Positions 1 through 64,000 of a stretch of 64,000 nt of DNA are shown piece after piece. Each line of letters starts with the position of its first letter. Positions within the stretch are counted from its first letter, which is position 1. Source of the stretch: Catenulispora pinistramenti (GTDB taxonomy: Bacteria > Actinomycetota > Actinomycetes > Streptomycetales > Catenulisporaceae). Under the pieces are notes generated by a model that saw nothing but the letters and a program-made list of their open reading frames with translations, did not search any database and had not been told where the DNA came from. The position numbers and the translations under genes are program-made. The stretch covers positions 1-64,000 of the forward strand of contig NZ_JAAFYZ010000012.1 in the NCBI RefSeq assembly GCF_018274385.1. Direction: 5' to 3'.

Positions 1-123
1 GGAACGGACCGCACCACCTCACAAACCGCAGCCGCTGAGACTCACCCGGCCACCCGAGGGAACCGCGCTAGTTTCCCTGAGGTTGCCGAGGCCCGCCGGA
101 GGCCCGGCTCTTCATCACAGTTT

Positions 124-215
124 TTGATCTTGATCTTGACCTTCAGCTCTTGATCTTGCCTGTGCTGTTGATCTTGCTTTTGATCTGGCTTGTGTCCTTG
201 CTCTGACTTGCTGGA
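124..215. repeat. GATC-rich low-complexity tract
   Basis: Degenerate repetition of a TTGATC / CTTGATCTTG unit. GATC occurs at 126, 132, 152, 170 and 182, five times within 60 bases, and the plus strand is almost free of A-runs. On the minus strand it would read as Lys/Gln/Asp repeats, but no start signal supports translation. Confidence 0.6.
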
Positions 216-419
216 GTTGAAGAGGCCTGAGGTGGGGCGGGGTTGTGAACGCGAAAACCGGCAGCCGACAAGCAAACCCGCCGCCCCGAACCCCGAACCG
301 GCACAACTATGACCGAAGGCCGTAAAAAGCTTTACAACCACAGCTCAACCGCAACCCGGCCCTCTACTGCATCCAGCCAGCAATCCAGCGAAACCGCCAC
401 GCCGACGACCTCCGCCCAG

Positions 420-450
420 GCCAAATCATCACCAGACCAAATCATCACCA
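420..450. repeat. Two-copy 15-16 bp direct repeat
   Basis: The unit ACCAAATCATCACCAG is present twice head to tail (about 420-435 and 436-450). No function is evident. Confidence 0.7.
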
Positions 451-503
451 GGGCGACCGTTGCCTGATACGGCACTAGCCATCGGTTGTCGGCTTCTGGC
501 TTG

Positions 504-524
504 CCGACTACCGACTACCGACTA
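504..524. repeat. 7-bp tandem repeat, three copies
   Basis: CCGACTA is repeated three times exactly (504-510, 511-517, 518-524), just downstream of the minus-strand hydrolase gene. No function is evident. Confidence 0.8.
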
Positions 525-563
525 CCGCCTCGCCAATTCGCTGCTCGCGACCGCCACCGGCCG

Positions 564-1463
564 TCAGCTCTTCAGCCAGTCGAGCAGTTCATTCGTGAAA
601 CGCATCGGCGCCTCCTCGTGCGGGAAGTGGCCGATGCCCTCCAGCAGCCGCCAGCGGTAGGCGGCGGTGACGTAGCGCCCCGAGCCCCGGGCGACGTGCG
701 GTAGCAGGGCGTTGTCGAGCTCGCCCTGCATGTGCAGTACCGGAACCCGCACCTCGGTGCGCATCCGCTGCGCGAACCGCATCCCGTCCGGGCGGACCAG
801 GGACCTGATGAGCCAGCGGTAGTACTCCAGCGAGGAGTGTGCGGCGCCGGGGACGAGCATTGCGTCGCGGTAGCGCTGCGCCACGTCCAGCTCCGGCCAT
901 CCGGTCGCGCCCCATTCCGCGAGCAGCTGCTCGACCAGCATGGCCGCGTCGCGGGTCAGGGCTTTCTCCGGGGCCCACGGTCGCTGGGCGGACCACATGA
1001 AACGGGCCGCGGAGATCTGCTTGGGGTCGCTCAGCAGGCTCTGGCGCAGTCGGCGCGGATGGGCCGAACCGGTGACCGCCAGGCGGTTCACGGCTGCCGG
1101 TCGGAAGACCGCCGCGGTCCAGCCGATGAAGGCGCCCCATTCGTGGCCGACGAGTGTGGCGTTGGACTGGCCGAGTGCCCGGATCACCCCGGTGACGTCC
1201 ATGGTCAGGGTGAGTGGGTCGTAGCCGCGCGGGGTCTTGTCGCTGCCGCCGTAGCCGCGCAGGTCCATCGCCACGGCGCGGTAGCCGGCGTCGGCGACCG
1301 CTGGGAGCTGGTGCCGCCAGGACCACCAGAATTCCGGGAAGCCGTGCAGGAACAGCACCAGCGGGCCCTCGCCCATCTCGGCGACGTGGAACCGGGCGCC
1401 GTTCGCGGAGATGTCGCGGTGCGTCCACGGGCCGGCCAGGCGGATCGGATCGGAATCCTGCAT
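564..1463 (-). CDS. Alpha/beta hydrolase, epoxide-hydrolase-like
   Basis: A 299-residue alpha/beta-fold hydrolase of the epoxide hydrolase / haloalkane dehalogenase type, probably cytosolic. The HGFPE oxyanion motif is at residues 40-44, the nucleophile elbow VGHEWG at 105-110, and a C-terminal GIGHFPHEE segment supplies the catalytic His. Family members normally carry Asp in the elbow (GHDWG). Here the codon is GAA, so the nucleophile position is Glu, which is unusual and makes the reaction uncertain. The start at 1463 is preceded by GGGAGG at good spacing; a longer upstream reading has no such signal and adds a low-quality 52-residue leader. The gene is divergent from the Eis-like gene. Fold is secure, substrate unknown. 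Confidence 0.85.
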   Translation of the reverse strand: MQDSDPIRLAGPWTHRDISANGARFHVAEMGEGPLVLFLHGFPEFWWSWRHQLPAVADAGYRAVAMDLRGYGGSDKTPRGYDPLTLTMDVTGVIRALGQSNATLVGHEWGAFIGWTAAVFRPAAVNRLAVTGSAHPRRLRQSLLSDPKQISAARFMWSAQRPWAPEKALTRDAAMLVEQLLAEWGATGWPELDVAQRYRDAMLVPGAAHSSLEYYRWLIRSLVRPDGMRFAQRMRTEVRVPVLHMQGELDNALLPHVARGSGRYVTAAYRWRLLEGIGHFPHEEAPMRFTNELLDWLKS

Positions 1464-1594
1464 GGGTTCAGCCTCCCACGTGGCGCACGCTCTAGGTTGC
1501 CTCCTCCGCCGGTGCGTACGGGTGGCCGGTGGGCACGGCAGGCCGGGATCGGCGGCGGGTCGGGCGGAAATCGGCTCGCTCAGACGGGGCGGTG

Positions 1595-2860
1595 ATGTTG
1601 CCATGGAGTATGAGCACAAACGCTGCGGCCTACCCGGTTCGTCCCATCACCAAGGGCGAGACCGAGGACTTCTACGCGCAACTCAACTTCGCCTTCCATG
1701 AGGAACCGCCGGAGGAAATGCAGGATCTGTGGCTGCGCCTGGTGTCCCGGGAGCGGACGGTCGCCGCGTTCGACGGCGACGAACTGATCGGCACCGGGGG
1801 CGACATCCCCTTCGAGCTGACGGTGCCCGGCGGGGTCACGGTGCCGACGGCCGGCGTCACGATGATCACCGTGAAGGCCACCCACCGCCGGCGCGGCATC
1901 CTGACCGGGATGATGCGGCACCAGATGACCGGCTGGCACGAGCGCGGCGACGCGGCGGTCGCGACCCTGTTCTCCTCCGAGCCCGCGATCTACGGCCGTT
2001 TCGGCTATGGGGTGGGCACGCATGCGCTCGCGCTCACCATCCCGCGGGGCGGTGAAGGGCTGTCGGCGGTGCCCGGCAGCGACGGGTTCCAGATGCGGAT
2101 GGTGGATCCGCGCAAGGCGTACGACCGCTGTCAGGCGGTGTTCGACGCGGTCCGGCTGGGCCGTCCGGGCATGGTCGCCCGCATCGGCAAGGGCTGGGGC
2201 GACGTGGCGACGCTCGACAACGAGTTCACCCGGGACGACGCCGGCCCGCTGCGCTGCGTGGTCGCCGAGGACGCCGCGGGCCAGGTGGCCGGCTACGCCC
2301 GGTACCAGGTCGAGGCCGACTTCGACAATCCGGCGCGGCCCGACGGCAAGGTGCAGGTCCGGGAGGTCCACGGCCGCGACCTCGCCTCCTACATCGCCGT
2401 GTGGCGCTTCCTGACCGACATCGACCTGACCCTCGAGGTCCACGCCGAGGTGCCGACCGACGACCCGCTGATGTTCCTGCTCGCCGACCCCCGGCAGTCG
2501 GTGCCCCGGGTGGAGGACGTGCTGTATGTGCGGCTCGTGGATGTGGACCGGGCACTCGCCGGGCGGCGTTACGCGGCGCCGGTGGATGTGGTGTTCGAGC
2601 TCGCGGACCCGTTCTGCCCGTGGAACACCGGCCGGTGGCGGCTGAGCGGCGACGCCGACGGCGCGGTGTGCACGCCGACCACGGACCCGGCCGATCTGGT
2701 GCTGGGGCCGCGCGAACTCGGCACGGCCTACCTCGGTGGCCTCTCGCTCAGCGCGCTGGGCCGGGCCGGGCGGGTCGAGGAACTGCGGCCGGGCGCGCTG
2801 GCGGCGGCGTCGCGGGGATTTGTGAGCGAGGTCGCGCCGTTCGCGCCCTTCGAATTCTGA
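1595..2860 (+). CDS. Eis-type GNAT N-acetyltransferase
   Basis: About 420 residues, the usual length of the Eis (enhanced intracellular survival) family: two GNAT lobes followed by an SCP2-like C-terminal domain. The acetyl-CoA-binding region is visible as V-T-M-I-T-V followed by HRRRGIL and TGMM. The segment LFSSEPAIYGRFGYG is also typical of Eis proteins. Known members acetylate amines such as aminoglycosides or lysine side chains; the substrate here cannot be read from sequence. Start is ambiguous: ATG 1595 has GGGG at 1586-1589, while ATG 1610 (MSTNAA) gives a more family-like N-terminus but poor spacing. The next gene starts 17 bases downstream, so co-transcription is likely. Confidence 0.85.
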   Translation: MLPWSMSTNAAAYPVRPITKGETEDFYAQLNFAFHEEPPEEMQDLWLRLVSRERTVAAFDGDELIGTGGDIPFELTVPGGVTVPTAGVTMITVKATHRRRGILTGMMRHQMTGWHERGDAAVATLFSSEPAIYGRFGYGVGTHALALTIPRGGEGLSAVPGSDGFQMRMVDPRKAYDRCQAVFDAVRLGRPGMVARIGKGWGDVATLDNEFTRDDAGPLRCVVAEDAAGQVAGYARYQVEADFDNPARPDGKVQVREVHGRDLASYIAVWRFLTDIDLTLEVHAEVPTDDPLMFLLADPRQSVPRVEDVLYVRLVDVDRALAGRRYAAPVDVVFELADPFCPWNTGRWRLSGDADGAVCTPTTDPADLVLGPRELGTAYLGGLSLSALGRAGRVEELRPGALAAASRGFVSEVAPFAPFEF

Positions 2861-2877
2861 TCGGTATGTTGGCGGCC

Positions 2878-3732
<855 letters not shown>

Positions 3733-3758
3733 CGAGCGGTGAAGGTATGCGGGTGTCT

Positions 3759-3824
3759 GGCTGAGTTGTCCAGATTGTCAGGCCGAGTTATACCGATTGT
3801 TCGGCTGCGTTATACAGATCACGG
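3759..3824 (+). repeat. Three tandem degenerate 22-bp repeats upstream of the B12 operon
   Basis: Three consecutive 22-base units (3759-3780, 3781-3802, 3803-3824), each beginning GGCYGMGTT and containing a TAYA(C)GAT- or CAGATT-like core. They lie about 45 bases before the cobalamin riboswitch. The spacing of 22 bp is two helical turns, suggesting a binding array or promoter-region element for the btu transcript. Confidence 0.6.
3766..3794 (+). promoter_or_regulatory. Candidate promoter of the btuFCD transcript
   Basis: TTGTCC (3766-3771) and TATACC (3789-3794) are separated by 17 bases, which would place the transcript start near 3801, upstream of the riboswitch. It lies inside the 22-bp repeats. 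This is pattern matching only. Confidence 0.35.
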
Positions 3825-3868
3825 GTCCCGCGGCGGCTCAGGGTTAGTCGCGGGGCCCGGCGCTTGCT

Positions 3869-3995
3869 AGCGTCTTGGGTGACGGCGGTTCGCGCCGTCC
3901 ACATCGTGTGCAGCGAAGCCGGTGGGAATCCGGCGCTGTCCCGCAACTGTGAGCTCCCCGGCGGGGAGCAAGCCAGGTCGCCTCACGCGCTGTGC
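3869..3995 (+). ncRNA. Cobalamin (adenosylcobalamin) riboswitch
   Basis: Conserved core of the B12 riboswitch family: a P2-like hairpin GACGGCG/CGCCGTC (3881-3899), then GCAGCGAAGCCGGTGGGAAT leading into a CCGGC stem, the hallmark GTCCCGCAACTGTGAG (3938-3953), a GC-rich stem, and the B12-box-like AGCCAGGTCGCC (3971-3982). It sits in the 5' leader of the btuF start at 4102 and should lower expression when cobalamin is plentiful. No U-tailed terminator is visible between it and the start codon, so control at translation initiation is the likelier mode. Confidence 0.93.
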
Positions 3996-4101
3996 CAACG
4001 TTCGGCCCTCGCGGTTCGGGGCGGTCCGGCTGTGCGCAACCACGGTCACCTGGGCCGACGCGTGCCGTGCGGGTCGCGGATCAGCCGGAGGAGCTGACCT
4101 C

Positions 4102-5091
4102 GTGCACTCTCGTCCGCACGCCCTGACCCGGCGGATAGCCGTCGGTGTCGTCGCGGCCTCGGCGCTGTTGGCCGCCGGCTGTTCGTCCTCGAAGTCGACG
4201 CCGGCCGGGTCCGGGTCCTCGACCATCCCGGCCACGTCCACCAGTGCCGGCGCCGCGGTGTTCCCGACCACCATCACCGCCAAGAACGGCCCGGTGAAGC
4301 TGGCGGCCGAGCCCAAGAAGATCGTGTCGTTGTCGCCCTCGGCCACCGAGGACCTGTTCCAGATCGGCGCCGGCTCCCAGGTGATCGCCGTCGACGACCA
4401 GTCGAACTACCCCGCCAACGCGCCGAAGACGACCCTGTCCGGCTACAAGCCGAACGCCGAGGCGATCGCCAAGTACAACCCGGACCTGGTCGTGGTCGCC
4501 GACGACAGCTCGCAGATCGTGGAGCAGCTGGGCAAGCTGAACGTGCCGGTCCTGTGGTTCGACGCCGCGAACAACCTCGACGACGCCTACAACCAGATCA
4601 CCGAACTCGGCGCCGCCACCGGCCACGCGACCCAGGCCGCGACCGAGGTCGGCACCATGAAGCAGCAGATCAACGCGGCGATCGCCGGCGCCAAGAAGCC
4701 GGCCAGTCCGCTCAAGTACTACTACGAGGTCGGCACCCCGGGGAACTACAGCGCCACCTCCAAGACCTTCATCGGCTCGATCTTCGCCCAGTTCGGCCTC
4801 ACCGACATCGCCGACCCGGCGGATAAGACCGGCGGCGGCTACCCGCAGCTGTCCGACGAGTACCTGGTCACCTCGGCCCCGGACCTGATCTTCCTGGCCG
4901 ACACCAAGTGCTGCCAGCAGACGGCGGCCACCGTCGCCGCCCGCCCCGGCTGGTCGGCGATCCCCGCGGTCAAGAACGCGGCCAAGGGCACCGTGGTCGG
5001 CCTCGACGACGACATCGCCTCCCGCTGGGGCCCCCGCCTGGTGCAGCTGGTGCAGCAGATCTCGAAGGCCGTGAACCAGGCCCAGGGCTGA
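4102..5091 (+). CDS. btuF: Vitamin B12 ABC transporter substrate-binding lipoprotein (BtuF)
   Basis: A 329-residue class III periplasmic-type binding protein anchored as a lipoprotein: positively charged N-terminus, hydrophobic stretch and lipobox LLAAGC with Cys27. The mature part has the FepB/BtuF pattern: KKIVSLSPSATEDLFQIGAG near the start, YNPDLVVVADD in the first lobe, and a second lobe with PDLIFLADT. The start is GTG 4102, with a strong GGAGGAG at 4087-4093; an upstream ATG in the same frame lies inside the riboswitch and is rejected. It is first of three genes for cobalamin (or corrinoid) import, and the riboswitch directly upstream makes the ligand assignment firm. Confidence 0.92.
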   Translation: MHSRPHALTRRIAVGVVAASALLAAGCSSSKSTPAGSGSSTIPATSTSAGAAVFPTTITAKNGPVKLAAEPKKIVSLSPSATEDLFQIGAGSQVIAVDDQSNYPANAPKTTLSGYKPNAEAIAKYNPDLVVVADDSSQIVEQLGKLNVPVLWFDAANNLDDAYNQITELGAATGHATQAATEVGTMKQQINAAIAGAKKPASPLKYYYEVGTPGNYSATSKTFIGSIFAQFGLTDIADPADKTGGGYPQLSDEYLVTSAPDLIFLADTKCCQQTAATVAARPGWSAIPAVKNAAKGTVVGLDDDIASRWGPRLVQLVQQISKAVNQAQG

Positions 5092-5100
5092 GCCACGACG

Positions 5101-6438
5101 ATGGGGCGCGGAGCGGACTCGGAGACGACGCCGGGCGTGGGCGGCACCGATGCCGCGCGCCCGGGCGCCGGTCCGCTGGCGATGGCAGGTGCGGGTGAAG
5201 ACGGCCTTGCCGAGATGAACGCTTCGGTGCCGAGCCCGACAGGTGCCCTGGCTGTTGATCACTCGGCGACCGATGACCTGGTGCCGGAATCGGCTGGCAT
5301 CGGCGAGTCGAACAGCGATCTGTCTGCGAGTCCTGATCGTTCAGCGATCGATGGCCGGGCGACCACCATCACCAGCGCCACCTCCGCTCCACACCGTTCC
5401 CGTCGCCCGGCCCGCCCCACCATCGCGCTCTTGGCGGCGACCGCAGTCCTCCTGCTCGCGGTCCTCGTCTCCAGCCTCGGCGGCGCCGCGGGTCTGCCGG
5501 TGCTCGGCACCACCGAGGCGTTGCTCGACAAGCTCCCCTTCGTCGACATCCACACCGGGCTCGGGCCGGTGCAGCTGAGTGTGCTCAACGAGATCCGGCT
5601 GCCGCGCGTGTTGTTGGCGACGTTGGTCGGTGCGCTGCTCGCGCAGGCCGGGGCCGCGTATCAGGGCGTGTTCCGCAATCCGCTGTCCGATTCCGGGACC
5701 ATCGGTGCGTCGGCCGGTGCCGGTATGGCCGCGACGCTCGTCATCGTCTACGGCGGCGGGCCCGAGCACACCGTGGCGGGCATCGGTGCGGTGCCGCTGG
5801 CTGCCTTCGTGGGGGCGCTCGGCGGAGTGCTGGCCAGCTACGTGCTCGGCACGCTCGTGGGGCGCGGGGGCACTGCCTCGCTGATCCTCGCCGGCGTCGC
5901 GGTCAGTTCGTTCGTGGGGGCGGTGCAGACCTTCGTCATGCAGCGCAGCACCGCGGATGTGCGGCAGGTGTACTCGTGGCTGTTCGGGAGCTTCGCCGCG
6001 TCCGACTGGTCCCTGGTGCGGCTGGCCCTGCCCTACGCTGTCATCAGCGTCCTGATCGTCAGTGTGCACGCCAGGCACCTGGACGTTCTGGCCCTCGGCG
6101 ACGACGAGGCGGCCACGCTCGGCCTGCACCCGGTGCGCACGCGGCTGATCGTCCTGGCCGCCGCCTCGCTGGCCACCGCCACGGCCGTCGCGGTGAGCGG
6201 CATCATCGGCTTCGTCGGCCTGGTGGTGCCGCACGTCGTGCGGCGCGTCGCGGGCCCGGGCCACCGGCTGCTGCTGCCGATGAGCCTGCTGGTGGGCGGG
6301 GCGTTCCTGGTGCTGGCCGACCTGCTGGCCCGCACCGTGCTGGCCCCGGCCGAGCTGCCGATCGGCGTGGTCACCTCGTTCGTCGGCGCGCCGTTCTTCC
6401 TGGTCATCCTGCGCGCGACCCGGGAGCGCGACCGGTGA
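5101..6438 (+). CDS. btuC: Vitamin B12 ABC transporter permease (BtuC, FecCD family)
   Basis: A FecCD-family permease with multiple hydrophobic segments from about residue 105 onward. The segment GIIGFVGLVVPHVVRRVAGPGHR near residue 365 is the conserved loop that contacts the ATPase. As read from ATG 5101 the protein has 445 residues, about 100 more than usual; the excess is a Ser/Ala/Asp-rich, probably disordered N-terminal tail. No clear ribosome site precedes 5101, and starts at 5182, 5215 or later in-frame GTG codons are possible, so the tail may be partly untranslated. Its end overlaps the ATPase start by four bases. Confidence 0.88.
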   Translation: MGRGADSETTPGVGGTDAARPGAGPLAMAGAGEDGLAEMNASVPSPTGALAVDHSATDDLVPESAGIGESNSDLSASPDRSAIDGRATTITSATSAPHRSRRPARPTIALLAATAVLLLAVLVSSLGGAAGLPVLGTTEALLDKLPFVDIHTGLGPVQLSVLNEIRLPRVLLATLVGALLAQAGAAYQGVFRNPLSDSGTIGASAGAGMAATLVIVYGGGPEHTVAGIGAVPLAAFVGALGGVLASYVLGTLVGRGGTASLILAGVAVSSFVGAVQTFVMQRSTADVRQVYSWLFGSFAASDWSLVRLALPYAVISVLIVSVHARHLDVLALGDDEAATLGLHPVRTRLIVLAAASLATATAVAVSGIIGFVGLVVPHVVRRVAGPGHRLLLPMSLLVGGAFLVLADLLARTVLAPAELPIGVVTSFVGAPFFLVILRATRERDR

Positions 6439-7220
6439 GCGCGGTCAAGGCCGCCGGGGTGCGGGTGACGCTGGACCGCAAGTCGATCCTGCGCGGCGTG
6501 GACCTCGCCGTGGCCTCCGGTTCGTGGCACGCGGTCCTCGGCCCGAACGGCGCGGGGAAGTCCACGCTGCTCAAGGCGATCGTGGGGATCCTGCCCTACC
6601 AAGGCGAGATCCAGGTCGGCGGCGAGGCGGTCGCGAAGCTGGCGGCGAAGGCCCGGGCCCGGTTGATCGCCTACGTCCCGCAGCAGCCGCAGCTCCCCGC
6701 AGACATGACCGTCGCCGAGTACGTCCTGCTCGGCCGCACCCCGCACCTGGGCTACCTCGGCGTCGAGTCCCGCACGGACCGTGCGGTCGCGGACGGCGCG
6801 CTGGAGCGCCTGGACCTCGCCGGATTCGCCGGCCGCCGGCTCGGCGCGATGTCCGGCGGCGAACGCCAGCGCGTGGTCCTGGCCCGGGCCCTGGCTCAGC
6901 AGGCCGGGGTGCTGTTGCTGGACGAGCCGACCACCGCGCTGGACCTCGGACACCAGCAACAGGTCCTGGATCTGGTCGACGAACTCCGTTCCACCGAGGG
7001 CCTGACCGTCATCAGTACCCTGCATGATCTCAGCCTCGCCGCGCAGTACGCGGATGACCTCACCCTGCTGGTCGACGGTGCGGTCGTCGCCCACGGCACG
7101 GCCCGCGAAGTCCTTACCGAGCAACGGATCGCCGAGCACTACGGAGCTCGCGTGCGAGTCTTCGACGACGGCGCGGGACGCCCCGTCATCCACCTGGTCC
7201 GCGACCGCCGACCCGGCTAA
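6435..7220 (+). CDS. btuD: Vitamin B12 ABC transporter ATPase (BtuD)
   Basis: A 261-residue ABC ATPase. Walker A GPNGAGKST, a Q-loop region YVPQQPQLP, signature MSGGERQR, Walker B VLLLDEPTTALD and the H-switch TLHD are all intact. Translation starts at GTG 6435 in a GTGA overlap with the permease stop, which indicates translational coupling. It powers import through BtuC with BtuF as the receptor. Siderophore transporters share this architecture, but the operon's B12 riboswitch favours corrinoid uptake. Confidence 0.92.
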   Translation: MSAVKAAGVRVTLDRKSILRGVDLAVASGSWHAVLGPNGAGKSTLLKAIVGILPYQGEIQVGGEAVAKLAAKARARLIAYVPQQPQLPADMTVAEYVLLGRTPHLGYLGVESRTDRAVADGALERLDLAGFAGRRLGAMSGGERQRVVLARALAQQAGVLLLDEPTTALDLGHQQQVLDLVDELRSTEGLTVISTLHDLSLAAQYADDLTLLVDGAVVAHGTAREVLTEQRIAEHYGARVRVFDDGAGRPVIHLVRDRRPG

Positions 7221-8569
7221 GGCGAATAAGAAACCTGAGGCACGTCATAGCAGTTCGTGTCCATATCGGGCACCCGGGTCACCCAACCGCCCTGCCCGCC
7301 GTTCGCAGAGTCCTGCCATTGCGCGACGTCGAAGCACGCGTGCGTCGTCCCGGTCGGTGCCTTCACGTCGAACTGCGCCGGCGTGATGATCCCGTGCGCG
7401 TCATAAGGCTTCCCGGAGTTCATGAACTTCTCGACGCACACCCGCGTCACATCCGCCCCGCACGAAGCCACCGCGTCGGTGAGCCACTGCGCCGAGGCCC
7501 AGCCGTCGATCTCCCACTCCGACAGCTTCCCCTGCCGATCCGGGAAGTACTTCGCCATCGCATCCCGGAACGCCTTCACCGCCGGGTTCGACGTGTCCTC
7601 GTAGTTGGCGTCGGAGGAGTTCGCGTACAACAGGTTCCGGCACTTCGGCGCGTCCTTGTACGTCGTGGCGACCGTGGCGTCCCAACTCTGCACGGTCGTG
7701 AACTTCGCCTTGATCGGCACCCCGGCGTCCTCGATCGCCTTGCACAGCCGGGCGTTCCCGTCGGTGTCGATGGTGTCGAAGACGACGTCCACACCCTTGT
7801 TCTTCATGTCCAGGGCCGCGGAGTCGAAGTCGGCCAACGCGATGTCCAGCTGCTCCGGGACGACCGTGAACCCCTCCTTGCGCAACGCCTCGGCCTCATA
7901 GGAGGCGTACCGTGCCGAGTCGGCCTGGTTGTACGAAACGAGCCCGGCGACGTGCGCGCCCAACACGGTCTTCGCATAGTGCTCGGCCTCAGTGGACGAA
8001 TACAGCTTCCCCTGCCAGCCGATGGTCTTGCCGTCACGCGGATAGTCGCTGCCGTAGATCGAGTACAGGTGCGGGTACTGGTCGTACGCGTTGCTGATCG
8101 GCTCGCCGCCGATGTCCGGCACGTCCTTGGCCGAGACGTAGGACGCACCGTCGTACTGGAAGATCGAGTTCCCGGCGAACGCGAACACCTTGTCCTGGTC
8201 GATCAGCGTGTGCGCGCAGGACACGTCGGTCCCGCCGACCCCCTGGTCGTCACAGGTGACGAAGCTGATCTGCCGGCCGTTGATCCCGCCGGCCGCGTTC
8301 AGCGCCTTGAAGAACGCCTGCGCCCCGTACATCGGGCCGGAGAAGGTGTCCGGGCCGAGCAGCGAGTCCACCGAATCGATCATCCCGATCTTGATCGAGG
8401 TCGGGGTGACGCCGATATCGCCGGCCGCGTTCGCCGAGGCGGCAGCGGTCGAGCCCGTGCCCGGTGCCGCGGGGTTCTGGGAAGTGAACGCCGAATCCGG
8501 CAACCGCGTGCCGCACGCCGCGGTTCCGAGCAGCGTCAGACCCGCTCCGAGCACGAAGATCCGCCGCAT
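7217..8569 (-). CDS. Branched-chain-amino-acid-type ABC substrate-binding lipoprotein
   Basis: A 450-residue type I periplasmic-binding protein (LivK/Peripla_BP_6 class), with lipobox GTAAC giving a lipid-anchored Cys at residue 19. The mature part opens with GVTPTSIKIGMIDS and GAQAFFKALNAAGGINGRQI, typical of LivK-like proteins, and has several extra cysteines that could form disulfides. Start 8569 is preceded by GGGAGGACCG. No permease or ATPase gene adjoins it; it overlaps the btuD end by four bases convergently. The only matching transporter in the window is the Liv-type system at 34165-37537, which lacks its own binding protein, so a partnership at a distance is possible but unproven. 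Confidence 0.85.
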   Translation of the reverse strand: MRRIFVLGAGLTLLGTAACGTRLPDSAFTSQNPAAPGTGSTAAASANAAGDIGVTPTSIKIGMIDSVDSLLGPDTFSGPMYGAQAFFKALNAAGGINGRQISFVTCDDQGVGGTDVSCAHTLIDQDKVFAFAGNSIFQYDGASYVSAKDVPDIGGEPISNAYDQYPHLYSIYGSDYPRDGKTIGWQGKLYSSTEAEHYAKTVLGAHVAGLVSYNQADSARYASYEAEALRKEGFTVVPEQLDIALADFDSAALDMKNKGVDVVFDTIDTDGNARLCKAIEDAGVPIKAKFTTVQSWDATVATTYKDAPKCRNLLYANSSDANYEDTSNPAVKAFRDAMAKYFPDRQGKLSEWEIDGWASAQWLTDAVASCGADVTRVCVEKFMNSGKPYDAHGIITPAQFDVKAPTGTTHACFDVAQWQDSANGGQGGWVTRVPDMDTNCYDVPQVSYSP

Positions 8570-8658
8570 CGGTCCTCCCGCGAGGTGGTACCGGACTGCC
8601 GAACCGCGTGTATCAGGACTCGATATCCCTACCGGGCCCGCGAAAAGCCTAGCTCGCC

Positions 8659-9021
8659 TCAGGGATCCACGCTCGTGGTCCCGGCACTGGTCCCGCTGCT
8701 GTCCACGCCGCCGCTCCCGGTCGACACCGAGGCCGCCGGCGGGGGCTGGCCGCCGCTGCCGCCGCCGCCCGGGAGCACCACGGTGCCGCTGGAGTGCGCG
8801 ACCGCCGCGATCCCGGCGACCATGCCGAAGCCCGCGACGCACAGCGCCCCGGCCGCCAGGCCGGTGCGCACCCGCTGCCGGTGCCGGATGCGACCGCCGA
8901 GGACCTCCACGGTCGCGATCACATCGTCCACGTCCGGCAGCCCGGGTTCCCCGGCGGCGAAGGCGGTCCCGATCAGACCGCGCATCGCGTCCTCGCCCGC
9001 GGACGCGTCCACCGCGTTCAT
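8659..9021 (-). CDS. Small single-pass membrane protein, sigma-factor partner
   Basis: A 120-residue protein with an acidic cytoplasmic part (about residues 1-50), one hydrophobic segment (LAAGALCVAGFGMVAGIAAVA, about 55-75) and a Gly/Ser/Pro-rich external tail. GGGAGG precedes the ATG at 9021. It begins 35 bases after the ECF sigma gene and on the same strand. Small membrane proteins in this position next to SigE-like sigma factors often act as sensors or anti-sigma factors; no zinc-binding HxxxCxxC motif is visible, so this role is inferred from position only. Confidence 0.7.
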   Translation of the reverse strand: MNAVDASAGEDAMRGLIGTAFAAGEPGLPDVDDVIATVEVLGGRIRHRQRVRTGLAAGALCVAGFGMVAGIAAVAHSSGTVVLPGGGGSGGQPPPAASVSTGSGGVDSSGTSAGTTSVDP

Positions 9022-9056
9022 CCGTGTCCTCCCTTCGCCGACTCCGTGCCCATCGC

Positions 9057-9551
9057 TCAGACCGCCTGGTGTACAGACGAGTCGAGAAGTCCTTTGAGTT
9101 TCGCCAACGCCCGCGCGGTGTCCGACTTCACAGTGTTGGCCTTCATCCCGAGTGCCTCGGCCGTCGCCTCGACGCTCATATCGTCCCAGAACCGCAGCGC
9201 CACGACCGCCCTTTGCCGCGGCGAGAGCTGCTTGAGCGCCGCCATCAGCGCCAGCCGGGTCTCGATCTCCGGTTCCTCGGTGCCGGAGTCGGGTATCTCG
9301 GCGATGGCGACCTCGTGGTTGCGGCGCTTGCGTGACTCGTCGATGTAGGTGCGCACCAGGACCTGGCGCGCGTAGGAGTCGACGGCCTCCACCGCGCGGA
9401 CCCGGGACCAGGCCACGAACAGCTTGGCGAGGGTCTGCTGCGTCAGGTCCTGTGCCTGGTGCCAGTCGCCGCACAGCAGATAGGCGGTTCGCCGCAGGGC
9501 ACCCTGGCGGGCGCTGACGAACTCACGGAAGTCGTCTGTTCCCGACCGCAT
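9057..9551 (-). CDS. ECF RNA polymerase sigma factor, SigE-like actinobacterial family
   Basis: A 164-residue extracytoplasmic-function sigma factor. Region 2 is recognisable (RRTAYLLCGDWHQAQDLTQQTLAKLFVAW, about residues 20-48), and region 4 ends with a helix-turn-helix (LSPRQRAVVALRFWDDMSVEATAEALGMKANTVKSDTARALAKL). This is the SigE-like family common in Streptomyces-related genomes, often with a small membrane protein downstream, as here. Start ATG 9551; the upstream sequence has no strong Shine-Dalgarno. A second member of the same family is encoded at 12368-12940. Confidence 0.92.
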   Translation of the reverse strand: MRSGTDDFREFVSARQGALRRTAYLLCGDWHQAQDLTQQTLAKLFVAWSRVRAVEAVDSYARQVLVRTYIDESRKRRNHEVAIAEIPDSGTEEPEIETRLALMAALKQLSPRQRAVVALRFWDDMSVEATAEALGMKANTVKSDTARALAKLKGLLDSSVHQAV

Positions 9552-9679
9552 CCTTAATCAGTGGCCTTCACAAATGTCGGCGGCGTGCTGGGACTGCTCA
9601 GTGCCTGGACTGCTCAGGTGGTGCTGCGTCGTGCCGGTGGCGCTGATCAGACAGAAGCGAGTGCTCGGCGGCGGGTCGG

Positions 9680-10585
9680 TCAGTTGCCCACGAGCGAGGC
9701 GGTCAGCAGGCCGAGCACCGCCGTGGCGGCGTCGGCCGCCGGGCCGGTGTCCGGACCGGTTTCCAAGTCGTAATACCCGGCGTCGTCCTTGGCATACCCG
9801 CGAGTGTAGGTGAGCACGACATACCGGCCGCGGCGCTGTGCCACGACGGCGATCGTGGTCCCGCTGCCGGTGTCCGTATAGACGAAGACACCCTGCGAGT
9901 TGTCCCAGGACGGCGCGACCTCGCCGATGCCGCCGCCGACGATCGGCTTCTTGTCAGCGGGCCCGCCGCAGTTCGCCGCGCTCGGGTCGATCGTCCCCAT
10001 GGCGTTCACGGCGGTCTGGGCGGCGTCCGCGCTCTGATAGGCGATCGCGGTGCTGACCACCCAGTGCGCGGGGTTGCCGTCGCCGGCCGGAGTGGAGTTC
10101 GAGCCGGACGGACTCGACGTCGAGGACGAGCCCTTGTGGCTGGAGCTGTGGCCGGTCGCGGGGGCCGAAGGCGTCGACGGTGCCGTCGGCGTCCCGGCCG
10201 CGCCGCCGGTCAGCTGGTCGGCCCGGAAGTAGCTGGTGACCGGCTGCAGCGTGGTCTGCTTGGTGTCGATGATGTTCTTCGTGCAGGCCCACGCCTGCTT
10301 GAGCAGCAGCTTCGACGGGTCGGCGCCGGTCCACGCCGACCAGCTGCTGTCGGTGGCGAACGAGCTGTCCAGCTCCTGCGAGGTGAGCTGCAGAGAGTTC
10401 AGGACCTGGACGTCGTTCTCGTTGGCATTGGCGTTGGCGTCCGCCTGGGACTGCGACGCCGCCGCGTTCGCCGCCGCGGACCCGCTTCCCGAGGAGGAAC
10501 CGGAGCACGCTGTCATCGAGACCGCGGCCATTATCGAGGCCGCGCCCGCGGCGGCGCAGCGCGAAAACCGCCGAGATATCCGCAT
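9680..10585 (-). CDS. Secreted lipoprotein of unknown function
   Basis: A 301-residue protein with a lipoprotein signal peptide (SMTAC, Cys at about residue 27), an Ala/Asn/Gln-rich linker (about 35-60), a conserved-looking domain containing WACTKNIIDTKQ, a Ser/Thr/Gly-rich insert (about 135-175), and a C-terminal beta-rich half with VVAQRRGRYVVLTYTRG. The general shape resembles extracellular sensor-type domains of actinobacterial lipoproteins, but I do not recognise a family. It lies 128 bases upstream of the sigma gene on the same strand. Confidence 0.75.
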   Translation of the reverse strand: MRISRRFSRCAAAGAASIMAAVSMTACSGSSSGSGSAAANAAASQSQADANANANENDVQVLNSLQLTSQELDSSFATDSSWSAWTGADPSKLLLKQAWACTKNIIDTKQTTLQPVTSYFRADQLTGGAAGTPTAPSTPSAPATGHSSSHKGSSSTSSPSGSNSTPAGDGNPAHWVVSTAIAYQSADAAQTAVNAMGTIDPSAANCGGPADKKPIVGGGIGEVAPSWDNSQGVFVYTDTGSGTTIAVVAQRRGRYVVLTYTRGYAKDDAGYYDLETGPDTGPAADAATAVLGLLTASLVGN

Positions 10586-10610
10586 GTCCGCGGTGCCTCC
10601 CCAGACGAGT

Positions 10611-10634
10611 ACTGATGTTCCAACTGATGTTCCA
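10611..10634. repeat. Two-copy 12-bp direct repeat upstream of the lipoprotein gene
   Basis: ACTGATGTTCCA is present twice head to tail, 26 bases upstream of the lipoprotein start at 10585. It could be an activator site or chance. Confidence 0.6.
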
Positions 10635-10699
10635 GCTGCTCAAGTTCTCGGCACTCTACACTGCGGACTTTTCCCTTGAAGAGACGTTCCAGGGCAGGT

Positions 10700-12325
<1,626 letters not shown>

Positions 12326-12348
12326 CGCTGGCCTCCAGAGGGATTGAG

Positions 12349-12364
12349 GTTACCGGGCGGTACC
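12349..12364. promoter_or_regulatory. Candidate operator TACC-N4-GGTA upstream of fadD-like gene
   Basis: GTTACCGGGCGGTACC centres on an inverted repeat TACC (12351-12354) / GGTA (12359-12362), with an additional outer G-C pair. It matches in arm sequence and spacing the site at 39240-39255. The form is typical of TetR-family operators, but no regulator gene is adjacent. Confidence 0.45.
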
Positions 12365-12367
12365 CCG

Positions 12368-12940
12368 TCAGTCTGCATCGACCTTGGCGGATTTCGGAAG
12401 AGGTTCTCCGGCAGGCGGGCGAAGCGGGGCCGGGATGGCGACCCGGGCGTCGCGCAACGCCCCGTCTGTTCGGAGCTTGGCAAGGGCGCGTGAAGCCGTT
12501 GACTTCACGGTGCCGACTGAGATCCCCATTACCGCGGCCGTCTCGGCTTCCGACAGATCCTCGTAATAGCGCAGCACCACCACCGCGCGCTGGCGGCGCG
12601 GCAGCTGGGCGAGCGAATTCCAGACCGTGGAGCGCAGTTCGATCTCCGCCGGGCCGGTGTCCTCCCAGACCTGCTCGGGGAGCTGGTCGGTGGGGTATTC
12701 CTCGACCCGGCGCTTGCGCCACCAGGAGGTCTGGGTGTTCACCAGAACGCGGCGGACGTATCCGTCGAGCGCGCCTTTGTCCTGGATGCGGTTCCACGAC
12801 AGGTAGGTCTTGGCCAGCGCGGTCTGCAGCAGATCCTCGGCGTCGGCGCGGTTCCCGGTCAGGAGATAGGCGATCCGCAGCAGGGCCCCGGAGCGTTCCG
12901 TGACATAGCGAGAGAACTCCTGGTCTCTGTCCGCCGTCAC
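12368..12940 (-). CDS. ECF RNA polymerase sigma factor, SigE-like family (second copy)
   Basis: A 190-residue ECF sigma factor. Region 2 reads RIAYLLTGNRADAEDLLQTALAKTYLSWNRI, and region 4 contains LPRRQRAVVVLRYYEDLSEAETAAVMGISVGTVKSTASRALAKL. A Pro-rich C-terminal tail of about 35 residues follows the helix-turn-helix and is not usual. No anti-sigma gene adjoins it; the fadD-like gene follows on the same strand 42 bases downstream. Start at ATG 12940. Confidence 0.92.
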   Translation of the reverse strand: MTADRDQEFSRYVTERSGALLRIAYLLTGNRADAEDLLQTALAKTYLSWNRIQDKGALDGYVRRVLVNTQTSWWRKRRVEEYPTDQLPEQVWEDTGPAEIELRSTVWNSLAQLPRRQRAVVVLRYYEDLSEAETAAVMGISVGTVKSTASRALAKLRTDGALRDARVAIPAPLRPPAGEPLPKSAKVDAD

Positions 12941-13254
12941 GCCCCAACGTTATGCCGAGGAGACGCCGGGATGACAATCGAGGGTTGTCCCGACCGGTGT
13001 GGATCTGGAAGTTGTGGGCAGCACACAGAAATCACGGCTTGTTCTTAGTAGATGCCCTACCGCTGGGCTCCAGTATTGAGTACCGTTTGCGCAACGATCC
13101 CACCACATCAGTGGACATTGATCACGTACAGCACAGCGGACACAGCGGCATCAAGGGCCGCCTCATTTCCGAGCTTTTCGAGCCGAGGCGGGCGATACAG
13201 GGTGAATAAGAGCAGGGTTCCGGATTCGCACTCCGGAGAACGGTCAGGCAGCCG
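12941..13254. other. Divergent intergenic region
   Basis: 314 bases between two divergent starts (sigma factor left, low-complexity protein right). A reading frame for 85 residues runs through it but lacks a ribosome site and codon bias. No clear promoter hexamers were found. Confidence 0.5.
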
Positions 13255-15000
13255 ATGAGCGTCGCGTACGGCGAGCAGCAGAGGAACAGCTCGGCTCTTG
13301 GCGCGGCCGGGGCCGGTGGACCGCGGGAGCTGGAGCGCCAGTACCACGTCGTGCTGCAGGACTCCCTGGGCGTCCCGGCTCTCGGCTTCCGCGAAGGCAC
13401 CTGGTTCCGCCTGACCGTGACCGGTCCGCAGCCGCTGCAACTGCGCGGTGCGATCCGGACCTGCCCGCACGCCGCCGGGTCGATCGTGCAGATCGCCTGC
13501 TGGTGGATGCGGGAGAACCCGATGCAGCCGCGGTCCCTGGACCTGGCCACCGAGCTGGCGCTGACGGTCGGCGAACTGGTGCGGGTGTGCCCGGCCGACG
13601 GCCTCGGGACCACCTCGATGGACCTGCTGCCGATGGCGATGGCCGCGGTGGCGCAGAGCGGTCCGCCGGTGCCCTCGGCCCCGGCGCTGCCGAGCGGATC
13701 GAGCGGGTACTCGGCGTCCGGTTCGGGATTCGGGTCCACGCCGGCACTGGGTTCGTCCTCGTCCTCGTCGGCGTCGAGCGACGCCTTCGGCACCAGCCCG
13801 GCGTTCGGCTCGCAGAGCGCGCTCAGCAGCTCCGGGTCCTACAGCACCGGCAGCGAGAACCTGTACGGCAGCGGATCGAGCGCGGCGTCCGGCTACGGCT
13901 CGACGAGCGGGTACGGCCAGACGGCCGGCGGCTACGGCTCGACCAGTGGCTACGATTCCGCGAACGGTTCGAGCGCCACGTCCACCGGCAGTTACAGCAC
14001 GCCCAGCACCTACGGCTCCTCGTCGACTGATGCCTACGGCTCTTCGACCAGCGCGTACAGCTCCGGCACGACCGGCTATGACACGACCGGCTATGGCACG
14101 ACCGGCTACGGCTCGTCCACGAGTTCGCCGACCGGCTACGACTCCACTTCGAGTTCGGCGGGCGGCTACGGCTCCGGTACGTACGCGACTGTTTCGGATC
14201 CGTTGAGCCAGCCTTCTTACGCGACGTCCGCGGACCCGCTGGGTCAGAGTTCGTACTCGTCCGCGGACCCGCTGGGTCAGACCTCGTATTCGGAGCCCAA
14301 TCCTTACGCCAACTCCCCGGACCCACTGGGACAGGGCTCTTACTCGACCGGCTCCTACGCCGCCGGCAGCGCCTACGACGCGGCTCAGACCTCGTACTTG
14401 CCCGCCGCGACCGGCGCGAGCCCGGCCGACAGCGGGTGGTTCGAGTCCGCGGACGGGACCGGGACCGGCGGGTTCCCCGCGGTGCCGCCCGCCCCGGTCA
14501 TGGGCCGTCCGGCGCCGAGCGCGCCGCGGCCCGCGCCGCCCGCTCCGGTCTCGGGTCAGAAGCCTTACTCGGGTGCCGGTTCCGGCTCGGGTTCGGCACG
14601 CGGCTACAACGGCGGTGCGACACAGCAGGCCGCGTTGCCGCCGGCCAACCGCGGCCGCGAGGGCAATCCCCGGGAGAAGCCGGGCGGCGCCGACTGGGAG
14701 CCGCGTGCCGCGGCACCGCGTCGGCCCGCCGCCGGCACCTCGCACCAGCCGCGCCCGCAGCAGCAGGCGGCCGCTCCGCGCCCGGTTCCGGGCGGCGCCG
14801 GCGGTGGCCAACAGCAGCAGCCGCGTCCCCGTCCCCAGCAGCCCCGCGACGGCTACGGCCGGCCCGCCGAGCCGCAGGATCCGGGCCGCTCCAGCGACCG
14901 CAACGGCGTCCCGCCGCGTCGCCCCGCTCCCAACGCGCAGCCGCGCGGGACGATGGGGCGCCGGCCTGCGAGCCGGCCCGGTCGGCCCTCGGAGCGGTAA
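13255..15000 (+). CDS. Protein with folded N-domain, Gly/Ser/Tyr prion-like tract and Arg-rich tail
   Basis: A 581-residue protein with three parts. Residues about 1-135 look folded (LERQYHVVLQDSLGVPALG, a Cys-His region, and WWMRENPMQPRSLDLATELA) but match no family I know. Residues about 140-400 are low complexity, dominated by Ser, Gly, Thr and Tyr, with repeated GYGS/GYDS/SYST units and about 27 regularly spaced tyrosines. Four DPLxQxSY-like repeats lie near residues 320-365. The last 180 residues are Pro/Arg/Gln-rich with many isolated arginines. No signal peptide or membrane segment is seen, so it is probably cytosolic. The Tyr-Gly-Ser then Arg order recalls condensate-forming RNA-binding proteins. 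Start ATG 13255 has only a weak ribosome site. Confidence 0.85.
   Translation: MSVAYGEQQRNSSALGAAGAGGPRELERQYHVVLQDSLGVPALGFREGTWFRLTVTGPQPLQLRGAIRTCPHAAGSIVQIACWWMRENPMQPRSLDLATELALTVGELVRVCPADGLGTTSMDLLPMAMAAVAQSGPPVPSAPALPSGSSGYSASGSGFGSTPALGSSSSSSASSDAFGTSPAFGSQSALSSSGSYSTGSENLYGSGSSAASGYGSTSGYGQTAGGYGSTSGYDSANGSSATSTGSYSTPSTYGSSSTDAYGSSTSAYSSGTTGYDTTGYGTTGYGSSTSSPTGYDSTSSSAGGYGSGTYATVSDPLSQPSYATSADPLGQSSYSSADPLGQTSYSEPNPYANSPDPLGQGSYSTGSYAAGSAYDAAQTSYLPAATGASPADSGWFESADGTGTGGFPAVPPAPVMGRPAPSAPRPAPPAPVSGQKPYSGAGSGSGSARGYNGGATQQAALPPANRGREGNPREKPGGADWEPRAAAPRRPAAGTSHQPRPQQQAAAPRPVPGGAGGGQQQQPRPRPQQPRDGYGRPAEPQDPGRSSDRNGVPPRRPAPNAQPRGTMGRRPASRPGRPSER
14197..14345 (+). repeat. Coding tandem repeats DPLxQxSY
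   Basis: Within the low-complexity gene, the codons for a Ser-x-Asp-Pro-Leu-Gly-Gln unit recur four times at irregular spacing (SDPLSQPSY, ADPLGQSSY, ADPLGQTSY, PDPLGQGSY). Two copies share long identical DNA, indicating recent duplication. Confidence 0.75.
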
Positions 15001-15122
15001 GCACGATCATCTGACGTCCAGCGGGCCGCCGAACCGAACGGCAGCCCGTCGGCGGCGGCCCGGCGCAGACCCGGCGCTGGTCCAGCGCCGATCCAATGCC
15101 GCGTCCGACCCCGCGTCCGGGG

Positions 15123-16238
15123 TCAGCCCAATGCCGCGACCGGCGCGTCCAGCACGTTCAGGTCGATGTTCAGCCGCTTCCCGCCGTAGGTCTCGTTGTG
15201 GCCGCCCTGGTACTGCTTGATCCGGCGCGGCCCGGGCCAGTACTTGTCGTTGAGCGTCGGGTCGCCGAACAACCGCGGCACCTTGTCCCAGTGCGCGTAC
15301 CACGCCACGTCCGCGCGATAGGCCGCCCCGCTGTCGTACACCAGCGCCATGTCCGCGATCGCCCCCTGGGAACTGCTGTAGATCCCTGAGACGAACCCGC
15401 GGGCGTGCAACTGGTCGGTCCACGCGCTCAGGAACGCCTGGACGTCCTGGGTGCAGCCGGCGTCGTTGCGCGGGTAGTACTCCATGTCGAAGTAGATCGG
15501 GCTGCCCGGGGCGATGCCGAAGTGGGCCGCGCGGTTCGCCGCGTCGTTCGCCGCCTCCTGCCCCTGCGTCCAGCGCCGGCTGCGGGCGATCAGCGCCGGG
15601 TGGCCGCCGCCGGGGTCCTTCCAGCACGGCGCCTGCAGGCCGACGTAGATCGGGAAGAACTTCCAGCCCTGTTTCGCCACCGTCTGGAGCCAGCTCGGAG
15701 TGAGGTTGCCGTCCGGGCAGGCGCGGTCGATGCCGCCGATGTAGATGCCGACCGCGTGGTACGGCGAGGCGCCGGCCCAGGCCTTCATGGCGTCCGTGGA
15801 CGGGGCCGCGCAGGTGTCGAAGCCCAGCCCGTCGTACATCGCGGCGGCCTTGATCGCCCGGTCGGGGATGCGGGAGCGGGTCCGGGGCGCGGTCTCGGGC
15901 TGCTCGTCGGCGTAGTCGGCGGGGCTCTTGTAGCTCCGGGTCCGGGTCACCTTGCCGTCCGAGGCGATCCGCACGGTGTCCGTGCGGCCGACGGCGGCGG
16001 CCGGGCAGTTCTGGTCCGACCCCGGATCGCCGAGGTACACCGCGTGCCGGTCATACCGGATACAGGTATGCGGCTCGGCCGCCAGATCGTGGACCGGCCA
16101 GCTCACCGGGACCTCGACCGTGCTCCCCGCGAAGCTCACCGTCTTGACCCCGGACAGCGGCCCGACCGCGGCGTAGGCCGCATCACCGCAGCTCAGGGTC
16201 AGGACGGCGGTCAGGGCGGCGAGACGGAACAGACGCAT
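15123..16238 (-). CDS. Secreted DUF1906 (Rv2525c-like glycoside-hydrolase-like) protein
   Basis: A 371-residue exported protein with a Sec signal peptide ending AYA. After an N-terminal beta-rich domain of about 115 residues comes a DUF1906 TIM-barrel: GLGFDTCAAPSTDAMKAW, YHAVGIYIGG, GWKFFPIYVG, and GSPIYFDMEYY with the acidic residues expected of this glycoside-hydrolase-like fold. The family occurs in actinobacterial exported proteins such as Rv2525c and is thought to act on peptidoglycan or other wall glycans. The same domain opens the protein at 26309-28204. ATG 16238 is chosen over an upstream start, because the signal peptide then begins correctly. Confidence 0.85.
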   Translation of the reverse strand: MRLFRLAALTAVLTLSCGDAAYAAVGPLSGVKTVSFAGSTVEVPVSWPVHDLAAEPHTCIRYDRHAVYLGDPGSDQNCPAAAVGRTDTVRIASDGKVTRTRSYKSPADYADEQPETAPRTRSRIPDRAIKAAAMYDGLGFDTCAAPSTDAMKAWAGASPYHAVGIYIGGIDRACPDGNLTPSWLQTVAKQGWKFFPIYVGLQAPCWKDPGGGHPALIARSRRWTQGQEAANDAANRAAHFGIAPGSPIYFDMEYYPRNDAGCTQDVQAFLSAWTDQLHARGFVSGIYSSSQGAIADMALVYDSGAAYRADVAWYAHWDKVPRLFGDPTLNDKYWPGPRRIKQYQGGHNETYGGKRLNIDLNVLDAPVAALG

Positions 16239-16328
16239 GACGACCCGCCTACCCGCTGTTACGCAAACGATCACCCAAGGCGACCCCGGCGGCCCAATCG
16301 TCGGATCAGCTGACCGGCCGCTGGCGAA

Positions 16329-16345
16329 ATACCCCTAGGGGGTAT
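16329..16345. promoter_or_regulatory. CsoR-type copper operator with overlapping -10 element
   Basis: ATACCCCTAGGGGGTAT is a near-perfect palindrome of the class bound by CsoR copper repressors. A TATAGT sequence (16343-16348) overlaps its right arm and would serve as the -10 element of the copA promoter, so repressor binding would block polymerase. The copA start follows 50 bases downstream. No csoR gene is in the window. Confidence 0.85.
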
Positions 16346-16396
16346 AGTGTTACCGACGATGAGAGACTGAAGCCCGTCTGTGAAGCGGAGGCAGCG

Positions 16397-18688
16397 ATGG
16401 CGGAGACCACCTTGGAGGTGCCGGCCGAGTCCGGCCCCCTCAACGATGTCGAGTTGGCCATCGGCGGCATGACCTGCGCGTCCTGCGCCTCACGGATCGA
16501 ACGCAAGTTGAACAAGCTGGACGGCGTCAGCGCTACCGTGAACTACGCCACCGAGAAGGCCAAGGTCAGCTTCCCGGCCGACTACCAGCCCGCGGACCTG
16601 GTCGCCGTGGTCGAGGCGGCCGGCTACACCGCCGCGCTGCCCGAGCCGCCGGCGCCCGCCGGGCCGGTCGCCGAGGACGGCGAGCCCGCCAAGAGCGTCG
16701 CCGAGCTGCAGGACGAGCGCCGGGCCGACGCGCTGCGGCAGCGCCTGACCACCGCGGTCGTGTTGTCCGTGCCGGTGGTGCTGATGGCGATGATCCCGGC
16801 CCTGCAGTTCCGGAACTGGCAGTGGGCCTCGCTGACGCTGTCCGCCCCGGTGGTCACCTACGCCGCCTGGCCGTTCCACAAGGCCGCGTGGACCAATCTG
16901 CGGCACCGCGCGGCGACCATGGACACCCTGGTGTCGGTCGGCGTCTCAGCGGCCTTCCTCTGGTCGCTGTGGGCACTGTTCTTCGGCGACGCCGGGATGC
17001 CGGGGATGAAGCACGGCTTCGACTTCGCCGTCTCCCGCACCGACGGCTCCGGGTCGATCTACCTGGAGGCGGCCTCGGGCGTGACCGCGTTCATCCTGGC
17101 CGGGCGGTACTTCGAGCACAAGGCGAAGCGGCGCTCCGGCGCGGCTCTGCGGGCCCTGATGACGCTGGGCGCGAAGGACGTCGCGGTGCTGCGCGACGGC
17201 GTCGAGGTGCGGATCCCGATCGGCGGCCTGGCCGTCGGGGACCGGTTCGTGGTGCGGCCCGCGGAGTTGGTGGCCACCGACGGGGTGGTCGAGGAGGGCC
17301 GCTCGGCGGTCGACGCCTCGATGCTCACCGGTGAGTCGGTCCCGGTGGACGTCGCCCCCGGTGACGCCGTCACCGGCGCGACCGTGAACACCGCCGGCCG
17401 GCTGGTGGTGCGGGCCACCCGGGTCGGCGCCGACACCCAGCTGTCCCGGATGGCCAAGCTGGTCGAGGAGGCGCAGAACGGCAAGGCCGCGGCCCAGCGG
17501 CTGGCGGACAAGATCTCCGCGGTCTTCGTCCCGACGGTCATCCTGCTGTCCCTGGCCACCCTCGCCTTCTGGCTGCTGCTCGGTTCCGGCGGCGTCGCGA
17601 CCGCGTTCGCCGCCGCGGTCAGCGTCCTGATCATCGCCTGCCCCTGCGCCCTGGGCCTGGCCACCCCGACCGCGCTGATGGTCGGCACCGGCCGCGGTGC
17701 GCAGCTCGGCGTCCTGATCAAGGGCCCGGAGGTGCTGGAGAACACCCGCAAGGTGGACACCATCGTGCTGGACAAGACCGGCACCGTCACCACCGGCGCC
17801 ATGGCGCTGGTCGGCGTGGCGGTCGCCGAGGGCGAGTCCGAGTCCGAGGCGCTGCGGCTGGCCGGGGCGCTGGAGCACGCCAGCGAGCACCCGATCGCCA
17901 AGGCGGTCGCGGCCGCCGCGGCCGAGCGGACCGGCGCGCTGCCCGAGGTCGAGGGCTTCGAGAACGTCGAGGGCCTGGGCGTGCAGGGCGTGGTGGACGG
18001 GCACGCGGTGGTCGTCGGCCGGGAGAAGCTGCTCGCCGAGTGGGCCCAGCACCTGTCCCCGGAACTGGCCGCGGCCAAGGCCGAGGCCGAGGCGGCGGGG
18101 GGCACCGCGATCGCGGTCGGCTGGGACGGCCGGGCCCGCGCGGTGCTGTCGGTGGCCGACGCGGTGAAGCCGACCAGCGCCGAGGCGATCCGCGAGCTGC
18201 GGGCCCTGGGCCTGACCCCGGTCCTGCTCACCGGCGACAACGAGACCGTGGCCCGCGCGGTGGCCGCCGAGGTCGGCATCGACGAGGTGCTGGCCGAGGT
18301 CCTGCCGGTGGGCAAGGTCGAGGCCGTCAAGCGCCTCCAGGCCGCCGGCCGGGTGGTGGCCATGGTCGGCGACGGCGTCAACGACGCGGCCGCCCTGGCC
18401 CAGGCCGACCTGGGCCTGGCCCTGGGCACCGGCACCGACGCCGCGATCGAGGCCGGCGACCTGACCCTGGTCGGCGGCGACCTGCGCACCGCCGCCACCG
18501 CGATCCGCCTGTCCCGCCGCACCCTGCGCACCATCAAGGGCAACCTGTTCTGGGCCTTCGGCTACAACGTCGCGGCCCTGCCCCTGGCCGCCGCCGGCCT
18601 GCTGAACCCGATGATCGCCGGGGCCGCGATGGCCTTCTCGTCGGTCTTCGTGGTGAGCAACAGCCTGCGCCTGCGACGGTTCCACTAG
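16397..18688 (+). CDS. copA: Copper-exporting P1B-type ATPase (CopA)
   Basis: A 763-residue P1B ATPase. One N-terminal heavy-metal-associated domain carries GMTCASC (Cys27 and Cys30). The membrane CPC motif is in [13 protein letters not shown], the phosphorylation site is DKTGT, the A-domain has LTGESVPV, and the hinge has [12 protein letters not shown]. Cu(I) specificity fits the GMTCxxC and CPC motifs and the CsoR-type operator upstream. It exports copper from the cytosol. Start ATG 16397 has GGAGG at 16387-16391. No copper chaperone (copZ) adjoins, and a perfect terminator hairpin follows 38 bases after the stop. Confidence 0.95.
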
Positions 18689-18725
18689 CGGTTCGCCGGT
18701 AGCCGGGCCGTAGCCGGACATGCGG

Positions 18726-18760
18726 AAGCCCCGCAGACCCCCCTGGTGTCTGCGGGGCTT
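18726..18760 (+). terminator. Intrinsic terminator hairpin after copA
   Basis: A perfect 13-bp stem (AAGCCCCGCAGAC / GTCTGCGGGGCTT) with a 9-base loop. No U-tract follows, common in high-GC actinobacteria. It may serve both convergent genes. Confidence 0.8.
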
Positions 18761-18840
18761 CGCTGTGTGCGGTGTAGCTGTGTTTCGCTGTGCTGTTCGT
18801 GCGGTGTCTATTCGTGCGGTGTCTGGCCGAGCGGTGCTGA

Positions 18841-20775
18841 TCAGGCCTTCGGGTTGTACTTGGTGTTCATCCCGGCGAGCTGGCCGCCGATCAGCGTGGC
18901 GTAGTTGTCCTGAGCGAACTGGTCGACCGCCTTGGTCCCGCCGAAGATGTAGGCGTTGTTGGCGTACGGGGCCCAGCCCGCCAGCCACTGCTGCTCCACC
19001 GGGGAGATCCCGCTGACCGGGTCCACCAGCAGCAGCGGGCCGCGGTTCTGGCCCATGAAGGCACCGCCCGACAGGGCGTCCGGCCAGGTCAGACCGGTGG
19101 CGAAGCCGACCGCGGCGGGGCTCATGCCCCACGCGCCGCTCCAGCTGTCGAAGAAGGTCTTCGCGACAAGGTAGGAAGTGTCATACCGGGTCGCCCCGAC
19201 CAGGGCGGTGTGCTGGATGCCGACGCTGGTGAGCGCGGCGTCCCCCTGCCCGCCGACGCCGTACACCGGAGCCTGGTAATCCGTCTTGTCGTGAGCCTGG
19301 ACCTGTGCCAGGTACGCGGCCGTGGAGGCCGGCATCTTCTTGTCGTCGGTCAGGACCACCACGCCGGCGCCGGGGGTGCCGCCCGGAATGGCCTCCGCCG
19401 CGGCACCGGCCGACAGCGCGTCGGGAGCGTTGTTCCCGGTGGCGACCAGGACCCGGTCCGGCTGGGTCCAGCCCGAGCCGCCGACAAGCCCGCTGACCGT
19501 CTCGGCGATGGCCACCGAGGTCGCGTAGCGGTCCGGTCCGGCGATCCGCTTGACCGTGTAGCCCATGCTCTTCACGGCGTTGTACACCGCCGGGGACAGC
19601 GCTTGCTCCCCGCCCAGCACATACACGGTCTTGCTGCTGCTCGCCGAGCCGAGCACCCGGGCGATCTCGGCCTTCACCGAGCTGTCCAGGCTGTTGGTCG
19701 GAGTGAGCAGCAGGGGCCCGTTGCCGGTGACGGCCAGCGTGCTGCCGCCGAGCGCGTCGGCGAACTGGTCGTCGCGGCTGAGCACCACCGAGGAGGCCGC
19801 GGTCCCGTTGCCGGCCTTGGCCGCGGCCGGCCACTTGGCTTGCGAGGTGGCGACCGCGGTACCGATCCGGTCGGCGCCGGCCAGCCGGGTGATCGTGTCC
19901 TTGTTCAGCGGCTGGTAGTCCGGCAGGCCGGGCTTGCTCGACTCCTGGCGCTGCCCGCCCCCGTTGGCGGCGATGGACTCCACGTCGTCCGGGACGCCGT
20001 TGGTGGCGGTGCGTCCCTCGTACGCGATCCGGGTGCCGTCCGGGGAGAAGGCCGGGAAGAGGTGGTCGCGGGCGTCGTTGGTGATCTGCTTCGGAGTGCC
20101 CGCCGGGGTCTGGCTGTCCTGGCCGTTCCACGCGACGGTCCAGATCTGCTCGTGGCCGGCGGAGTCCTTCCGGTCGAAGGCGATCGTCTTGCCGTCGGGG
20201 GAGATGGTCGGCCAAGTGCCGTCCGTGGCGGCCAGGATCGGCCCGCCGCTGCCGCGGCCGAAGGAGTCCTGGACCCAGATCTCGTCCTGATCGGTGGTGG
20301 CGTTGTGGTGCTGGAAGACCAGGTCCTGCCCGTCGGAGTCGGGCGCGGTCTCGGTGCCCTCGGGCATCTTCGAGGCCAGGAAGCTCAGCGGGTCGGTCTC
20401 CTTCACCGGGTCGCCGGCCGGGGTGTAGGTCGGGATCGCCGCCAGCTTCGAGACGCCGTTCACCGTCTCGGAGAACACGATGGCCGCGCCGTTGTCGAAG
20501 AAGGTCGGGTGCGAGCGCGACACCCCGGGCTTGGCCGGGTCGACGACCAGCGGCGCGCCGCCGGGGGTGTTGTGCGTGATGATCGCGCCGCTGCCGTCGG
20601 CGTAGACGTACCGGCTGCCGTCGGGGGCGAAGGACCCCATGTCCAGGGTCAGCGGCGAGTTCGCCGGTCCCTGGTAGGTGGCGTGGGCCGCGGCGCCGAA
20701 CCCGACGATGCTGGCGACGGAGCTGGCGAGGACGGCCGTGGCCGCCAAGGACTTTCTGAACGACGAGCTACGCAT
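18841..20775 (-). CDS. Secreted beta-propeller protein with cell-wall-binding 2 repeats
   Basis: A 644-residue exported protein. A Sec signal peptide (ending AHA) is followed by TolB/PD40-like propeller blades (SFAPDGSRYVYAD, TISPDGKTIAFDR, AFSPDGTRIAYEG). The C-terminal half, about 300 residues, holds three cell-wall-binding 2 repeats, recognised by LAGADRIGTAVATSQ, VVLSRDDQFADALGGS, VYVLGGEQALSPAV and YATSVAIAE. In clostridia this repeat binds anionic wall polymers non-covalently; a surface attachment role is likely here. GGGGAG precedes the ATG at 20775. Its closest relative in the window is the protein at 28301-30334. Confidence 0.88.
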   Translation of the reverse strand: MRSSSFRKSLAATAVLASSVASIVGFGAAAHATYQGPANSPLTLDMGSFAPDGSRYVYADGSGAIITHNTPGGAPLVVDPAKPGVSRSHPTFFDNGAAIVFSETVNGVSKLAAIPTYTPAGDPVKETDPLSFLASKMPEGTETAPDSDGQDLVFQHHNATTDQDEIWVQDSFGRGSGGPILAATDGTWPTISPDGKTIAFDRKDSAGHEQIWTVAWNGQDSQTPAGTPKQITNDARDHLFPAFSPDGTRIAYEGRTATNGVPDDVESIAANGGGQRQESSKPGLPDYQPLNKDTITRLAGADRIGTAVATSQAKWPAAAKAGNGTAASSVVLSRDDQFADALGGSTLAVTGNGPLLLTPTNSLDSSVKAEIARVLGSASSSKTVYVLGGEQALSPAVYNAVKSMGYTVKRIAGPDRYATSVAIAETVSGLVGGSGWTQPDRVLVATGNNAPDALSAGAAAEAIPGGTPGAGVVVLTDDKKMPASTAAYLAQVQAHDKTDYQAPVYGVGGQGDAALTSVGIQHTALVGATRYDTSYLVAKTFFDSWSGAWGMSPAAVGFATGLTWPDALSGGAFMGQNRGPLLLVDPVSGISPVEQQWLAGWAPYANNAYIFGGTKAVDQFAQDNYATLIGGQLAGMNTKYNPKA

Positions 20776-20846
20776 GTGCTTCTCCCCTGGGCACGCGGGT
20801 TCTTCAGAACCCTGTCACCCCGTACGACGCGGCGCCGGTGGAACGG

Positions 20847-20874
20847 TTGAGCAGCGTTACCGACTCGTTACAAT
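20847..20874 (+). promoter_or_regulatory. Candidate promoter of the glycosylation operon
   Basis: TTGAGC (20847-20852) and TACAAT (20869-20874) with a 16-base spacer, giving a start near 20882 and a leader of about 130 bases before ATG 21016. The -10 lies in GTTACAATC, a string found again upstream of the second YfhO gene (54541). Confidence 0.5.
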
Positions 20875-21015
20875 CCGCTGAGCATCGGCCGGTTCGGCGC
20901 TGCGTTACTGCGGCAACCGACTATCACCGCGGACGCGTCCTCACCGGTAATGCCGTCCGTCGCGGCGTGCTCGGGTAGCCTGGCCCCGCAGTCCACGTCC
21001 ATAACCGGAGAACCC

Positions 21016-22104
21016 ATGCGTCTATCCCTGGTCGTCCCGTGCTTCAACGAAGAAGCGGTTTTGGCGAGGTTCCACGAGGTAGTCCGGGAGGAGACCGCGG
21101 GGATAGCGGAAGAGGTCGAGCTGGTCTTCGTCGACGACGGCTCCCGCGACGGCACCCTTGAGCTGCTGAAGAAGATCGCGGGGCAGGACCCCGAGGCCAA
21201 GTACGTCTCGCTGAGCCGCAACTTCGGCAAGGAGTCCGCGATCCTGGCCGGCCTGAAACGGGCCAGCGGGGACGCGGTGATCATCCTGGACGCCGACCTG
21301 CAGCACCCGCCGGCGCTGCTGGGCCGCATGGTCGACCTGCACAAGCAGGGTTTCGACCAGGTCATCGCGCAGCGGGACCGGGAGGGCGACAAGAAGTTCA
21401 GGAGCCTGGTCTCCAAGACCTACTACAAGCTGATCAACCGGCTGGTCGACGTCGAGCTGGTGGACGGGGTCGGCGACTTCCGGCTGCTGTCCCGGCGTGC
21501 GGTGGATGCCCTGCTGGAGATGCCGGAGTACAACCGCTTCTCCAAGGGTCTGTTCGCCTGGATCGGCTTCGACTCGGTCACCTTCAACTACCGCAACGCG
21601 GTGCGCGAGGCCGGGGAGACCAAGTGGTCCTTCCGGCGGTTGCTGGACTACGGCGTGGACTCGCTGCTGTCGTTCAACAACAAGCCGCTGCGGATGGCGA
21701 TCTACCTGGGCTTCCTGTTCTTCAGCATCTCCTTCGCCTACATGATGTGGCTCATCGTGCGGACGATGGTGAGCGGCGACACCACCCCCGGTTACGTGAC
21801 CACGATCGCGGCCATCGTCGGCATCGGCGGCCTGCAGATGTTCACGGTCGGCGTGATCGGCGAGTACGTGGGCCGTATTTACTACGAGTCCAAGCAACGG
21901 CCGCACTACCTGGTCAAGGAGACCGAGTCCGGTCCGCTGCGGCACCAGAGCGACTTCCTGGCGATCTCCGGCGACCACCGTTCGGCGCCGACGCCGGTGC
22001 GGAACCCGGCGGCCGCGGCCGGGACCCCGGAGCAGCCGCCGGTGGACCAGAGCGACCCGGTCAACGGCGTCCCCGGGGCGCGTGAGCTGAACGGAATCCA
22101 GTGA
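21016..22104 (+). CDS. Polyprenyl-phosphate glycosyltransferase, GT2 (CsbB/GtrB/DPM1 type)
   Basis: A 362-residue GT-A enzyme expected to move a sugar from a nucleotide donor to undecaprenyl phosphate at the inner membrane face. The catalytic domain (about 1-230) has VVPCFNEE, VDDGSRDG (39-46) and LDADLQHPP (91-99). Two membrane helices follow (FLFFSISFAYMMWLIVRTM and an IVGIGGLQMFTVGVIGEYVGR segment), the layout of CsbB, GtrB and ArnC. A Pro/Ala-rich cytosolic tail ends it. GGAG precedes ATG 21016. It overlaps the YfhO gene by GTGA, and a GtrA-like gene completes the operon. Sugar identity cannot be deduced. Confidence 0.9.
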   Translation: MRLSLVVPCFNEEAVLARFHEVVREETAGIAEEVELVFVDDGSRDGTLELLKKIAGQDPEAKYVSLSRNFGKESAILAGLKRASGDAVIILDADLQHPPALLGRMVDLHKQGFDQVIAQRDREGDKKFRSLVSKTYYKLINRLVDVELVDGVGDFRLLSRRAVDALLEMPEYNRFSKGLFAWIGFDSVTFNYRNAVREAGETKWSFRRLLDYGVDSLLSFNNKPLRMAIYLGFLFFSISFAYMMWLIVRTMVSGDTTPGYVTTIAAIVGIGGLQMFTVGVIGEYVGRIYYESKQRPHYLVKETESGPLRHQSDFLAISGDHRSAPTPVRNPAAAAGTPEQPPVDQSDPVNGVPGARELNGIQ

Positions 22105-25058
22105 CCACGACCGACTCCGGTACGACCGGCGCCCGTCCGCGCCGGTCCGCGCGCAGTCTGCTCCCGCGGCCCGCCGCCATCCGTCGCCATCTGTACCTGG
22201 TCCTGGCCTTCGTGGTCCCGTCGGTGCTCTACGCCGGGATACTCGCCTCCCGCGGGATCTATCCGTTCGACCCGCACGGCTCGTACACGGTGTTCATGAG
22301 CGACCTGAACAACCAGTACGCGCAGTTCTACTCGTACTTCGACCAGGCGCTCACCGGGCACGGCTCGCTGCTGTTCACCTGGCGCGCCGACGGCGGCATG
22401 AACTTCTGGCCGATCGTCGCCTACTACCTGACCAGCCCGTTCGGTCTGCTGACGCTGTTCGCCTCGGACCACCGGCTGCCGATAATGATCGCGTTCGCCA
22501 CGGTGCTGAAGCTCGGTGCGGCCGGGCTCGGGATGGCGCTGTTCCTGCGCAAGTTCCGGGGCGAGCTGGACCGGGGGCACAGCTCGGCGGTGAACAAGGC
22601 CGTGATCGTGGCGCTGTCCACGTCCTATGCCCTGGGTGCCTGGTCGCTGATCTACGCCTTCAATATCATGTGGCTGGACGCGCTGTATCTGCTGCCCTGG
22701 GCACTGCTCGGCGTGGAACGGCTGCTGACCAAGGGCCGGATCACCTCGCTGGCCATCGCCGTCGGGCTGAACCTGATCATCGACTTCTACACCGGCGCGA
22801 TGATCGTCGTGTTCGTCTGTATGTACGCGCTGGCCCGCTACGTCGGGGTGCGGGAGCGTTTCGAGCGTGCCGACTTCCTGCGCACCGCGGGGAAGTTCGT
22901 CCTGGCCGGGGTGATCGGCGGTCTGTTGGCCGCCGCGTTCATCCTGCCGACGTATCTCGGCGGCCTGACCCAGAAGACCAAGCTGCACGCCGTCTCCTCG
23001 GGCGCCGAACCGCCGATCTCGCTCCTGGCGGTGCTCGTGCGGTTCCTGGGCGGCGCCGCGGACGTCAACCAGGCCACGCCCAGTGTCGGGGCCGCGACGC
23101 TGGTGCTGGTGCTGGTGCCGCTGTTCTTCATGGTGAAGAGCATCAAGCGGGCCGAGCGGATCGCCTTCGGCGTCATACTGGCGTTCCTCCTCCTGGCGAC
23201 GGAAGTCAAGCCGCTGTACCTCGTGATGCACGGCGGCCAGATGCCGAACGCCTTCCCCTGGCGGTTCGCGTTCCTGATCACCGCGCTGCTGACCTTCCTC
23301 GCGTTCCGCGCCTGGGTCGGCGTCGACTCGGTGAAGCAGATCAAGTGGCTCGGCGTCAGCGCGGTCTTCTGGTTCGTGGTCCTCTACTGGGGCCGCCAGG
23401 AGTACCCGTGGATCATCCGGCCGCAGGTGGCGCAGTTCGACACGCTGATCCTGGTCGGCGGTACCGCGTTGCTGGCCTTCGCGCTGTACCTGCGGGTGCG
23501 GCCGGCCGACGAGCCGCTGTCCAAGCGCCTGGCCTGGATGCCCAAGCGGCTGGCCACCCCGAAGGCCGCCGCCGTGGTCGCCGTGGCGGTGCTGGCCGTG
23601 GACGCCTCCGGCTCGGCCGAACTGATCGGTCAGAAGTCGATCGGCAAGCTGGGCTCCAGCAACAGCTCGGCGACCTGGTCCAACTGGTACAGCTCGCCCA
23701 CGACGTCCTACGGGACCGCGCTGTCCTCGCTCCAGCCGACCAACGACCAGTTCTTCCGGGCCGAGGGCTACGACCAGAACCTGCGCAGCACCAACGACAG
23801 CCTGCGCTACGGCAACTTCGGCTTCACCCACTTCTCCTCGCTGTCCTCCGGCAAGCTGCACGAGACGATGCAGGACCTGGGCTTCGCGCACCACGAAGCC
23901 GACGTCTGGTCCGCGCACACCGGCGCCACGCTGTTCACCGACGCGCTGCTGGGCTACCAGTACCTGGTCGGCACCACGCGCGAGACGACCGACGGCACCA
24001 TCGACCGCCTCGACTCGACGCTGCAGAAGACGTACGACAACACCGCCCCGGCCAAGCCGGGCAAGACGGTGACGCCGGACGTCACCACGGTCTACAAGAT
24101 CAACAGCACGTTGCCGGTCGGCTTCCGGCTCACCGGCTCGGACCTGACGGACTTCACGGCGCCGCTGCCGCAGAACTCGCCGTTCGCCGCGCAGGAGCAG
24201 GCGTTCGGTATGCCCGGCGCGTTCCAGTCGATGTGCGGCAGCCCGACCATCACCGCCAGCCCGGGGGTGACGGCCACGCCCGGCGGCGACGGCACCGTCT
24301 CGATCAAGATCCCGGCCAAGGCCCGCGCCGACAAGAAGCTCTACAGCGACAAGATCGTGTGGCAGTGCCAGGCCTCGGGCCCGCGCCAGGTCTACCTGTA
24401 CGCACCGAACGCCATGCCGACCGGCCTGTCCTACGCCCGGCTCGACAGCTCGGACCGGCCGGCCCCGCTGAACCTCTCGGACCCCTCGAAGGACAAGACG
24501 AACATCGCCTACCCCGGCGGCTTCGACAACGGCTTCCAGGACCTCGGCAGCGTCCAGTCCGGCAGCTTCACGGTGACGATGCTCAGCGACGCGCTGCCGT
24601 ACGGGAACACCTACAAGGTCCCCGCCAACCCGATCCGCGGCCTGGATCCGACGGCCGTGGACGCGAAGCTGGCGCAGCTGCGCAGCGGCGGCGTGACCGA
24701 CGTGCACTGGAACAGCACCGGCATCGCGGCCACGACCACCGGCGACAGCGCTGCGACCGTGTTCCTGTCGGTCCCGACCATCCCGGGCTGGTCGGTCACG
24801 GTCGACGGCAAGTCGGTGAAGACCACCGAACTGCTCGGCTCCTTCACGGGCGTCCCGGTCCCGGCCGGCAACCACCGGATCTCGATGTCCTTCTCCCCGC
24901 CGGGGCTCTACGCGGGTATCGGCGGCAGCACCGTGGGTCTGCTGGCCCTGGGCGGCGTCTGGTGGTTCCAGCGGCGTCGCTCGGCCCTGCAGAGCGCGGC
25001 CACGCCCGCTGCGGGCGAGGGCGCCGGTGAGTCGGTTCCCCAGGATGTGCTGTCGTGA
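22101..25058 (+). CDS. YfhO-family membrane glycosyltransferase (GT-C)
   Basis: A 985-residue polytopic membrane protein of the YfhO family (bacterial membrane protein YfhO). The first extracytoplasmic loop carries the acidic signature MSDLNNQYAQF (Asp68), expected for GT-C enzymes that use lipid-linked sugars, and FTWRADGGMNFW follows. About a dozen hydrophobic segments span residues 30-570, then a large external domain leads to a final helix before RRRS at the C-terminus. In Bacillus and Listeria-type systems YfhO transfers a sugar from C55-P-sugar to a wall polymer. Here GT2 upstream and GtrA-like downstream complete that set. Starts at GTG 22101 in a 4-base overlap. Confidence 0.88.
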   Translation: MTTTDSGTTGARPRRSARSLLPRPAAIRRHLYLVLAFVVPSVLYAGILASRGIYPFDPHGSYTVFMSDLNNQYAQFYSYFDQALTGHGSLLFTWRADGGMNFWPIVAYYLTSPFGLLTLFASDHRLPIMIAFATVLKLGAAGLGMALFLRKFRGELDRGHSSAVNKAVIVALSTSYALGAWSLIYAFNIMWLDALYLLPWALLGVERLLTKGRITSLAIAVGLNLIIDFYTGAMIVVFVCMYALARYVGVRERFERADFLRTAGKFVLAGVIGGLLAAAFILPTYLGGLTQKTKLHAVSSGAEPPISLLAVLVRFLGGAADVNQATPSVGAATLVLVLVPLFFMVKSIKRAERIAFGVILAFLLLATEVKPLYLVMHGGQMPNAFPWRFAFLITALLTFLAFRAWVGVDSVKQIKWLGVSAVFWFVVLYWGRQEYPWIIRPQVAQFDTLILVGGTALLAFALYLRVRPADEPLSKRLAWMPKRLATPKAAAVVAVAVLAVDASGSAELIGQKSIGKLGSSNSSATWSNWYSSPTTSYGTALSSLQPTNDQFFRAEGYDQNLRSTNDSLRYGNFGFTHFSSLSSGKLHETMQDLGFAHHEADVWSAHTGATLFTDALLGYQYLVGTTRETTDGTIDRLDSTLQKTYDNTAPAKPGKTVTPDVTTVYKINSTLPVGFRLTGSDLTDFTAPLPQNSPFAAQEQAFGMPGAFQSMCGSPTITASPGVTATPGGDGTVSIKIPAKARADKKLYSDKIVWQCQASGPRQVYLYAPNAMPTGLSYARLDSSDRPAPLNLSDPSKDKTNIAYPGGFDNGFQDLGSVQSGSFTVTMLSDALPYGNTYKVPANPIRGLDPTAVDAKLAQLRSGGVTDVHWNSTGIAATTTGDSAATVFLSVPTIPGWSVTVDGKSVKTTELLGSFTGVPVPAGNHRISMSFSPPGLYAGIGGSTVGLLALGGVWWFQRRRSALQSAATPAAGEGAGESVPQDVLS

Positions 25059-25564
25059 TGGGGCTCATCAGGACCCTGGCGAAGAACACCTACGTCCGCT
25101 ACGCCTTCAGCGGCGGCTCGGCGCTGGTGACCGAGGAGGTCGTGCTGTACCTGACGCACGGCCTGGCGAAGTTCCCGCTGTGGCTGGCCACGGGACTGGC
25201 GTACCTGATCTCGTTCGGCGTCAACTTCTCCATCAACCGGATGCTGACGTTCGCCGAGCACGGCGCGCGCGAGGGCGCGGTGCGCAAGCAGACCGTGCGC
25301 TTCGCGCTGCTGGTCGCCATGAACCTGGGCGTCACCCAGGTGCTGATGTACTCGCTGACCGGGATCGGCGTGAACTACCTGATCGCCAAGCCGCTGTCCA
25401 CGCTGGTCATCACGCTGTACAACTTCCGGCTGTACAAGCGCTGGGTGTTCAAGGCGGAGAACGAGGGGACCCCGACGGAGCAGGCCGAGCCCGTTGCGGG
25501 AATCGGGGCTCGGCCCACGGACGCCTCGCCGAGCGGCGCGCCGGCCTCGGAGATCGGCGCTTGA
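25055..25564 (+). CDS. GtrA-family flippase-like membrane protein (GtcA type)
   Basis: A 169-residue protein with four hydrophobic segments and the GtrA signature: YVRYAFSGGSALVTEEVVLY at the start and NFRLYKRWVF closing the last helix. GtrA/GtcA proteins are thought to flip undecaprenyl-phosphate-linked sugar across the membrane. It overlaps the YfhO stop (GTG 25055 or ATG 25058), so the three proteins are translationally coupled. A 40-residue Ala/Glu/Pro-rich tail is unusual for the family and probably disordered. The end is only six bases from the convergent reductase gene. Confidence 0.9.
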   Translation: MMGLIRTLAKNTYVRYAFSGGSALVTEEVVLYLTHGLAKFPLWLATGLAYLISFGVNFSINRMLTFAEHGAREGAVRKQTVRFALLVAMNLGVTQVLMYSLTGIGVNYLIAKPLSTLVITLYNFRLYKRWVFKAENEGTPTEQAEPVAGIGARPTDASPSGAPASEIGA

Positions 25565-25570
25565 GCCGCG

Positions 25571-26170
25571 TCAGGGCTTGACCACCCGGTAGGCCAGGTG
25601 CGTCACGCCGTTGCCGGGGCGCACCGACGTCTGCTCCAGCTCGTACGGGGCACCTTTCAGGTTGTCGAAGAACCGTGTGCCCGCGCCGAGCATCGCGGCC
25701 ACCAGGTCCACGGTCAGCTCGTCCAGCAGGCCCTCGTTCAGCGCCTGCTGGGTCAGGTCTGCGCTACCGATGACCACGGTCCGCCCGCCGCCGAGCTCGC
25801 GGCCCCTGGCGATCGCGGCGGCGATCCCGCCCTCGGTGACGAAGTGGACCGAGCGGCCCGCGTACTCCCAGTCCCGCGGGGCGCTGTGGGTCAGCACCAC
25901 CACCGGTACGCCGAGCGGGTGGGTGCCGTGCCAGCCCTCGGCCGCGTCGAAGGACCGGCGGCCGTAGACGATGGCGCCGATCGAGTCCTTGGCGCCTTGC
26001 AGGTCCTGCGCTTCGCTGGCGTCGGTCTTGAACTCCCAGTCGTGGTCGCCGTCGGTCCCGGTGACCACCTCACCCCGGCTGTACCAGCGGAACAGCGTGT
26101 CGACGCCGTCGGTGGGGTGGTTGACGAAACCGTCGAGGGACATGGACATGTTGGCGGTGACCGTGCTCAT
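25571..26170 (-). CDS. Dihydrofolate-reductase-like protein (RibD C-terminal family)
   Basis: A 199-residue protein of the RibD_C / YwjB-like reductase family. The opening VTANMSMSLDGFV is characteristic, IVYGRRSFD forms the nucleotide-binding turn, and GGGRTVVIGSADLTQQAL contributes the NADPH-binding loop. Such proteins are common single-gene oxidoreductases in actinobacteria; true substrates are unknown, and dihydrofolate reduction is not implied. GAGGAG precedes ATG 26170. Convergent with the glycosylation operon. Confidence 0.88.
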   Translation of the reverse strand: MSTVTANMSMSLDGFVNHPTDGVDTLFRWYSRGEVVTGTDGDHDWEFKTDASEAQDLQGAKDSIGAIVYGRRSFDAAEGWHGTHPLGVPVVVLTHSAPRDWEYAGRSVHFVTEGGIAAAIARGRELGGGRTVVIGSADLTQQALNEGLLDELTVDLVAAMLGAGTRFFDNLKGAPYELEQTSVRPGNGVTHLAYRVVKP

Positions 26171-26215
26171 CGGTGACTCCTCTTTGGACGCTTCGGACTG
26201 TCTTCAGGAAAGCGT

Positions 26216-26251
26216 CGAGCGGGCCGCGTCGCATTCGACACGGCCCGCTCG
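26216..26251 (-). terminator. Hairpin terminator after the DUF1906/wall-binding gene
   Basis: CGAGCGGGCCG (26216-26226) pairs with CGGCCCGCTCG (26241-26251), with a further GTCG/CGAC pair inside. On the minus strand it lies about 58 bases past the stop at 26309, and a short pyrimidine run follows. Confidence 0.7.
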
Positions 26252-26308
26252 GTTTCTCTGAACTTTCTTTCCGCGGCGCTCAGACCTGCGGTTTTGTCAG
26301 GCCGCTGG

Positions 26309-28204
26309 TCAGTGGACGGTCACCAGGTCCCACTGCCCCGGATAGCTGAAGCTGTTGCCCAGCGCCGTCGCCGCGGCCGGCGAGATCGCCGCCGTGCCGC
26401 CGACCAGGGTCGCGGTGGTGATCGGGCTGTTCTTGCCGCCGAGGTAGTAGCCGGTCGGCCCGGGGAGCACCTTCGGGTCGGTCAGCAGGAGCGGCACGCC
26501 GCGGTGCGCGGCCATCGCGCCGCCGGAGAGCGCGTCCGGCCAGTTGGCGCCGGAGGCGACGACCACCGAGGTCGGCAGGTACGAGAACCGGCCGGCGACC
26601 GCCGCCGCGGTGCCGTAGCGGTCCGCGCCGAACAGCGGGATGAAGTCCTGCCCGTTCTGCCAGGACGGGAACGCGGTGTGCACCGCGGTCACGGCCTTGC
26701 CGCCGATGCCGTACATCTTGGTGGTGTTCGGGTCCAGGCCGTCCAGGTAGTCCCGGGTGGCCTGCGGAAGGCTCGAGCCGTTGCTCAGGACCACCACGGC
26801 GCCGTCGTGCGAGATGTCACCGGGCTGCGGGGCCGGCGCACCAGGGACGACGGTCTGCGCGCTGATGCCGAGCGCACCGGCCGCCGCCCCGGCCGCCAGG
26901 GCGTCGGGGAAGTCGGTGCCGGTGGCCACCAGGACGCTGGAGGGCGGACCGTCGGGCGAGATGGCGTGCGCGATGCTCACGGCCGTGCCGAACCGGTCGT
27001 AGCCGGCGATCCGGCGCGGGACGAATCCGTTGGCGGCGATGGCGTTCTGCACGGCCGGGGACAACGCCTGCGTCCCGCCGAGCAGATACACCGTCGAGCC
27101 CGGTGTCAGGATCCTGTGGAGCTCCTTCATCGTGCTCGGGTTCATCGCCTTGGTCCCGGTCAGCAGCAGCGGACCGTCGGCCTGGGCGGCCAGCGCCGAG
27201 CCGCCGAGCGCGTCGGCGAAGGTGTCGTCCCGGCTCAGGACCGCGGCCTTGGCCTGGTCCCGGCCGGGCGTGGCACAGCCGTGGCAGTCGAAGGTGCGCA
27301 CGCTGGCCAGTACCGCGGTGATGTCCCGGTCGAACCCGGCCAGCCGCTCGACCGTGCCCCGGCTGGCCTGGCCGACGTCGAACCAGTCGGTGTCGATGTT
27401 CAGGGTGACGCCGCCGTAGCTCTCGTCGTGGCCGCCCTGCGTCTGGTGCACCCGCTGGTGGTTCGCCCACTGGGACGGCTTCACGTTGGGGTCGTCGGTG
27501 GTGTTGGTGTTGTCCCAGGCCGCGATGTCGATGACGTCCGGGGAACTGGCGCCGTAGGCCGCCGACTGGTCCTTGATGCCGGTGCTGGAGCTGGAGTACC
27601 ACCCCGCGCGGAAGCCGTTGCGGTGCAGTTCCTGCGTCCAGCCCTGCGAGTAGGCGATGACCAGCTGGGTGTAGGTGGAGTCGTAGTTCTCCATGTCGTC
27701 ATAGAGCACTGACGCCGGCGGGAAACCGAGGCCCCGCGCCAGATTCGCGGCGTCGTCGGCCTCGGCCGAGCCGAGCGCGAAGGCGCTGCCCGTGTTGAGC
27801 GTGGTGAAGTCGCTCTGGTAGTTGCCGCTCGCGTCTTTGTACTCCGCCTGGCTTCCCACATACAGCGGCAGGAAGCGCCAGCCGTTCGCGGCCTGGCGGC
27901 CCACCCATTGCTTGGTCAGGTTCGCGGTGTTCTGCGGCTTGCAGCCCGGCGCGTACCGCAGACCCCCGAGATAGATGCCGACCGCGCGATAGGGCGACTG
28001 CAGCCAGGCGTCCATCGAGGCGTTGTCAGGAGCCCAGCACGGATCGAAGCCGGCGCCGGAGTAGACGGTGCTGGGCACCGCCTGCGGCACCGGCGGGCTC
28101 GCGGTCGCGGTGAGCAGCCAGGCGGCCAGTCCCGCCATGGCCAATGCGGCCGCACAGACCGCCGCGGTGACCCGTTTGGGCCACCGATGGAACAACGCAG
28201 ACAC
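26309..28204 (-). CDS. Surface protein: DUF1906 domain plus cell-wall-binding 2 repeats
   Basis: A 631-residue protein joining a putative glycan-active domain to wall-binding repeats. An N-terminal signal/anchor helix (VTAAVCAAALAMAGLAAWLL) is followed by a DUF1906 TIM-barrel (residues about 48-280: GAGFDPCWAPDNASMDAW, YRAVGIYLGG, VLYDDMENYD, QTQGGHDESYGGVTLNID). Three cell-wall-binding 2 repeats follow (about 290-625: RLAGFDRDITAV, VLSRDDTFADALGGSAL, YLLGGTQALSPAVQNAI, RIAGYDRFGTAVSIA). The family names suggest a wall-attached glycoside-hydrolase-like protein. It shares the DUF1906 module with 15123-16238 and the repeats with its two neighbours. Confidence 0.88.
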   Translation of the reverse strand: MSALFHRWPKRVTAAVCAAALAMAGLAAWLLTATASPPVPQAVPSTVYSGAGFDPCWAPDNASMDAWLQSPYRAVGIYLGGLRYAPGCKPQNTANLTKQWVGRQAANGWRFLPLYVGSQAEYKDASGNYQSDFTTLNTGSAFALGSAEADDAANLARGLGFPPASVLYDDMENYDSTYTQLVIAYSQGWTQELHRNGFRAGWYSSSSTGIKDQSAAYGASSPDVIDIAAWDNTNTTDDPNVKPSQWANHQRVHQTQGGHDESYGGVTLNIDTDWFDVGQASRGTVERLAGFDRDITAVLASVRTFDCHGCATPGRDQAKAAVLSRDDTFADALGGSALAAQADGPLLLTGTKAMNPSTMKELHRILTPGSTVYLLGGTQALSPAVQNAIAANGFVPRRIAGYDRFGTAVSIAHAISPDGPPSSVLVATGTDFPDALAAGAAAGALGISAQTVVPGAPAPQPGDISHDGAVVVLSNGSSLPQATRDYLDGLDPNTTKMYGIGGKAVTAVHTAFPSWQNGQDFIPLFGADRYGTAAAVAGRFSYLPTSVVVASGANWPDALSGGAMAAHRGVPLLLTDPKVLPGPTGYYLGGKNSPITTATLVGGTAAISPAAATALGNSFSYPGQWDLVTVH

Positions 28205-28240
28205 CTGACTTACACCCCACCCTTGGTTGTGCGAAGCAAA

Positions 28241-28268
28241 CGGCGCGGGCTCGAACGAGCCCGCGCCG
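28241..28268 (-). terminator. Perfect hairpin terminator
   Basis: A 13-bp perfect stem (CGGCGCGGGCTCG / CGAGCCCGCGCCG) with a two-base AA gap, so the real loop is slightly larger. It lies just past the stop of the minus-strand gene ending at 28301. Confidence 0.8.
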
Positions 28269-28300
28269 CTGACATCGGCTTGTTGCGGCCCTAGGAGGCC

Positions 28301-30334
28301 TCAGACCGCCGGATTCGACGGATAGTCCACCCCGCCGGCTCCGGCGATCAAACCGCCCACCGCCTTATCGACGCTTCCGGGCACCGCGGCCGTTCCACCG
28401 AAGATGCCGACCGTCGTGAACTGGCCGTTGTTCTGGTTCAGCCACTGGGCGACCTCCGGGGTGACCCCGGTCTTCGGGTTCACCAGCATCAGCGGGCCGT
28501 CCAGCTGGCCCATCTCGGCGCCGCCGGACAGGGCGTCGGCCCAGTTCATACCGGTGGCCAGCCCGGCGGCGTCGGCCCCGCCGAAGAAGTACCGGGCGAC
28601 GAAGTACGAGGTCTCATACCGGTCCAGGCCCGACAGGCCGAGGAACGAGCCGGCCTGGTACCCGGCCGGGATCCAGTGCGACCCCAGCGCCGTGGTGGCC
28701 TGCCCGCCGATGCTGTCCAGCTCGATGAAGTTCGCCGGCTTGGAGTGGTCCGCGTTCAGGTTGGTGCGGGCCAGCAGCGGCGCCAGGTAGTCGGTCGTCG
28801 CCTTCGGCATCACCTTGTCGTCGGTGAGCAGCACGACCGCGTTCTTGCCCTGGTGCGCGTTGATCGCACCGGCCGCCGCGCCCGCGGACAGCGGGTCGGC
28901 GTAGCCCTCGCCGGTGGCCACCAGGACGTAGTCGGGGGCGGCACCGCCGGTGATGGTGTTCGCGATGTCGACGGCGGTCGAGAACCGGTCGTCGCCGCCG
29001 ACCCGCTGCACCTTGTAGTGCAGGGCGGTCAGAGCGTTCGCCACGGCCGGGGAGAGCGCCTTGACGCCGCCGAGCACGTAGACGGTCTTGGTGCCGTCGC
29101 CGCGGCCCAGCACCCGCTGGATCTCGGCCTGGACCGCGCCGTTCAGGCCGGCGGTCTGGGTCAGCAGCAGCGGTCCGCCGACCTTCGCCGCCAGCGCCGA
29201 ACCGCCCAGGGCGTCGGCGAACTGGTCGGAGCGGGACAGCACCACCGCGTTCGCGTGCGGGCCCGCGGCGCCGGGGGCCGCCCACGCCGACTGGGAGGCC
29301 TTGATCGCGGTGCCCAGCCGGTCGGTGCCGGCCAGCCGGATCACGTGGTCCTTGACGTTCGGCTGGAACGCCGGCTCGCCGGCGCTCTTGGCACCGGCGA
29401 CGATCGGGGTGAAGGTGGTGGTCGCGGCCGCGTTGGCCGGGACGGACATCGTGTCCCAGCTGCCGGGGGAGCCGTACTGGAACACCAGGCTGCCGCCGTC
29501 CGGCGTCCAGACCGCGTTCTGCAGGACCGGTCCGCCTCCGGTGCGCCCGGTCACCTGGTGCGGGGCGGCCGGGGTCGCCGCGGTGGCGCTGGGCACGGTG
29601 AAGAGGTTCGTCGACGGCTGGGTGTTGGGGGCGGTGGTGCTGTTGACGAAGGCGACCGTGGCGCCGTTCGGCGACAGCGACGGGCCCCAGCCCGTGGCGA
29701 TGGTGTACGGCGAGGTTCCGGCCGCCGACAGGTCCCAGCCGCGGATCAGCGACGCCTGCCCGGCCGGGTCCTGCTCGAAGACCAGGGTCGCGCCGACGGC
29801 GTCGGGGTGGACCAGGTCCGCGTTCGGGACCGCCAGGAGCTGGCGGACCGCGGGTCCGCCGCTGCTGTCGGTCTGCAGGCCGTCGCCGTAGGCCGCCTTC
29901 AGCACGGCGAAGCCGCCGTTGGCGCCCGCGGACTTCTCCGACCAGACCACCTGCGACCCGCCGTCGATCCACGCCGGGTGGCTGCGGGTGGTGCCGTTCG
30001 GCGCCGCCGGGGCGATCATCTGCGCGGCCCCGCCGGGGACGCCGGCCATGACCGCGCCGTCGGTCTGGTCGATCCAGGCCGCCCGGGCCCCGGTCGGCGA
30101 CCAGGCCAGGTCGGTGGCCTTCGGGGCGCTGCTGACCGCGTACTTGGTCCCGCCGACGTTCGCGGTGCCGCCGGCGGTCCCGCCCCAGTTGCCGGACAAG
30201 GTCAGGTTCGCGGTCCCGTTCGGGCTCGCCGTGGTGGCGTGCGCCGCCGGGGCGAACATCGAGGCCGCGGCAGCCACCGAGGTGGCTATCGTCGCGGTCA
30301 GCGCCAGCGGCCGGCGCGCGGAAGAGTCAGACAT
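28301..30334 (-). CDS. Secreted beta-propeller protein with cell-wall-binding 2 repeats
   Basis: A 677-residue exported protein, paralogous in layout to 18841-20775. A signal peptide ends AAHA; a TolB-like repeat region of about 300 residues follows (DLAWSPTGARAAWID, SHPAWIDGGSQVVWSEK, PSLSPNGATVAFVN, VWTPDGGSLVFQYG). Three cell-wall-binding 2 repeats close it (IRLAGTDRLGTAIKAS, VVLSRSDQFADALGGSALA, VYVLGGVKALSPAVANAL, RVGGDDRFSTAVDIA). AAGGAG precedes ATG 30334. It probably sits non-covalently on wall glycopolymer, presenting the propeller outward. Confidence 0.88.
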   Translation of the reverse strand: MSDSSARRPLALTATIATSVAAAASMFAPAAHATTASPNGTANLTLSGNWGGTAGGTANVGGTKYAVSSAPKATDLAWSPTGARAAWIDQTDGAVMAGVPGGAAQMIAPAAPNGTTRSHPAWIDGGSQVVWSEKSAGANGGFAVLKAAYGDGLQTDSSGGPAVRQLLAVPNADLVHPDAVGATLVFEQDPAGQASLIRGWDLSAAGTSPYTIATGWGPSLSPNGATVAFVNSTTAPNTQPSTNLFTVPSATAATPAAPHQVTGRTGGGPVLQNAVWTPDGGSLVFQYGSPGSWDTMSVPANAAATTTFTPIVAGAKSAGEPAFQPNVKDHVIRLAGTDRLGTAIKASQSAWAAPGAAGPHANAVVLSRSDQFADALGGSALAAKVGGPLLLTQTAGLNGAVQAEIQRVLGRGDGTKTVYVLGGVKALSPAVANALTALHYKVQRVGGDDRFSTAVDIANTITGGAAPDYVLVATGEGYADPLSAGAAAGAINAHQGKNAVVLLTDDKVMPKATTDYLAPLLARTNLNADHSKPANFIELDSIGGQATTALGSHWIPAGYQAGSFLGLSGLDRYETSYFVARYFFGGADAAGLATGMNWADALSGGAEMGQLDGPLMLVNPKTGVTPEVAQWLNQNNGQFTTVGIFGGTAAVPGSVDKAVGGLIAGAGGVDYPSNPAV

Positions 30335-30558
30335 GGGTGGCTCCTTGGCCTGTCGTCAGCGCGGCCTGCACCCGCCTACCGGGCACCTCCCCTGAGCCCG
30401 CAGACCAGGCATGTCCCCGGCTACGGCATGCCGCAGCGATGAGAGTAGGCCATGTGAGCGAATGCGTGCTCTTATCCGGCGACGATACGTAGACAGAAAT
30501 CGTCATTCCGCCCCGGACAGATTCTCCGATTTGCGGCCAACTGGTGGTTCAGGTTGTG

Positions 30559-32958
30559 ATGGGACGCATGACGCATCCTGGGACAGCCGTGACCGAGCCG
30601 CTCTCCGGCCTCACGTCAGCCCAGGTCGCGCAGCGGGTGGCGGCCGGTGAGGTGAACGATGTCCCGGCCAGGACCTCGCGTTCGATGTCCGAGATCGTGC
30701 GTTCGAACGTGCTCACGCCGTTCAACGCCATCATCGGCGCGCTGTTCGTGATCGAGCTGGCGGTCGGGCCGATCCAGGACGCGCTGTTCGGCTTCGTCAT
30801 CGTCGCCAACTCCGCGATCGGCATCCTGCAGGAGTGGCGGGCCAAGCAGACCCTGGACTCGCTGGCCGTGGTCGGCGAGGCCCGGCCCCGGGTCCTGCGC
30901 GACGGTGCCGAGCAGGAGATCGAGGCCGGGCAGATCGTGCTGGGCGATGTGATCGTGCTCGGCCCCGGCGACCGCGTGGTGGTGGACGGCAAGGTGGTGC
31001 GCGCCGACGCCCTGGAAGTGGACGAGTCGCTGCTCACCGGCGAGTCCGACTCGGTGCTCAAGCACGGCCGGGACGCGGTGATGTCCGGCTCGTTCGTGGT
31101 GGCCGGCAGCGGGGCCTTCGAGGCCACCAAGGTCGGGCACGAGGCCTACGCCGCCAAGCTGGCCGAGGAGGCGCAGAAGTTCACCCTGGTCAACTCCGAG
31201 CTGCGCTCCGGCATCAACAACATCCTGAAGTACATGACCTGGCTGATGATCCCGGCCGGGATCCTGCAGGTGGTGACCCAGCTGCACCGGGCCGGCGGGG
31301 TCAAGTCCGGGATCAGCCGCAGCATCGCCGGGCTGGTGCCGATGGTCCCGGAGGGCCTGGTGCTGCTGACCTCGGTGGCGTTCGCGGTCGGGGTGATCCG
31401 GCTGGGCCAGAAGAACTGCCTGGTGCAGGAGCTGCCGGCGATCGAGGGCCTGGCCCGGGTGGACACCGTGTGCCTGGACAAGACCGGGACGCTGACCGAG
31501 GGCGGCATGGCCTTCGACGAGATCCAGGAGCTGCCGGGCGCGGCCGGCGCGGGCGCGGACGTGCCGACGGTGCTGGCCGCCCTGGGAGCGGCCGAGGAAC
31601 GGCCGAACGCCACGATGCAGGCGGTGATCGAGCGGTTCCCCGATCCGGTCGCCGGCTGGACCCCGGCGCAGATCGCGCCGTTCTCCTCGGCCCGCAAGTG
31701 GTCCGGGGTCACGTTCGCCGACGGCAAGGGCAGCTGGCTGCTCGGCGCGCCGGACGTCCTGGGCCGCGGCACCCCGGCCGCCGACGAGGCGGAGAAGCTG
31801 GGCGCCACCGGCTTGCGGGTCCTGATGCTGGCCCGGGCCGACGGGCCGGTGGACGCCGTGGTCGACGGCTCGATCGCCCCGGTCGCGCTGATCACCCTGC
31901 GCCAGCGCATCCGCTCCGACGCCCGCTCCACGCTGGACTACTTCGAGAAGCAGAACGTCGCGCTGAAGGTGATCTCCGGCGACAACGCGGTCTCGGTCGG
32001 CGCGGTCGCGGCCTCGCTGAAGCTGCCCGGCGCCGCCGATCCGATGGACGCCCGCACGCTGCCCGAGGGCCAGGCCAACGCCGACGCCTTCGCCGAAGAC
32101 GTCGCCGCGCACTCGGTGTTCGGCCGGGTCACCCCGCAGCAGAAGCGGGAGATGGTGAAGGCGCTGCAATCGCGCGGCCACACGGTCGCGATGACCGGCG
32201 ACGGCGTGAACGACGTGCTGGCCCTGAAGGACGCCGACATCGGCGTCGCGATGGGCTCCGGCGCCGGGGCCACCAAGGCGGTCGCCCAGATCGTGCTGCT
32301 GGACGACCGGTTCGCCACCCTGCCGGAGGTGGTCGCCGAGGGCCGCCGGGTGATCGGCAACATCGAGCGGGTCGCGAATCTGTTCCTGGTGAAGTCGGTC
32401 TACTCCTTCGTGCTGGTGATCCTGGTCGGCGTCTTCCAGCTCGAATACCCCTTCCTGCCCCGGCACACCACCCTGATCGCCGCGCTGACCATCGGCATCC
32501 CGGCCTTCTTCCTGGCCCTGGCGCCCAACTACGAGCGCGCCAGGCCCGGCTTCGTGCGCCGGGTGCTGCGCTTCGCGATCCCGGCGGGCCTGGTGGCCGG
32601 GATCGAGGTGTTCGTCGCGTACTGGGTGGCGCGCGGGGAGTCGGACACGTTGGGGGAGGCTCAGACCACTGCGATGGTGTCGCTGTTCGCGTGCAGCCTG
32701 TACATCGTGCAGTTGGTGGCGCGGCCGATCGTGTGGTGGAAGATCGTGCTCATCGCCTCGATGGCCTTGTTGTTCGTGCTCTGCGTCGCGGTCCCCTACG
32801 GTCGGCACTTCTTCGACCTGCACTTCGGTCCCTGGTACCAGTGGACGACCGGGTTGGTGATCGCGGCGGTGGCCTGCGTCGCGCTGGAGGTGCTGTGGCG
32901 ATATCTGAGTGCGCACAGCACCGCCGCGGCGGCGGCACGGGCGGCCGAGGCGGAGTAG
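30559..32958 (+). CDS. P-type ATPase, CtpE-like (HAD-IC cation transporter)
   Basis: A P-type ATPase of about 800 residues. The A-domain motif is LTGESDSVL, the membrane motif PMVPEGLVLLTS matches the CtpE subgroup (PEGL without a CPC metal site), the phosphorylation site is DKTGTLTEGG, and the hinge is MTGDGVNDVLALKDADIGVAMG. Mycobacterial CtpE is a calcium-uptake ATPase; a Ca2+ or related role is inferred. No heavy-metal-binding domain is present, unlike copA in this window. The start is uncertain among GTG 30544, ATG 30559 and ATG 30568; none has a strong Shine-Dalgarno. Confidence 0.88.
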   Translation: MGRMTHPGTAVTEPLSGLTSAQVAQRVAAGEVNDVPARTSRSMSEIVRSNVLTPFNAIIGALFVIELAVGPIQDALFGFVIVANSAIGILQEWRAKQTLDSLAVVGEARPRVLRDGAEQEIEAGQIVLGDVIVLGPGDRVVVDGKVVRADALEVDESLLTGESDSVLKHGRDAVMSGSFVVAGSGAFEATKVGHEAYAAKLAEEAQKFTLVNSELRSGINNILKYMTWLMIPAGILQVVTQLHRAGGVKSGISRSIAGLVPMVPEGLVLLTSVAFAVGVIRLGQKNCLVQELPAIEGLARVDTVCLDKTGTLTEGGMAFDEIQELPGAAGAGADVPTVLAALGAAEERPNATMQAVIERFPDPVAGWTPAQIAPFSSARKWSGVTFADGKGSWLLGAPDVLGRGTPAADEAEKLGATGLRVLMLARADGPVDAVVDGSIAPVALITLRQRIRSDARSTLDYFEKQNVALKVISGDNAVSVGAVAASLKLPGAADPMDARTLPEGQANADAFAEDVAAHSVFGRVTPQQKREMVKALQSRGHTVAMTGDGVNDVLALKDADIGVAMGSGAGATKAVAQIVLLDDRFATLPEVVAEGRRVIGNIERVANLFLVKSVYSFVLVILVGVFQLEYPFLPRHTTLIAALTIGIPAFFLALAPNYERARPGFVRRVLRFAIPAGLVAGIEVFVAYWVARGESDTLGEAQTTAMVSLFACSLYIVQLVARPIVWWKIVLIASMALLFVLCVAVPYGRHFFDLHFGPWYQWTTGLVIAAVACVALEVLWRYLSAHSTAAAAARAAEAE

Positions 32959-33079
32959 CCGCGCCGTTTTTCCACAGCACCACAAGTGATTCCGGCCGGC
33001 CCGGGACCATTGTCGGACGTCGCCCGGACCGTACTGTCGATACCGCCGGGCGGCGTCCCCGGTACAGCCGGCGGAAGCG

Positions 33080-33679
33080 TCAGCTACATCCGGCGGCCTT
33101 CATCGCGGCGGGGCTGACACCCGGCGCGATCCCGGCGAGCTTGCACAGCGTGGTGTCGGAGACCTGCCAGTTGCCCGAGGACGCGTCGTAGACCGCGTCG
33201 CCGCTGGCGTGCGGCAGCGCCGGCTGGCCGTTGAGCAGGATCGCGAAGTCGACGTTGGCGTGCGTGGGGCTGTCGAAGGTCACGGTGTTGACCTGGATCG
33301 ACGACTTCTCGCCGCCGGCCGCCGCGGCCAGCGCCGTGAGCAGCGCCTGGACCTGCGCCGCGTTCTGGACCATGGAGGCCTTGGTCGCGGTGCTGATGGT
33401 GTTGTCGAAGAACTTGTTGTACGCGTCCTTGACCTGCTGGGTCGCGGCCGCGGGGTCGCTGGGCTGGCCGCCGGCCGGCGCACTGCTGGAACTACTGGAA
33501 CTACTGGAACTGCTGGAACTGCTGCCGGTGGTCGAGCTCATACTGGCCGAGTTGCCGGCGGACGTGCCGCCGCTGCCCGCCGACGGCGAGGATTTGCTGG
33601 ACGAACAGCCGGCGGCGAGTAGTGCCGCGACGGCGAGGGTGGTGCCGGTTCGGATGAGCCTTGTGTGTCGAGATGTCAC
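33080..33679 (-). CDS. Mtb12-like secreted lipoprotein with poly-Ser linker
   Basis: A 199-residue lipoprotein: lipobox LLAAGC with Cys25, a Ser/Gly-rich linker that includes 14 serines in a row, then a compact domain of about 120 residues with AYNKFFDN, QVQALLTALAA and VNTVTFDSPTHANVDFAILLNG. This pattern resembles the MTB12/CFP-2 low-molecular-weight antigen family of actinobacteria, whose function is unknown. It ends with a Cys (AAGCS), paired perhaps with the Cys in TTLCKLAG. The Ser tract is encoded by a clean 9-bp tandem repeat. Confidence 0.8.
   Translation of the reverse strand: MTSRHTRLIRTGTTLAVAALLAAGCSSSKSSPSAGSGGTSAGNSASMSSTTGSSSSSSSSSSSSSSAPAGGQPSDPAAATQQVKDAYNKFFDNTISTATKASMVQNAAQVQALLTALAAAAGGEKSSIQVNTVTFDSPTHANVDFAILLNGQPALPHASGDAVYDASSGNWQVSDTTLCKLAGIAPGVSPAAMKAAGCS
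33483..33527. repeat. 9-bp tandem repeat encoding the poly-Ser tract
   Basis: Five copies of CTRCTGGAA in a row. In the lipoprotein frame on the minus strand they encode Ser-Ser-Ser units. Perfect periodicity makes copy-number change by slippage likely. Confidence 0.85.
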
Positions 33680-33796
33680 GGAGGATCACGCTCCTGAAGA
33701 GTATTCCCGGCCTCTTCCACCTGACATACCATCATCTCCAGTAAGGGTCCACAGACACACGAGCCTCATTCGTCGCCGCCGGGAGGTGTGGTGAAG

Positions 33797-34159
33797 ATGT
33801 CCCGCCTCGACGATCTTGACCGGCGGAGCCGGGCGGCCCTCGGCGCGGCGCTGGCGTTCGTCGGGGTGTTGTTGCTGGTCGTGGGCTGGTATCTGATCTC
33901 CGGCGAGGCGATCGCGGGCAAGCAGCTGCCGTATCTGGCCTCTGCTTCGCTACCCGGCGCGGTGTTGGTTGTCTGCGGTTTCGTCTTGGCGGTCTCCGGT
34001 ACTACGGACCCTGATACGGCGCGGAAGATAGCCGAACTGCACGCGCTGCTGACCGAGGCCGTGGACGAGGACCCGGCCGCGACCGATCCTGACCCGGCCG
34101 CGACCGAGCCGACCGAGCCTGAGCCGATGGAGCCCGAGCCGACCGGATCCGAGGAGTAG
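33797..34159 (+). CDS. Small two-helix membrane protein ahead of the Liv-type transporter
   Basis: About 120 residues with two hydrophobic helices (ALGAALAFVGVLLLVVGWYLI and LPGAVLVVCGFVLAVSG) and an acidic, Pro/Glu-rich C-terminal tail with TDPDPAATEPTEPEP repeats. Start codons GTG 33788, GTG 33791 and ATG 33797 are all possible; GGGAGG lies at 33781-33786. It ends five bases before the LivHM gene and is probably co-transcribed. I know no function. Confidence 0.7.
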   Translation: MSRLDDLDRRSRAALGAALAFVGVLLLVVGWYLISGEAIAGKQLPYLASASLPGAVLVVCGFVLAVSGTTDPDTARKIAELHALLTEAVDEDPAATDPDPAATEPTEPEPMEPEPTGSEE

Positions 34160-34164
34160 GCGCG

Positions 34165-36090
34165 ATGTTCTACGCCGGTCTCGCGCTCAACGGACTGGCG
34201 ATCGGGTGTGTGGCGGCGCTGGCCGCTGTCGGGTTGCTCGCCACCTACCGGGTGACCGGCGTGTTCAACATCGCCTTCGGATCCAACGCGGTGTTCTGCG
34301 CCTATGTCATGTGGCAGTGCGTGCGGGTGTGGCACCTGCCGCTGGCCGTGGCGGCCTTGCTGGTGCTGGGGATCGTGGCGCCGGGGGTCGGTCTGGTGCT
34401 GGAACGGTTCGTGTACCGGCCGTTGCGGCGCAGCGGCGCGTCCGGGTTGCTGGTGGCGACGCTCGGCGTGCTGGTCCTCCAGCTCGGGCTGGTCTTCCTG
34501 TTGTGGGGCGGGCGCTCCTACGTCGACGCGCCGTCGTTGCTGCCCGCCGGATCGGTGCGGCTGCCGGGGTCGTTGACCCTCCCCTACGCCACCATCGTCG
34601 AACTCTGCGTCGTCGCGTTGATCGCGGTGCTGCTGACGTTCCTGCTGCGGGCCACGCGGGTCGGGCTGATGGTGCGGGCCGTGGTCGACGACCGGGATCT
34701 GGCCTCCGCGCTGGTCCCCGCCGACCGGCTCGCCGCCGGGGGCTGGGCGTTCGGCTCGTTCCTGGCGGGGGTCGCGGGCGTGCTCTGGGCGCCGATCTAC
34801 CACCTGGACCCGTACAGCCTGACGCTGACCGTGCTGGAGACGATGGGCGTCGCGGTGCTGGCCCGGCTGACGTCCCTGCCGATCGCGGTGGTGGCGGCGC
34901 TGGCGATCGGGATCGGGCAGACCGAGCTGACGGCGGTGCATCCGGCGGCGCGGTGGCAGGGCTTGGTGGACGCGTTCCACACGAACCTGTTCGTGTTGGT
35001 GCTGTTCGCGGCACTGATGGTGGTGCCCCGCTTGGGGATCCGGGATTCCGGTGCGGCCGGCGGGGGACTGCATCGCCAGGGCGCGCGCCGCACGTCCCGC
35101 GTCGATCACATCAGCAGGCTGCCACTCGGTGCGCTGTCCTTGGTGCTGGCGCTGCCGCTGTTCTTCGACCCGGCGGATCTGCGGGCCTCGCTGGCCGTCC
35201 CGGCACTGGCCGTGGTCTTCGTGTCGTTGGTGGTCGCCACCGGGTACGCGGGCCAGATCTCGTTGGGTCAGGCCGGATACGCCGGGCTCGGGGCGCTGTT
35301 CATGGCGAAGCTGGCCGGAGCCGGGGTGCCGTGGCTGCTGGCGCTGTTCCTCGGCCCACTGTTGGTGGTCCCCCTGGGCTGGCTCACCGGTTACCCCGCC
35401 ATCCATCGGCGTGGGCTCTACTTGGCGTTGACGACCTTCGCCACGGCCGCCGTGGTCGCGCGCTTCGTGTTCGCGCAACCGGTGTTCGTCGGCGCCCTGG
35501 TGGTCTCCCGCCCGCGCGGCTTCACCGACGACCACTGGTTCTACGCCCTCGAACTCGCCTGCCTGCTCCTCGCGCTGCTGCTGGTCCGCTCCCTGCACAC
35601 CGGGCCGATGGGGCGCGCGTTGGTGGCGATGCGCGACTCGGAGACGGCGGCCGTGTCCGCGGGCATCGACGTGCGGCGGATGAAGGTGTTCGTGTTCGCC
35701 TGCGCGGCGGGCCTGGCCGGGCTCGGCGGTGCGTTGACGACGTCGGCGGCGCAGGCGTTCAACCCCACCGACTTCGACCCGGTGCAGGGCCTGGTGTGGT
35801 TCGCGGCGGTCGCGGTGTGGGGCGTGGACTCGGCGCTGGGCGCGGTGGTCGGGGCCGCGGCGCTGGTGGCGGTGGACGTCGGGACGGTGTCGGGGGTGTC
35901 GAGCCTGCTGATCGGGATCGGCGCGGTGCTGTTGGGGCGGTTCCCCGGCGGGATCGGCGCGGCGGTGCGGCGGGCGGGGGACTGGGCGGTGCGGCCGGTC
36001 GAGCGTCCGCTGACCAGGCGGCTGAGTCCGGCCGGGCGTGCGGTGGCGCGTGCGGCGGCCGCGCGGGCGCGGGAACGGCCGGTGTCATGA
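34165..36090 (+). CDS. Branched-chain-amino-acid-type ABC permease, LivH-LivM fusion
   Basis: A 641-residue membrane protein combining the two permease subunits that are normally separate. Residues about 1-295 are LivH-like (opening LNGLAIGCVAALAAVGLLATYRVTGVFNIAFG), and about 320-600 are LivM-like (VVATGYAGQISLGQAGYAGLGALFMAKL, with a later FACAAGLAGLGGALTT segment). A charged linker (about 295-320) joins them. GAGGAG at 34151-34156 precedes ATG 34165. It probably forms a single-chain transmembrane channel with the LivG and LivF ATPases that follow in overlapping frames. No binding-protein gene is adjacent; substrate may be an amino acid, urea or other small amide. Confidence 0.88.
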   Translation: MFYAGLALNGLAIGCVAALAAVGLLATYRVTGVFNIAFGSNAVFCAYVMWQCVRVWHLPLAVAALLVLGIVAPGVGLVLERFVYRPLRRSGASGLLVATLGVLVLQLGLVFLLWGGRSYVDAPSLLPAGSVRLPGSLTLPYATIVELCVVALIAVLLTFLLRATRVGLMVRAVVDDRDLASALVPADRLAAGGWAFGSFLAGVAGVLWAPIYHLDPYSLTLTVLETMGVAVLARLTSLPIAVVAALAIGIGQTELTAVHPAARWQGLVDAFHTNLFVLVLFAALMVVPRLGIRDSGAAGGGLHRQGARRTSRVDHISRLPLGALSLVLALPLFFDPADLRASLAVPALAVVFVSLVVATGYAGQISLGQAGYAGLGALFMAKLAGAGVPWLLALFLGPLLVVPLGWLTGYPAIHRRGLYLALTTFATAAVVARFVFAQPVFVGALVVSRPRGFTDDHWFYALELACLLLALLLVRSLHTGPMGRALVAMRDSETAAVSAGIDVRRMKVFVFACAAGLAGLGGALTTSAAQAFNPTDFDPVQGLVWFAAVAVWGVDSALGAVVGAAALVAVDVGTVSGVSSLLIGIGAVLLGRFPGGIGAAVRRAGDWAVRPVERPLTRRLSPAGRAVARAAAARARERPVS

Positions 36091-36875
36091 GCGGCGGGCC
36101 CCGGTTCAGGGGGGTGCGGATCAGAGGATTGCGACGCCGGTTCGGCGGCGTGACGGCGGTCGACGACGTGGATCTGGACGTGCCGGCCGGCGCGGTCACG
36201 GCGCTGATCGGGCCGAACGGCGCGGGGAAGACGACGTTGTTCCACTGCGTCACGGGCCTGGACGCGGCCGATGCCGGGACGGTGACGCTGGCTCCTCAAC
36301 CGGATCGTCCGGCCGTCCTTCTCAGCGGCCTGCCACCACACGCCCGGGCCCGTGCCGGCGTCGCCTGGACCTTCCAACGCATCGAACTGTTCGCCGGCCT
36401 CACCGTGGCTGAGAACATCCGCGTCGGCGCCGAGAACCGTAGCGGCCGTCCGCTCCTGTCCGGACTCCTGGGCCTTCCCGACCCCCGCCGCGCCGCCGTC
36501 CGTGCCGTCACCGGCGCCGTCCTCGAACGCCTCGGCCTGACCGCGCTTGCCGACGTCTCCGCCGGCTCGCTCCCCACCGGCACCATGCGCCTGGTCGAAC
36601 TCGGCCGCGCGCTGGCCGCCGAGCCCACCGCACTGCTGCTGGACGAGCCCGCCTCCGGCCTGGACGACCACCAGATCGTGCGCCTGGCCGAGGTCCTGCG
36701 CGCCCTCGCCGCCGACGGCCTGGCGATTCTCCTTGTGGAGCACGACATTCGCTTCGTCACCGCCGTCGCCGATCGTGCGTACCTCATGGTGGCCGGCCGT
36801 GTACTGCTCTCCGGCACCCCTGACGAGGTGTTCGCCTCCGACTTGGCCCGCGAAATCTATATCGGTGAGTCTTGA
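36087..36875 (+). CDS. Liv-type ABC transporter ATPase (LivG-like)
   Basis: A 262-residue ABC ATPase. Walker A GPNGAGKTT, Walker B ALLLDEPASGL and the H-switch LLVEHD are intact. The C-loop reads SLPTGTMRLVELGRAL, where LivG proteins usually have an L-x-Y-G-Q-Q-R sequence, so the signature is degenerate although the central Gly is kept. ATG 36087 overlaps the permease stop (ATGA), and the gene ends overlapping the LivF-like start, so the three are translated in step. Confidence 0.88.
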   Translation: MSGGPRFRGVRIRGLRRRFGGVTAVDDVDLDVPAGAVTALIGPNGAGKTTLFHCVTGLDAADAGTVTLAPQPDRPAVLLSGLPPHARARAGVAWTFQRIELFAGLTVAENIRVGAENRSGRPLLSGLLGLPDPRRAAVRAVTGAVLERLGLTALADVSAGSLPTGTMRLVELGRALAAEPTALLLDEPASGLDDHQIVRLAEVLRALAADGLAILLVEHDIRFVTAVADRAYLMVAGRVLLSGTPDEVFASDLAREIYIGES

Positions 36876-37537
36876 TGCTCGTCCTCGACGCGCTGCGCGT
36901 CCGCTACGGCCCGCTTGAGGCCCTGCACGGTGTCAGCCTCACCTTCGCGCAGGGCGAGGTGACGGCCGTCCTGGGCCGCAACGGCGCCGGCAAGTCGACG
37001 CTCCTGCGCGCGGTCGCCGGCTACCTGCGCGCGTCCTCCGGCCGGATCCACTGGCAGGGCTCTGACATCACCCGCGCCCCGGTCCGCCGCCGCGCCGACG
37101 CCGGCGTGATGCTGATCCCCGACGAGGGCGGCGTCTTCCGCACTCTGACCGTCCGCGAGAACCTGGACCTGTTCGCCGCGGGCCGCGAGCTCACACCCGC
37201 CCTCGACGCGTTCCCCGATCTCAGGACTCTGTCGCGTCGCCGCGTCACGCTGCTGTCCGGCGGCGAACAACAGATGCTGGCCCTGTCCCGCGCCCTGCTC
37301 GCGCCCTGGCGACTGCTCCTTGTCGACGAGCTCTCGCACGGCCTCGCCCCGGTCCTGGCCACCCGCCTCTACGACGTCCTCGCTGCTCTCGCCGCCGCAC
37401 ACCCCGACCGCGCGGTAGTCCTCGCCGAACCCGACCCCCGCGAGGCCCTCGCCCTGGCCGACCGCGTCCACGTCCTGCGCCGCGGCGAACTGGCGGCCAC
37501 GGGTTCCCCCGCCGACTTCGACCCGGCTACCTTGTGA
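36875..37537 (+). CDS. Liv-type ABC transporter ATPase (LivF-like)
   Basis: A 220-residue ABC ATPase: Walker A GRNGAGKST, C-loop LLSGGEQQMLALSRALL, and a Walker B of LLVDELSHGLAP. Two positions deviate from the family: the usual DEPS is DELS, and the LivF switch segment (VEQN-like) reads LAEPDPREAL. ATG 36875 (after a TTG at 36872) shares bases with the LivG stop. Together with LivG it would form an ATPase heterodimer for the fused permease. Confidence 0.87.
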   Translation: MLVLDALRVRYGPLEALHGVSLTFAQGEVTAVLGRNGAGKSTLLRAVAGYLRASSGRIHWQGSDITRAPVRRRADAGVMLIPDEGGVFRTLTVRENLDLFAAGRELTPALDAFPDLRTLSRRRVTLLSGGEQQMLALSRALLAPWRLLLVDELSHGLAPVLATRLYDVLAALAAAHPDRAVVLAEPDPREALALADRVHVLRRGELAATGSPADFDPATL

Positions 37538-37944
37538 CCATGGAGCCGGAGCTGTTCGACCCGTCCCGCGACCCCCACGCCGACCTGGCAGCGGCCCGCA
37601 CGGCGGCCGCCGCCGACGGCAAGGACATCCTCCTGGCCCTCGGCGCCCGCTGGTGCCCGGACTGCACCGCCTTCGAGGACTGGACCCACGACCCCGAAGT
37701 CGCCGAACTCCTCCAGCGCAAGTACCACCTGGTCACCGTCAGCGTCGGCACTGACCGGGGCCAACGCGACCAGAACAACGACATCGACGCCGACTTCAAC
37801 CACCCCATAGCCGGCGGCATCCCGTCCCTGTCGGTCCTCAACCCCGAGGGCAAGATCCGCTTCGACTCCGCCGACGGCGAGTTCGCCCGCGCGCGCAAGA
37901 TGAAGCCCGCGGACCTGCTGGAATTCCTGCGCTTCGGACGCTGA
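37534..37944 (+). CDS. Thioredoxin-fold protein
   Basis: About 135 residues with a thioredoxin-like fold and the redox motif WCPDC (Cys41 and Cys44 from GTG 37534), followed by a conserved GGIPSLSVLNPEGK cis-Pro region. No signal peptide is present, so it is cytosolic. Both GTG 37534 (overlapping the ATPase stop) and ATG 37540 are possible starts. It is likely the last gene of the Liv operon; a functional link is not obvious. Confidence 0.85.
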   Translation: MTMEPELFDPSRDPHADLAAARTAAAADGKDILLALGARWCPDCTAFEDWTHDPEVAELLQRKYHLVTVSVGTDRGQRDQNNDIDADFNHPIAGGIPSLSVLNPEGKIRFDSADGEFARARKMKPADLLEFLRFGR

Positions 37945-38014
37945 CCAGGGCATTAGGCCGAACAGGTGATTGAAGTACATTCGCCTGCGATGCCCGACTG
38001 GCTACGCTGAACAT

Positions 38015-38719
38015 ATGGAGTCAGATCGAGTTCCTTCAGAAGGTTGGTCTCCCGTGAGCATCGCTTTTGTGGAGTATCCCCCGCTCCCGGACTCGCCGTT
38101 TGCGATGTGGGTCAGCGGCGAGCTCGAGGATCATCTCGGCCTGCCGGAGGGCTTTCGCGTCGAGATCATCGAGGGGGACATCGTCGTGTCGCCTGCACCG
38201 CGTTTCGCTCACAACAGGATCGCCACGCGTATCGCCAACGCGTTCGCGCTAGCCGCTGACATGGACCCGGGGTTCCCGTGGGAAGCGATTGTCGGTACCG
38301 GCGTCGGAGAACAGGAGTCCAGGGGCTGGATCCCCGATGTGGCGATCGTGGACAAGGCGCGCAGTGACGAAGTGGCTGAGGCCGGCTTGGTGATCATCGG
38401 CCCAAACGACATGACGATGGCAGTTGAGGTCACCTCGCCGTCCAACGCCGACCACGATCGCGAGCCGGGTCCCCAGCACCGCCAGAAGAACGGGAACCGC
38501 ATCAAGACCAAGTGGGCCGACTACGCCGCTGCCGGTGTCGAGTTCTACCTGCTGGTGGACTGTGACCCGCGCGTTTCGCGAGCGATCCTCTACTCGGAGC
38601 CGAACCCTTCCGCGTCCCGATACGAGGCTGCTATCGCGTGGGACCTGGGCGCCCCGATCGTCCTGCCCGAGCGGTTCGGGCTGACTGTCGACACCGCCGA
38701 CTGGAAAGCCTGGTCCTGA
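38015..38719 (+). CDS. Uma2-family (DUF820) putative endonuclease
   Basis: About 234 residues of the Uma2 / DUF820 family, a PD-(D/E)XK nuclease fold common in cyanobacteria and actinobacteria. Recognisable parts are the FRVEIIEGDIVVSPAP opening, GWIPDVAIVD (catalytic Asp region) and MAVEVTSPSNADHD, then KTKWADYAAAGVEFYLLVD with the catalytic Lys position. The family has no firm physiological role. ATG 38015 is chosen; a TACGCT six bases before it fits a leaderless start. GTG 38054 is an alternative. Confidence 0.82.
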   Translation: MESDRVPSEGWSPVSIAFVEYPPLPDSPFAMWVSGELEDHLGLPEGFRVEIIEGDIVVSPAPRFAHNRIATRIANAFALAADMDPGFPWEAIVGTGVGEQESRGWIPDVAIVDKARSDEVAEAGLVIIGPNDMTMAVEVTSPSNADHDREPGPQHRQKNGNRIKTKWADYAAAGVEFYLLVDCDPRVSRAILYSEPNPSASRYEAAIAWDLGAPIVLPERFGLTVDTADWKAWS

Positions 38720-38734
38720 CGTCCGGTCAGGCGG

Positions 38735-39136
38735 TCACGCCCCGTACAACCGCTGCATCGCATAAGCGGTCATCTGCTCAATAGCCTTCGCATCGAAGAC
38801 GATCCGATGCTCCCCCTCGATGTCCAGCACGATCCCGTACCCGGTCGGCAGCAGGTCCAGCACCTCGCCCCCGGTCACCGTGAAGTACCGGGACTCCTCC
38901 CCCGAGTAAGCCCGCAGTTCCTCCAGCGAGCTGAACATCGGGATCACCGGCTCCGGGGTGTCGTGCAGGGCCAGGAACCCCGGTTGCTCGCCGCGCGGGC
39001 AGTAGATCTTCGCGCTGTTGAATACCGTGTAGAAGTCCTCGGGGCCCATCACGCCGCCGGTGAAGGCCCGGATGGCGTCGCTCAACGCGGCGTTGGCCAC
39101 CTGGGACGGTGGGGGCTCCTGGGGATAGCCGTACAC
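38735..39136 (-). CDS. SseB-like conserved protein
   Basis: A 133-residue cytosolic protein with a SseB-like layout: AFTGGVMGPEDFYTVFNSAKIYCP, PVIPMFSSLEELRAYSGEESRYFTVTGGEVLDLLPTGYGIVLDIEG. SseB-family proteins often accompany secretion or ESX-type genes, but none is here. GTG 39136 is the start; ribosome-site evidence is weak. It is convergent with the Uma2-like gene and divergent from the acyl-CoA dehydrogenase. Confidence 0.75.
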   Translation of the reverse strand: MYGYPQEPPPSQVANAALSDAIRAFTGGVMGPEDFYTVFNSAKIYCPRGEQPGFLALHDTPEPVIPMFSSLEELRAYSGEESRYFTVTGGEVLDLLPTGYGIVLDIEGEHRIVFDAKAIEQMTAYAMQRLYGA

Positions 39137-39239
39137 GTCATGAGAGCCTACCCGGCGCTTACGCTCCGGTGCACCGCGCTCGCGTGATCCACCTCACCGC
39201 CCCGGCGCCGAGATCGGGGGAGGTCCGGGCTTGCGGCTA

Positions 39240-39255
39240 GTTACCGGTGGGTAGC
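39240..39255. promoter_or_regulatory. Candidate operator TACC-N4-GGTA upstream of acyl-CoA dehydrogenase
   Basis: GTTACCGGTGGGTAGC holds TACC (39242-39245) and GGTA (39250-39253) spaced by four bases, with outer G-C pairing. The arms and spacing equal those of the site before the fadD-like gene (12349-12364). It lies about 85 bases upstream of the start. Confidence 0.5.
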
Positions 39256-39337
39256 ATCCTTGGAGAGAGCTTATTACTCTTCAGTACGACCGGAACGTAA
39301 ACCCTGAGCCGGTCCGGGATCATGGGAGCCAACGGCG

Positions 39338-41167
39338 ATGAGCCACTACAAGTCGAACCTGCGCGACATCGAGTTCAACCTCTTCGAGGTGTTCGGCCGC
39401 GGCGAGGTGTACGGGACCGGCGAGTACGCCGACATGGACGTCGACACCGCCAAGTCGATCCTGGCCGAGGTCGAGCGGCTGGCGGTGGAGGAGCTGGCGC
39501 CGAGCCTGCTCGACTCCGACCGCAACCCGCCGATCTTCGACCCGGAGACCAACTCCGCCACCCTGCCGGAGAGCTTCAAGCGCTCCTACAAGCAGTTCAT
39601 GGACGCCGAGTGGTGGCGCCTGGGCCTGCCGGTCGAGCTCGGCGGCACCCCGACCCCGCGCACCCTGCGCTGGTCGGTGGCCGAGCTGGTGCTGGGTGCG
39701 AACCCGGCGATCTGGATGTACTCCTCCGGCGCCGACTTCGCGACCGTGGTCTGGAACCTGGGCACCGAGGAGCAGCGCAAGGTCGCCCGGCAGATGGTCG
39801 AGGGCCAGTGGGGCTCCACCATGGTGCTCACCGAGCCGGATGCCGGCTCCGACGTGGGCGCCGGCCGCACCAAGGCGATCCAGCAGCCGGACGGCACCTG
39901 GCACATCGAGGGCGTGAAGCGGTTCATCACCTCCGGTGAGCACGACCTCAGCGACAACATCATCCACCTGGTGCTGGCCCGCCCCGAGGGCGCCGGCCCC
40001 GGCACCAAGGGCCTGTCGCTGTTCATCGTGCCGAAGTTCGACTTCGACTGGGACAGCGGTGAGCTCGGCGAGCGCAACGGCGCCTTCGTCACCAACGTCG
40101 AGCACAAGATGGGCCTGAAGGCCTCCACCACCTGCGAGGTCACCTTCGGCCAGGCCGGTGTCCCGGCCAAGGGCTGGCTGCTCGGCGAGGTGCACAACGG
40201 CATCGCGCAGATGTTCAACATCATCGAGTTCGCGCGCATGATGGTCGGCACCAAGGCCATCTCCACGCTGTCCACCGGCTACCTGAACGCGCTGGAGTAC
40301 GCCAAGCAGCGCGTGCAGGGCTCGGACCTGACCGCCCCGGGCAAGGACGCGCCGCGCGTCACCATCACCCACCACCCGGACGTGCGCCGCTCGCTGATGA
40401 CGCAGAAGGCCTACGTCGAGGGCATGCGCTCGCTGGTGCTCTACACCGCGACCTTCCAGGACGCGATCGAGCAGGCCCGCGCCGCCGGGGTGGAGGACAA
40501 GCACGCCGAGCGGATGAACGACCTGCTGCTGCCGATCGTGAAGGGCTACGGCTCGGAGAAGTCCTACGAGCAGCTGGCGCAGGCCCTGCAGATCTTCGGC
40601 GGCTCCGGCTTCCTGCAGGAGTACCCGCTGGAGCAGTACATCCGCGACGCCAAGATCGACTCGCTCTACGAGGGCACCACCGCGATCCAGTCCCTGGACC
40701 TGCTCTTCCGCAAGGTCGTGAAGGACGGCGGGGTCGCCATCAACACCCTGAACGAGGAGATCACCAAGTTCCTGGCCGGCAGCCCCGGCGGTGCGGACCT
40801 GGCCCGCGAGCGCCAGCTGCTGGCCGCCGCGCAGGGCGAGGTCGGCGCGATGCTCAAGGCGATGCTGGACAAGGCCGGCGAGTCCCTGTCGGACCCCAAG
40901 CAGCTGTACGTGGTGGCGCAGAACACCGTGCGCTTCCTGTTCGCGCTCGGCGACGTCATCGTCTCCTGGCTGCTGCTGCGCGGCGCCACGGTCGCGCAAG
41001 AGGCGCTGGCCGACGGTGCGGCCGGCCGGGACGAGGCGTTCTACACCGGCAAGATCGCGGCGGCGCAGTTCTTCCTGCGCAACACCCTGCCGCTGCTGGC
41101 CGCGCAGCGCGCCATCGTCGAGGCCACGGACAACTCGCTGATGGACGTGCCGGAGGAGGCCTTCTAA
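39338..41167 (+). CDS. Acyl-CoA dehydrogenase, FadE5-like
   Basis: A 609-residue FAD-dependent acyl-CoA dehydrogenase with the long C-terminal extension seen in mycobacterial FadE5-type enzymes. Central segments include [17 protein letters not shown] (FAD/substrate loop), [27 protein letters not shown] and [19 protein letters not shown] near the C-terminal active-site region. It would oxidise acyl-CoA to enoyl-CoA in beta-oxidation, complementing the crotonase at 2878 and the FadD-like ligase. ATG 39338 follows GGGAGCC at moderate spacing. It is apparently monocistronic, with a palindromic candidate operator upstream. Confidence 0.92.
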
Positions 41168-41235
41168 GCCTTCTGAGGCAGTGGGTCCGGCAACGGGTCC
41201 GGAGCCGGAAGAGTCCATCCGGGCTCGAACGACTC

Positions 41236-41264
41236 TTCGCATTTCACGCAGTCGCCCCTACTCT
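41236..41264 (+). promoter_or_regulatory. Candidate promoter of leaderless sortase mRNA
   Basis: TTCGCA (41236-41241) and TACTCT (41259-41264) are 17 bases apart. The -10 ends eight bases before ATG 41273, and no Shine-Dalgarno is present, consistent with leaderless translation. Confidence 0.4.
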
Positions 41265-41272
41265 GCGCCACT

Positions 41273-41977
41273 ATGGCGAGAGCAGGGGCGATTGTGCGTG
41301 TGACGGTGCGGACGACCGGCGAACTGCTGGTCACGTTCTCGGTGTTGCTGGTGCTGTTCATGGTGTATCAGCTCTATTACACGAACGTGCTCGGCCGGGA
41401 CGCGATGAACCACGAAGTCAGCTCGATGCAGCGGCAGTGGTCGGCCACCGCGCCGGCGAGCCCGGCCGCCCCGGCGCCGCACGGCCAGTCCGCCCCGGTG
41501 GTGCTGCCGCCGCCGCAGCCGCTGCGCAACGGTGACGACGTCGCGATCCTGCGCATCCCGCGCCTGGGTTCCAGCTTCGGCGACACCGGGGTCCCGGTGC
41601 TGGAGGGGGTCGGCCTGGACATCCTGAACCGCGCGACCGGCCACTACCCCGGCACCGCGCTGCCCGGCCAGATCGGCAACTTCGCCGTGGCCGGGCACCG
41701 CAAGACGCACGGCGAGCCGTTCCGGCACCTGGACGAGATCCGGGCCGGCGATCTGGTCTACGTCGACACCGAGGCCGCCACGTACACCTACCAGATCGAC
41801 ACGGACCCGGTGATCGTGCAGCCCACCGATCTCGGTGTCGTGGATCCGGTGCCGGGCAAGCCCGGAGTACCGCCGACCCAGCGTCTCATCACCCTGACGA
41901 CCTGCAATCCCTGGTGGTCCTCCACCCAGCGGATGATCGTGACCGGCCACTTGATCTCGGTGACTGCTCGCAGATGA
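41273..41977 (+). CDS. Class E sortase
   Basis: A 234-residue membrane transpeptidase. An N-terminal helix (LLVTFSVLLVLFMVYQLYY) is followed by a Pro-rich stalk and the sortase beta-barrel. The catalytic His is in NFAVAGHRKTHGEPF, and the catalytic Cys is in LTLTTCNPWWSSTQRMI, whose TTCNPWW sequence is a mark of the class E group. It joins surface proteins to cell-wall precursor lipid II. Family members mostly favour LAXTG signals, whereas the next gene encodes an LPHTG protein, suggesting it as the natural substrate. It opens the surface-protein block. Confidence 0.92.
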   Translation: MARAGAIVRVTVRTTGELLVTFSVLLVLFMVYQLYYTNVLGRDAMNHEVSSMQRQWSATAPASPAAPAPHGQSAPVVLPPPQPLRNGDDVAILRIPRLGSSFGDTGVPVLEGVGLDILNRATGHYPGTALPGQIGNFAVAGHRKTHGEPFRHLDEIRAGDLVYVDTEAATYTYQIDTDPVIVQPTDLGVVDPVPGKPGVPPTQRLITLTTCNPWWSSTQRMIVTGHLISVTARR

Positions 41978-42054
41978 CTATTGACACTTCGTCAGATTCC
42001 TCCGTCAATGCCTAGGCACCTCTTCGATCTGCCGTTCGATGTCAGGAGGCATCC

Positions 42055-42948
42055 ATGAGTGGTCATCAGATCCTTATCAAGCGCGCGACCTGGCGCGCGA
42101 CCGCGTTCGGGGGCGCGGTGACGGCCGCCGCGGTATCGCTGGCGGTGTTCGCGCCGACCGCCAGCGCGGGCACCGTGAGCGTCGGCTACGGCAGCTGTAC
42201 CAGCAGCAACACCGCGCTCACCCCGCCGCCGCCGGACTACACCTCGCAGGTGACGCTGACCCCGCAGGGTTCTTCGTTCCAGGTGGGCAAGGCGATCACG
42301 ATCACCTGGCACTACTCGACCTCCACCGCGCCCCCGCCCGGCATCCCGCTGGCGAACGTGGCCTCCGCGAAGGCGAAGATCGTGATCGGCGGCGCGGCGA
42401 GCTCGACCATCAGCACCGGCTCGTCGGCGAACTTCCCGCCGGCCCCGGTCGCCACCGGCGGGACGTTCCAGATCCCTGATATGACCGCGACGTTCACGCC
42501 GACCGCGGCCGGGACCTACACGCTGACCCCCGGCGACAACGAGCAGGACATCACGCAGTTCAGCCTGGTCGTGGCCTGTAAGGCCTCTGCGTCCGGTCCG
42601 GCGGCCACGATCACCGTGGCTCCGGGCTCCGGCGGCGGCACCAGCTCCTCCCCGTCCAGCAGCTCGCACTCCTCCAGCAGCACGGGTACTTCGTCGGCGT
42701 CGGGTTCGAAGTCGTCCTCGGGCTCCTCGGGCACCTCGTCCTCCTCGACGTCGGCCGCCGGCACCGAGGGCTCCTCGACGGCGGGCGACACCGGATCGAC
42801 GCCCGCCCCGACCAGTTCCTCGACCGCCGGCGAGCTGCCGCACACCGGCTTCGACGGCCGCTGGCTGTTCGGCGGCGCGGTGCTCGCGGCGGTCCTGGGC
42901 GGCACCGGTCTGTACGCCACCCGGCGCCGGCCCGGAAACCACGGCTGA
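42055..42948 (+). CDS. LPHTG-anchored surface protein
   Basis: A 297-residue exported protein: signal peptide (ending ASA), one Ig-like beta domain (about 40-180, with YGSCTSSNTALTPPPPDY and ITWHYSTSTAPPPGIP), a Ser-rich stalk of about 60 residues, then the sorting signal ELPHTGFDGR, a hydrophobic helix and the charged tail ATRRRPGNHG. LPHTG fits the LPXTG motif. GGAGG precedes ATG 42055. Its N-domain is clearly homologous to that of the following gene (43279). Anchoring by the adjacent sortase is expected. Confidence 0.9.
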   Translation: MSGHQILIKRATWRATAFGGAVTAAAVSLAVFAPTASAGTVSVGYGSCTSSNTALTPPPPDYTSQVTLTPQGSSFQVGKAITITWHYSTSTAPPPGIPLANVASAKAKIVIGGAASSTISTGSSANFPPAPVATGGTFQIPDMTATFTPTAAGTYTLTPGDNEQDITQFSLVVACKASASGPAATITVAPGSGGGTSSSPSSSSHSSSSTGTSSASGSKSSSGSSGTSSSSTSAAGTEGSSTAGDTGSTPAPTSSSTAGELPHTGFDGRWLFGGAVLAAVLGGTGLYATRRRPGNHG

Positions 42949-43278
42949 GCCGAAGCGCTTGCGCGAATCGGCGGCCGGGCGGGCTGAGCGGCCTCGGAGA
43001 ACCAGCCCCGGCGAGTTTTCCGTGCGCCGCGGCGGCTGTGTCGCCTGAGCCGGACCGGCCGCCAATCCGCGCATGTTCTAAGAACCCTGCTCTAAGAACC
43101 CTGATCCATCTGCCCTGGCGTGTCGCGGCGGCGGCGCGAGCGCTCGAACGTGTGTATTGACTTCGCGACCGAGCTGTCGGTGAATATCTGACACTCCATC
43201 AGAACCGGTGTACGACAACCCACCCTGCGGGCCGCCGGCCCGTGGGTTTGTCACCCCCTCAAAGAGAGGGCACCACTC
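42949..43278. other. Intergenic region before the WxL-like gene
   Basis: 330 bases with no gene. It contains a two-copy repeat of TCTAAGAACCCTG (about 43077-43103), a TTGACT at 43157 with a distant TATCTG, and the hairpin listed separately. Otherwise I see nothing. Confidence 0.55.
43217..43248 (+). promoter_or_regulatory. Leader hairpin upstream of the WxL-like gene
   Basis: AACCCA / TGGGTT and CGGGCC / GGCCCG stems separated by a five-base bulge, with a GCC loop. It lies 16 bases before GAGAGGG (43264-43270), the ribosome site of the next gene. It may be a terminator of the upstream gene or a leader element. Confidence 0.45.
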
Positions 43279-44964
43279 GTGAGACAAGGGTTCAGAGATC
43301 GACACCGAACCAGATCCGGCCGGGCCATGGCTCTGGCCGGGACGCTCGCGGTGGCCTTGGCCACCGTGACCGCCCTGGCCCCCGCCGCCTCGGCCGGTAC
43401 GACGACCGTGGACTTCGGGAGCTGCACCAGCAGCAACCCGGCGCTCGCGGCGCCGCCGCCGGACTACAGCAGCCAGGTGACCCTGACCCCGTCGGCGGCT
43501 TCCGTCGCCGTCGGGTCGCCGGTGACCATCACCTGGCACTACTCGCTGTCCACGGCACCCTCGCCCGGCATTCCGATCGCCGACGCGGCCACCGCCAAGG
43601 CGGCGATCGTGGTCGGCGGGGCGGCCAGTACCACCCTTTCGGCCGGGCCTTCGGCGGCGTTCCCGCCGGCCCCGGTCGCCACCGGCGGGACGTTCCAGAT
43701 CCCGGACTTCACCGCCACCTTCACCCCCACGACCGCCGGCACCTACACGTTCACGCCCGGGAACAACGAGCAGGACGTGGCGCAGTTCGGCATCGTGATC
43801 CAGTGCGCGGCCAGCGGCGCGAGCGCGGCGGCCACCGTCACCGCGACCAACGCCTCGGCGTCCGTGGGCAGCGCGTACGTGCGGCCCGGCGGCACGGTCG
43901 GCTTCACCGGCGCGGGCTGGATCGCCGGGGAGACCGTCACCCCGTCGTTCAAGGACAGCGCGGGCACCGCGACCACCGGAACGGCGATCACCGTCCCGGC
44001 CGGCGGCGCCGTCTCCGGTTCCCTCGCGGTTCCGGCCGCGGCGGCAACAGGTGCCGGTTCCCTGGTGCTCACAGGGAGCACGAGTGGAGCGGTCCCCACC
44101 GCGGTCACCGTGTTGGGCGCGCCGACGCTGAGCGCGTCGCCGTCGTCCGGCGGCCCGGGCACCGTGGTCGGTCTGTCCGGCGGTAACTGGGATCCCGGCG
44201 CGACCGTGGCCGTCAGCGGCGTGGACGCGTCCTCCAACCCGGTCGGCAGCAGCACGACGCTGACCGCGGACGCCTCCGGCCACCTGTCCGGCAGCTACAC
44301 GGTGCCGGGCACCGCGATCGCCGCCATCGGGGCCGCGGAACTGGTCGGCGGCGCGCCGAGCACGACGTTGCGCGCGGCGGCGGCTTTCACCTTCGCCGGT
44401 AACGCCTGTACCGCGGACGCGGCCGGTGCGCCGGTCTCCGCGACCGGTACATGCTCGGTGCCGCAGAGCGCCAACGTGACCGTCAGCGGCGGTCCGTTGC
44501 AGCTGAAGGAGAACACCGGGGCGGTGACGTTCCCGGGCGTGACCCTGGACGGCACCGCGCACAACCAGGCCGGGTCGCTCCAACAGGTCGAGGTCCAGGA
44601 CTTCCGCGGCACCACCGACGGCTGGGTCCTGAACGCGACCATGTCCGATCTGGCGCTCACCGGCGGCCCGTACGCCAACTCCGGCGCCGCGCCGATCCCG
44701 GCCGGCGACGTCTCGGCGAGCGCTCTGAAATGCGCCGGAAACCCGGCCGGGACGACGCCGTATCCGTCGACCCCGACAGCCGGCTCCGGCGGTGCGTTGA
44801 GTCCCACCACGGCGATCACCCTGTGCTCGCAGGCGGCGGGCGGGACCAACCCGCCGACCGTCACCGGCGGGGACTTCCTCGTCGACGCCGGGCTGAACCT
44901 GTCGGTCCCCGCGTATCTCCTGCAGGGCACCTACACCGGCACGGTGACCATCACCCTGCAGTAA
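43279..44964 (+). CDS. Secreted protein with Ig-like domains and WxL-like C-terminal domain
   Basis: A 561-residue exported protein without a sorting signal or C-terminal helix. After the signal peptide (ASA) comes an Ig-like domain close in sequence to the LPHTG protein's (FGSCTSSNPALAAPPPDY), then two Ig/IPT-like modules, then a C-terminal domain of about 180 residues. That domain carries VQDFRGTTDGWVLNATMSDL, where WVL fits the first WxL motif, and ends VPAYLLQGTYTGTVTITLQ, like the end of WxL domains but with TIT in place of the second Trp motif. WxL domains attach non-covalently to peptidoglycan or to WxL-interacting proteins such as the next gene's product. GTG 43279 follows GAGAGGG. 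Confidence 0.8.
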   Translation: MRQGFRDRHRTRSGRAMALAGTLAVALATVTALAPAASAGTTTVDFGSCTSSNPALAAPPPDYSSQVTLTPSAASVAVGSPVTITWHYSLSTAPSPGIPIADAATAKAAIVVGGAASTTLSAGPSAAFPPAPVATGGTFQIPDFTATFTPTTAGTYTFTPGNNEQDVAQFGIVIQCAASGASAAATVTATNASASVGSAYVRPGGTVGFTGAGWIAGETVTPSFKDSAGTATTGTAITVPAGGAVSGSLAVPAAAATGAGSLVLTGSTSGAVPTAVTVLGAPTLSASPSSGGPGTVVGLSGGNWDPGATVAVSGVDASSNPVGSSTTLTADASGHLSGSYTVPGTAIAAIGAAELVGGAPSTTLRAAAAFTFAGNACTADAAGAPVSATGTCSVPQSANVTVSGGPLQLKENTGAVTFPGVTLDGTAHNQAGSLQQVEVQDFRGTTDGWVLNATMSDLALTGGPYANSGAAPIPAGDVSASALKCAGNPAGTTPYPSTPTAGSGGALSPTTAITLCSQAAGGTNPPTVTGGDFLVDAGLNLSVPAYLLQGTYTGTVTITLQ

Positions 44965-44996
44965 CGCGCGCAGCGCCGATCTGATGGGGAGCAAGG

Positions 44997-45039
44997 GGCT
45001 TTCCGGTGGGGCGAGGTCCATTCGCCCCACCGGAAAGCC
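44997..45039 (+). terminator. Strong 18-bp hairpin between WxL-like and DUF916 genes
   Basis: A perfect 18-bp stem (44997-45014 with 45022-45039) and a 7-base loop, 32 bases after a stop and 32 bases before the next ribosome site. It should lower read-through into the DUF916-like gene, but could also act as an attenuator. Confidence 0.8.
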
Positions 45040-45083
45040 ACAGCCATGAGTACCACACCGGCCCGTTTGCCGAGGAGATCGTT

Positions 45084-46136
45084 GTGGAGAGCAGTAGAGA
45101 GAACGCGGTGGTCCGTCGTGGTCTACGGGCCCGTGCTGTGGCGGTGTTCTTGGCCGCGACGCTACTTGTCGGCGTCTCCGTCGGTTCCGGGAGCGGAACC
45201 GCTGAGGCGGACAGCGGATCCTGGTCGGTACAGCCCGCGCCGAAGCCGGGTTCGCCGGCCGGCGCGCGCCAGTACTTCATCCTGGAGGGCCGCCCCGGTA
45301 CGACACTGCAGGACGGCCTCGCTCTGTCGAATTACACCTCCCACCCGATGACGTACTACGTCTACGGCGCCGACGGCTACAACACCCCCGGGGACGGCCA
45401 GTTCGCGCTGCGGGACCACGGCTACCCGATGACCGGCGTCGGCTCGTGGGTGCGCGCCGCGTTCCCCACGATTACCGTCCCGGCGCGGACGTCCACTGTT
45501 GTGCCGATCTCTATAGCGATTCCCGCGAACGCCTCCCCGGGCGACCATGTCGGCGGCGTCTCAGGGATGGATACCGCCGTGGAGAGCGTGCAGCAGCAGG
45601 GCGACATCCGGGTCGGTATCAAACGTGTGGTCGCGGCCCGACTCTATGTGCATGTCGACGGCCCCGCGCTCGGCGGGCTGACGGTCACGGATCTGAAAGT
45701 CTCGGGTTCTGCGTCATTCCCGGCCTATGTGAGTGACAGTGACGGGACGGTTACTGCGACGGTCACTAATAGCGGCAACTTGCTGGAGTCCCCTAAAGCG
45801 CATCTCCGTGCGACGGGAATCTTCGGGACGCTGATAGACCGGACGGTTCAGCTTCCACAGATCCTGCCGGGACAGAGCATCCATTTTTCCCAGTCGTGGA
45901 AGAACATGCCGCCCTTTGAGATCGGCACTCTGCATCTCGCCGTCACGGACGACTCCGCTTCTGCTCCGGTGACATCAGCGGCGGCCCTGTCGCTGGTGCT
46001 GATTCCGTGGCTCACGCTGCTGGTCCTCGTGCTCGCGGGGCTCGCGGTCCTGGTGGGGCTGGTGTTCTGGCGGCGCCGGAAGGGCCCGGTGCGGGTCCGC
46101 GTCCGGCCCGAGCCGACGAAGGCCGCGGCACCCTGA
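45084..46136 (+). CDS. DUF916/WxL-interacting-type membrane-anchored protein
   Basis: A 350-residue exported protein: signal peptide, an immunoglobulin-like domain with LSNYTSHPMTYYVYGADGY and VPARTSTVVPISIAIPANASPGDHVGGVSG, a second beta domain, a C-terminal transmembrane helix (LIPWLTLLVLVLAGLAVLVGLVFW) and a basic tail. This is the layout of WxL-interacting proteins (DUF916 peptidoglycan-binding domain plus host-binding domain) that pair with WxL proteins in Firmicutes. GTG 45084 with GAGGAG at 45072-45077 is chosen over an upstream start. The stop overlaps the next start by one base. Confidence 0.82.
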   Translation: MESSRENAVVRRGLRARAVAVFLAATLLVGVSVGSGSGTAEADSGSWSVQPAPKPGSPAGARQYFILEGRPGTTLQDGLALSNYTSHPMTYYVYGADGYNTPGDGQFALRDHGYPMTGVGSWVRAAFPTITVPARTSTVVPISIAIPANASPGDHVGGVSGMDTAVESVQQQGDIRVGIKRVVAARLYVHVDGPALGGLTVTDLKVSGSASFPAYVSDSDGTVTATVTNSGNLLESPKAHLRATGIFGTLIDRTVQLPQILPGQSIHFSQSWKNMPPFEIGTLHLAVTDDSASAPVTSAAALSLVLIPWLTLLVLVLAGLAVLVGLVFWRRRKGPVRVRVRPEPTKAAAP

Positions 46137-47074
46137 TGCGCAGGCTGACCGCAGCCGCCGTGGTGGTACTCCTGGCCGTCCTCTGCGCCGGGTCTGCGGC
46201 GGCTCATGCGACCGCTGACGGTCCCACCCTGGCGTTGTCCCAGGACACGGCGAAGCTGGGGGACCACATCGGGGTGACCGGGAGTGGGTTCCCTATAGGG
46301 ACGCAGCTACAGGTCGAGATATGCGGGATCGGGGGATCGTCGAACTCCTGCGCCATCGCGGCGGCGGTGGACGCGACGGCGGACGTCCACGGCGGCTTCC
46401 ACCAGACCCTGCCGGTGGTGGAGCCGCCGACGCCGTGCCCGTGCACTGTGCATGCGGCGCCCTACGCGGGTACCGCCGCGGATCCTGTAGACGTCCCGAT
46501 CAGCATCCCAGGCCTGCGCTACCTGCCGCAGGCGGCACCGGCCGTGGCCGGGACGGCGCAGCTGACGGACGCCACCGCCGTCCCCGACTCCCCGTTCCTG
46601 ACCCAGCTCGGAGCGGACGGCTCGGCGCGCGTCACGCTGACCTTCGCCGACCTCGGCGGCGGTCCGGCCCCTGATCCCGGCGTCACGCTGACACTGTCGC
46701 GCGGCGGTGCGCAGGTCGGACGGTATCCGGTGACCTGGACCGGCGGCGCCCTGGCGCCGGGCGGACGCAGATCACTGGTGTACGAGGTCTCGCTGCCCGG
46801 CGGCTGGTTCCGCGACTACGAGATCGGGGTCGCGCTCGGTTCCACGGCCGGCGGGGTCACCGTGCGCACCCTGTCAGCGGCCGTACGGCCCTGGGGCGAG
46901 GTCCTGGCGCCGTTGCTGCTGCTCTGCGGTCTCGGGTGCCTGTTCGGCGCCCGCAGGCGCGGTACGGCCGTCCCAGAGCCCTTCCCGGCCGAGCCGGGGA
47001 TCCCGCCAGCGGCCCCAGAACCCGAAAACGCGACGGCTGAGACGCCTGAGACTGTTGAGAACGGACCCTCATAA
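46136..47074 (+). CDS. Membrane-anchored surface protein, last gene of the WxL-type block
   Basis: A 312-residue exported protein: signal peptide (ending AAA), a domain opening LALSQDTAKLGDHIGVTGSGFPIGTQLQVEICG that resembles neocarzinostatin/IPT-like beta folds, a second beta domain, then a membrane helix (VLAPLLLLCGLGCLFGA) and a Pro/Glu-rich tail inside the cell. Translated in overlap with the DUF916-like gene (TGATG). I infer a structural partner in the same surface complex; it matches no family I can name with confidence. Confidence 0.8.
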   Translation: MRRLTAAAVVVLLAVLCAGSAAAHATADGPTLALSQDTAKLGDHIGVTGSGFPIGTQLQVEICGIGGSSNSCAIAAAVDATADVHGGFHQTLPVVEPPTPCPCTVHAAPYAGTAADPVDVPISIPGLRYLPQAAPAVAGTAQLTDATAVPDSPFLTQLGADGSARVTLTFADLGGGPAPDPGVTLTLSRGGAQVGRYPVTWTGGALAPGGRRSLVYEVSLPGGWFRDYEIGVALGSTAGGVTVRTLSAAVRPWGEVLAPLLLLCGLGCLFGARRRGTAVPEPFPAEPGIPPAAPEPENATAETPETVENGPS

Positions 47075-47094
47075 CCGTGGCGGCCGGGTCCAGG

Positions 47095-47994
47095 TCAGCG
47101 CAGCCGCTCGGCCAGTTCCCGGGCCACGGACGCCGCACGCGTCCCATAGTCGGATCCGTACAGCGCCGCGTGCACCAGCAGCGGGTGCAGCTGGTGCAAC
47201 GGCACCCGCTCCTGCCAGCCGTCGGCCAGCGGGTGCACCTCGTCGTAGGCCGCGATGATCCGGTCCAGATACGGGGGCGGGAACAGCGCCAGCATCGCCA
47301 GGTCGGTCTCGCGGTGGCCGCCGTGCGCCGCCGGGTCGATGAACCAGCCCTCGCCCCGGCCGTCCCACAAGATGTTTCCGCTCCAGGCGTCGCCGTGGAT
47401 CCGCGAGGGCCGCTCCTCCTCGCCGGCGAGGAAGTCGATGCGGGTGCACACCTCCTCGATCACCTGTGCGCCCTCGGCGTCCAGGTGGCCGCGGTCGCGG
47501 GCCAGGCGCACGTAGGGGAGCACCCGGCGCTCGACGTAGAAGGTGGCCCAGTCGTCGTCGCCGCCGTTGTCCAAGGGGAGGACCGCGATGTAGCCCGGCC
47601 AGTCGGCGCCGAAGCCGTGGGCGCCGCGCGCGTGCAGGGAGGCCAGCCGCCGGCCGAACTCCTCGGCGCCGTCGGGCGTCGGCCGCCCGGGCGCGATCCA
47701 CGACGTCACCAGGATGTCCTCGGCCACACCCAGCACTTCGGGTACCCGTACACCGCCGGAGGCCCCGTCGGCGGCGACCGCCTCCCGCAACCAGCGCAGC
47801 CCGGCCGCCTCGGCGTCGAAGTACCCCGGACCTGCCACCTTCTCCGCGTGCTCCAGCGTCTTGACGAACGCCGCCCCGCCGCTGAAGAACTGTATGCGGT
47901 ACGTCTTCCCGAAGGAGCCGCCTCCGACTGCGGCCACGCCGAGCACGGCCCTGTTCAGCAGGGCGGCCACGCGGTCCGCGACAGTACTCGCCAT
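47095..47994 (-). CDS. Fructosamine kinase family protein
   Basis: A 299-residue kinase-fold protein of the fructosamine/ketosamine-3-kinase family. VGGGSFGKTYRIQF forms the nucleotide loop, FVKTLE carries the ATP-binding Lys, and the catalytic loop is RIHGDAWSGNILWD, followed by WFIDPAAHGGHRETDLAML. Such enzymes phosphorylate glycated amines to reverse glycation. ATG 47994. It is convergent with the surface-protein block. Confidence 0.9.
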   Translation of the reverse strand: MASTVADRVAALLNRAVLGVAAVGGGSFGKTYRIQFFSGGAAFVKTLEHAEKVAGPGYFDAEAAGLRWLREAVAADGASGGVRVPEVLGVAEDILVTSWIAPGRPTPDGAEEFGRRLASLHARGAHGFGADWPGYIAVLPLDNGGDDDWATFYVERRVLPYVRLARDRGHLDAEGAQVIEEVCTRIDFLAGEEERPSRIHGDAWSGNILWDGRGEGWFIDPAAHGGHRETDLAMLALFPPPYLDRIIAAYDEVHPLADGWQERVPLHQLHPLLVHAALYGSDYGTRAASVARELAERLR

Positions 47995-48069
47995 ATGGCG
48001 ATCGTAGCCGCAGGTGGCGCCGTTGGACGTAGCCCGCCACCACTGTTTGCGGCAGGCCCCGCCGGTTTC

Positions 48070-48468
48070 TCAGCGCTTGACGTCGTCCGGGAGCATCGCG
48101 TGCAGGGCGATCGAGACCACGCTGATCACCAGCGCGCCGATCAGCGCCGAACCGATGCCGTCCACGTGGAAGCGCACGTGGTAGTGGTCGCAGATCTTCG
48201 AGGTGAGCAACAGCATGAGTGCGTTGATCACGAAGGTGATCAAGCCCAGGGTGAGGATGAACAACCCGAACGTGGCGATCTGCACCAGTGGCTTCACCAG
48301 CGTGTTCACCGCGGCGAAGACGATCGCCACGATCAGCACGGTGATCACTTTCTGCTTGGTGGCGTCCGGGGCGTTCGGATCGACCACGATCTTCACCCCG
48401 GACACCACCAGGGTCGTGACCCACAGGGCGACGCCATTGATACCGATCTTCAGGAGCAGCTTCTTCAC
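48070..48468 (-). CDS. Holin-like membrane protein (phage_holin_4_2 family)
   Basis: A 132-residue protein with four hydrophobic helices (NGVALWVTTLVVSGVKIVV, VITVLIVAIVFAAVNTLVKPLV, FGLFILTLGLITFVINALMLLL, ALIGALVISVVSIALHAML). The NTLVKP and TLGLxTFVINALML segments are typical of the phage_holin_4_2 / YvlD family, chromosomal membrane proteins despite the name. GTG 48468 is chosen since the following KKLLLKIGIN matches family starts; the 36-residue upstream extension has no hydrophobic or family character. There is no phage context. Confidence 0.8.
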   Translation of the reverse strand: MKKLLLKIGINGVALWVTTLVVSGVKIVVDPNAPDATKQKVITVLIVAIVFAAVNTLVKPLVQIATFGLFILTLGLITFVINALMLLLTSKICDHYHVRFHVDGIGSALIGALVISVVSIALHAMLPDDVKR

Positions 48469-48861
48469 GGCGGCATGCTCGCACGGTCCGATATCGACAG
48501 TCGAGGGGTTGACACGGAGCCGATCTTCATCAAGAACGGAAGATGAAAGCACACATCGTCCGGCCCGCTCGGACACCCTCCGCGTTCTTCGGTGCGCTCA
48601 CTGTGGCGCAAGGAGGACTTCAGGAGGACTCGTGGGCTTGCCGAGGTCACAGCTTTCTAAGAAATCGACCACGGATGCTCCGCACATTCGCGTGTACCCG
48701 TACTCTGGCAAGAGAGACGTTGACTGGAATCCGTCATCGTCCACTGATGTCGCCTGATCGGCGGATGCAGAAGGCTGGTTTCACGCCTGGCTATCAGGGT
48801 CGGTATCCCACGAACGGCCCTGAATTGGTTCATGAAGGGTTTTGCCGGATATGCTCACACC
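48469..48861. other. Intergenic region between divergent genes
   Basis: About 390 bases without a supported gene. It holds the promoter for the MarR-type gene at its right end. No repeats or RNA elements recognised. Confidence 0.5.
48825..48855 (+). promoter_or_regulatory. Candidate promoter of the MarR/H1-like gene
   Basis: TTGGTT (48825-48830) and TATGCT (48850-48855) with a 19-base spacer. The -10 ends six bases before ATG 48862, so transcription would start at or near the start codon, giving a leaderless mRNA. Confidence 0.5.
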
Positions 48862-49479
48862 ATGACTGCGGTGGAACAGCGGCTCGGCCACAAGGTCAAG
48901 AGCCTCGAACAGGAACTCAGCGGGGCCAAGGACGCCGTGCTTCGGCCGATGGGCGTGACGGTCCCCCAGTACACGGCCTTGCTCGTCATTAATGACGAGC
49001 CCGGCATCAGCGGCGCGGAGTTGGCTCGGCGATGCCTGGTCACTCCCCAGACGATGACCACGGTCCTGGGAAACCTGACCCTCAAGGGCTACATCGAGCG
49101 TCGCTCGGTGCCCGGCCAGGGTCGGGCGATGGAGACCACGATCACCACGGCCGGCAAGCGGATCCTGGCCAAGGCGGACAAGGAGGTGCTGGCTGTCGAG
49201 AAGACACTGGCCGGCACCATGGCCGTCAAGGACCAGGCGACGTTCGCCAAGCTGCTGGACCAGGCGCGTGCCCCCTTCACCAAGGAGGAGGTCGCCCCGA
49301 AGCCGGCGGTGAAGCGGGCGGTGCGGACCACGGCCAAGACGACGGCGAAGAAGGCCCCGGCCAAGAAGACCGCGGCGGCCAAGGCCGCCCCGGCCAAGAA
49401 GGCGGCGGCCAAGAAGACCGTGAAGAAGGCGGCCGCGAAGAAGACCGCCAAGAAGACGGCCAAGAAGACCGCACGCTGA
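48862..49479 (+). CDS. MarR-family regulator with histone-H1-like Lys/Ala tail
   Basis: A 205-residue DNA-binding protein. Residues 1-140 are a MarR-type winged helix domain (VTVPQYTALLVINDEPGISGAELARRCLVTPQTMTTVLGNLTLKGYIERR). Residues 146-205 are almost only Lys, Ala, Thr and Pro, in KKA/AKK/TAKK repeats, like the tail of histone H1 and of actinobacterial HupB/Lsr2-associated H1-like proteins. The tail should bind DNA without sequence specificity. ATG 48862 is favoured because a promoter lies just upstream; ATG 48832 is the alternative. No target gene can be seen from here. Confidence 0.88.
   Translation: MTAVEQRLGHKVKSLEQELSGAKDAVLRPMGVTVPQYTALLVINDEPGISGAELARRCLVTPQTMTTVLGNLTLKGYIERRSVPGQGRAMETTITTAGKRILAKADKEVLAVEKTLAGTMAVKDQATFAKLLDQARAPFTKEEVAPKPAVKRAVRTTAKTTAKKAPAKKTAAAKAAPAKKAAAKKTVKKAAAKKTAKKTAKKTAR
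49305..49477 (+). repeat. Coding Lys/Ala repeat (AAGAAG-GCC type)
   Basis: Low-complexity DNA in the MarR gene's C-terminus made of AAG, GCC and ACC codons, giving repeated AKKTA and KKAAAKK units. Copy number probably varies between strains. Confidence 0.7.
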
Positions 49480-49526
49480 GCCACCCGGCTCAGGCGCGGC
49501 GACAATCGGCAAGATCCCTGCTAGTA

Positions 49527-49552
49527 GGGCCCGGCGCGAAAGCGCCGGGCCC
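49527..49552 (+). terminator. Hairpin terminator after the MarR/H1-like gene
   Basis: A perfect stem of 11 bp (GGGCCCGGCGC / GCGCCGGGCCC) with a GAAA tetraloop, 48 bases past the stop, followed about 18 bases later by CTTTTTT (49569-49575). Confidence 0.85.
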
Positions 49553-49890
49553 GAAGGATTGCAGGGGTCTTTTTTCGTGTCCGGACGCTTGGGGAGCGGG
49601 CCGCGCGGGCACGCACATCAGTGCACTGTCCACACATCAGTACTTTGAGCAACATCGGCACCGGGTATCTCAACATCCTCAAAAACATCTGTCGTACCAC
49701 TAGCACCACCCGCCTCATCCGTCCCAGCGCCCGCCCGGCCCGGTCCGGACGGGACGGAACCGGCGGCCTTAGTAGCTTGCCAACGCGACATATCGCGTGG
49801 TTACCTGGGAACTAGAACCATCAGCCACGACGTTGAGTGGTACAGGACCTTCGGTTCTGGAGAAAACGACAAGGACAAGGTGGGGTCGCA
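49553..49890. other. Intergenic region
   Basis: 338 bases without a supported gene, lower in GC than the neighbours. It contains the palindrome at 49783-49798 and a purine-rich region before the next start. A 64-residue reading frame (49621-49815) is not credible. Confidence 0.5.
49783..49798. promoter_or_regulatory. Palindrome upstream of the small membrane protein
   Basis: ACGCGACATATCGCGT: six-base arms ACGCGA/TCGCGT around CATA. It lies about 93 bases before ATG 49891 and has the form of an operator. Confidence 0.35.
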
Positions 49891-50115
49891 ATGCCCTTCT
49901 GGCTCAAATGGGTCGCACTACCGATCGCGGGCATCGTGGTCAGTTTCTGGATCATCAGCGCGATCGTGGGCTTCATCCTGCACGGCATCGTGACCCTGGT
50001 CATCGCCGCCGCTGTCGTCGGCGCGCTGTACTGGGGATACCACAAGGTCATGATGGAGATTCCGGCCTACCGCCGGAAGAAGCTGCGCGACAAGCAGCGC
50101 AAGGGTCTGTACTAG
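49891..50115 (+). CDS. Small membrane protein
   Basis: A 74-residue protein with two hydrophobic helices (WVALPIAGIVVSFWIISAIVGFILHGI and VTLVIAAAVVGALYWGY) and a basic tail (RRKKLRDKQRK). A GGTGGGG element precedes ATG 49891; an upstream in-frame start would add 18 residues. Composition suggests the inner membrane; function unknown. Confidence 0.75.
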   Translation: MPFWLKWVALPIAGIVVSFWIISAIVGFILHGIVTLVIAAAVVGALYWGYHKVMMEIPAYRRKKLRDKQRKGLY

Positions 50116-50294
50116 AAGACCCGTGGCCGGCGACGCCGGCACGTCAGAGGGGTGTGGTGTGTCCAGTGCGACCCATGTGACGAACGCCGCTCTCCGCGCC
50201 TCGGGGGAAGTCCTGAGGTTCGAGTGAGCCGATGGAACTGGTGAGACCCGCATCACGCGGGTCTCACTGTCGTTCCTTCCCTCTGGCAGGGCTT

Positions 50295-52145
50295 TTACTC
50301 GCGGCGCCGGCCCACGCCCGGGCCGCAGAACTTCTTCTCGGCGGCGAACGGATCGGCCGGGATCACCAGCGTGGTGTTGCCGAACGAGTCGCCCAGATTG
50401 CCGAGGAACCGGCCGAACGACATCGGCTCGCGTGCGTCGTCGAGCGCCCGCTTCAACGCCCCGCAGGACATCGCGTGCCGGGCCGCGCGCACCATCTCCG
50501 GCGTCGCCGCGGGCAGCACCTCCTGATTCGCGACGATCTGGCTGTCCACATACGCCGGGTCGCCGAACGCGGCCAGCACCCACGCCGTCGGCAGCGACTT
50601 CTCGTGCCCGGTCAGTCCCGGGGCGGTCACCGTGATCCGCGAGCCGATCGGGTTGGCCAGCCCGAGGAAGTCCACCACCTGGTCGTCCAGCGAGATCGCG
50701 GCGCCGACCGAGCCGAGCCGGCCGGCCTCCACCGCGTGCCGGAACGGCAGGCCCGGGGCCAGCGGCGCGGTCCCGGCCGCGTCCAGCAGGATCAGGGTCC
50801 TGCCAGAGCTGTCGGATTCCTGGACCGCCGCGAGGATCAGGCTTTGTTCGGCGACATAGGCAGCGCTGCTGTCCGGGTTGTGGTTGTGGGTGAACTGCTG
50901 GTAGCTCGCGCGTTCGTCGCCCGCAAACAGGCTGCTCTGGCCCACCTGGTACGGCTGGTGGTGGGTGGTGACCAGGCAGAGCACGGACCAGGCCGTGACC
51001 AGGGCCGCGTACGGCGCCAGTGAGCGCCCCACGGGAACGCAGAGCACTGGCAACAGCACCAGGAGCACGGCCGGCAGGCACATCCGCGCCAACATGAAGT
51101 CGCCGCCGACCTTGACCACATAGCAGGCCTGGAACACACCGGCGGCGATCGGGGTGAAGATCCGGACCCGGTCGGCTCCGCTCACGTCCCGGCCCAGGAG
51201 CTTGCCCAGCAGGATCGCGATCACCAGCAGCGGCACATAGATCAGATAGCCGCCGAAGAACCATTCGAAGTACTGCAGGCCGCGGGTCCACTGCGAGCTG
51301 GACGCCGACTTGGCCAGCGCCGGCATCGGCACCAGCGTCGCGTAGTAGCCGGCGCGGAAGATCTCGTAGGCCAGCGGCAGTGCGACGCCGGCCGCGCACA
51401 GCATCAGGGTCCTGCGCCAGCCCGGTCGGAGAACCAACCACAGTCCCACGGCGAAGACCACGGTGATCAGCGCGAAGTCCGGACGGACCAGCGGACCCAG
51501 GCCCATCAGCATCGCGGCGCCGATCAGCGAGCGCCGCCCGGAGTCCGGCCCGACGCGGGTGATCATGAACCAGAGTCCTGCGATCCAGGCGGTCTCCAGC
51601 CCGGTCTCCAGGCCGGAGGTCGCGAAGTCCCAGAACGGCGAGACCACCAGGAGCACCAGGAAACCCAGCGGCAACACCAGTCGCGGGCCGTCGGGACCGC
51701 CGAGGCGGAGCTGGAAGCGCCGGGTGGTGAACAGTGCGAGTCCGGCCCCGGCCACGGACAGGACCAGCCCGAGCCAGACCGCGGTGCGGGCCACGTCCCC
51801 GCCGGCGATCCAGCCGACCAGCGCGAGCAGGTAGGTCCACAGCGTGCTGGTGTCGGCTTCGGTCCGCTCGAACTGGTTGAACACCGGGCCGTGGGCGGCC
51901 AGCAGCTGCCGGACGGTGCGGACGGTGATCAGGCCGTCGTCGGTGATCCAGCGCCGGTGGTAGGCGAGCAAGGCGAAGGCCGCCAGGGCGGCGGACAGGA
52001 CCGCGATCGAGAGCCGGCCGGCGGTGATCCGTGTCGCGATCGCGGCCAGCCGGGCTGGTGCGGGTTCTGCTGCCTCTGCTGTGTCGTTGGATTCCGCGGG
52101 TTGTGCGGGTTCTGCGATACCGCCGTCGGCGGTCAGATCCGCCAT
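50295..52145 (-). CDS. GT-C glycosyltransferase, AftB-like (terminal arabinofuranosyltransferase)
   Basis: A 616-residue membrane enzyme with about ten hydrophobic segments in its first 430 residues. The first loop holds WITDDGLITVRTVRQLLA (Asp69-Asp70), then FERTEADTSTLWTYLLA. This stretch is very close to the signature of mycobacterial AftB, which adds terminal beta-1,2 arabinofuranose to the wall arabinan from decaprenyl-phosphate-arabinose. A large soluble C-terminal domain follows. GGGGGA precedes ATG 52145. It follows the PIG-L-type gene by 29 bases on the same strand, so they probably form an operon. The precise polymer is unknown. Confidence 0.85.
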   Translation of the reverse strand: MADLTADGGIAEPAQPAESNDTAEAAEPAPARLAAIATRITAGRLSIAVLSAALAAFALLAYHRRWITDDGLITVRTVRQLLAAHGPVFNQFERTEADTSTLWTYLLALVGWIAGGDVARTAVWLGLVLSVAGAGLALFTTRRFQLRLGGPDGPRLVLPLGFLVLLVVSPFWDFATSGLETGLETAWIAGLWFMITRVGPDSGRRSLIGAAMLMGLGPLVRPDFALITVVFAVGLWLVLRPGWRRTLMLCAAGVALPLAYEIFRAGYYATLVPMPALAKSASSSQWTRGLQYFEWFFGGYLIYVPLLVIAILLGKLLGRDVSGADRVRIFTPIAAGVFQACYVVKVGGDFMLARMCLPAVLLVLLPVLCVPVGRSLAPYAALVTAWSVLCLVTTHHQPYQVGQSSLFAGDERASYQQFTHNHNPDSSAAYVAEQSLILAAVQESDSSGRTLILLDAAGTAPLAPGLPFRHAVEAGRLGSVGAAISLDDQVVDFLGLANPIGSRITVTAPGLTGHEKSLPTAWVLAAFGDPAYVDSQIVANQEVLPAATPEMVRAARHAMSCGALKRALDDAREPMSFGRFLGNLGDSFGNTTLVIPADPFAAEKKFCGPGVGRRRE

Positions 52146-52174
52146 GTGGATCCCCCCTGTTGGAGTCGGTCCCG

Positions 52175-54325
52175 TCAGCTCCCCACTGAACGGAACCCCG
52201 AATACGCGATCCCCGGCCCAGGACGCGGCTGGCAGGCCACGGCCAGGCGGCCGTCGAGCCCCAGCCCGGCGATCATGACCCGGCCGGACAGATCGGCGGC
52301 CAGCGCGGGCGGACCCGGCCAGCAGCCTCCCAGGTCCTGCCAGGTCGCGGGGAACGAGGCGTCGATCCCCTGCTGGAAGACGCCGATCCCGAAGCTCTGG
52401 GTGCCGACCGCGACGTGCAGCCGGGCCCCGGCCACGGCCGGCGCGGCGAGCGCGGCGATCGGACCGGAGCCGCCGGTCGCGGCCAACTGCTGGGCCGGGC
52501 CCCAGGTGCCGTCCGGATCGCTGGTGAGCATCCCGGTCCCGGCGGTGTCCGGGAATTGGTACAGCACACGCGGCGTCCCGTCCTGATCGAGCACCGCGAC
52601 CGGGGCACCGGCGCTCTGGTACGCCGGGAACCAGGCGTCGGGGGCCGGCGCGGCGCCGACGGCCAGCTGGACCCAGCGGAACAACCGGGCCGCCGCGGGC
52701 TCTCTGCGGTCCGCGGGCTCGACCATCGCCGTGGCGTAGACCTGGGCCAGGCCGTCGGTCCCGACGACCGCGCTGATGCCGTCCAGCGCGAACCGCCCTT
52801 CGAGCCGGCCCCACGGCAGCCAGGTGCGGCCGTTCGCGATCAGGGTCCGTACATACACCATCGCGTCGGCGCCCCGGACGAACAGATGGACCTGGCCGTC
52901 CGCGGTCGCGACCGCGGTCGGCTGGCCGAGCGCGTCGCCGTGCAGGATCGCGGCCGAGACCGCGCCCCCGGCGGTGGGCAACGGGTTCTGCGGGTCGGAC
53001 CAGGGCCCGAACCCGCCGCCGGGGGAGTCCTGGACGCTGGTGACGATCCCGCTGACCCCGGCCATGGCGTCGACTTGGAGCGCGAACAGACGGATGCGGC
53101 CGTCGAGCTGGGTGACGGCGTCCAGCGCGCGGACCCCGGTGCCGCCCAGCGGGAAGGGGCCGGACCAGGCTTGGGTGATGTCGGTGCACGTCCACTGCAC
53201 GACTTGCTGGTCCGCGACGCCGAAGACGGTGACGCCGGTGCCGGTGGGCAGGGCGCGCAGGCTGCCCGGGGTCCAGCGGTGGTAGCGGCGGTGTTGGTAG
53301 GGGGCGTAGGCGTCGGCGAAGTGGCGGAGGTCGGTGTCGTGGGCGCAGTAGGCCTGGAAGGCGGCGGTTTTGGACTTGACCTGGGGCGGGGACAGGTTCG
53401 GGGCCAGGCCGGTCATGCCGTAGCCGACGTAGTTCACGACGGCCAGGCGGCAGGGCTGGGCCTGCGATGTCTGTGCCGCCGCCGGCGGCCGGGACGCCCT
53501 CGATGGTGGTGCCGGCTGCGATGCCGGGGCCTGGGATGCCGGCTTGGCGGCCAGATACTGCCGGAGGGCCAGATCGGCCCACCGCCCCGCGGCGATGTGG
53601 TCCGGGTGATCGCCGCCGACGTTGGTCGCCCCGCGCCAGCGCTGCTCGACGAACATCGGGTCCTGGGCGCGCAGCACCGTCGGCTGGTACTCGTCCAGGA
53701 ACCCGGTCAGCGCGGCCAGCAGCGACTGCTTGGTGTGCCGATACGAAGCGGTGACCGGCCCGGTGTCCGGCACGATCGTCGGGACGTCCGACCGCTGGCC
53801 GAGCAGCAGCCCGCTCAACGCCATGCCCCGCGGGACACCGGCGATGTCCGGTACCGCCGCGGTGTCGTCCCCGTCCGGCAGGTTCAGGAACCACAATCGG
53901 ACATGGCCGACCCCCGGCGGCGTCGCCAACTCCGCGACCTGTCCGCCCGGCAACGTGACCGCCTGCCGGTTCCACGCCCCGGCGACACCGAGCATCTGCC
54001 CGTACGCCGCCCGCGCCGCGTCCTGCCGATCCGAGGCGAACTGCGTCCGCGAACGGCTGTGGTCGAAGGCCCCCATCCCCTCACCCGCGGTCAGGTACAC
54101 CGTGGTCGTGGGAACCCCGGCGGCCAGCGCGACAGCCAGATCCGGATTCATGAACTGCACGTCGTCGTCCTGATGCGCGACGATCTGCAGGATCGACGCG
54201 GCATGGCCGGCCCCGAGCACCTGATGCCGCGCCCGACCACTGGAGCGCGCGGCACACGCGACGGGGACGGCGGCCACCACCCCCACTAGGCCGAGACTCG
54301 ACAGGAGCCTGCGGCGGTTCAGCAT
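52175..54325 (-). CDS. Secreted PIG-L family deacetylase with lectin/propeller-like C-terminus
   Basis: A 716-residue exported protein. An N-terminal Arg-rich signal (NRRRLLSSLG, Tat-like) leads to a PIG-L/LmbE-like deacetylase domain: IVAHQDDDVQFM holds the zinc-binding His-Asp-Asp, and NVGGDHPDHIAAG the later His-x-x-His. A Pro/Ser/Ala linker (about 260-300) and a C-terminal half with propeller-like repeats (TGVTVFGVADQQVVQWTC, IRLFALQVDAM, VHLFVRGADAMVYV) follow. PIG-L enzymes deacetylate N-acetylglucosaminyl compounds, so it may act on exposed GlcNAc in an envelope glycan. GGAG precedes ATG 54325; a further upstream start is rejected. Confidence 0.87.
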   Translation of the reverse strand: MLNRRRLLSSLGLVGVVAAVPVACAARSSGRARHQVLGAGHAASILQIVAHQDDDVQFMNPDLAVALAAGVPTTTVYLTAGEGMGAFDHSRSRTQFASDRQDAARAAYGQMLGVAGAWNRQAVTLPGGQVAELATPPGVGHVRLWFLNLPDGDDTAAVPDIAGVPRGMALSGLLLGQRSDVPTIVPDTGPVTASYRHTKQSLLAALTGFLDEYQPTVLRAQDPMFVEQRWRGATNVGGDHPDHIAAGRWADLALRQYLAAKPASQAPASQPAPPSRASRPPAAAQTSQAQPCRLAVVNYVGYGMTGLAPNLSPPQVKSKTAAFQAYCAHDTDLRHFADAYAPYQHRRYHRWTPGSLRALPTGTGVTVFGVADQQVVQWTCTDITQAWSGPFPLGGTGVRALDAVTQLDGRIRLFALQVDAMAGVSGIVTSVQDSPGGGFGPWSDPQNPLPTAGGAVSAAILHGDALGQPTAVATADGQVHLFVRGADAMVYVRTLIANGRTWLPWGRLEGRFALDGISAVVGTDGLAQVYATAMVEPADRREPAAARLFRWVQLAVGAAPAPDAWFPAYQSAGAPVAVLDQDGTPRVLYQFPDTAGTGMLTSDPDGTWGPAQQLAATGGSGPIAALAAPAVAGARLHVAVGTQSFGIGVFQQGIDASFPATWQDLGGCWPGPPALAADLSGRVMIAGLGLDGRLAVACQPRPGPGIAYSGFRSVGS

Positions 54326-54655
54326 GGTGCGCTCCACCTGGGCGCCCCTCCCCCTGGTCGCACGTGTTGGCGGTCGACACACTTTAGTGAGGGGACGGGG
54401 TCGGCGACAGCCACGGGTCTCGGGCCGGTTCGGTGGTCAGCCGATGGCGCGGCCGGTTTGCGGCCTTCAACCCCGACTCGCACCCCCGTTCGGCCCGTCC
54501 CAAAGCCCGCGGAGCGGCTACGGCCCTCCACAACAGCAGCGTTACAATCTGGCCCGAGCGGCCCTGAGCTCAGAGATCGAGTCTCTAGTCTGTAGCCTGC
54601 AAGTCCACAACGGCTGTTCTGCGCTGTTCCGCGAGTCTTTACGCCCAATTCGGGT
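54326..54655. other. Divergent intergenic region
   Basis: 330 bases between divergent starts. GTTACAATC at 54541-54549 equals the -10 string of the first YfhO operon. AGAGA/TCTCT arms are at 54572-54586. No gene is seen. Confidence 0.5.
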
Positions 54656-57493
54656 GTGGCGCGCGCTCGAGTGAATACGGGTCTATACATGGAGTGGTCG
54701 GCGGCGCTGGCACGTCGGCTGCGGTCGGGGGCGACCTCTTACCTCGCCGTGGCGTTCGGGGCAGCCGTGTTGCTGTATGGCACGGTGCTGGCGGGTAGTC
54801 GTATCTACCCGTTCGGATCGAAATCGATCCTGATGTACGACATGGGCAACCAGTACTCGGTGTTCCATGCGTACTACCAGCAGGTGCTGCACGGCCACGC
54901 CTCGTTGTTGTTCACCTGGCGCAGCGACCTCGGGCTGAACTTCCTGCCGCTGTTCGCGTACTACCTGGCCAGCCCGTTCAGCTTGCTGGTGGCCTTCTTC
55001 CCGGAGCAGTACATACCGGAGGCGATGGTCCTCATCATCCTGCTCAAGGTGGGGACCGGGGCTTCGGCGATGGCGTGCTACCTGCACCGGATGACGCCCA
55101 GCGGGAGTCGGCGGCTGGCCGCCGGGTTCGCGGTGCCGTACGCGGTGAGCGCGTGGACCGTGTCGTACTCGTTCAACATCATGTGGCTCGACGCGCTGTA
55201 TCTGCTGCCGTTGCTGATGATCGCCTCGGAGTCGTTGCTGCGGCGGGGGCGGGTGTTCCCGCTGGCGGCGCTGGCCGGTGCGGCGGCGCTGATCAACTAC
55301 TACATGTTCGGCATCATGGTGCCGTTCCTCGCGTGCTACCTGGCGATTCGCTATGTGGGCGGCGACCGGGTGGTCCGGCGGACCGGGGCCGGGCGGTTCG
55401 CGGTCAAGTGCGGGGCGGCGCTCGGGGTCGGGATCGCGATCGCCGGCGTGCTGTTGTTGCCGACCTACTACGGGCTGGTCAACGGGCGGACGAATGTGCT
55501 GGGGCAGGACCCGATACCGGTGCCGCTGCCGTGGTCGACGCAGGCCGCGCGGTTGTTCGGCGGGACCTTCGACTGGTTCCAGGGCAGTCCCAACCTGGCG
55601 GCCGGGACGGCGGTCCTGGTGGCCGCCTCGCTCTTCCCGTTCCTGCGCCGAATACCGAGGCGGGAGCGGCTCGGCTTCGTGGCGTTGGCCGCGCTGTTGA
55701 TGGCCGCCTCCCAGAACCAGATCGTCTACCTGCTCTTCCACGACGGTGAGCGGCCCAACGCCTTCCCGTTCCGTTACGGCTTCATGGTCGCCGCGCTGTT
55801 GGTGATGCTCGGCTATCGGTCGGTGACCGAACTGCGCCAGACCGAGGCCGCCACCGCGGGACGCCTGTTGTTCCGGGTGACGGTGTTCTGGCTCGGGGCG
55901 CTGATCGTGGTGGTGCACTTCGAGCGCAGTCTGATGACGCCGTATCTGGCCGGTACCGCGGCGCTGGGCCTGGTGCTCGGCGCGGTCGGCATCGGGTTGG
56001 CCACCGGACTGCGGCGGGTGCCGCGCCGGGTCATGGCCCGGGCGACCGCGTTGCTGGCCGTCATCATGGTGGTGGACTGCGGGGTGGCCGCCGCGGAGGA
56101 GTCCTCGGGGATGCAGTATCCGGGGCGCGGGACGTGGAACGTCCATCCGACGCCCGACTGGAACACCGCGATGAAGTCCACGGCCCCGCCGTCCGGGCAG
56201 TTCTTCCGTTCCGACGGCCTCTACGTCAACTTCCTGAACGGTCTGGAGCGGTCGCAGAACGAGTCACTGCGCGACGGCAACTTCGCCCAGAACCACTTCA
56301 GCTCGCTGAGCAGCGGCATGCTCCACGACGCCGAGTTCGACCTGGGCTTCACCGAGCACATCTACCGGGTCTGGGCCGACCACACCGGCTCCACCCTGCT
56401 CACCGACGCGCTGCTGGACTTCAAGTACCTGGTCACCACCTCGCCGGGGCTGGACCGCGCCGACACGCAGCTGGTCCACAGCTGGCCCACCGCCGACGTC
56501 TACGAGAACACCGCGACGCTGCCGGTCGGCTTCCTGGCGCCGGCCACGATGCCGCGCGAGCTGAACCACGACGACCCGTTCACCGCGCAGGAGCAGCTGT
56601 TCGACATGCCGGGGGCGTTCGCCGACCCGTGCCAGCCGGTCCCGACGGTCACCGGGGCGACCCAGGACGTCTCGCCGACCGGCGAGCTGATGTACACCAA
56701 GCGGCAGGGGCAGCAGAAGGTCACGGTCACCTGGCACTGCCACGCCACCGACGCCCAGGAGCTGTACGTCTGGTCCAAGCGGATGCCGTGGGCCGGGCAG
56801 TATCCGGGCTCCGGGATCTTCAACCTCCAGGTCGACGGCGGCAAGCCGGTCGACTACCCCAACGTCTACGACAACGGGATCCACGACCTGGGCACCCGCG
56901 CCGACACCGACTTCACGGTGACGCTGACCACCAAGCTGGGCCTGTTCACGGTGCCCGAGCACTTCGTCCGCGGGCTGGACGTGGCGCAGGTGAACGCGAA
57001 GGTCGCCGAGCTGGCCCAGCACGGGCTCTACGACGTGCACACCACGGACACCTCGCTGTCCGGCAGCATCGACGCCGACCGGGCCGGGACGGTGTTCATG
57101 TCGGTGCCGGCCATCAAGGGCTGGGGCGATGTGAAGGTGGACGGCAAGCCGGTGTCGGCGACCATCCTCGCCTCGGCGTTCCTCGGGATCCCGGTGCCCG
57201 CCGGGCATCACACGATCACCATGTCGTTCAGCCCGCCCGGTCTGCACATGGGCATGGGGCTGACGGCGGTCGGCCTGGTGATGCTGTTCGGGCTCTACAA
57301 ACGCGATCAGCGCGGACGCGAGCGCGGCGCTCCGCCCGGGGGCAGGGTCAGGGCACTGATACAGCGGGTCGACGTCCACCGGACGGCGCCGGTGTCCGGT
57401 GTCCCGTCGCCCCGTTTCGTGCCGCCTCAAGAGGATCCTGTGGAGCCGGTGCCGGTGGCCATCGCCGACGAGACCGAGGAGGTGCAGGCGTGA
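54656..57493 (+). CDS. Second YfhO-family membrane glycosyltransferase
   Basis: A 945-residue paralogue of the protein at 22101-25058, with the same layout: first loop MYDMGNQYSVFHAYYQ, then FTWRSDLGLNFLPLFAYYL, around a dozen membrane segments, external domain with a repeated 'EQLFDMPGAF' box also present in its paralogue ('EQAFGMPGAF'), and a last helix before RDQRGRERG. It has no GT2 or GtrA gene beside it, so its donor could come from the other operon. The start is uncertain among GTG 54656, GTG 54671 and ATG 54689. Stop overlaps the DUF2079 gene. Confidence 0.87.
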   Translation: MARARVNTGLYMEWSAALARRLRSGATSYLAVAFGAAVLLYGTVLAGSRIYPFGSKSILMYDMGNQYSVFHAYYQQVLHGHASLLFTWRSDLGLNFLPLFAYYLASPFSLLVAFFPEQYIPEAMVLIILLKVGTGASAMACYLHRMTPSGSRRLAAGFAVPYAVSAWTVSYSFNIMWLDALYLLPLLMIASESLLRRGRVFPLAALAGAAALINYYMFGIMVPFLACYLAIRYVGGDRVVRRTGAGRFAVKCGAALGVGIAIAGVLLLPTYYGLVNGRTNVLGQDPIPVPLPWSTQAARLFGGTFDWFQGSPNLAAGTAVLVAASLFPFLRRIPRRERLGFVALAALLMAASQNQIVYLLFHDGERPNAFPFRYGFMVAALLVMLGYRSVTELRQTEAATAGRLLFRVTVFWLGALIVVVHFERSLMTPYLAGTAALGLVLGAVGIGLATGLRRVPRRVMARATALLAVIMVVDCGVAAAEESSGMQYPGRGTWNVHPTPDWNTAMKSTAPPSGQFFRSDGLYVNFLNGLERSQNESLRDGNFAQNHFSSLSSGMLHDAEFDLGFTEHIYRVWADHTGSTLLTDALLDFKYLVTTSPGLDRADTQLVHSWPTADVYENTATLPVGFLAPATMPRELNHDDPFTAQEQLFDMPGAFADPCQPVPTVTGATQDVSPTGELMYTKRQGQQKVTVTWHCHATDAQELYVWSKRMPWAGQYPGSGIFNLQVDGGKPVDYPNVYDNGIHDLGTRADTDFTVTLTTKLGLFTVPEHFVRGLDVAQVNAKVAELAQHGLYDVHTTDTSLSGSIDADRAGTVFMSVPAIKGWGDVKVDGKPVSATILASAFLGIPVPAGHHTITMSFSPPGLHMGMGLTAVGLVMLFGLYKRDQRGRERGAPPGGRVRALIQRVDVHRTAPVSGVPSPRFVPPQEDPVEPVPVAIADETEEVQA

Positions 57494-59166
57494 GCAGCGT
57501 GGCCGAGACGTCGGCACCGGCCGCCGCGACGGCGCCATCGACGCTGGGCGAGCGGGCCGAGCGGTGGGCGCTGGACCTGCCCGGCCGGATCAGGGCCCTG
57601 CCTTACTTCGCGCCGCTCGCGGTGGTGGCGGTGACGTTCCTGGTGAACGTCGGCATCGTCCTGGTGATGTGGGGCCGGCTCGGCTACGGCGCCTTCGACC
57701 TGACGATCTTCGACCAGGCGGTCCGCAACTACTCGCAGTTCCACCTGCCGTACGTCCCGGTGAAGGGCGCCTACGCCGGCACCGGCGTGGACTTCCTCCA
57801 GCTCGGCGACCACTTCTCGCCGATCAACGCGGTGGCCGCGCCGCTGTACTGGATCTGGTCCGACGTCCGGATGCTGCTGTTCCTCCAGGCGGCGCTGTAC
57901 GCGGCGGCGGCCGGGGTGATCTGGGCCTACGCCAAGGACGCGCTGGGCCGCACCAGCGCGAACTTCGTCGGCGTCGCCTTCGGCCTGTCCTGGGGCATCC
58001 AGGAGGCCACGCTGGTCGGCTACCACGAACTGGACTGGGCCGTCCTGATCGTCCCGCTGGCCCTGCGCCGGCTCCAGCTGGGCAAGCCGCGCCAGGCGCT
58101 GGCCATCGCGTGCGTCCTGTTCCTCGTCAAGGAGGAGATGGGCCTGGTCGTCGCGGTCTTCGGCCTGCTGCTGTGGCTGCGCGGCGAGCGCAGGCTGGCG
58201 GTGGTCGCCGCGGTGAGCGGGGTGATCTGGTCGGCGATCGCGATCACCGTGCTGGTGCCGAAGATCGGCGGGATGCACAACCAGTACTGGAGCTACAACT
58301 CGCTGGGCAAGAACCCGAAGCAGGCCGGGCTGCACGTCCTGGAGCACCCGCTGTCGACGCTGCACCTGCTGGTGTCCAACAGCGACAAACAGGACCTGCT
58401 GATCTGGCTGCTCGCGGTCTCGGCCGGGGCGTGTCTGCTCTCGCCGATCACGTTGCTCGTCGTGCCGCCGCTGTTGCTGCGGATGCTGTCGGACACCGCG
58501 ACGTACTCGGAGCCGAAGTACCACTACAACGCGCCGCTGATGGGGATCCTGCTGCTGGCCGGCGTTGAGGGCGTCGCGAAGGTCATGCGGTGGCTGGACC
58601 GGGTGGAGGCCGTCGGCGCGATCGACGGGGGGCTTGAGGTGGAGCCCGCGGAGCCCGCGGAGCCCGCGGAGCCCGCAGGATCGCCGGAGTCGGCGGAACC
58701 GAAGCAGCCCGGCGAGCTCTCGAAGCTGTTCCTGCGGATCTGGCTGGCCGCGATCACCGCGGTGCTGGTGATCGGCATCCAGTACCACGGCTACGACACC
58801 CTGACCGCCACCAGCTCCCCGGCCGAGAACGCGTTCCGGGCCGCCGCGAAGACCGCCGTGGCGATGATCCCGGAGAACGCGACGGTCGAGTCGGAGAGCG
58901 CGATCGCGGTCCCGCTGAGCGCGCGGACCAGGAACCTGGTCCTGGCCGAGCCGGGCAAGCCGCACGGCTCGCGCTGGGTGGTGCTGGGCAAGGCCTCGCC
59001 GATCGACTGGCCGTGGGTGAGCGGGTCCCAGGTGGAGAAGGCCCGCCGGTGGTACCTGGCGCACGGCTACGTGACCCGGTTCAGCCGCGACGGCGTCTAC
59101 GTGCTTTACCGCACCGGTCCGGTGCCGGCCGGGATCGACAACGTGTGGGGCCAGCGGCCGCAGTGA
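57490..59166 (+). CDS. DUF2079 multi-pass membrane protein
   Basis: A 558-residue membrane protein of the DUF2079 family, a GT-C-like group of unknown function. The marks are GRLGYGAFDLTIFDQAVRNYSQ and GVDFLQLGDHFSPINAVAAPLYWI near the start, KEEMGLVVAVFGLLLW, and YHYNAPLMGILLLAGVEG. A charged EPA repeat (9-bp tandem, four copies) separates two membrane halves. GTG 57490 overlaps the YfhO stop by four bases, so the two proteins are translationally coupled and probably work together at the outer membrane face of the cytoplasmic membrane. Confidence 0.87.
   Translation: MSSVAETSAPAAATAPSTLGERAERWALDLPGRIRALPYFAPLAVVAVTFLVNVGIVLVMWGRLGYGAFDLTIFDQAVRNYSQFHLPYVPVKGAYAGTGVDFLQLGDHFSPINAVAAPLYWIWSDVRMLLFLQAALYAAAAGVIWAYAKDALGRTSANFVGVAFGLSWGIQEATLVGYHELDWAVLIVPLALRRLQLGKPRQALAIACVLFLVKEEMGLVVAVFGLLLWLRGERRLAVVAAVSGVIWSAIAITVLVPKIGGMHNQYWSYNSLGKNPKQAGLHVLEHPLSTLHLLVSNSDKQDLLIWLLAVSAGACLLSPITLLVVPPLLLRMLSDTATYSEPKYHYNAPLMGILLLAGVEGVAKVMRWLDRVEAVGAIDGGLEVEPAEPAEPAEPAGSPESAEPKQPGELSKLFLRIWLAAITAVLVIGIQYHGYDTLTATSSPAENAFRAAAKTAVAMIPENATVESESAIAVPLSARTRNLVLAEPGKPHGSRWVVLGKASPIDWPWVSGSQVEKARRWYLAHGYVTRFSRDGVYVLYRTGPVPAGIDNVWGQRPQ
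58641..58676 (+). repeat. 9-bp coding tandem repeat
   Basis: GGAGCCCGC repeated four times, encoding Glu-Pro-Ala units in a cytosolic or external loop of the DUF2079 protein. Confidence 0.85.
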
Positions 59167-59209
59167 GCCGCCGGCCGTCGGCCCCGGCTCGGTCACCTGC
59201 TCAGCCGAT

Positions 59210-59440
59210 CTACTCGGCCTGGTAACTGAGCAGATCCCCGGGCTGGCAGCCGAGCTCCCGGCACAGCGCTGTCAGGGTGCTGAAACGCACGGCCTTGGCC
59301 CGGCCGTTCTTCAGCACCGACAGGTTCACCACGGTCACCCCGACCCGGTCGGCGAGCTCGGTCAGCGTCATGCCGCGCTCAGCGAGCAGCCGGTCGAGGT
59401 GGACGCCGATGGAATGGGCGTCGGCGTCGTCCGGTGGCAT
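59210..59440 (-). CDS. Cro/CI-type (XRE, YozG-like) transcriptional regulator
   Basis: A 76-residue helix-turn-helix protein: LDRLLAERGMTLTELADRVGVTVVNLSVLKNGRAKAVRFSTLTALCRELGCQPGDLLSY. This is the YozG-like XRE group that commonly pairs with DUF2975 membrane proteins, as here. Its start overlaps the stop of the DUF2975 gene (ATGA), so translation is coupled. It probably binds the palindrome at 60107-60135 and represses the pair. Confidence 0.92.
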   Translation of the reverse strand: MPPDDADAHSIGVHLDRLLAERGMTLTELADRVGVTVVNLSVLKNGRAKAVRFSTLTALCRELGCQPGDLLSYQAE

Positions 59441-60078
59441 CAGACGACGCCCTCCAGGTCCTCGCGCATGGCGCTGCCGACGCGCATGATGCGGGCCAGG
59501 GACAACAGGGCCAGGCCGGCGAACAGCGCGACCCATCCCGGGACCCACTGGATCTCCGACGGGCCGTCAGTCATAGTGGCCCACAGTTTACGGTTGGCGT
59601 AGACCGTGATGGTCGGGCCGAGGATGGACTCGACCGACAGGAACCAGCCGAGGACGCGCATCCGGGTTCCGATGCCGGGACTGTAGAGGCCGAACCGCTC
59701 GGCTTGCCGGAGCACCAGGTAGGTCAGCAGCACCAGGGTGAGGAGCGTGACCGCCCCGGGGAGTTGGCTGAGCGAGTACCACCAGCGCTGGACGGTGGTC
59801 GCGTTGTGGGCGCACAGCTGAATGGTGTCTGGGCTCACAGTCACCCCGGTGCGGAGCGGCATCCACGGGGACGGCTGGATCTGGGTGCCGACGTCCTTGC
59901 TGGTCGTGCAGATGTCGCCGGACTGTCCCCAGCCCAGGAAGGTGGCCTTGCCGAACAGCGCGCCGATGGCAGCCGCCGCGAACCCCAGCACCAGCAGGCT
60001 CAGCACCATCCCGTTGATGGTCGCCAGCGGTTCCAAAGGGTTCCGGACCTTCGTCCGCCTCGCCAGTACGCCCCGCAT
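59440..60078 (-). CDS. DUF2975 membrane protein
   Basis: A 212-residue protein with four hydrophobic segments (GMVLSLLVLGFAAAAIGALFG, AVTLLTLVLLTYLVLRQ, RVLGWFLSVESILGPTITVY, GWVALFAGLALLSLARIM) and the acidic C-terminal MREDLEGVV, as in DUF2975 proteins. DUF2975/YozG-like pairs are widespread small regulatory units; the membrane protein may sense envelope state. The gene starts 28 bases from a 29-base palindrome. Confidence 0.82.
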   Translation of the reverse strand: MRGVLARRTKVRNPLEPLATINGMVLSLLVLGFAAAAIGALFGKATFLGWGQSGDICTTSKDVGTQIQPSPWMPLRTGVTVSPDTIQLCAHNATTVQRWWYSLSQLPGAVTLLTLVLLTYLVLRQAERFGLYSPGIGTRMRVLGWFLSVESILGPTITVYANRKLWATMTDGPSEIQWVPGWVALFAGLALLSLARIMRVGSAMREDLEGVV

Positions 60079-60106
60079 GACCGCCCCCGTATCGAATGTC
60101 GATGTT

Positions 60107-60135
60107 ATCGATAAACGATGGCATCGTTAATCGAT
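60107..60135. promoter_or_regulatory. 29-base palindromic operator upstream of the DUF2975/XRE pair
   Basis: Arms of 14 bases (60107-60120 and 60122-60135) around a single central G, with one mismatch, containing ATCGAT and ACGATG/CATCGT. Its location just upstream of the pair's start suggests autoregulation by the XRE protein. Confidence 0.75.
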
Positions 60136-60186
60136 ATCCGCAAGACCCTGACAGGCTCGCCTGAGCAATCGCCACCCCGCCCGGTG

Positions 60187-62130
<1,944 letters not shown>

Positions 62131-62153
62131 CAGGCAGACCAGCCCCAGAGCAA

Positions 62154-62200
62154 ACAGGGCCCGCATATACCGGAGATGATTCGATATATGCGGGCCCTGT
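62154..62200 (+). terminator. Hairpin terminator after thiC
   Basis: A 16-bp stem (ACAGGGCCCGCATATA / TATATGCGGGCCCTGT) with a 15-base loop and no U-tract. The A-T-rich stem tip makes it distinct from other terminators here. Confidence 0.82.
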
Positions 62201-62281
62201 GATGTGCCGACGGTGACCCACCATACACGGGTTTCGTCAGAGCGTTGCCAGACTGGCCGGAACGCCGCGACGCTGGTGCCC

Positions 62282-62815
62282 ATGGCATCCTCCCCTGCAT
62301 GGACCGCGCCCGCGGTGGACCGGCGCGAGAACGTCCCCTTCGACACCGAACGCGAGAGCCTGGACCACTTCCTGGACTGGCAGCGCGAGACGCTGCTCTG
62401 GAAGTGCGAAGGGCTGACCGGCGGGCAACTGGCTTCCCGGCCGCTGCCCACCACCGAGCTCTCGCTGGCCGGCCTGATCCGGCACATGGCCGCGGTGGAG
62501 CGCTGGTGGTTCCGCATCCACTTTCTGGGCGAGAAGTCGCTGGCGATCCTTTACGAGACCGAGGAAGACCGCGACAGCGACTTCCACGCGGCCGACGCCG
62601 ATAGTGCCGAGGCCGACTACGCGATCTACCTCGAAGAGGTCGAGCAGGTCCGGCGGGCGATCGCCGGCCACGGCCTGGACGAGATGTTCGAGAGCCGGCG
62701 CGGGCGGATGCTGACGCTGCGCTGGGTCTGTCTGCACATGATCCAGGAGTACGCGCGCCACCTCGGGCACGCCGATCTGCTGCGGGAGGCGATCGACGGG
62801 GCGACTGGGTACTGA
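62282..62815 (+). CDS. DinB-superfamily protein (DUF664)
   Basis: A 177-residue four-helix protein of the DinB/DUF664 group. HMAAVERWWFRIHF and MIQEYARHLGHADLLREAI carry the conserved His residues of the metal site. Members are small metal-binding proteins, some with thiol S-transferase activity; the role here is unknown. ATG 62282 has no good ribosome site; a TTGCCA / GACGCT pair with 18-base spacing would give a leaderless start. Confidence 0.87.
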   Translation: MASSPAWTAPAVDRRENVPFDTERESLDHFLDWQRETLLWKCEGLTGGQLASRPLPTTELSLAGLIRHMAAVERWWFRIHFLGEKSLAILYETEEDRDSDFHAADADSAEADYAIYLEEVEQVRRAIAGHGLDEMFESRRGRMLTLRWVCLHMIQEYARHLGHADLLREAIDGATGY

Positions 62816-62903
62816 GCGGCGTCCGACGGGGTCTGGTGCCTGCGTGATCGCGCTGGTCCCGGTCCCGGCGTGGCCCTGAGGAGCCGCGGCTACTGTAGTC
62901 CCC

Positions 62904-63503
62904 ATGCCAAGCCCCAGGCCCGCGATCCGTTCCAGGCGCGCACGCTGTACCAGGTCCGCGACCTATGCCAGCACAGCGCTCGCCTTGGCCCTGTCCGTCA
63001 TGCTCTCCGGGTGCGGCGGGGGCTCCACTCCGCCGCCGTTGTCGCCGGTGGCGTCCGGCTCGTCGAGCGGGGCCGCCGCCCCGACCGGCAGTGCCCAGGG
63101 CTTCGTGGTGCCCGGCGTGCCGGATCCGTGCGGGCTGATCTCGGCCGACCAGGTGGCCAACATCGGGCACCTGCCGGATGGTTCGAAGTCCGGCGCCATA
63201 GCGTCCACGAGCGGCGGCCGCAGCTGTGCCTACAACTCCGGGCACCCGGACATGGTGACCATCTCGCTGACCGCGGTCACCAAGGGCGGCTTCGACGCGT
63301 TCCGGGCCACCATCCCGGCGGGCACCATCACCGATGTGCCGGGCCTGGGCGACGAGGCCTACCGCAGCAGCCAGACCCCGGGCGTGATCGACGTGTTCAA
63401 GAACGGCTTCGACCTGAACATCGCGGTGATCCACGCCGACAGCTACGCCAGTGCCTCGGATGATGCCAAGGCACTGGCGCAGGCGGCCGTCGGCAAGGTC
63501 TGA
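62904..63503 (+). CDS. DUF3558-like lipoprotein
   Basis: A 199-residue lipoprotein: signal peptide with lipobox MLSGC (Cys at about residue 37), a Pro/Ser/Ala-rich stalk, and a small domain opening VPDPCGLISADQVANIGHLP, with CAYNSG and ITDVPGLGDEAYRS segments typical of DUF3558. Two Cys residues in the domain may pair. TACTGT ends seven bases before ATG 62904, which fits a leaderless mRNA. Confidence 0.8.
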   Translation: MPSPRPAIRSRRARCTRSATYASTALALALSVMLSGCGGGSTPPPLSPVASGSSSGAAAPTGSAQGFVVPGVPDPCGLISADQVANIGHLPDGSKSGAIASTSGGRSCAYNSGHPDMVTISLTAVTKGGFDAFRATIPAGTITDVPGLGDEAYRSSQTPGVIDVFKNGFDLNIAVIHADSYASASDDAKALAQAAVGKV

Positions 63504-63538
63504 GCCGGCGGAAGGATCGCGGAAGGACCGAGGGCCGG

Positions 63539-64000
63539 CTAGGCCTTCTTCGACGCCGAGGGTGACGGCGATGGCGAAGCCTTGGGCGCGGCCGGCGCAC
63601 CCGGCGCACCGGGCGGCGGGGGGACCGCGGGCGCGTTCTTGTCCGGCACCGGCGGCAGCCCGACCAGCGTGTTCTGGTACGCCACCACCTGCTGCCAGGC
63701 CCGGGCCTGGGCGTTGGCCGAGGCCAGGTTCGGCGGCAGCCAGAGGTCCTTCACGGTCTGGGTCGAGTAGCCCAGGGCCTTGAGGTCGCTCTGGCTCGGC
63801 ATCCACATCGTGGCGCCGGGCGCCGCGCTGCCGCCGGGTACCTCGCGGAGCTGGGCGTCCATCGCGGTGTGGAACTTGGCGGCGTCCAGCCCGGAGTCGG
63901 TGTAGAGCTTGGCCTCGGCGGTCTGCTGCTGTGCGGTGGCGGTGCCGGTCTCGCTCAGGTCCGGCACGTAGCCCAGCCACGAGCCCGAGCCGGTGCTGCG
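63539..64000 (-). CDS. Partial exported-protein gene, C-terminal end only
   Basis: The frame is open to the right edge of the window, so only the last 153 residues are visible. They include LGYVPDLSETGTATAQQQTAEAKLYTDSGLDAAKFHTAM, WMPSQSDLKALGYSTQTVKDLWLPPNL and a Pro/Ala/Ser-rich tail ending KASPSPSPSASKKA. The start lies beyond 64000. Function not recognised. Confidence 0.7.
   Translation of the reverse strand, partial: RSTGSGSWLGYVPDLSETGTATAQQQTAEAKLYTDSGLDAAKFHTAMDAQLREVPGGSAAPGATMWMPSQSDLKALGYSTQTVKDLWLPPNLASANAQARAWQQVVAYQNTLVGLPPVPDKNAPAVPPPPGAPGAPAAPKASPSPSPSASKKA

Follow-up and report, generated by a model that had tools for sequence, protein, structure and literature searches.

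The products of the locus at positions 41273 to 47074 of the window (the whole stretch of 64,000 nucleotides analysed) probably form an actinobacterial surface-display scaffold that is homologous to the WxL/WxLIP system and in which a membrane-anchored WxLIP would hold a WxL-type protein that extends across the wall. By sequence and model comparison, P0003 and P0004 are a divergent WxL/WxLIP (CscC/CscA-type) pair; the genome contains one WxL and one WxLIP gene, which are adjacent. The locus had been read in a preliminary description as a csc-like cluster with its own sortase, an interpretation that was partly supported and largely right: five consecutive plus-strand ORFs were confirmed in Catenulispora pinistramenti, and the motifs TTCNPWW, LPHTG and DFRGTTDGWVL were all present (Table 1).

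Layout of the locus

The order of the five genes was kept in nine Catenulispora genomes, C. pinistramenti among them, and the arrangement is therefore not a product of chance. The GTG at 45084, preceded by GAGGAG, was chosen as the start of P0004 (a further in-frame GTG, at 45006, lies inside the upstream hairpin), and the P0004 and P0005 genes overlap in TGATG at 46136. The hairpin was kept with paired changes in 9/9 loci of the genus and, judged from its sequence, appears terminator- or stabiliser-like. The palindrome pattern occurred at 9 sites in the 11.5-Mb genome, relative to 1 for a reversed control pattern. It stood 74-108 bp upstream of the WxL gene in all nine Catenulispora loci and in 12 loci of Streptomyces type, with scores of 12-15 (no more than 11 in 96% of random windows). 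No support was obtained for the palindrome as the mark of a regulon of surface proteins: its other seven sites are located near acyl-CoA, integrase-like and other genes.

Table 1. Features of the locus (window positions)
Feature	Position	Strand	Evidence or remarks
P0001, class E sortase with AGHR and TTCNPWW active-site motifs	41273..41977	+	NF033747; LPHTG gene adjoining in 9/9 Catenulispora loci
Palindromic element TGACACTTCGTCAG	41982..41995	+	Upstream of P0002 gene, overlapping TTGACA-like box; conserved in genus
P0002, secreted N-domain, Ser-rich stalk and LPHTG anchor	42055..42948	+	TIGR01167 E 0.03; LPHTG-FDGRW in 9/9 Catenulispora orthologs
Palindromic element CTGACACTCCATCAG	43188..43202	+	76 bp upstream of P0003 start
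P0003, CscC-like large WxL-type protein	43279..44964	+	PF13731 match, family alignment, model
N-domain of P0003 (residues ~40-178)	43396..43812	+	Paralogous to P0002 ectodomain, 67% identity
WxL-like domain of P0003	44464..44961	+	W1 motif DFRGTTDGWVL; Ile in place of second Trp
Perfect 18-bp inverted repeat, P0003-P0004 gap	44997..45039	+	z -6.1; hairpin without U-run
P0004, WxLIP (CscA/DUF916-type), two Ig-like domains and C-terminal TM helix	45084..46136	+	PF06030, AF2 model, 9i25_C/9i1y
WxLIP peptidoglycan-binding (DUF916) domain of P0004	45225..45560	+	PF06030
P0005, recurrent partner	46136..47074	+	NF040680, hhalign, recurrence beside WxLIP

The WxL-like protein and its WxLIP neighbour

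P0003 (561 aa) consists of a signal peptide, the N-domain, a neocarzinostatin-like Ig domain, a second Ig domain and a C-terminal WxL-like domain (residues ~396-561, within the 160-190 aa expected of C-terminal WxL domains) that ends in ...GTYTGTVTITLQ. The WxL homology proposed in the preliminary description was checked by HMM search: P0003 matched PF13731 with an E-value of 2.4e-4 (21.6 bits, just under the curated Pfam cut-off of 25), and 25 of 40 relatives of the domain matched at E<=0.01 (best 5.9e-15). The first WxL motif (VQDFRGTTDGWVL) was present with Asp(W-8), Arg(W-6) and Trp-x-Leu, the same residues being named in PMC9772566; across the 40 aligned relatives the tryptophan was found in 40, the aspartate in 37 and the arginine in 34. 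The second Trp-x-Leu motif, reported for every one of the 33 canonical proteins of PMC9772566, was altered as previously noted and was missing in all actinobacterial members examined, with Ile at this position in P0003 and L, I, V, F, E, T or Q, never W, in the 40 aligned relatives; this suggests that the second motif is dispensable. The domain was missed by a plain PF13731 scan of its own genome and was recovered with the family alignment, as the sole WxL-like domain in the 11.5 Mb. In the full-length model the C-domain blocks had pLDDT values of 72-96, and fold matching of that model aligned little beyond the Ig string, the hits being dominated by complement-like and other Ig strings. On sequence grounds, the C-terminal domain of P0003 is assigned as a divergent single-tryptophan WxL-like domain.

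P0004 is a protein of 350 aa with a TM helix at residues 262-285 of the model, in agreement with the C-terminal TM and length of 337-365 aa of WxLIPs. Its predicted DUF916 homology was likewise borne out, by a match to WxLIP_PGBD (PF06030; E 7.9e-5, 23.1 bits) just under the Pfam cut-off of 27.3 and, at the family level, by matches in 40 of 43 relatives. The Pfam HBD (second Ig domain, DUF3324) was not matched by P0004, and was matched by 2 of the 43 relatives. PDB sequence searches with P0003 or P0004 alone as query gave nothing, whereas profile searches did match: the P0004-family profile matched 9i1y (E 4.8e-13), and with the P0003-family profile the WxL chain 9i25_A was matched weakly in the region of W1 (E 0.087). 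The structure closest to the AF2 model of P0004 (pLDDT 91) was 9i25_C, the WxLIP chain from an Enterococcus faecium crystal of WxLIP bound to WxL, with a Z-score of 17.7 compared to 12.4 for the next unrelated row; the alignment spanned both domains (residues 1-261, 233 aligned, rmsd 5.2, ~15% identity).

Sortase, N-domain, P0005 and distribution in Actinomycetota

The assignment of P0001 to class E stood (NF033747, 240.6 bits, cut-off 160), with the motifs AGHR and TTCNPWW supplying the catalytic His and Cys, respectively; the genome encodes two full class E sortases besides it. P0002 (297 aa) contains a folded domain of ~140 aa, and the N-domain that it had been said to have in common with P0003 was 67% identical over 162 aa; the same N-domain was also found in Streptomyces-type WxL proteins and in LPxTG/LAxTG proteins. 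The earlier view of P0001 as a dedicated sortase was retained in one part: a sortase with conserved active site stood next to the gene for the LPHTG protein in all nine Catenulispora loci. Outside the genus the linkage was not general, a locus-linked sortase with intact active site being present at one distant locus, and none was found near the Streptomyces-type LPKTG/WxLIP clusters. Class E sortases prefer LAXTG, via a conserved Tyr (PMC5148588). Because the linkage is nearly confined to Catenulispora and the neighbouring P0002 carries LPHTG, not LAXTG, a dedicated role for P0001 is unproven.

Among 396 Actinomycetota genomes, WxL and WxLIP (the latter taken as PF06030 hits) co-occurred (Fisher p = 2e-22). 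The neighbourhood conservation anticipated earlier held both in the nine Catenulispora genomes and across the phylum, where a WxL gene was located 96-374 bp upstream of 33 of the 46 WxLIP hits and none downstream within 3 kb. A Mantel r of 0.93 was obtained for WxL versus WxLIP (54 pairs), a figure reflecting co-inheritance as well as interaction. A genome contig scan with a single-protein query gave matches only in Catenulispora. Candidate natural WxL-WxLIP fusions (for example, L126 and L127) proved to be long frames resulting merely from upstream extension of the ORFs. Most of the loci L096-L118 paired WxLIP with WxL though no N-domain was detected, while 12 Streptomyces-type loci (L095, L120, L128-L137) encoded an LPxTG/N-domain protein, WxLIP and the P0005 family without WxL; the WxLIP may therefore also serve the N-domain protein. 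A second Catenulispora locus encoded a PstS-like protein and a catalytically dead sortase beside the WxL/WxLIP module, and in L097 a HupE/UreJ-domain gene was followed by WxL-like and WxLIP genes.

P0005 comprises a neocarzinostatin-like domain, a domain resembling the second domain of WxLIP (hhalign against WxLIP residues 154-242: E 5.6e-6, probability 85.6), a TM segment and a cytoplasmic tail, and matched NF040680 (E 8.9e-7). Its family adjoined WxLIP in L061-L070, L095, L101, L117, L120, L121 and L128-L137, and P0005 is, as judged from these neighbourhoods, a previously unreported recurrent partner of WxLIP. The recurrence of P0005, its WxLIP-like second domain and the WxL-less clusters had not been part of the preliminary description.

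Proposed working and relation to known systems

What was observed at the locus is the homology, the arrangement of domains, single and adjacent gene copies, a constant gene order and the active-site motifs; its working would be as follows. P0004 would be anchored in the membrane through its C-terminal helix, and its first (DUF916) Ig domain would hold the WxL-like domain of P0003, as in the E. faecium crystal 9i25, so that P0003 would reach outward across the wall with its two Ig beads and its N-domain. P0002, with the same N-domain, would be linked to peptidoglycan by a covalent bond, for which its neighbour P0001 is the simplest candidate, and P0005, a second membrane protein, may be an extra scaffold or stabilising subunit. 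The N-domain could function in adhesion or hyphal-surface assembly.

That the likeness arose by chance or convergence, from unrelated Ig-like surface proteins carrying a WxL-like motif, is highly improbable: P0003 and P0004 singly fall just under the Pfam cut-offs and Ig folds are common, but the family-level matches, a fold match far above other rows, the D/R/W signature and the phylum-wide adjacency already contradict it. Alternatively, the main partners of P0004 might be the proteins with an N-domain (P0002, and P0003 through that domain), the WxL-like domain being no more than a wall-binding tail and the whole an N-domain display unit on WxLIP and P0005. The 12 WxL-less Streptomyces-type loci speak for this arrangement, which is nevertheless unlikely, as across the phylum WxLIP accompanies WxL even where no N-domain was detected, and 9i25 is, by its title, a WxLIP bound to WxL. 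A more serious, if still tentative, possibility is a general sortase-dependent unit of the hyphal or spore surface: P0002 would be anchored by a sortase other than P0001, which would not act on it. The LAXTG preference of class E (PMC5148588) against the LPHTG of P0002, the two further class E sortases and the sortase-free LPKTG/WxLIP clusters favour it, and the adjacency of sortase and LPHTG genes throughout Catenulispora argues against it.

In the literature, WxL proteins are assigned almost entirely to gut-associated Bacilli and read as host-binding platforms. The conserved WxL-like/WxLIP pair of soil actinomycetes and Streptomyces-type genomes, here within the probable display scaffold, speaks for a broader role in wall display, and the locus adds a recurrent new subunit (P0005) to the system. 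The chances seem about even that the WxL/WxLIP module is an old means of display in Gram-positive bacteria, with a single-Trp version in Actinomycetota whose core includes the undescribed third subunit (P0005 family) and whose cargo varies: sortase-anchored N-domain proteins here, a PstS-like protein and dead sortase at the second Catenulispora locus, and HupE/UreJ (Ang-2-like) elsewhere. Being plugged into different cargo, the module would be a cargo-display scaffold and not a host-adhesion or virulence device. The sortase-anchored P0002 and WxL-type P0003, with one domain in common, offer a plainly testable link.

With the WxL/WxLIP clusters of Enterococcus, Listeria and Lactiplantibacillus (Hassan 2022, 2023; PMC9772566, PMC10599100; 9i25, 9i1y) the locus shares the C-terminal DxRG...GWxL domain, a two-Ig WxLIP with C-terminal TM, adjacent genes and secretion of all products; it differs in the missing second Trp, a single WxL protein with no small one, the extra partner P0005, and its occurrence in a soil actinomycete, not a gut commensal. 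In the L. plantarum csc clusters (CscA-D; Siezen 2006, PMC1534035), the counterparts are CscA for P0004, CscC for P0003 and an LPxTG protein in the cluster. Relative to these clusters, the Catenulispora locus has no CscB, contains a class E sortase and the P0005 gene (not described for csc in the available part of that account), and encodes in P0002 a 297-aa protein with a folded domain instead of a 90-140 aa peptide. A csc cluster comprises one WxLIP, two or more WxL proteins (a small one among them), and an LPxTG protein (CscD) of 90-140 aa. The earlier csc label was not supported in that form: the locus departs from the canonical csc pattern, as the second Trp motif is missing and the genome, with its single WxL-like domain, has no small WxL protein; the short LPxTG peptide is likewise absent. 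P0001 is a full class E sortase (NCBIfam) like Streptomyces coelicolor SrtE1/E2 (PMC5148588), with LPHTG, not LAXTG, in its linked candidate substrate. The 'WxL domain' of Rv0071 (PMC6347829), considered as a relative, is a VDP-repeat peptide with no resemblance to the WxL-like domain of P0003. The portion available of the account of Ang-2 copper proteins (PMC12537917) counts DUF916 neighbours without describing a WxL partner, and the Catenulispora locus is without Ang-2; the trait in common is a DUF916/WxLIP protein encoded near surface cargo in Actinomycetota.

Layout and family identity of the paired proteins

As the preliminary description stated, five genes are present on the plus strand from 41273 to 47074, within an 11.46 Mb genome of the genus Catenulispora. 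The first product (P0001) is a class E sortase by profile, and the second (P0002) ends in LPHTG, a hydrophobic segment and RRR. The third (P0003; named relatives at 97% in C. pinisilvae and 91% in C. rubra) is a string of beads with a WxL-like C-terminal bead, while the fourth and fifth (P0004 and P0005) each carry a transmembrane helix at the C-terminal end. The N-terminal domain (N-domain) said to be common to P0002 and P0003 was recovered with 67% identity across 162 amino acids.

The WxL and WxL-interacting protein (WxLIP, DUF916-type) assignments of genes 3 and 4 were matched by the Pfam families WxL (PF13731; E 2.4e-4) and WxLIP_PGBD (PF06030; E 7.9e-5), respectively, although both scores fell a few bits below the curated cut-offs. 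Relatives were gathered from 77 actinobacterial loci, and iterated profiles seeded with the two genes placed a WxLIP in 77/77 loci and a WxL-like domain in 56. Scanned singly, 25 of 40 WxL-like domains matched PF13731 (best 5.9e-15, no other family listed), and 40 of 43 WxLIP-like proteins matched PF06030 (best 2.4e-12). In their first motif, the WxL-like domains share the Asp(W-8)/Arg(W-6)/Trp pattern described for canonical WxL domains (PMC9772566; PMC1534035). Homology of the pair to WxL and WxLIP is established at the family level.

The best solved match of the P0004 model (pLDDT 91) was the Enterococcus faecium WxLIP (Foldseek E 2e-12), among its chains one from a crystal with a long WxL; the alignment to that chain spans both Ig domains and 233 residues (Z 17.7, rmsd 5.2; next unrelated row 12.4). 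At the sequence level, the WxLIP profile reached 9i1y/9i25_C at E 4.8e-13 in an alignment that includes the YF-x-L strand close to the N-terminus, and the WxL-like profile matched the WxL chain 9i25_A only weakly (E 0.087). Fold matches of the P0003 model (pLDDT 80, good) were essentially confined to the Ig beads, leaving the WxL fold of its C-terminal domain putative.

Co-inheritance, putative regulation and possible alternative partners

In the window genome the WxL-like domain and the WxLIP each occur exactly once, side by side. Among 396 Actinomycetota genomes, 33 had a WxLIP, 36 a WxL-like domain and 24 both (Fisher p 2e-22, only nominal because the genomes are related). The conserved neighbourhood expected in actinobacteria was found: 33 of 46 WxLIP hits follow a same-strand WxL-like domain located 96-374 bp upstream. 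Distance matrices of the two families correlated over 54 pairs (r 0.93), which shows co-inheritance and agrees with binding without proving it. Complex formation between WxL and WxLIP at the locus, like any role of the N-domain, is inferred.

The chief alternative, which leaves the overall model intact, gives WxLIP a possible second role in binding or positioning the N-domain protein. It is suggested by 12 Streptomyces-type loci (family f2 within the same order; L095, L120, L128-L137), in which an LPxTG N-domain protein, WxLIP and the P0005 family persist in that order with no WxL domain; most add an LAxTG protein with two N-domains.

Nine of nine Catenulispora loci, and 12 of Streptomyces type, have a CTGAYGNYCCRTCAG-like palindrome 74-108 bp upstream of the WxL gene. 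Palindromes lie near WxL genes in two families, outside the window also in L079-L093. The palindrome may be the operator of a regulator, possibly a wider-acting one because the remaining genomic sites adjoin acyl-CoA ligase/dehydrogenase and other genes. The hairpin between genes 3 and 4 is present in all nine genus loci, with a conserved loop and paired arm changes, and may set the WxL-to-WxLIP expression ratio.

Features located in the window
Feature	Position	Strand	E-value
Palindrome site	41982-41995	+	
Palindrome site	43188-43202	+	
Neocarzinostatin-like Ig domain of P0003 (residues ~185-280)	43831-44118	+	0.0045
Perfect hairpin of 18 bp separating gene 3 from gene 4	44997-45039	+	
Neocarzinostatin-like domain, first half of P0005	46136-46430	+	8.9e-7

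Sortase, gene 5 and related clusters

The sortase active-site motifs and the LPHTG of the putative substrate are kept in 9/9 Catenulispora loci. Beyond the genus, only one of the 77 loci (L103) pairs an active-looking sortase with WxLIP. Given this single case, two further class E sortases in the window genome and the LAXTG preference of characterised class E enzymes (PMC5148588), P0001 is most readily understood as an addition specific to this lineage, its action on P0002 being likely but unproven.

A second Catenulispora WxL/WxLIP pair was observed in seven loci (L071-L077, for example L071:2641-9148), within an operon ordered PstS-like SBP, WxL, WxLIP, sortase-like protein and PstB (TIGR00972, 347 bits), most with a short additional WxL-like gene. 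Both catalytic His and Cys motifs are missing from these sortase homologs (7/7), apparently a conserved pseudo-sortase. In the window genome, a sortase-like gene 33% identical to it accompanies PstB (L153:7318-9034, G000 C101), with no WxL, WxLIP or SBP partner detected beside it.

The P0005 family adjoins WxLIP in Catenulispora, 12 Streptomyces-type loci and three more distant loci (L101, L117, L121), and no mention of it was found in the cited literature. It combines a neocarzinostatin-like domain, a domain that resembles the second domain of WxLIP (E 5.6e-6 in hhalign) and a transmembrane helix; the ortholog in L135 matched PF00960 (E 1e-4). Enediyne apoproteins may have originated in such surface-protein Ig domains.

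Comparison with known WxL systems

Elsewhere (L097:2487-6973), a HupE/UreJ-domain protein precedes a 670-aa WxL-like protein and WxLIP; the first of these resembles Ang-2 (cf. PMC12537917) and probably has a mature N-terminal His. In Streptomyces-type genomes (loci L079, L081, L083, L084) a WxL-WxLIP pair lies near era, a neighbourhood from which the DUF916-Era 'fusions' in InterPro, reported in PMC10582724 for some Streptomyces, may stem.

All canonical WxL proteins of PMC9772566 carry a second WxL motif. As read earlier, this motif is altered in P0003, where Ile replaces Trp; among the actinobacterial members examined its Trp was never found, with L/I/V/F and others instead. Since the second motif belongs to the WxL definition, the domain is termed 'WxL-like' and treated as a sister of the canonical members, not as one of them. 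The csc label does not fit, as the locus has neither a small WxL protein nor a CscD-size peptide (the small LPxTG component) and so falls outside the csc and WxL-cluster definitions. The locus is a variant of the known WxL/WxLIP pair in soil actinomycetes, a setting that conflicts with the interpretation of WxL systems as host-adhesion devices.
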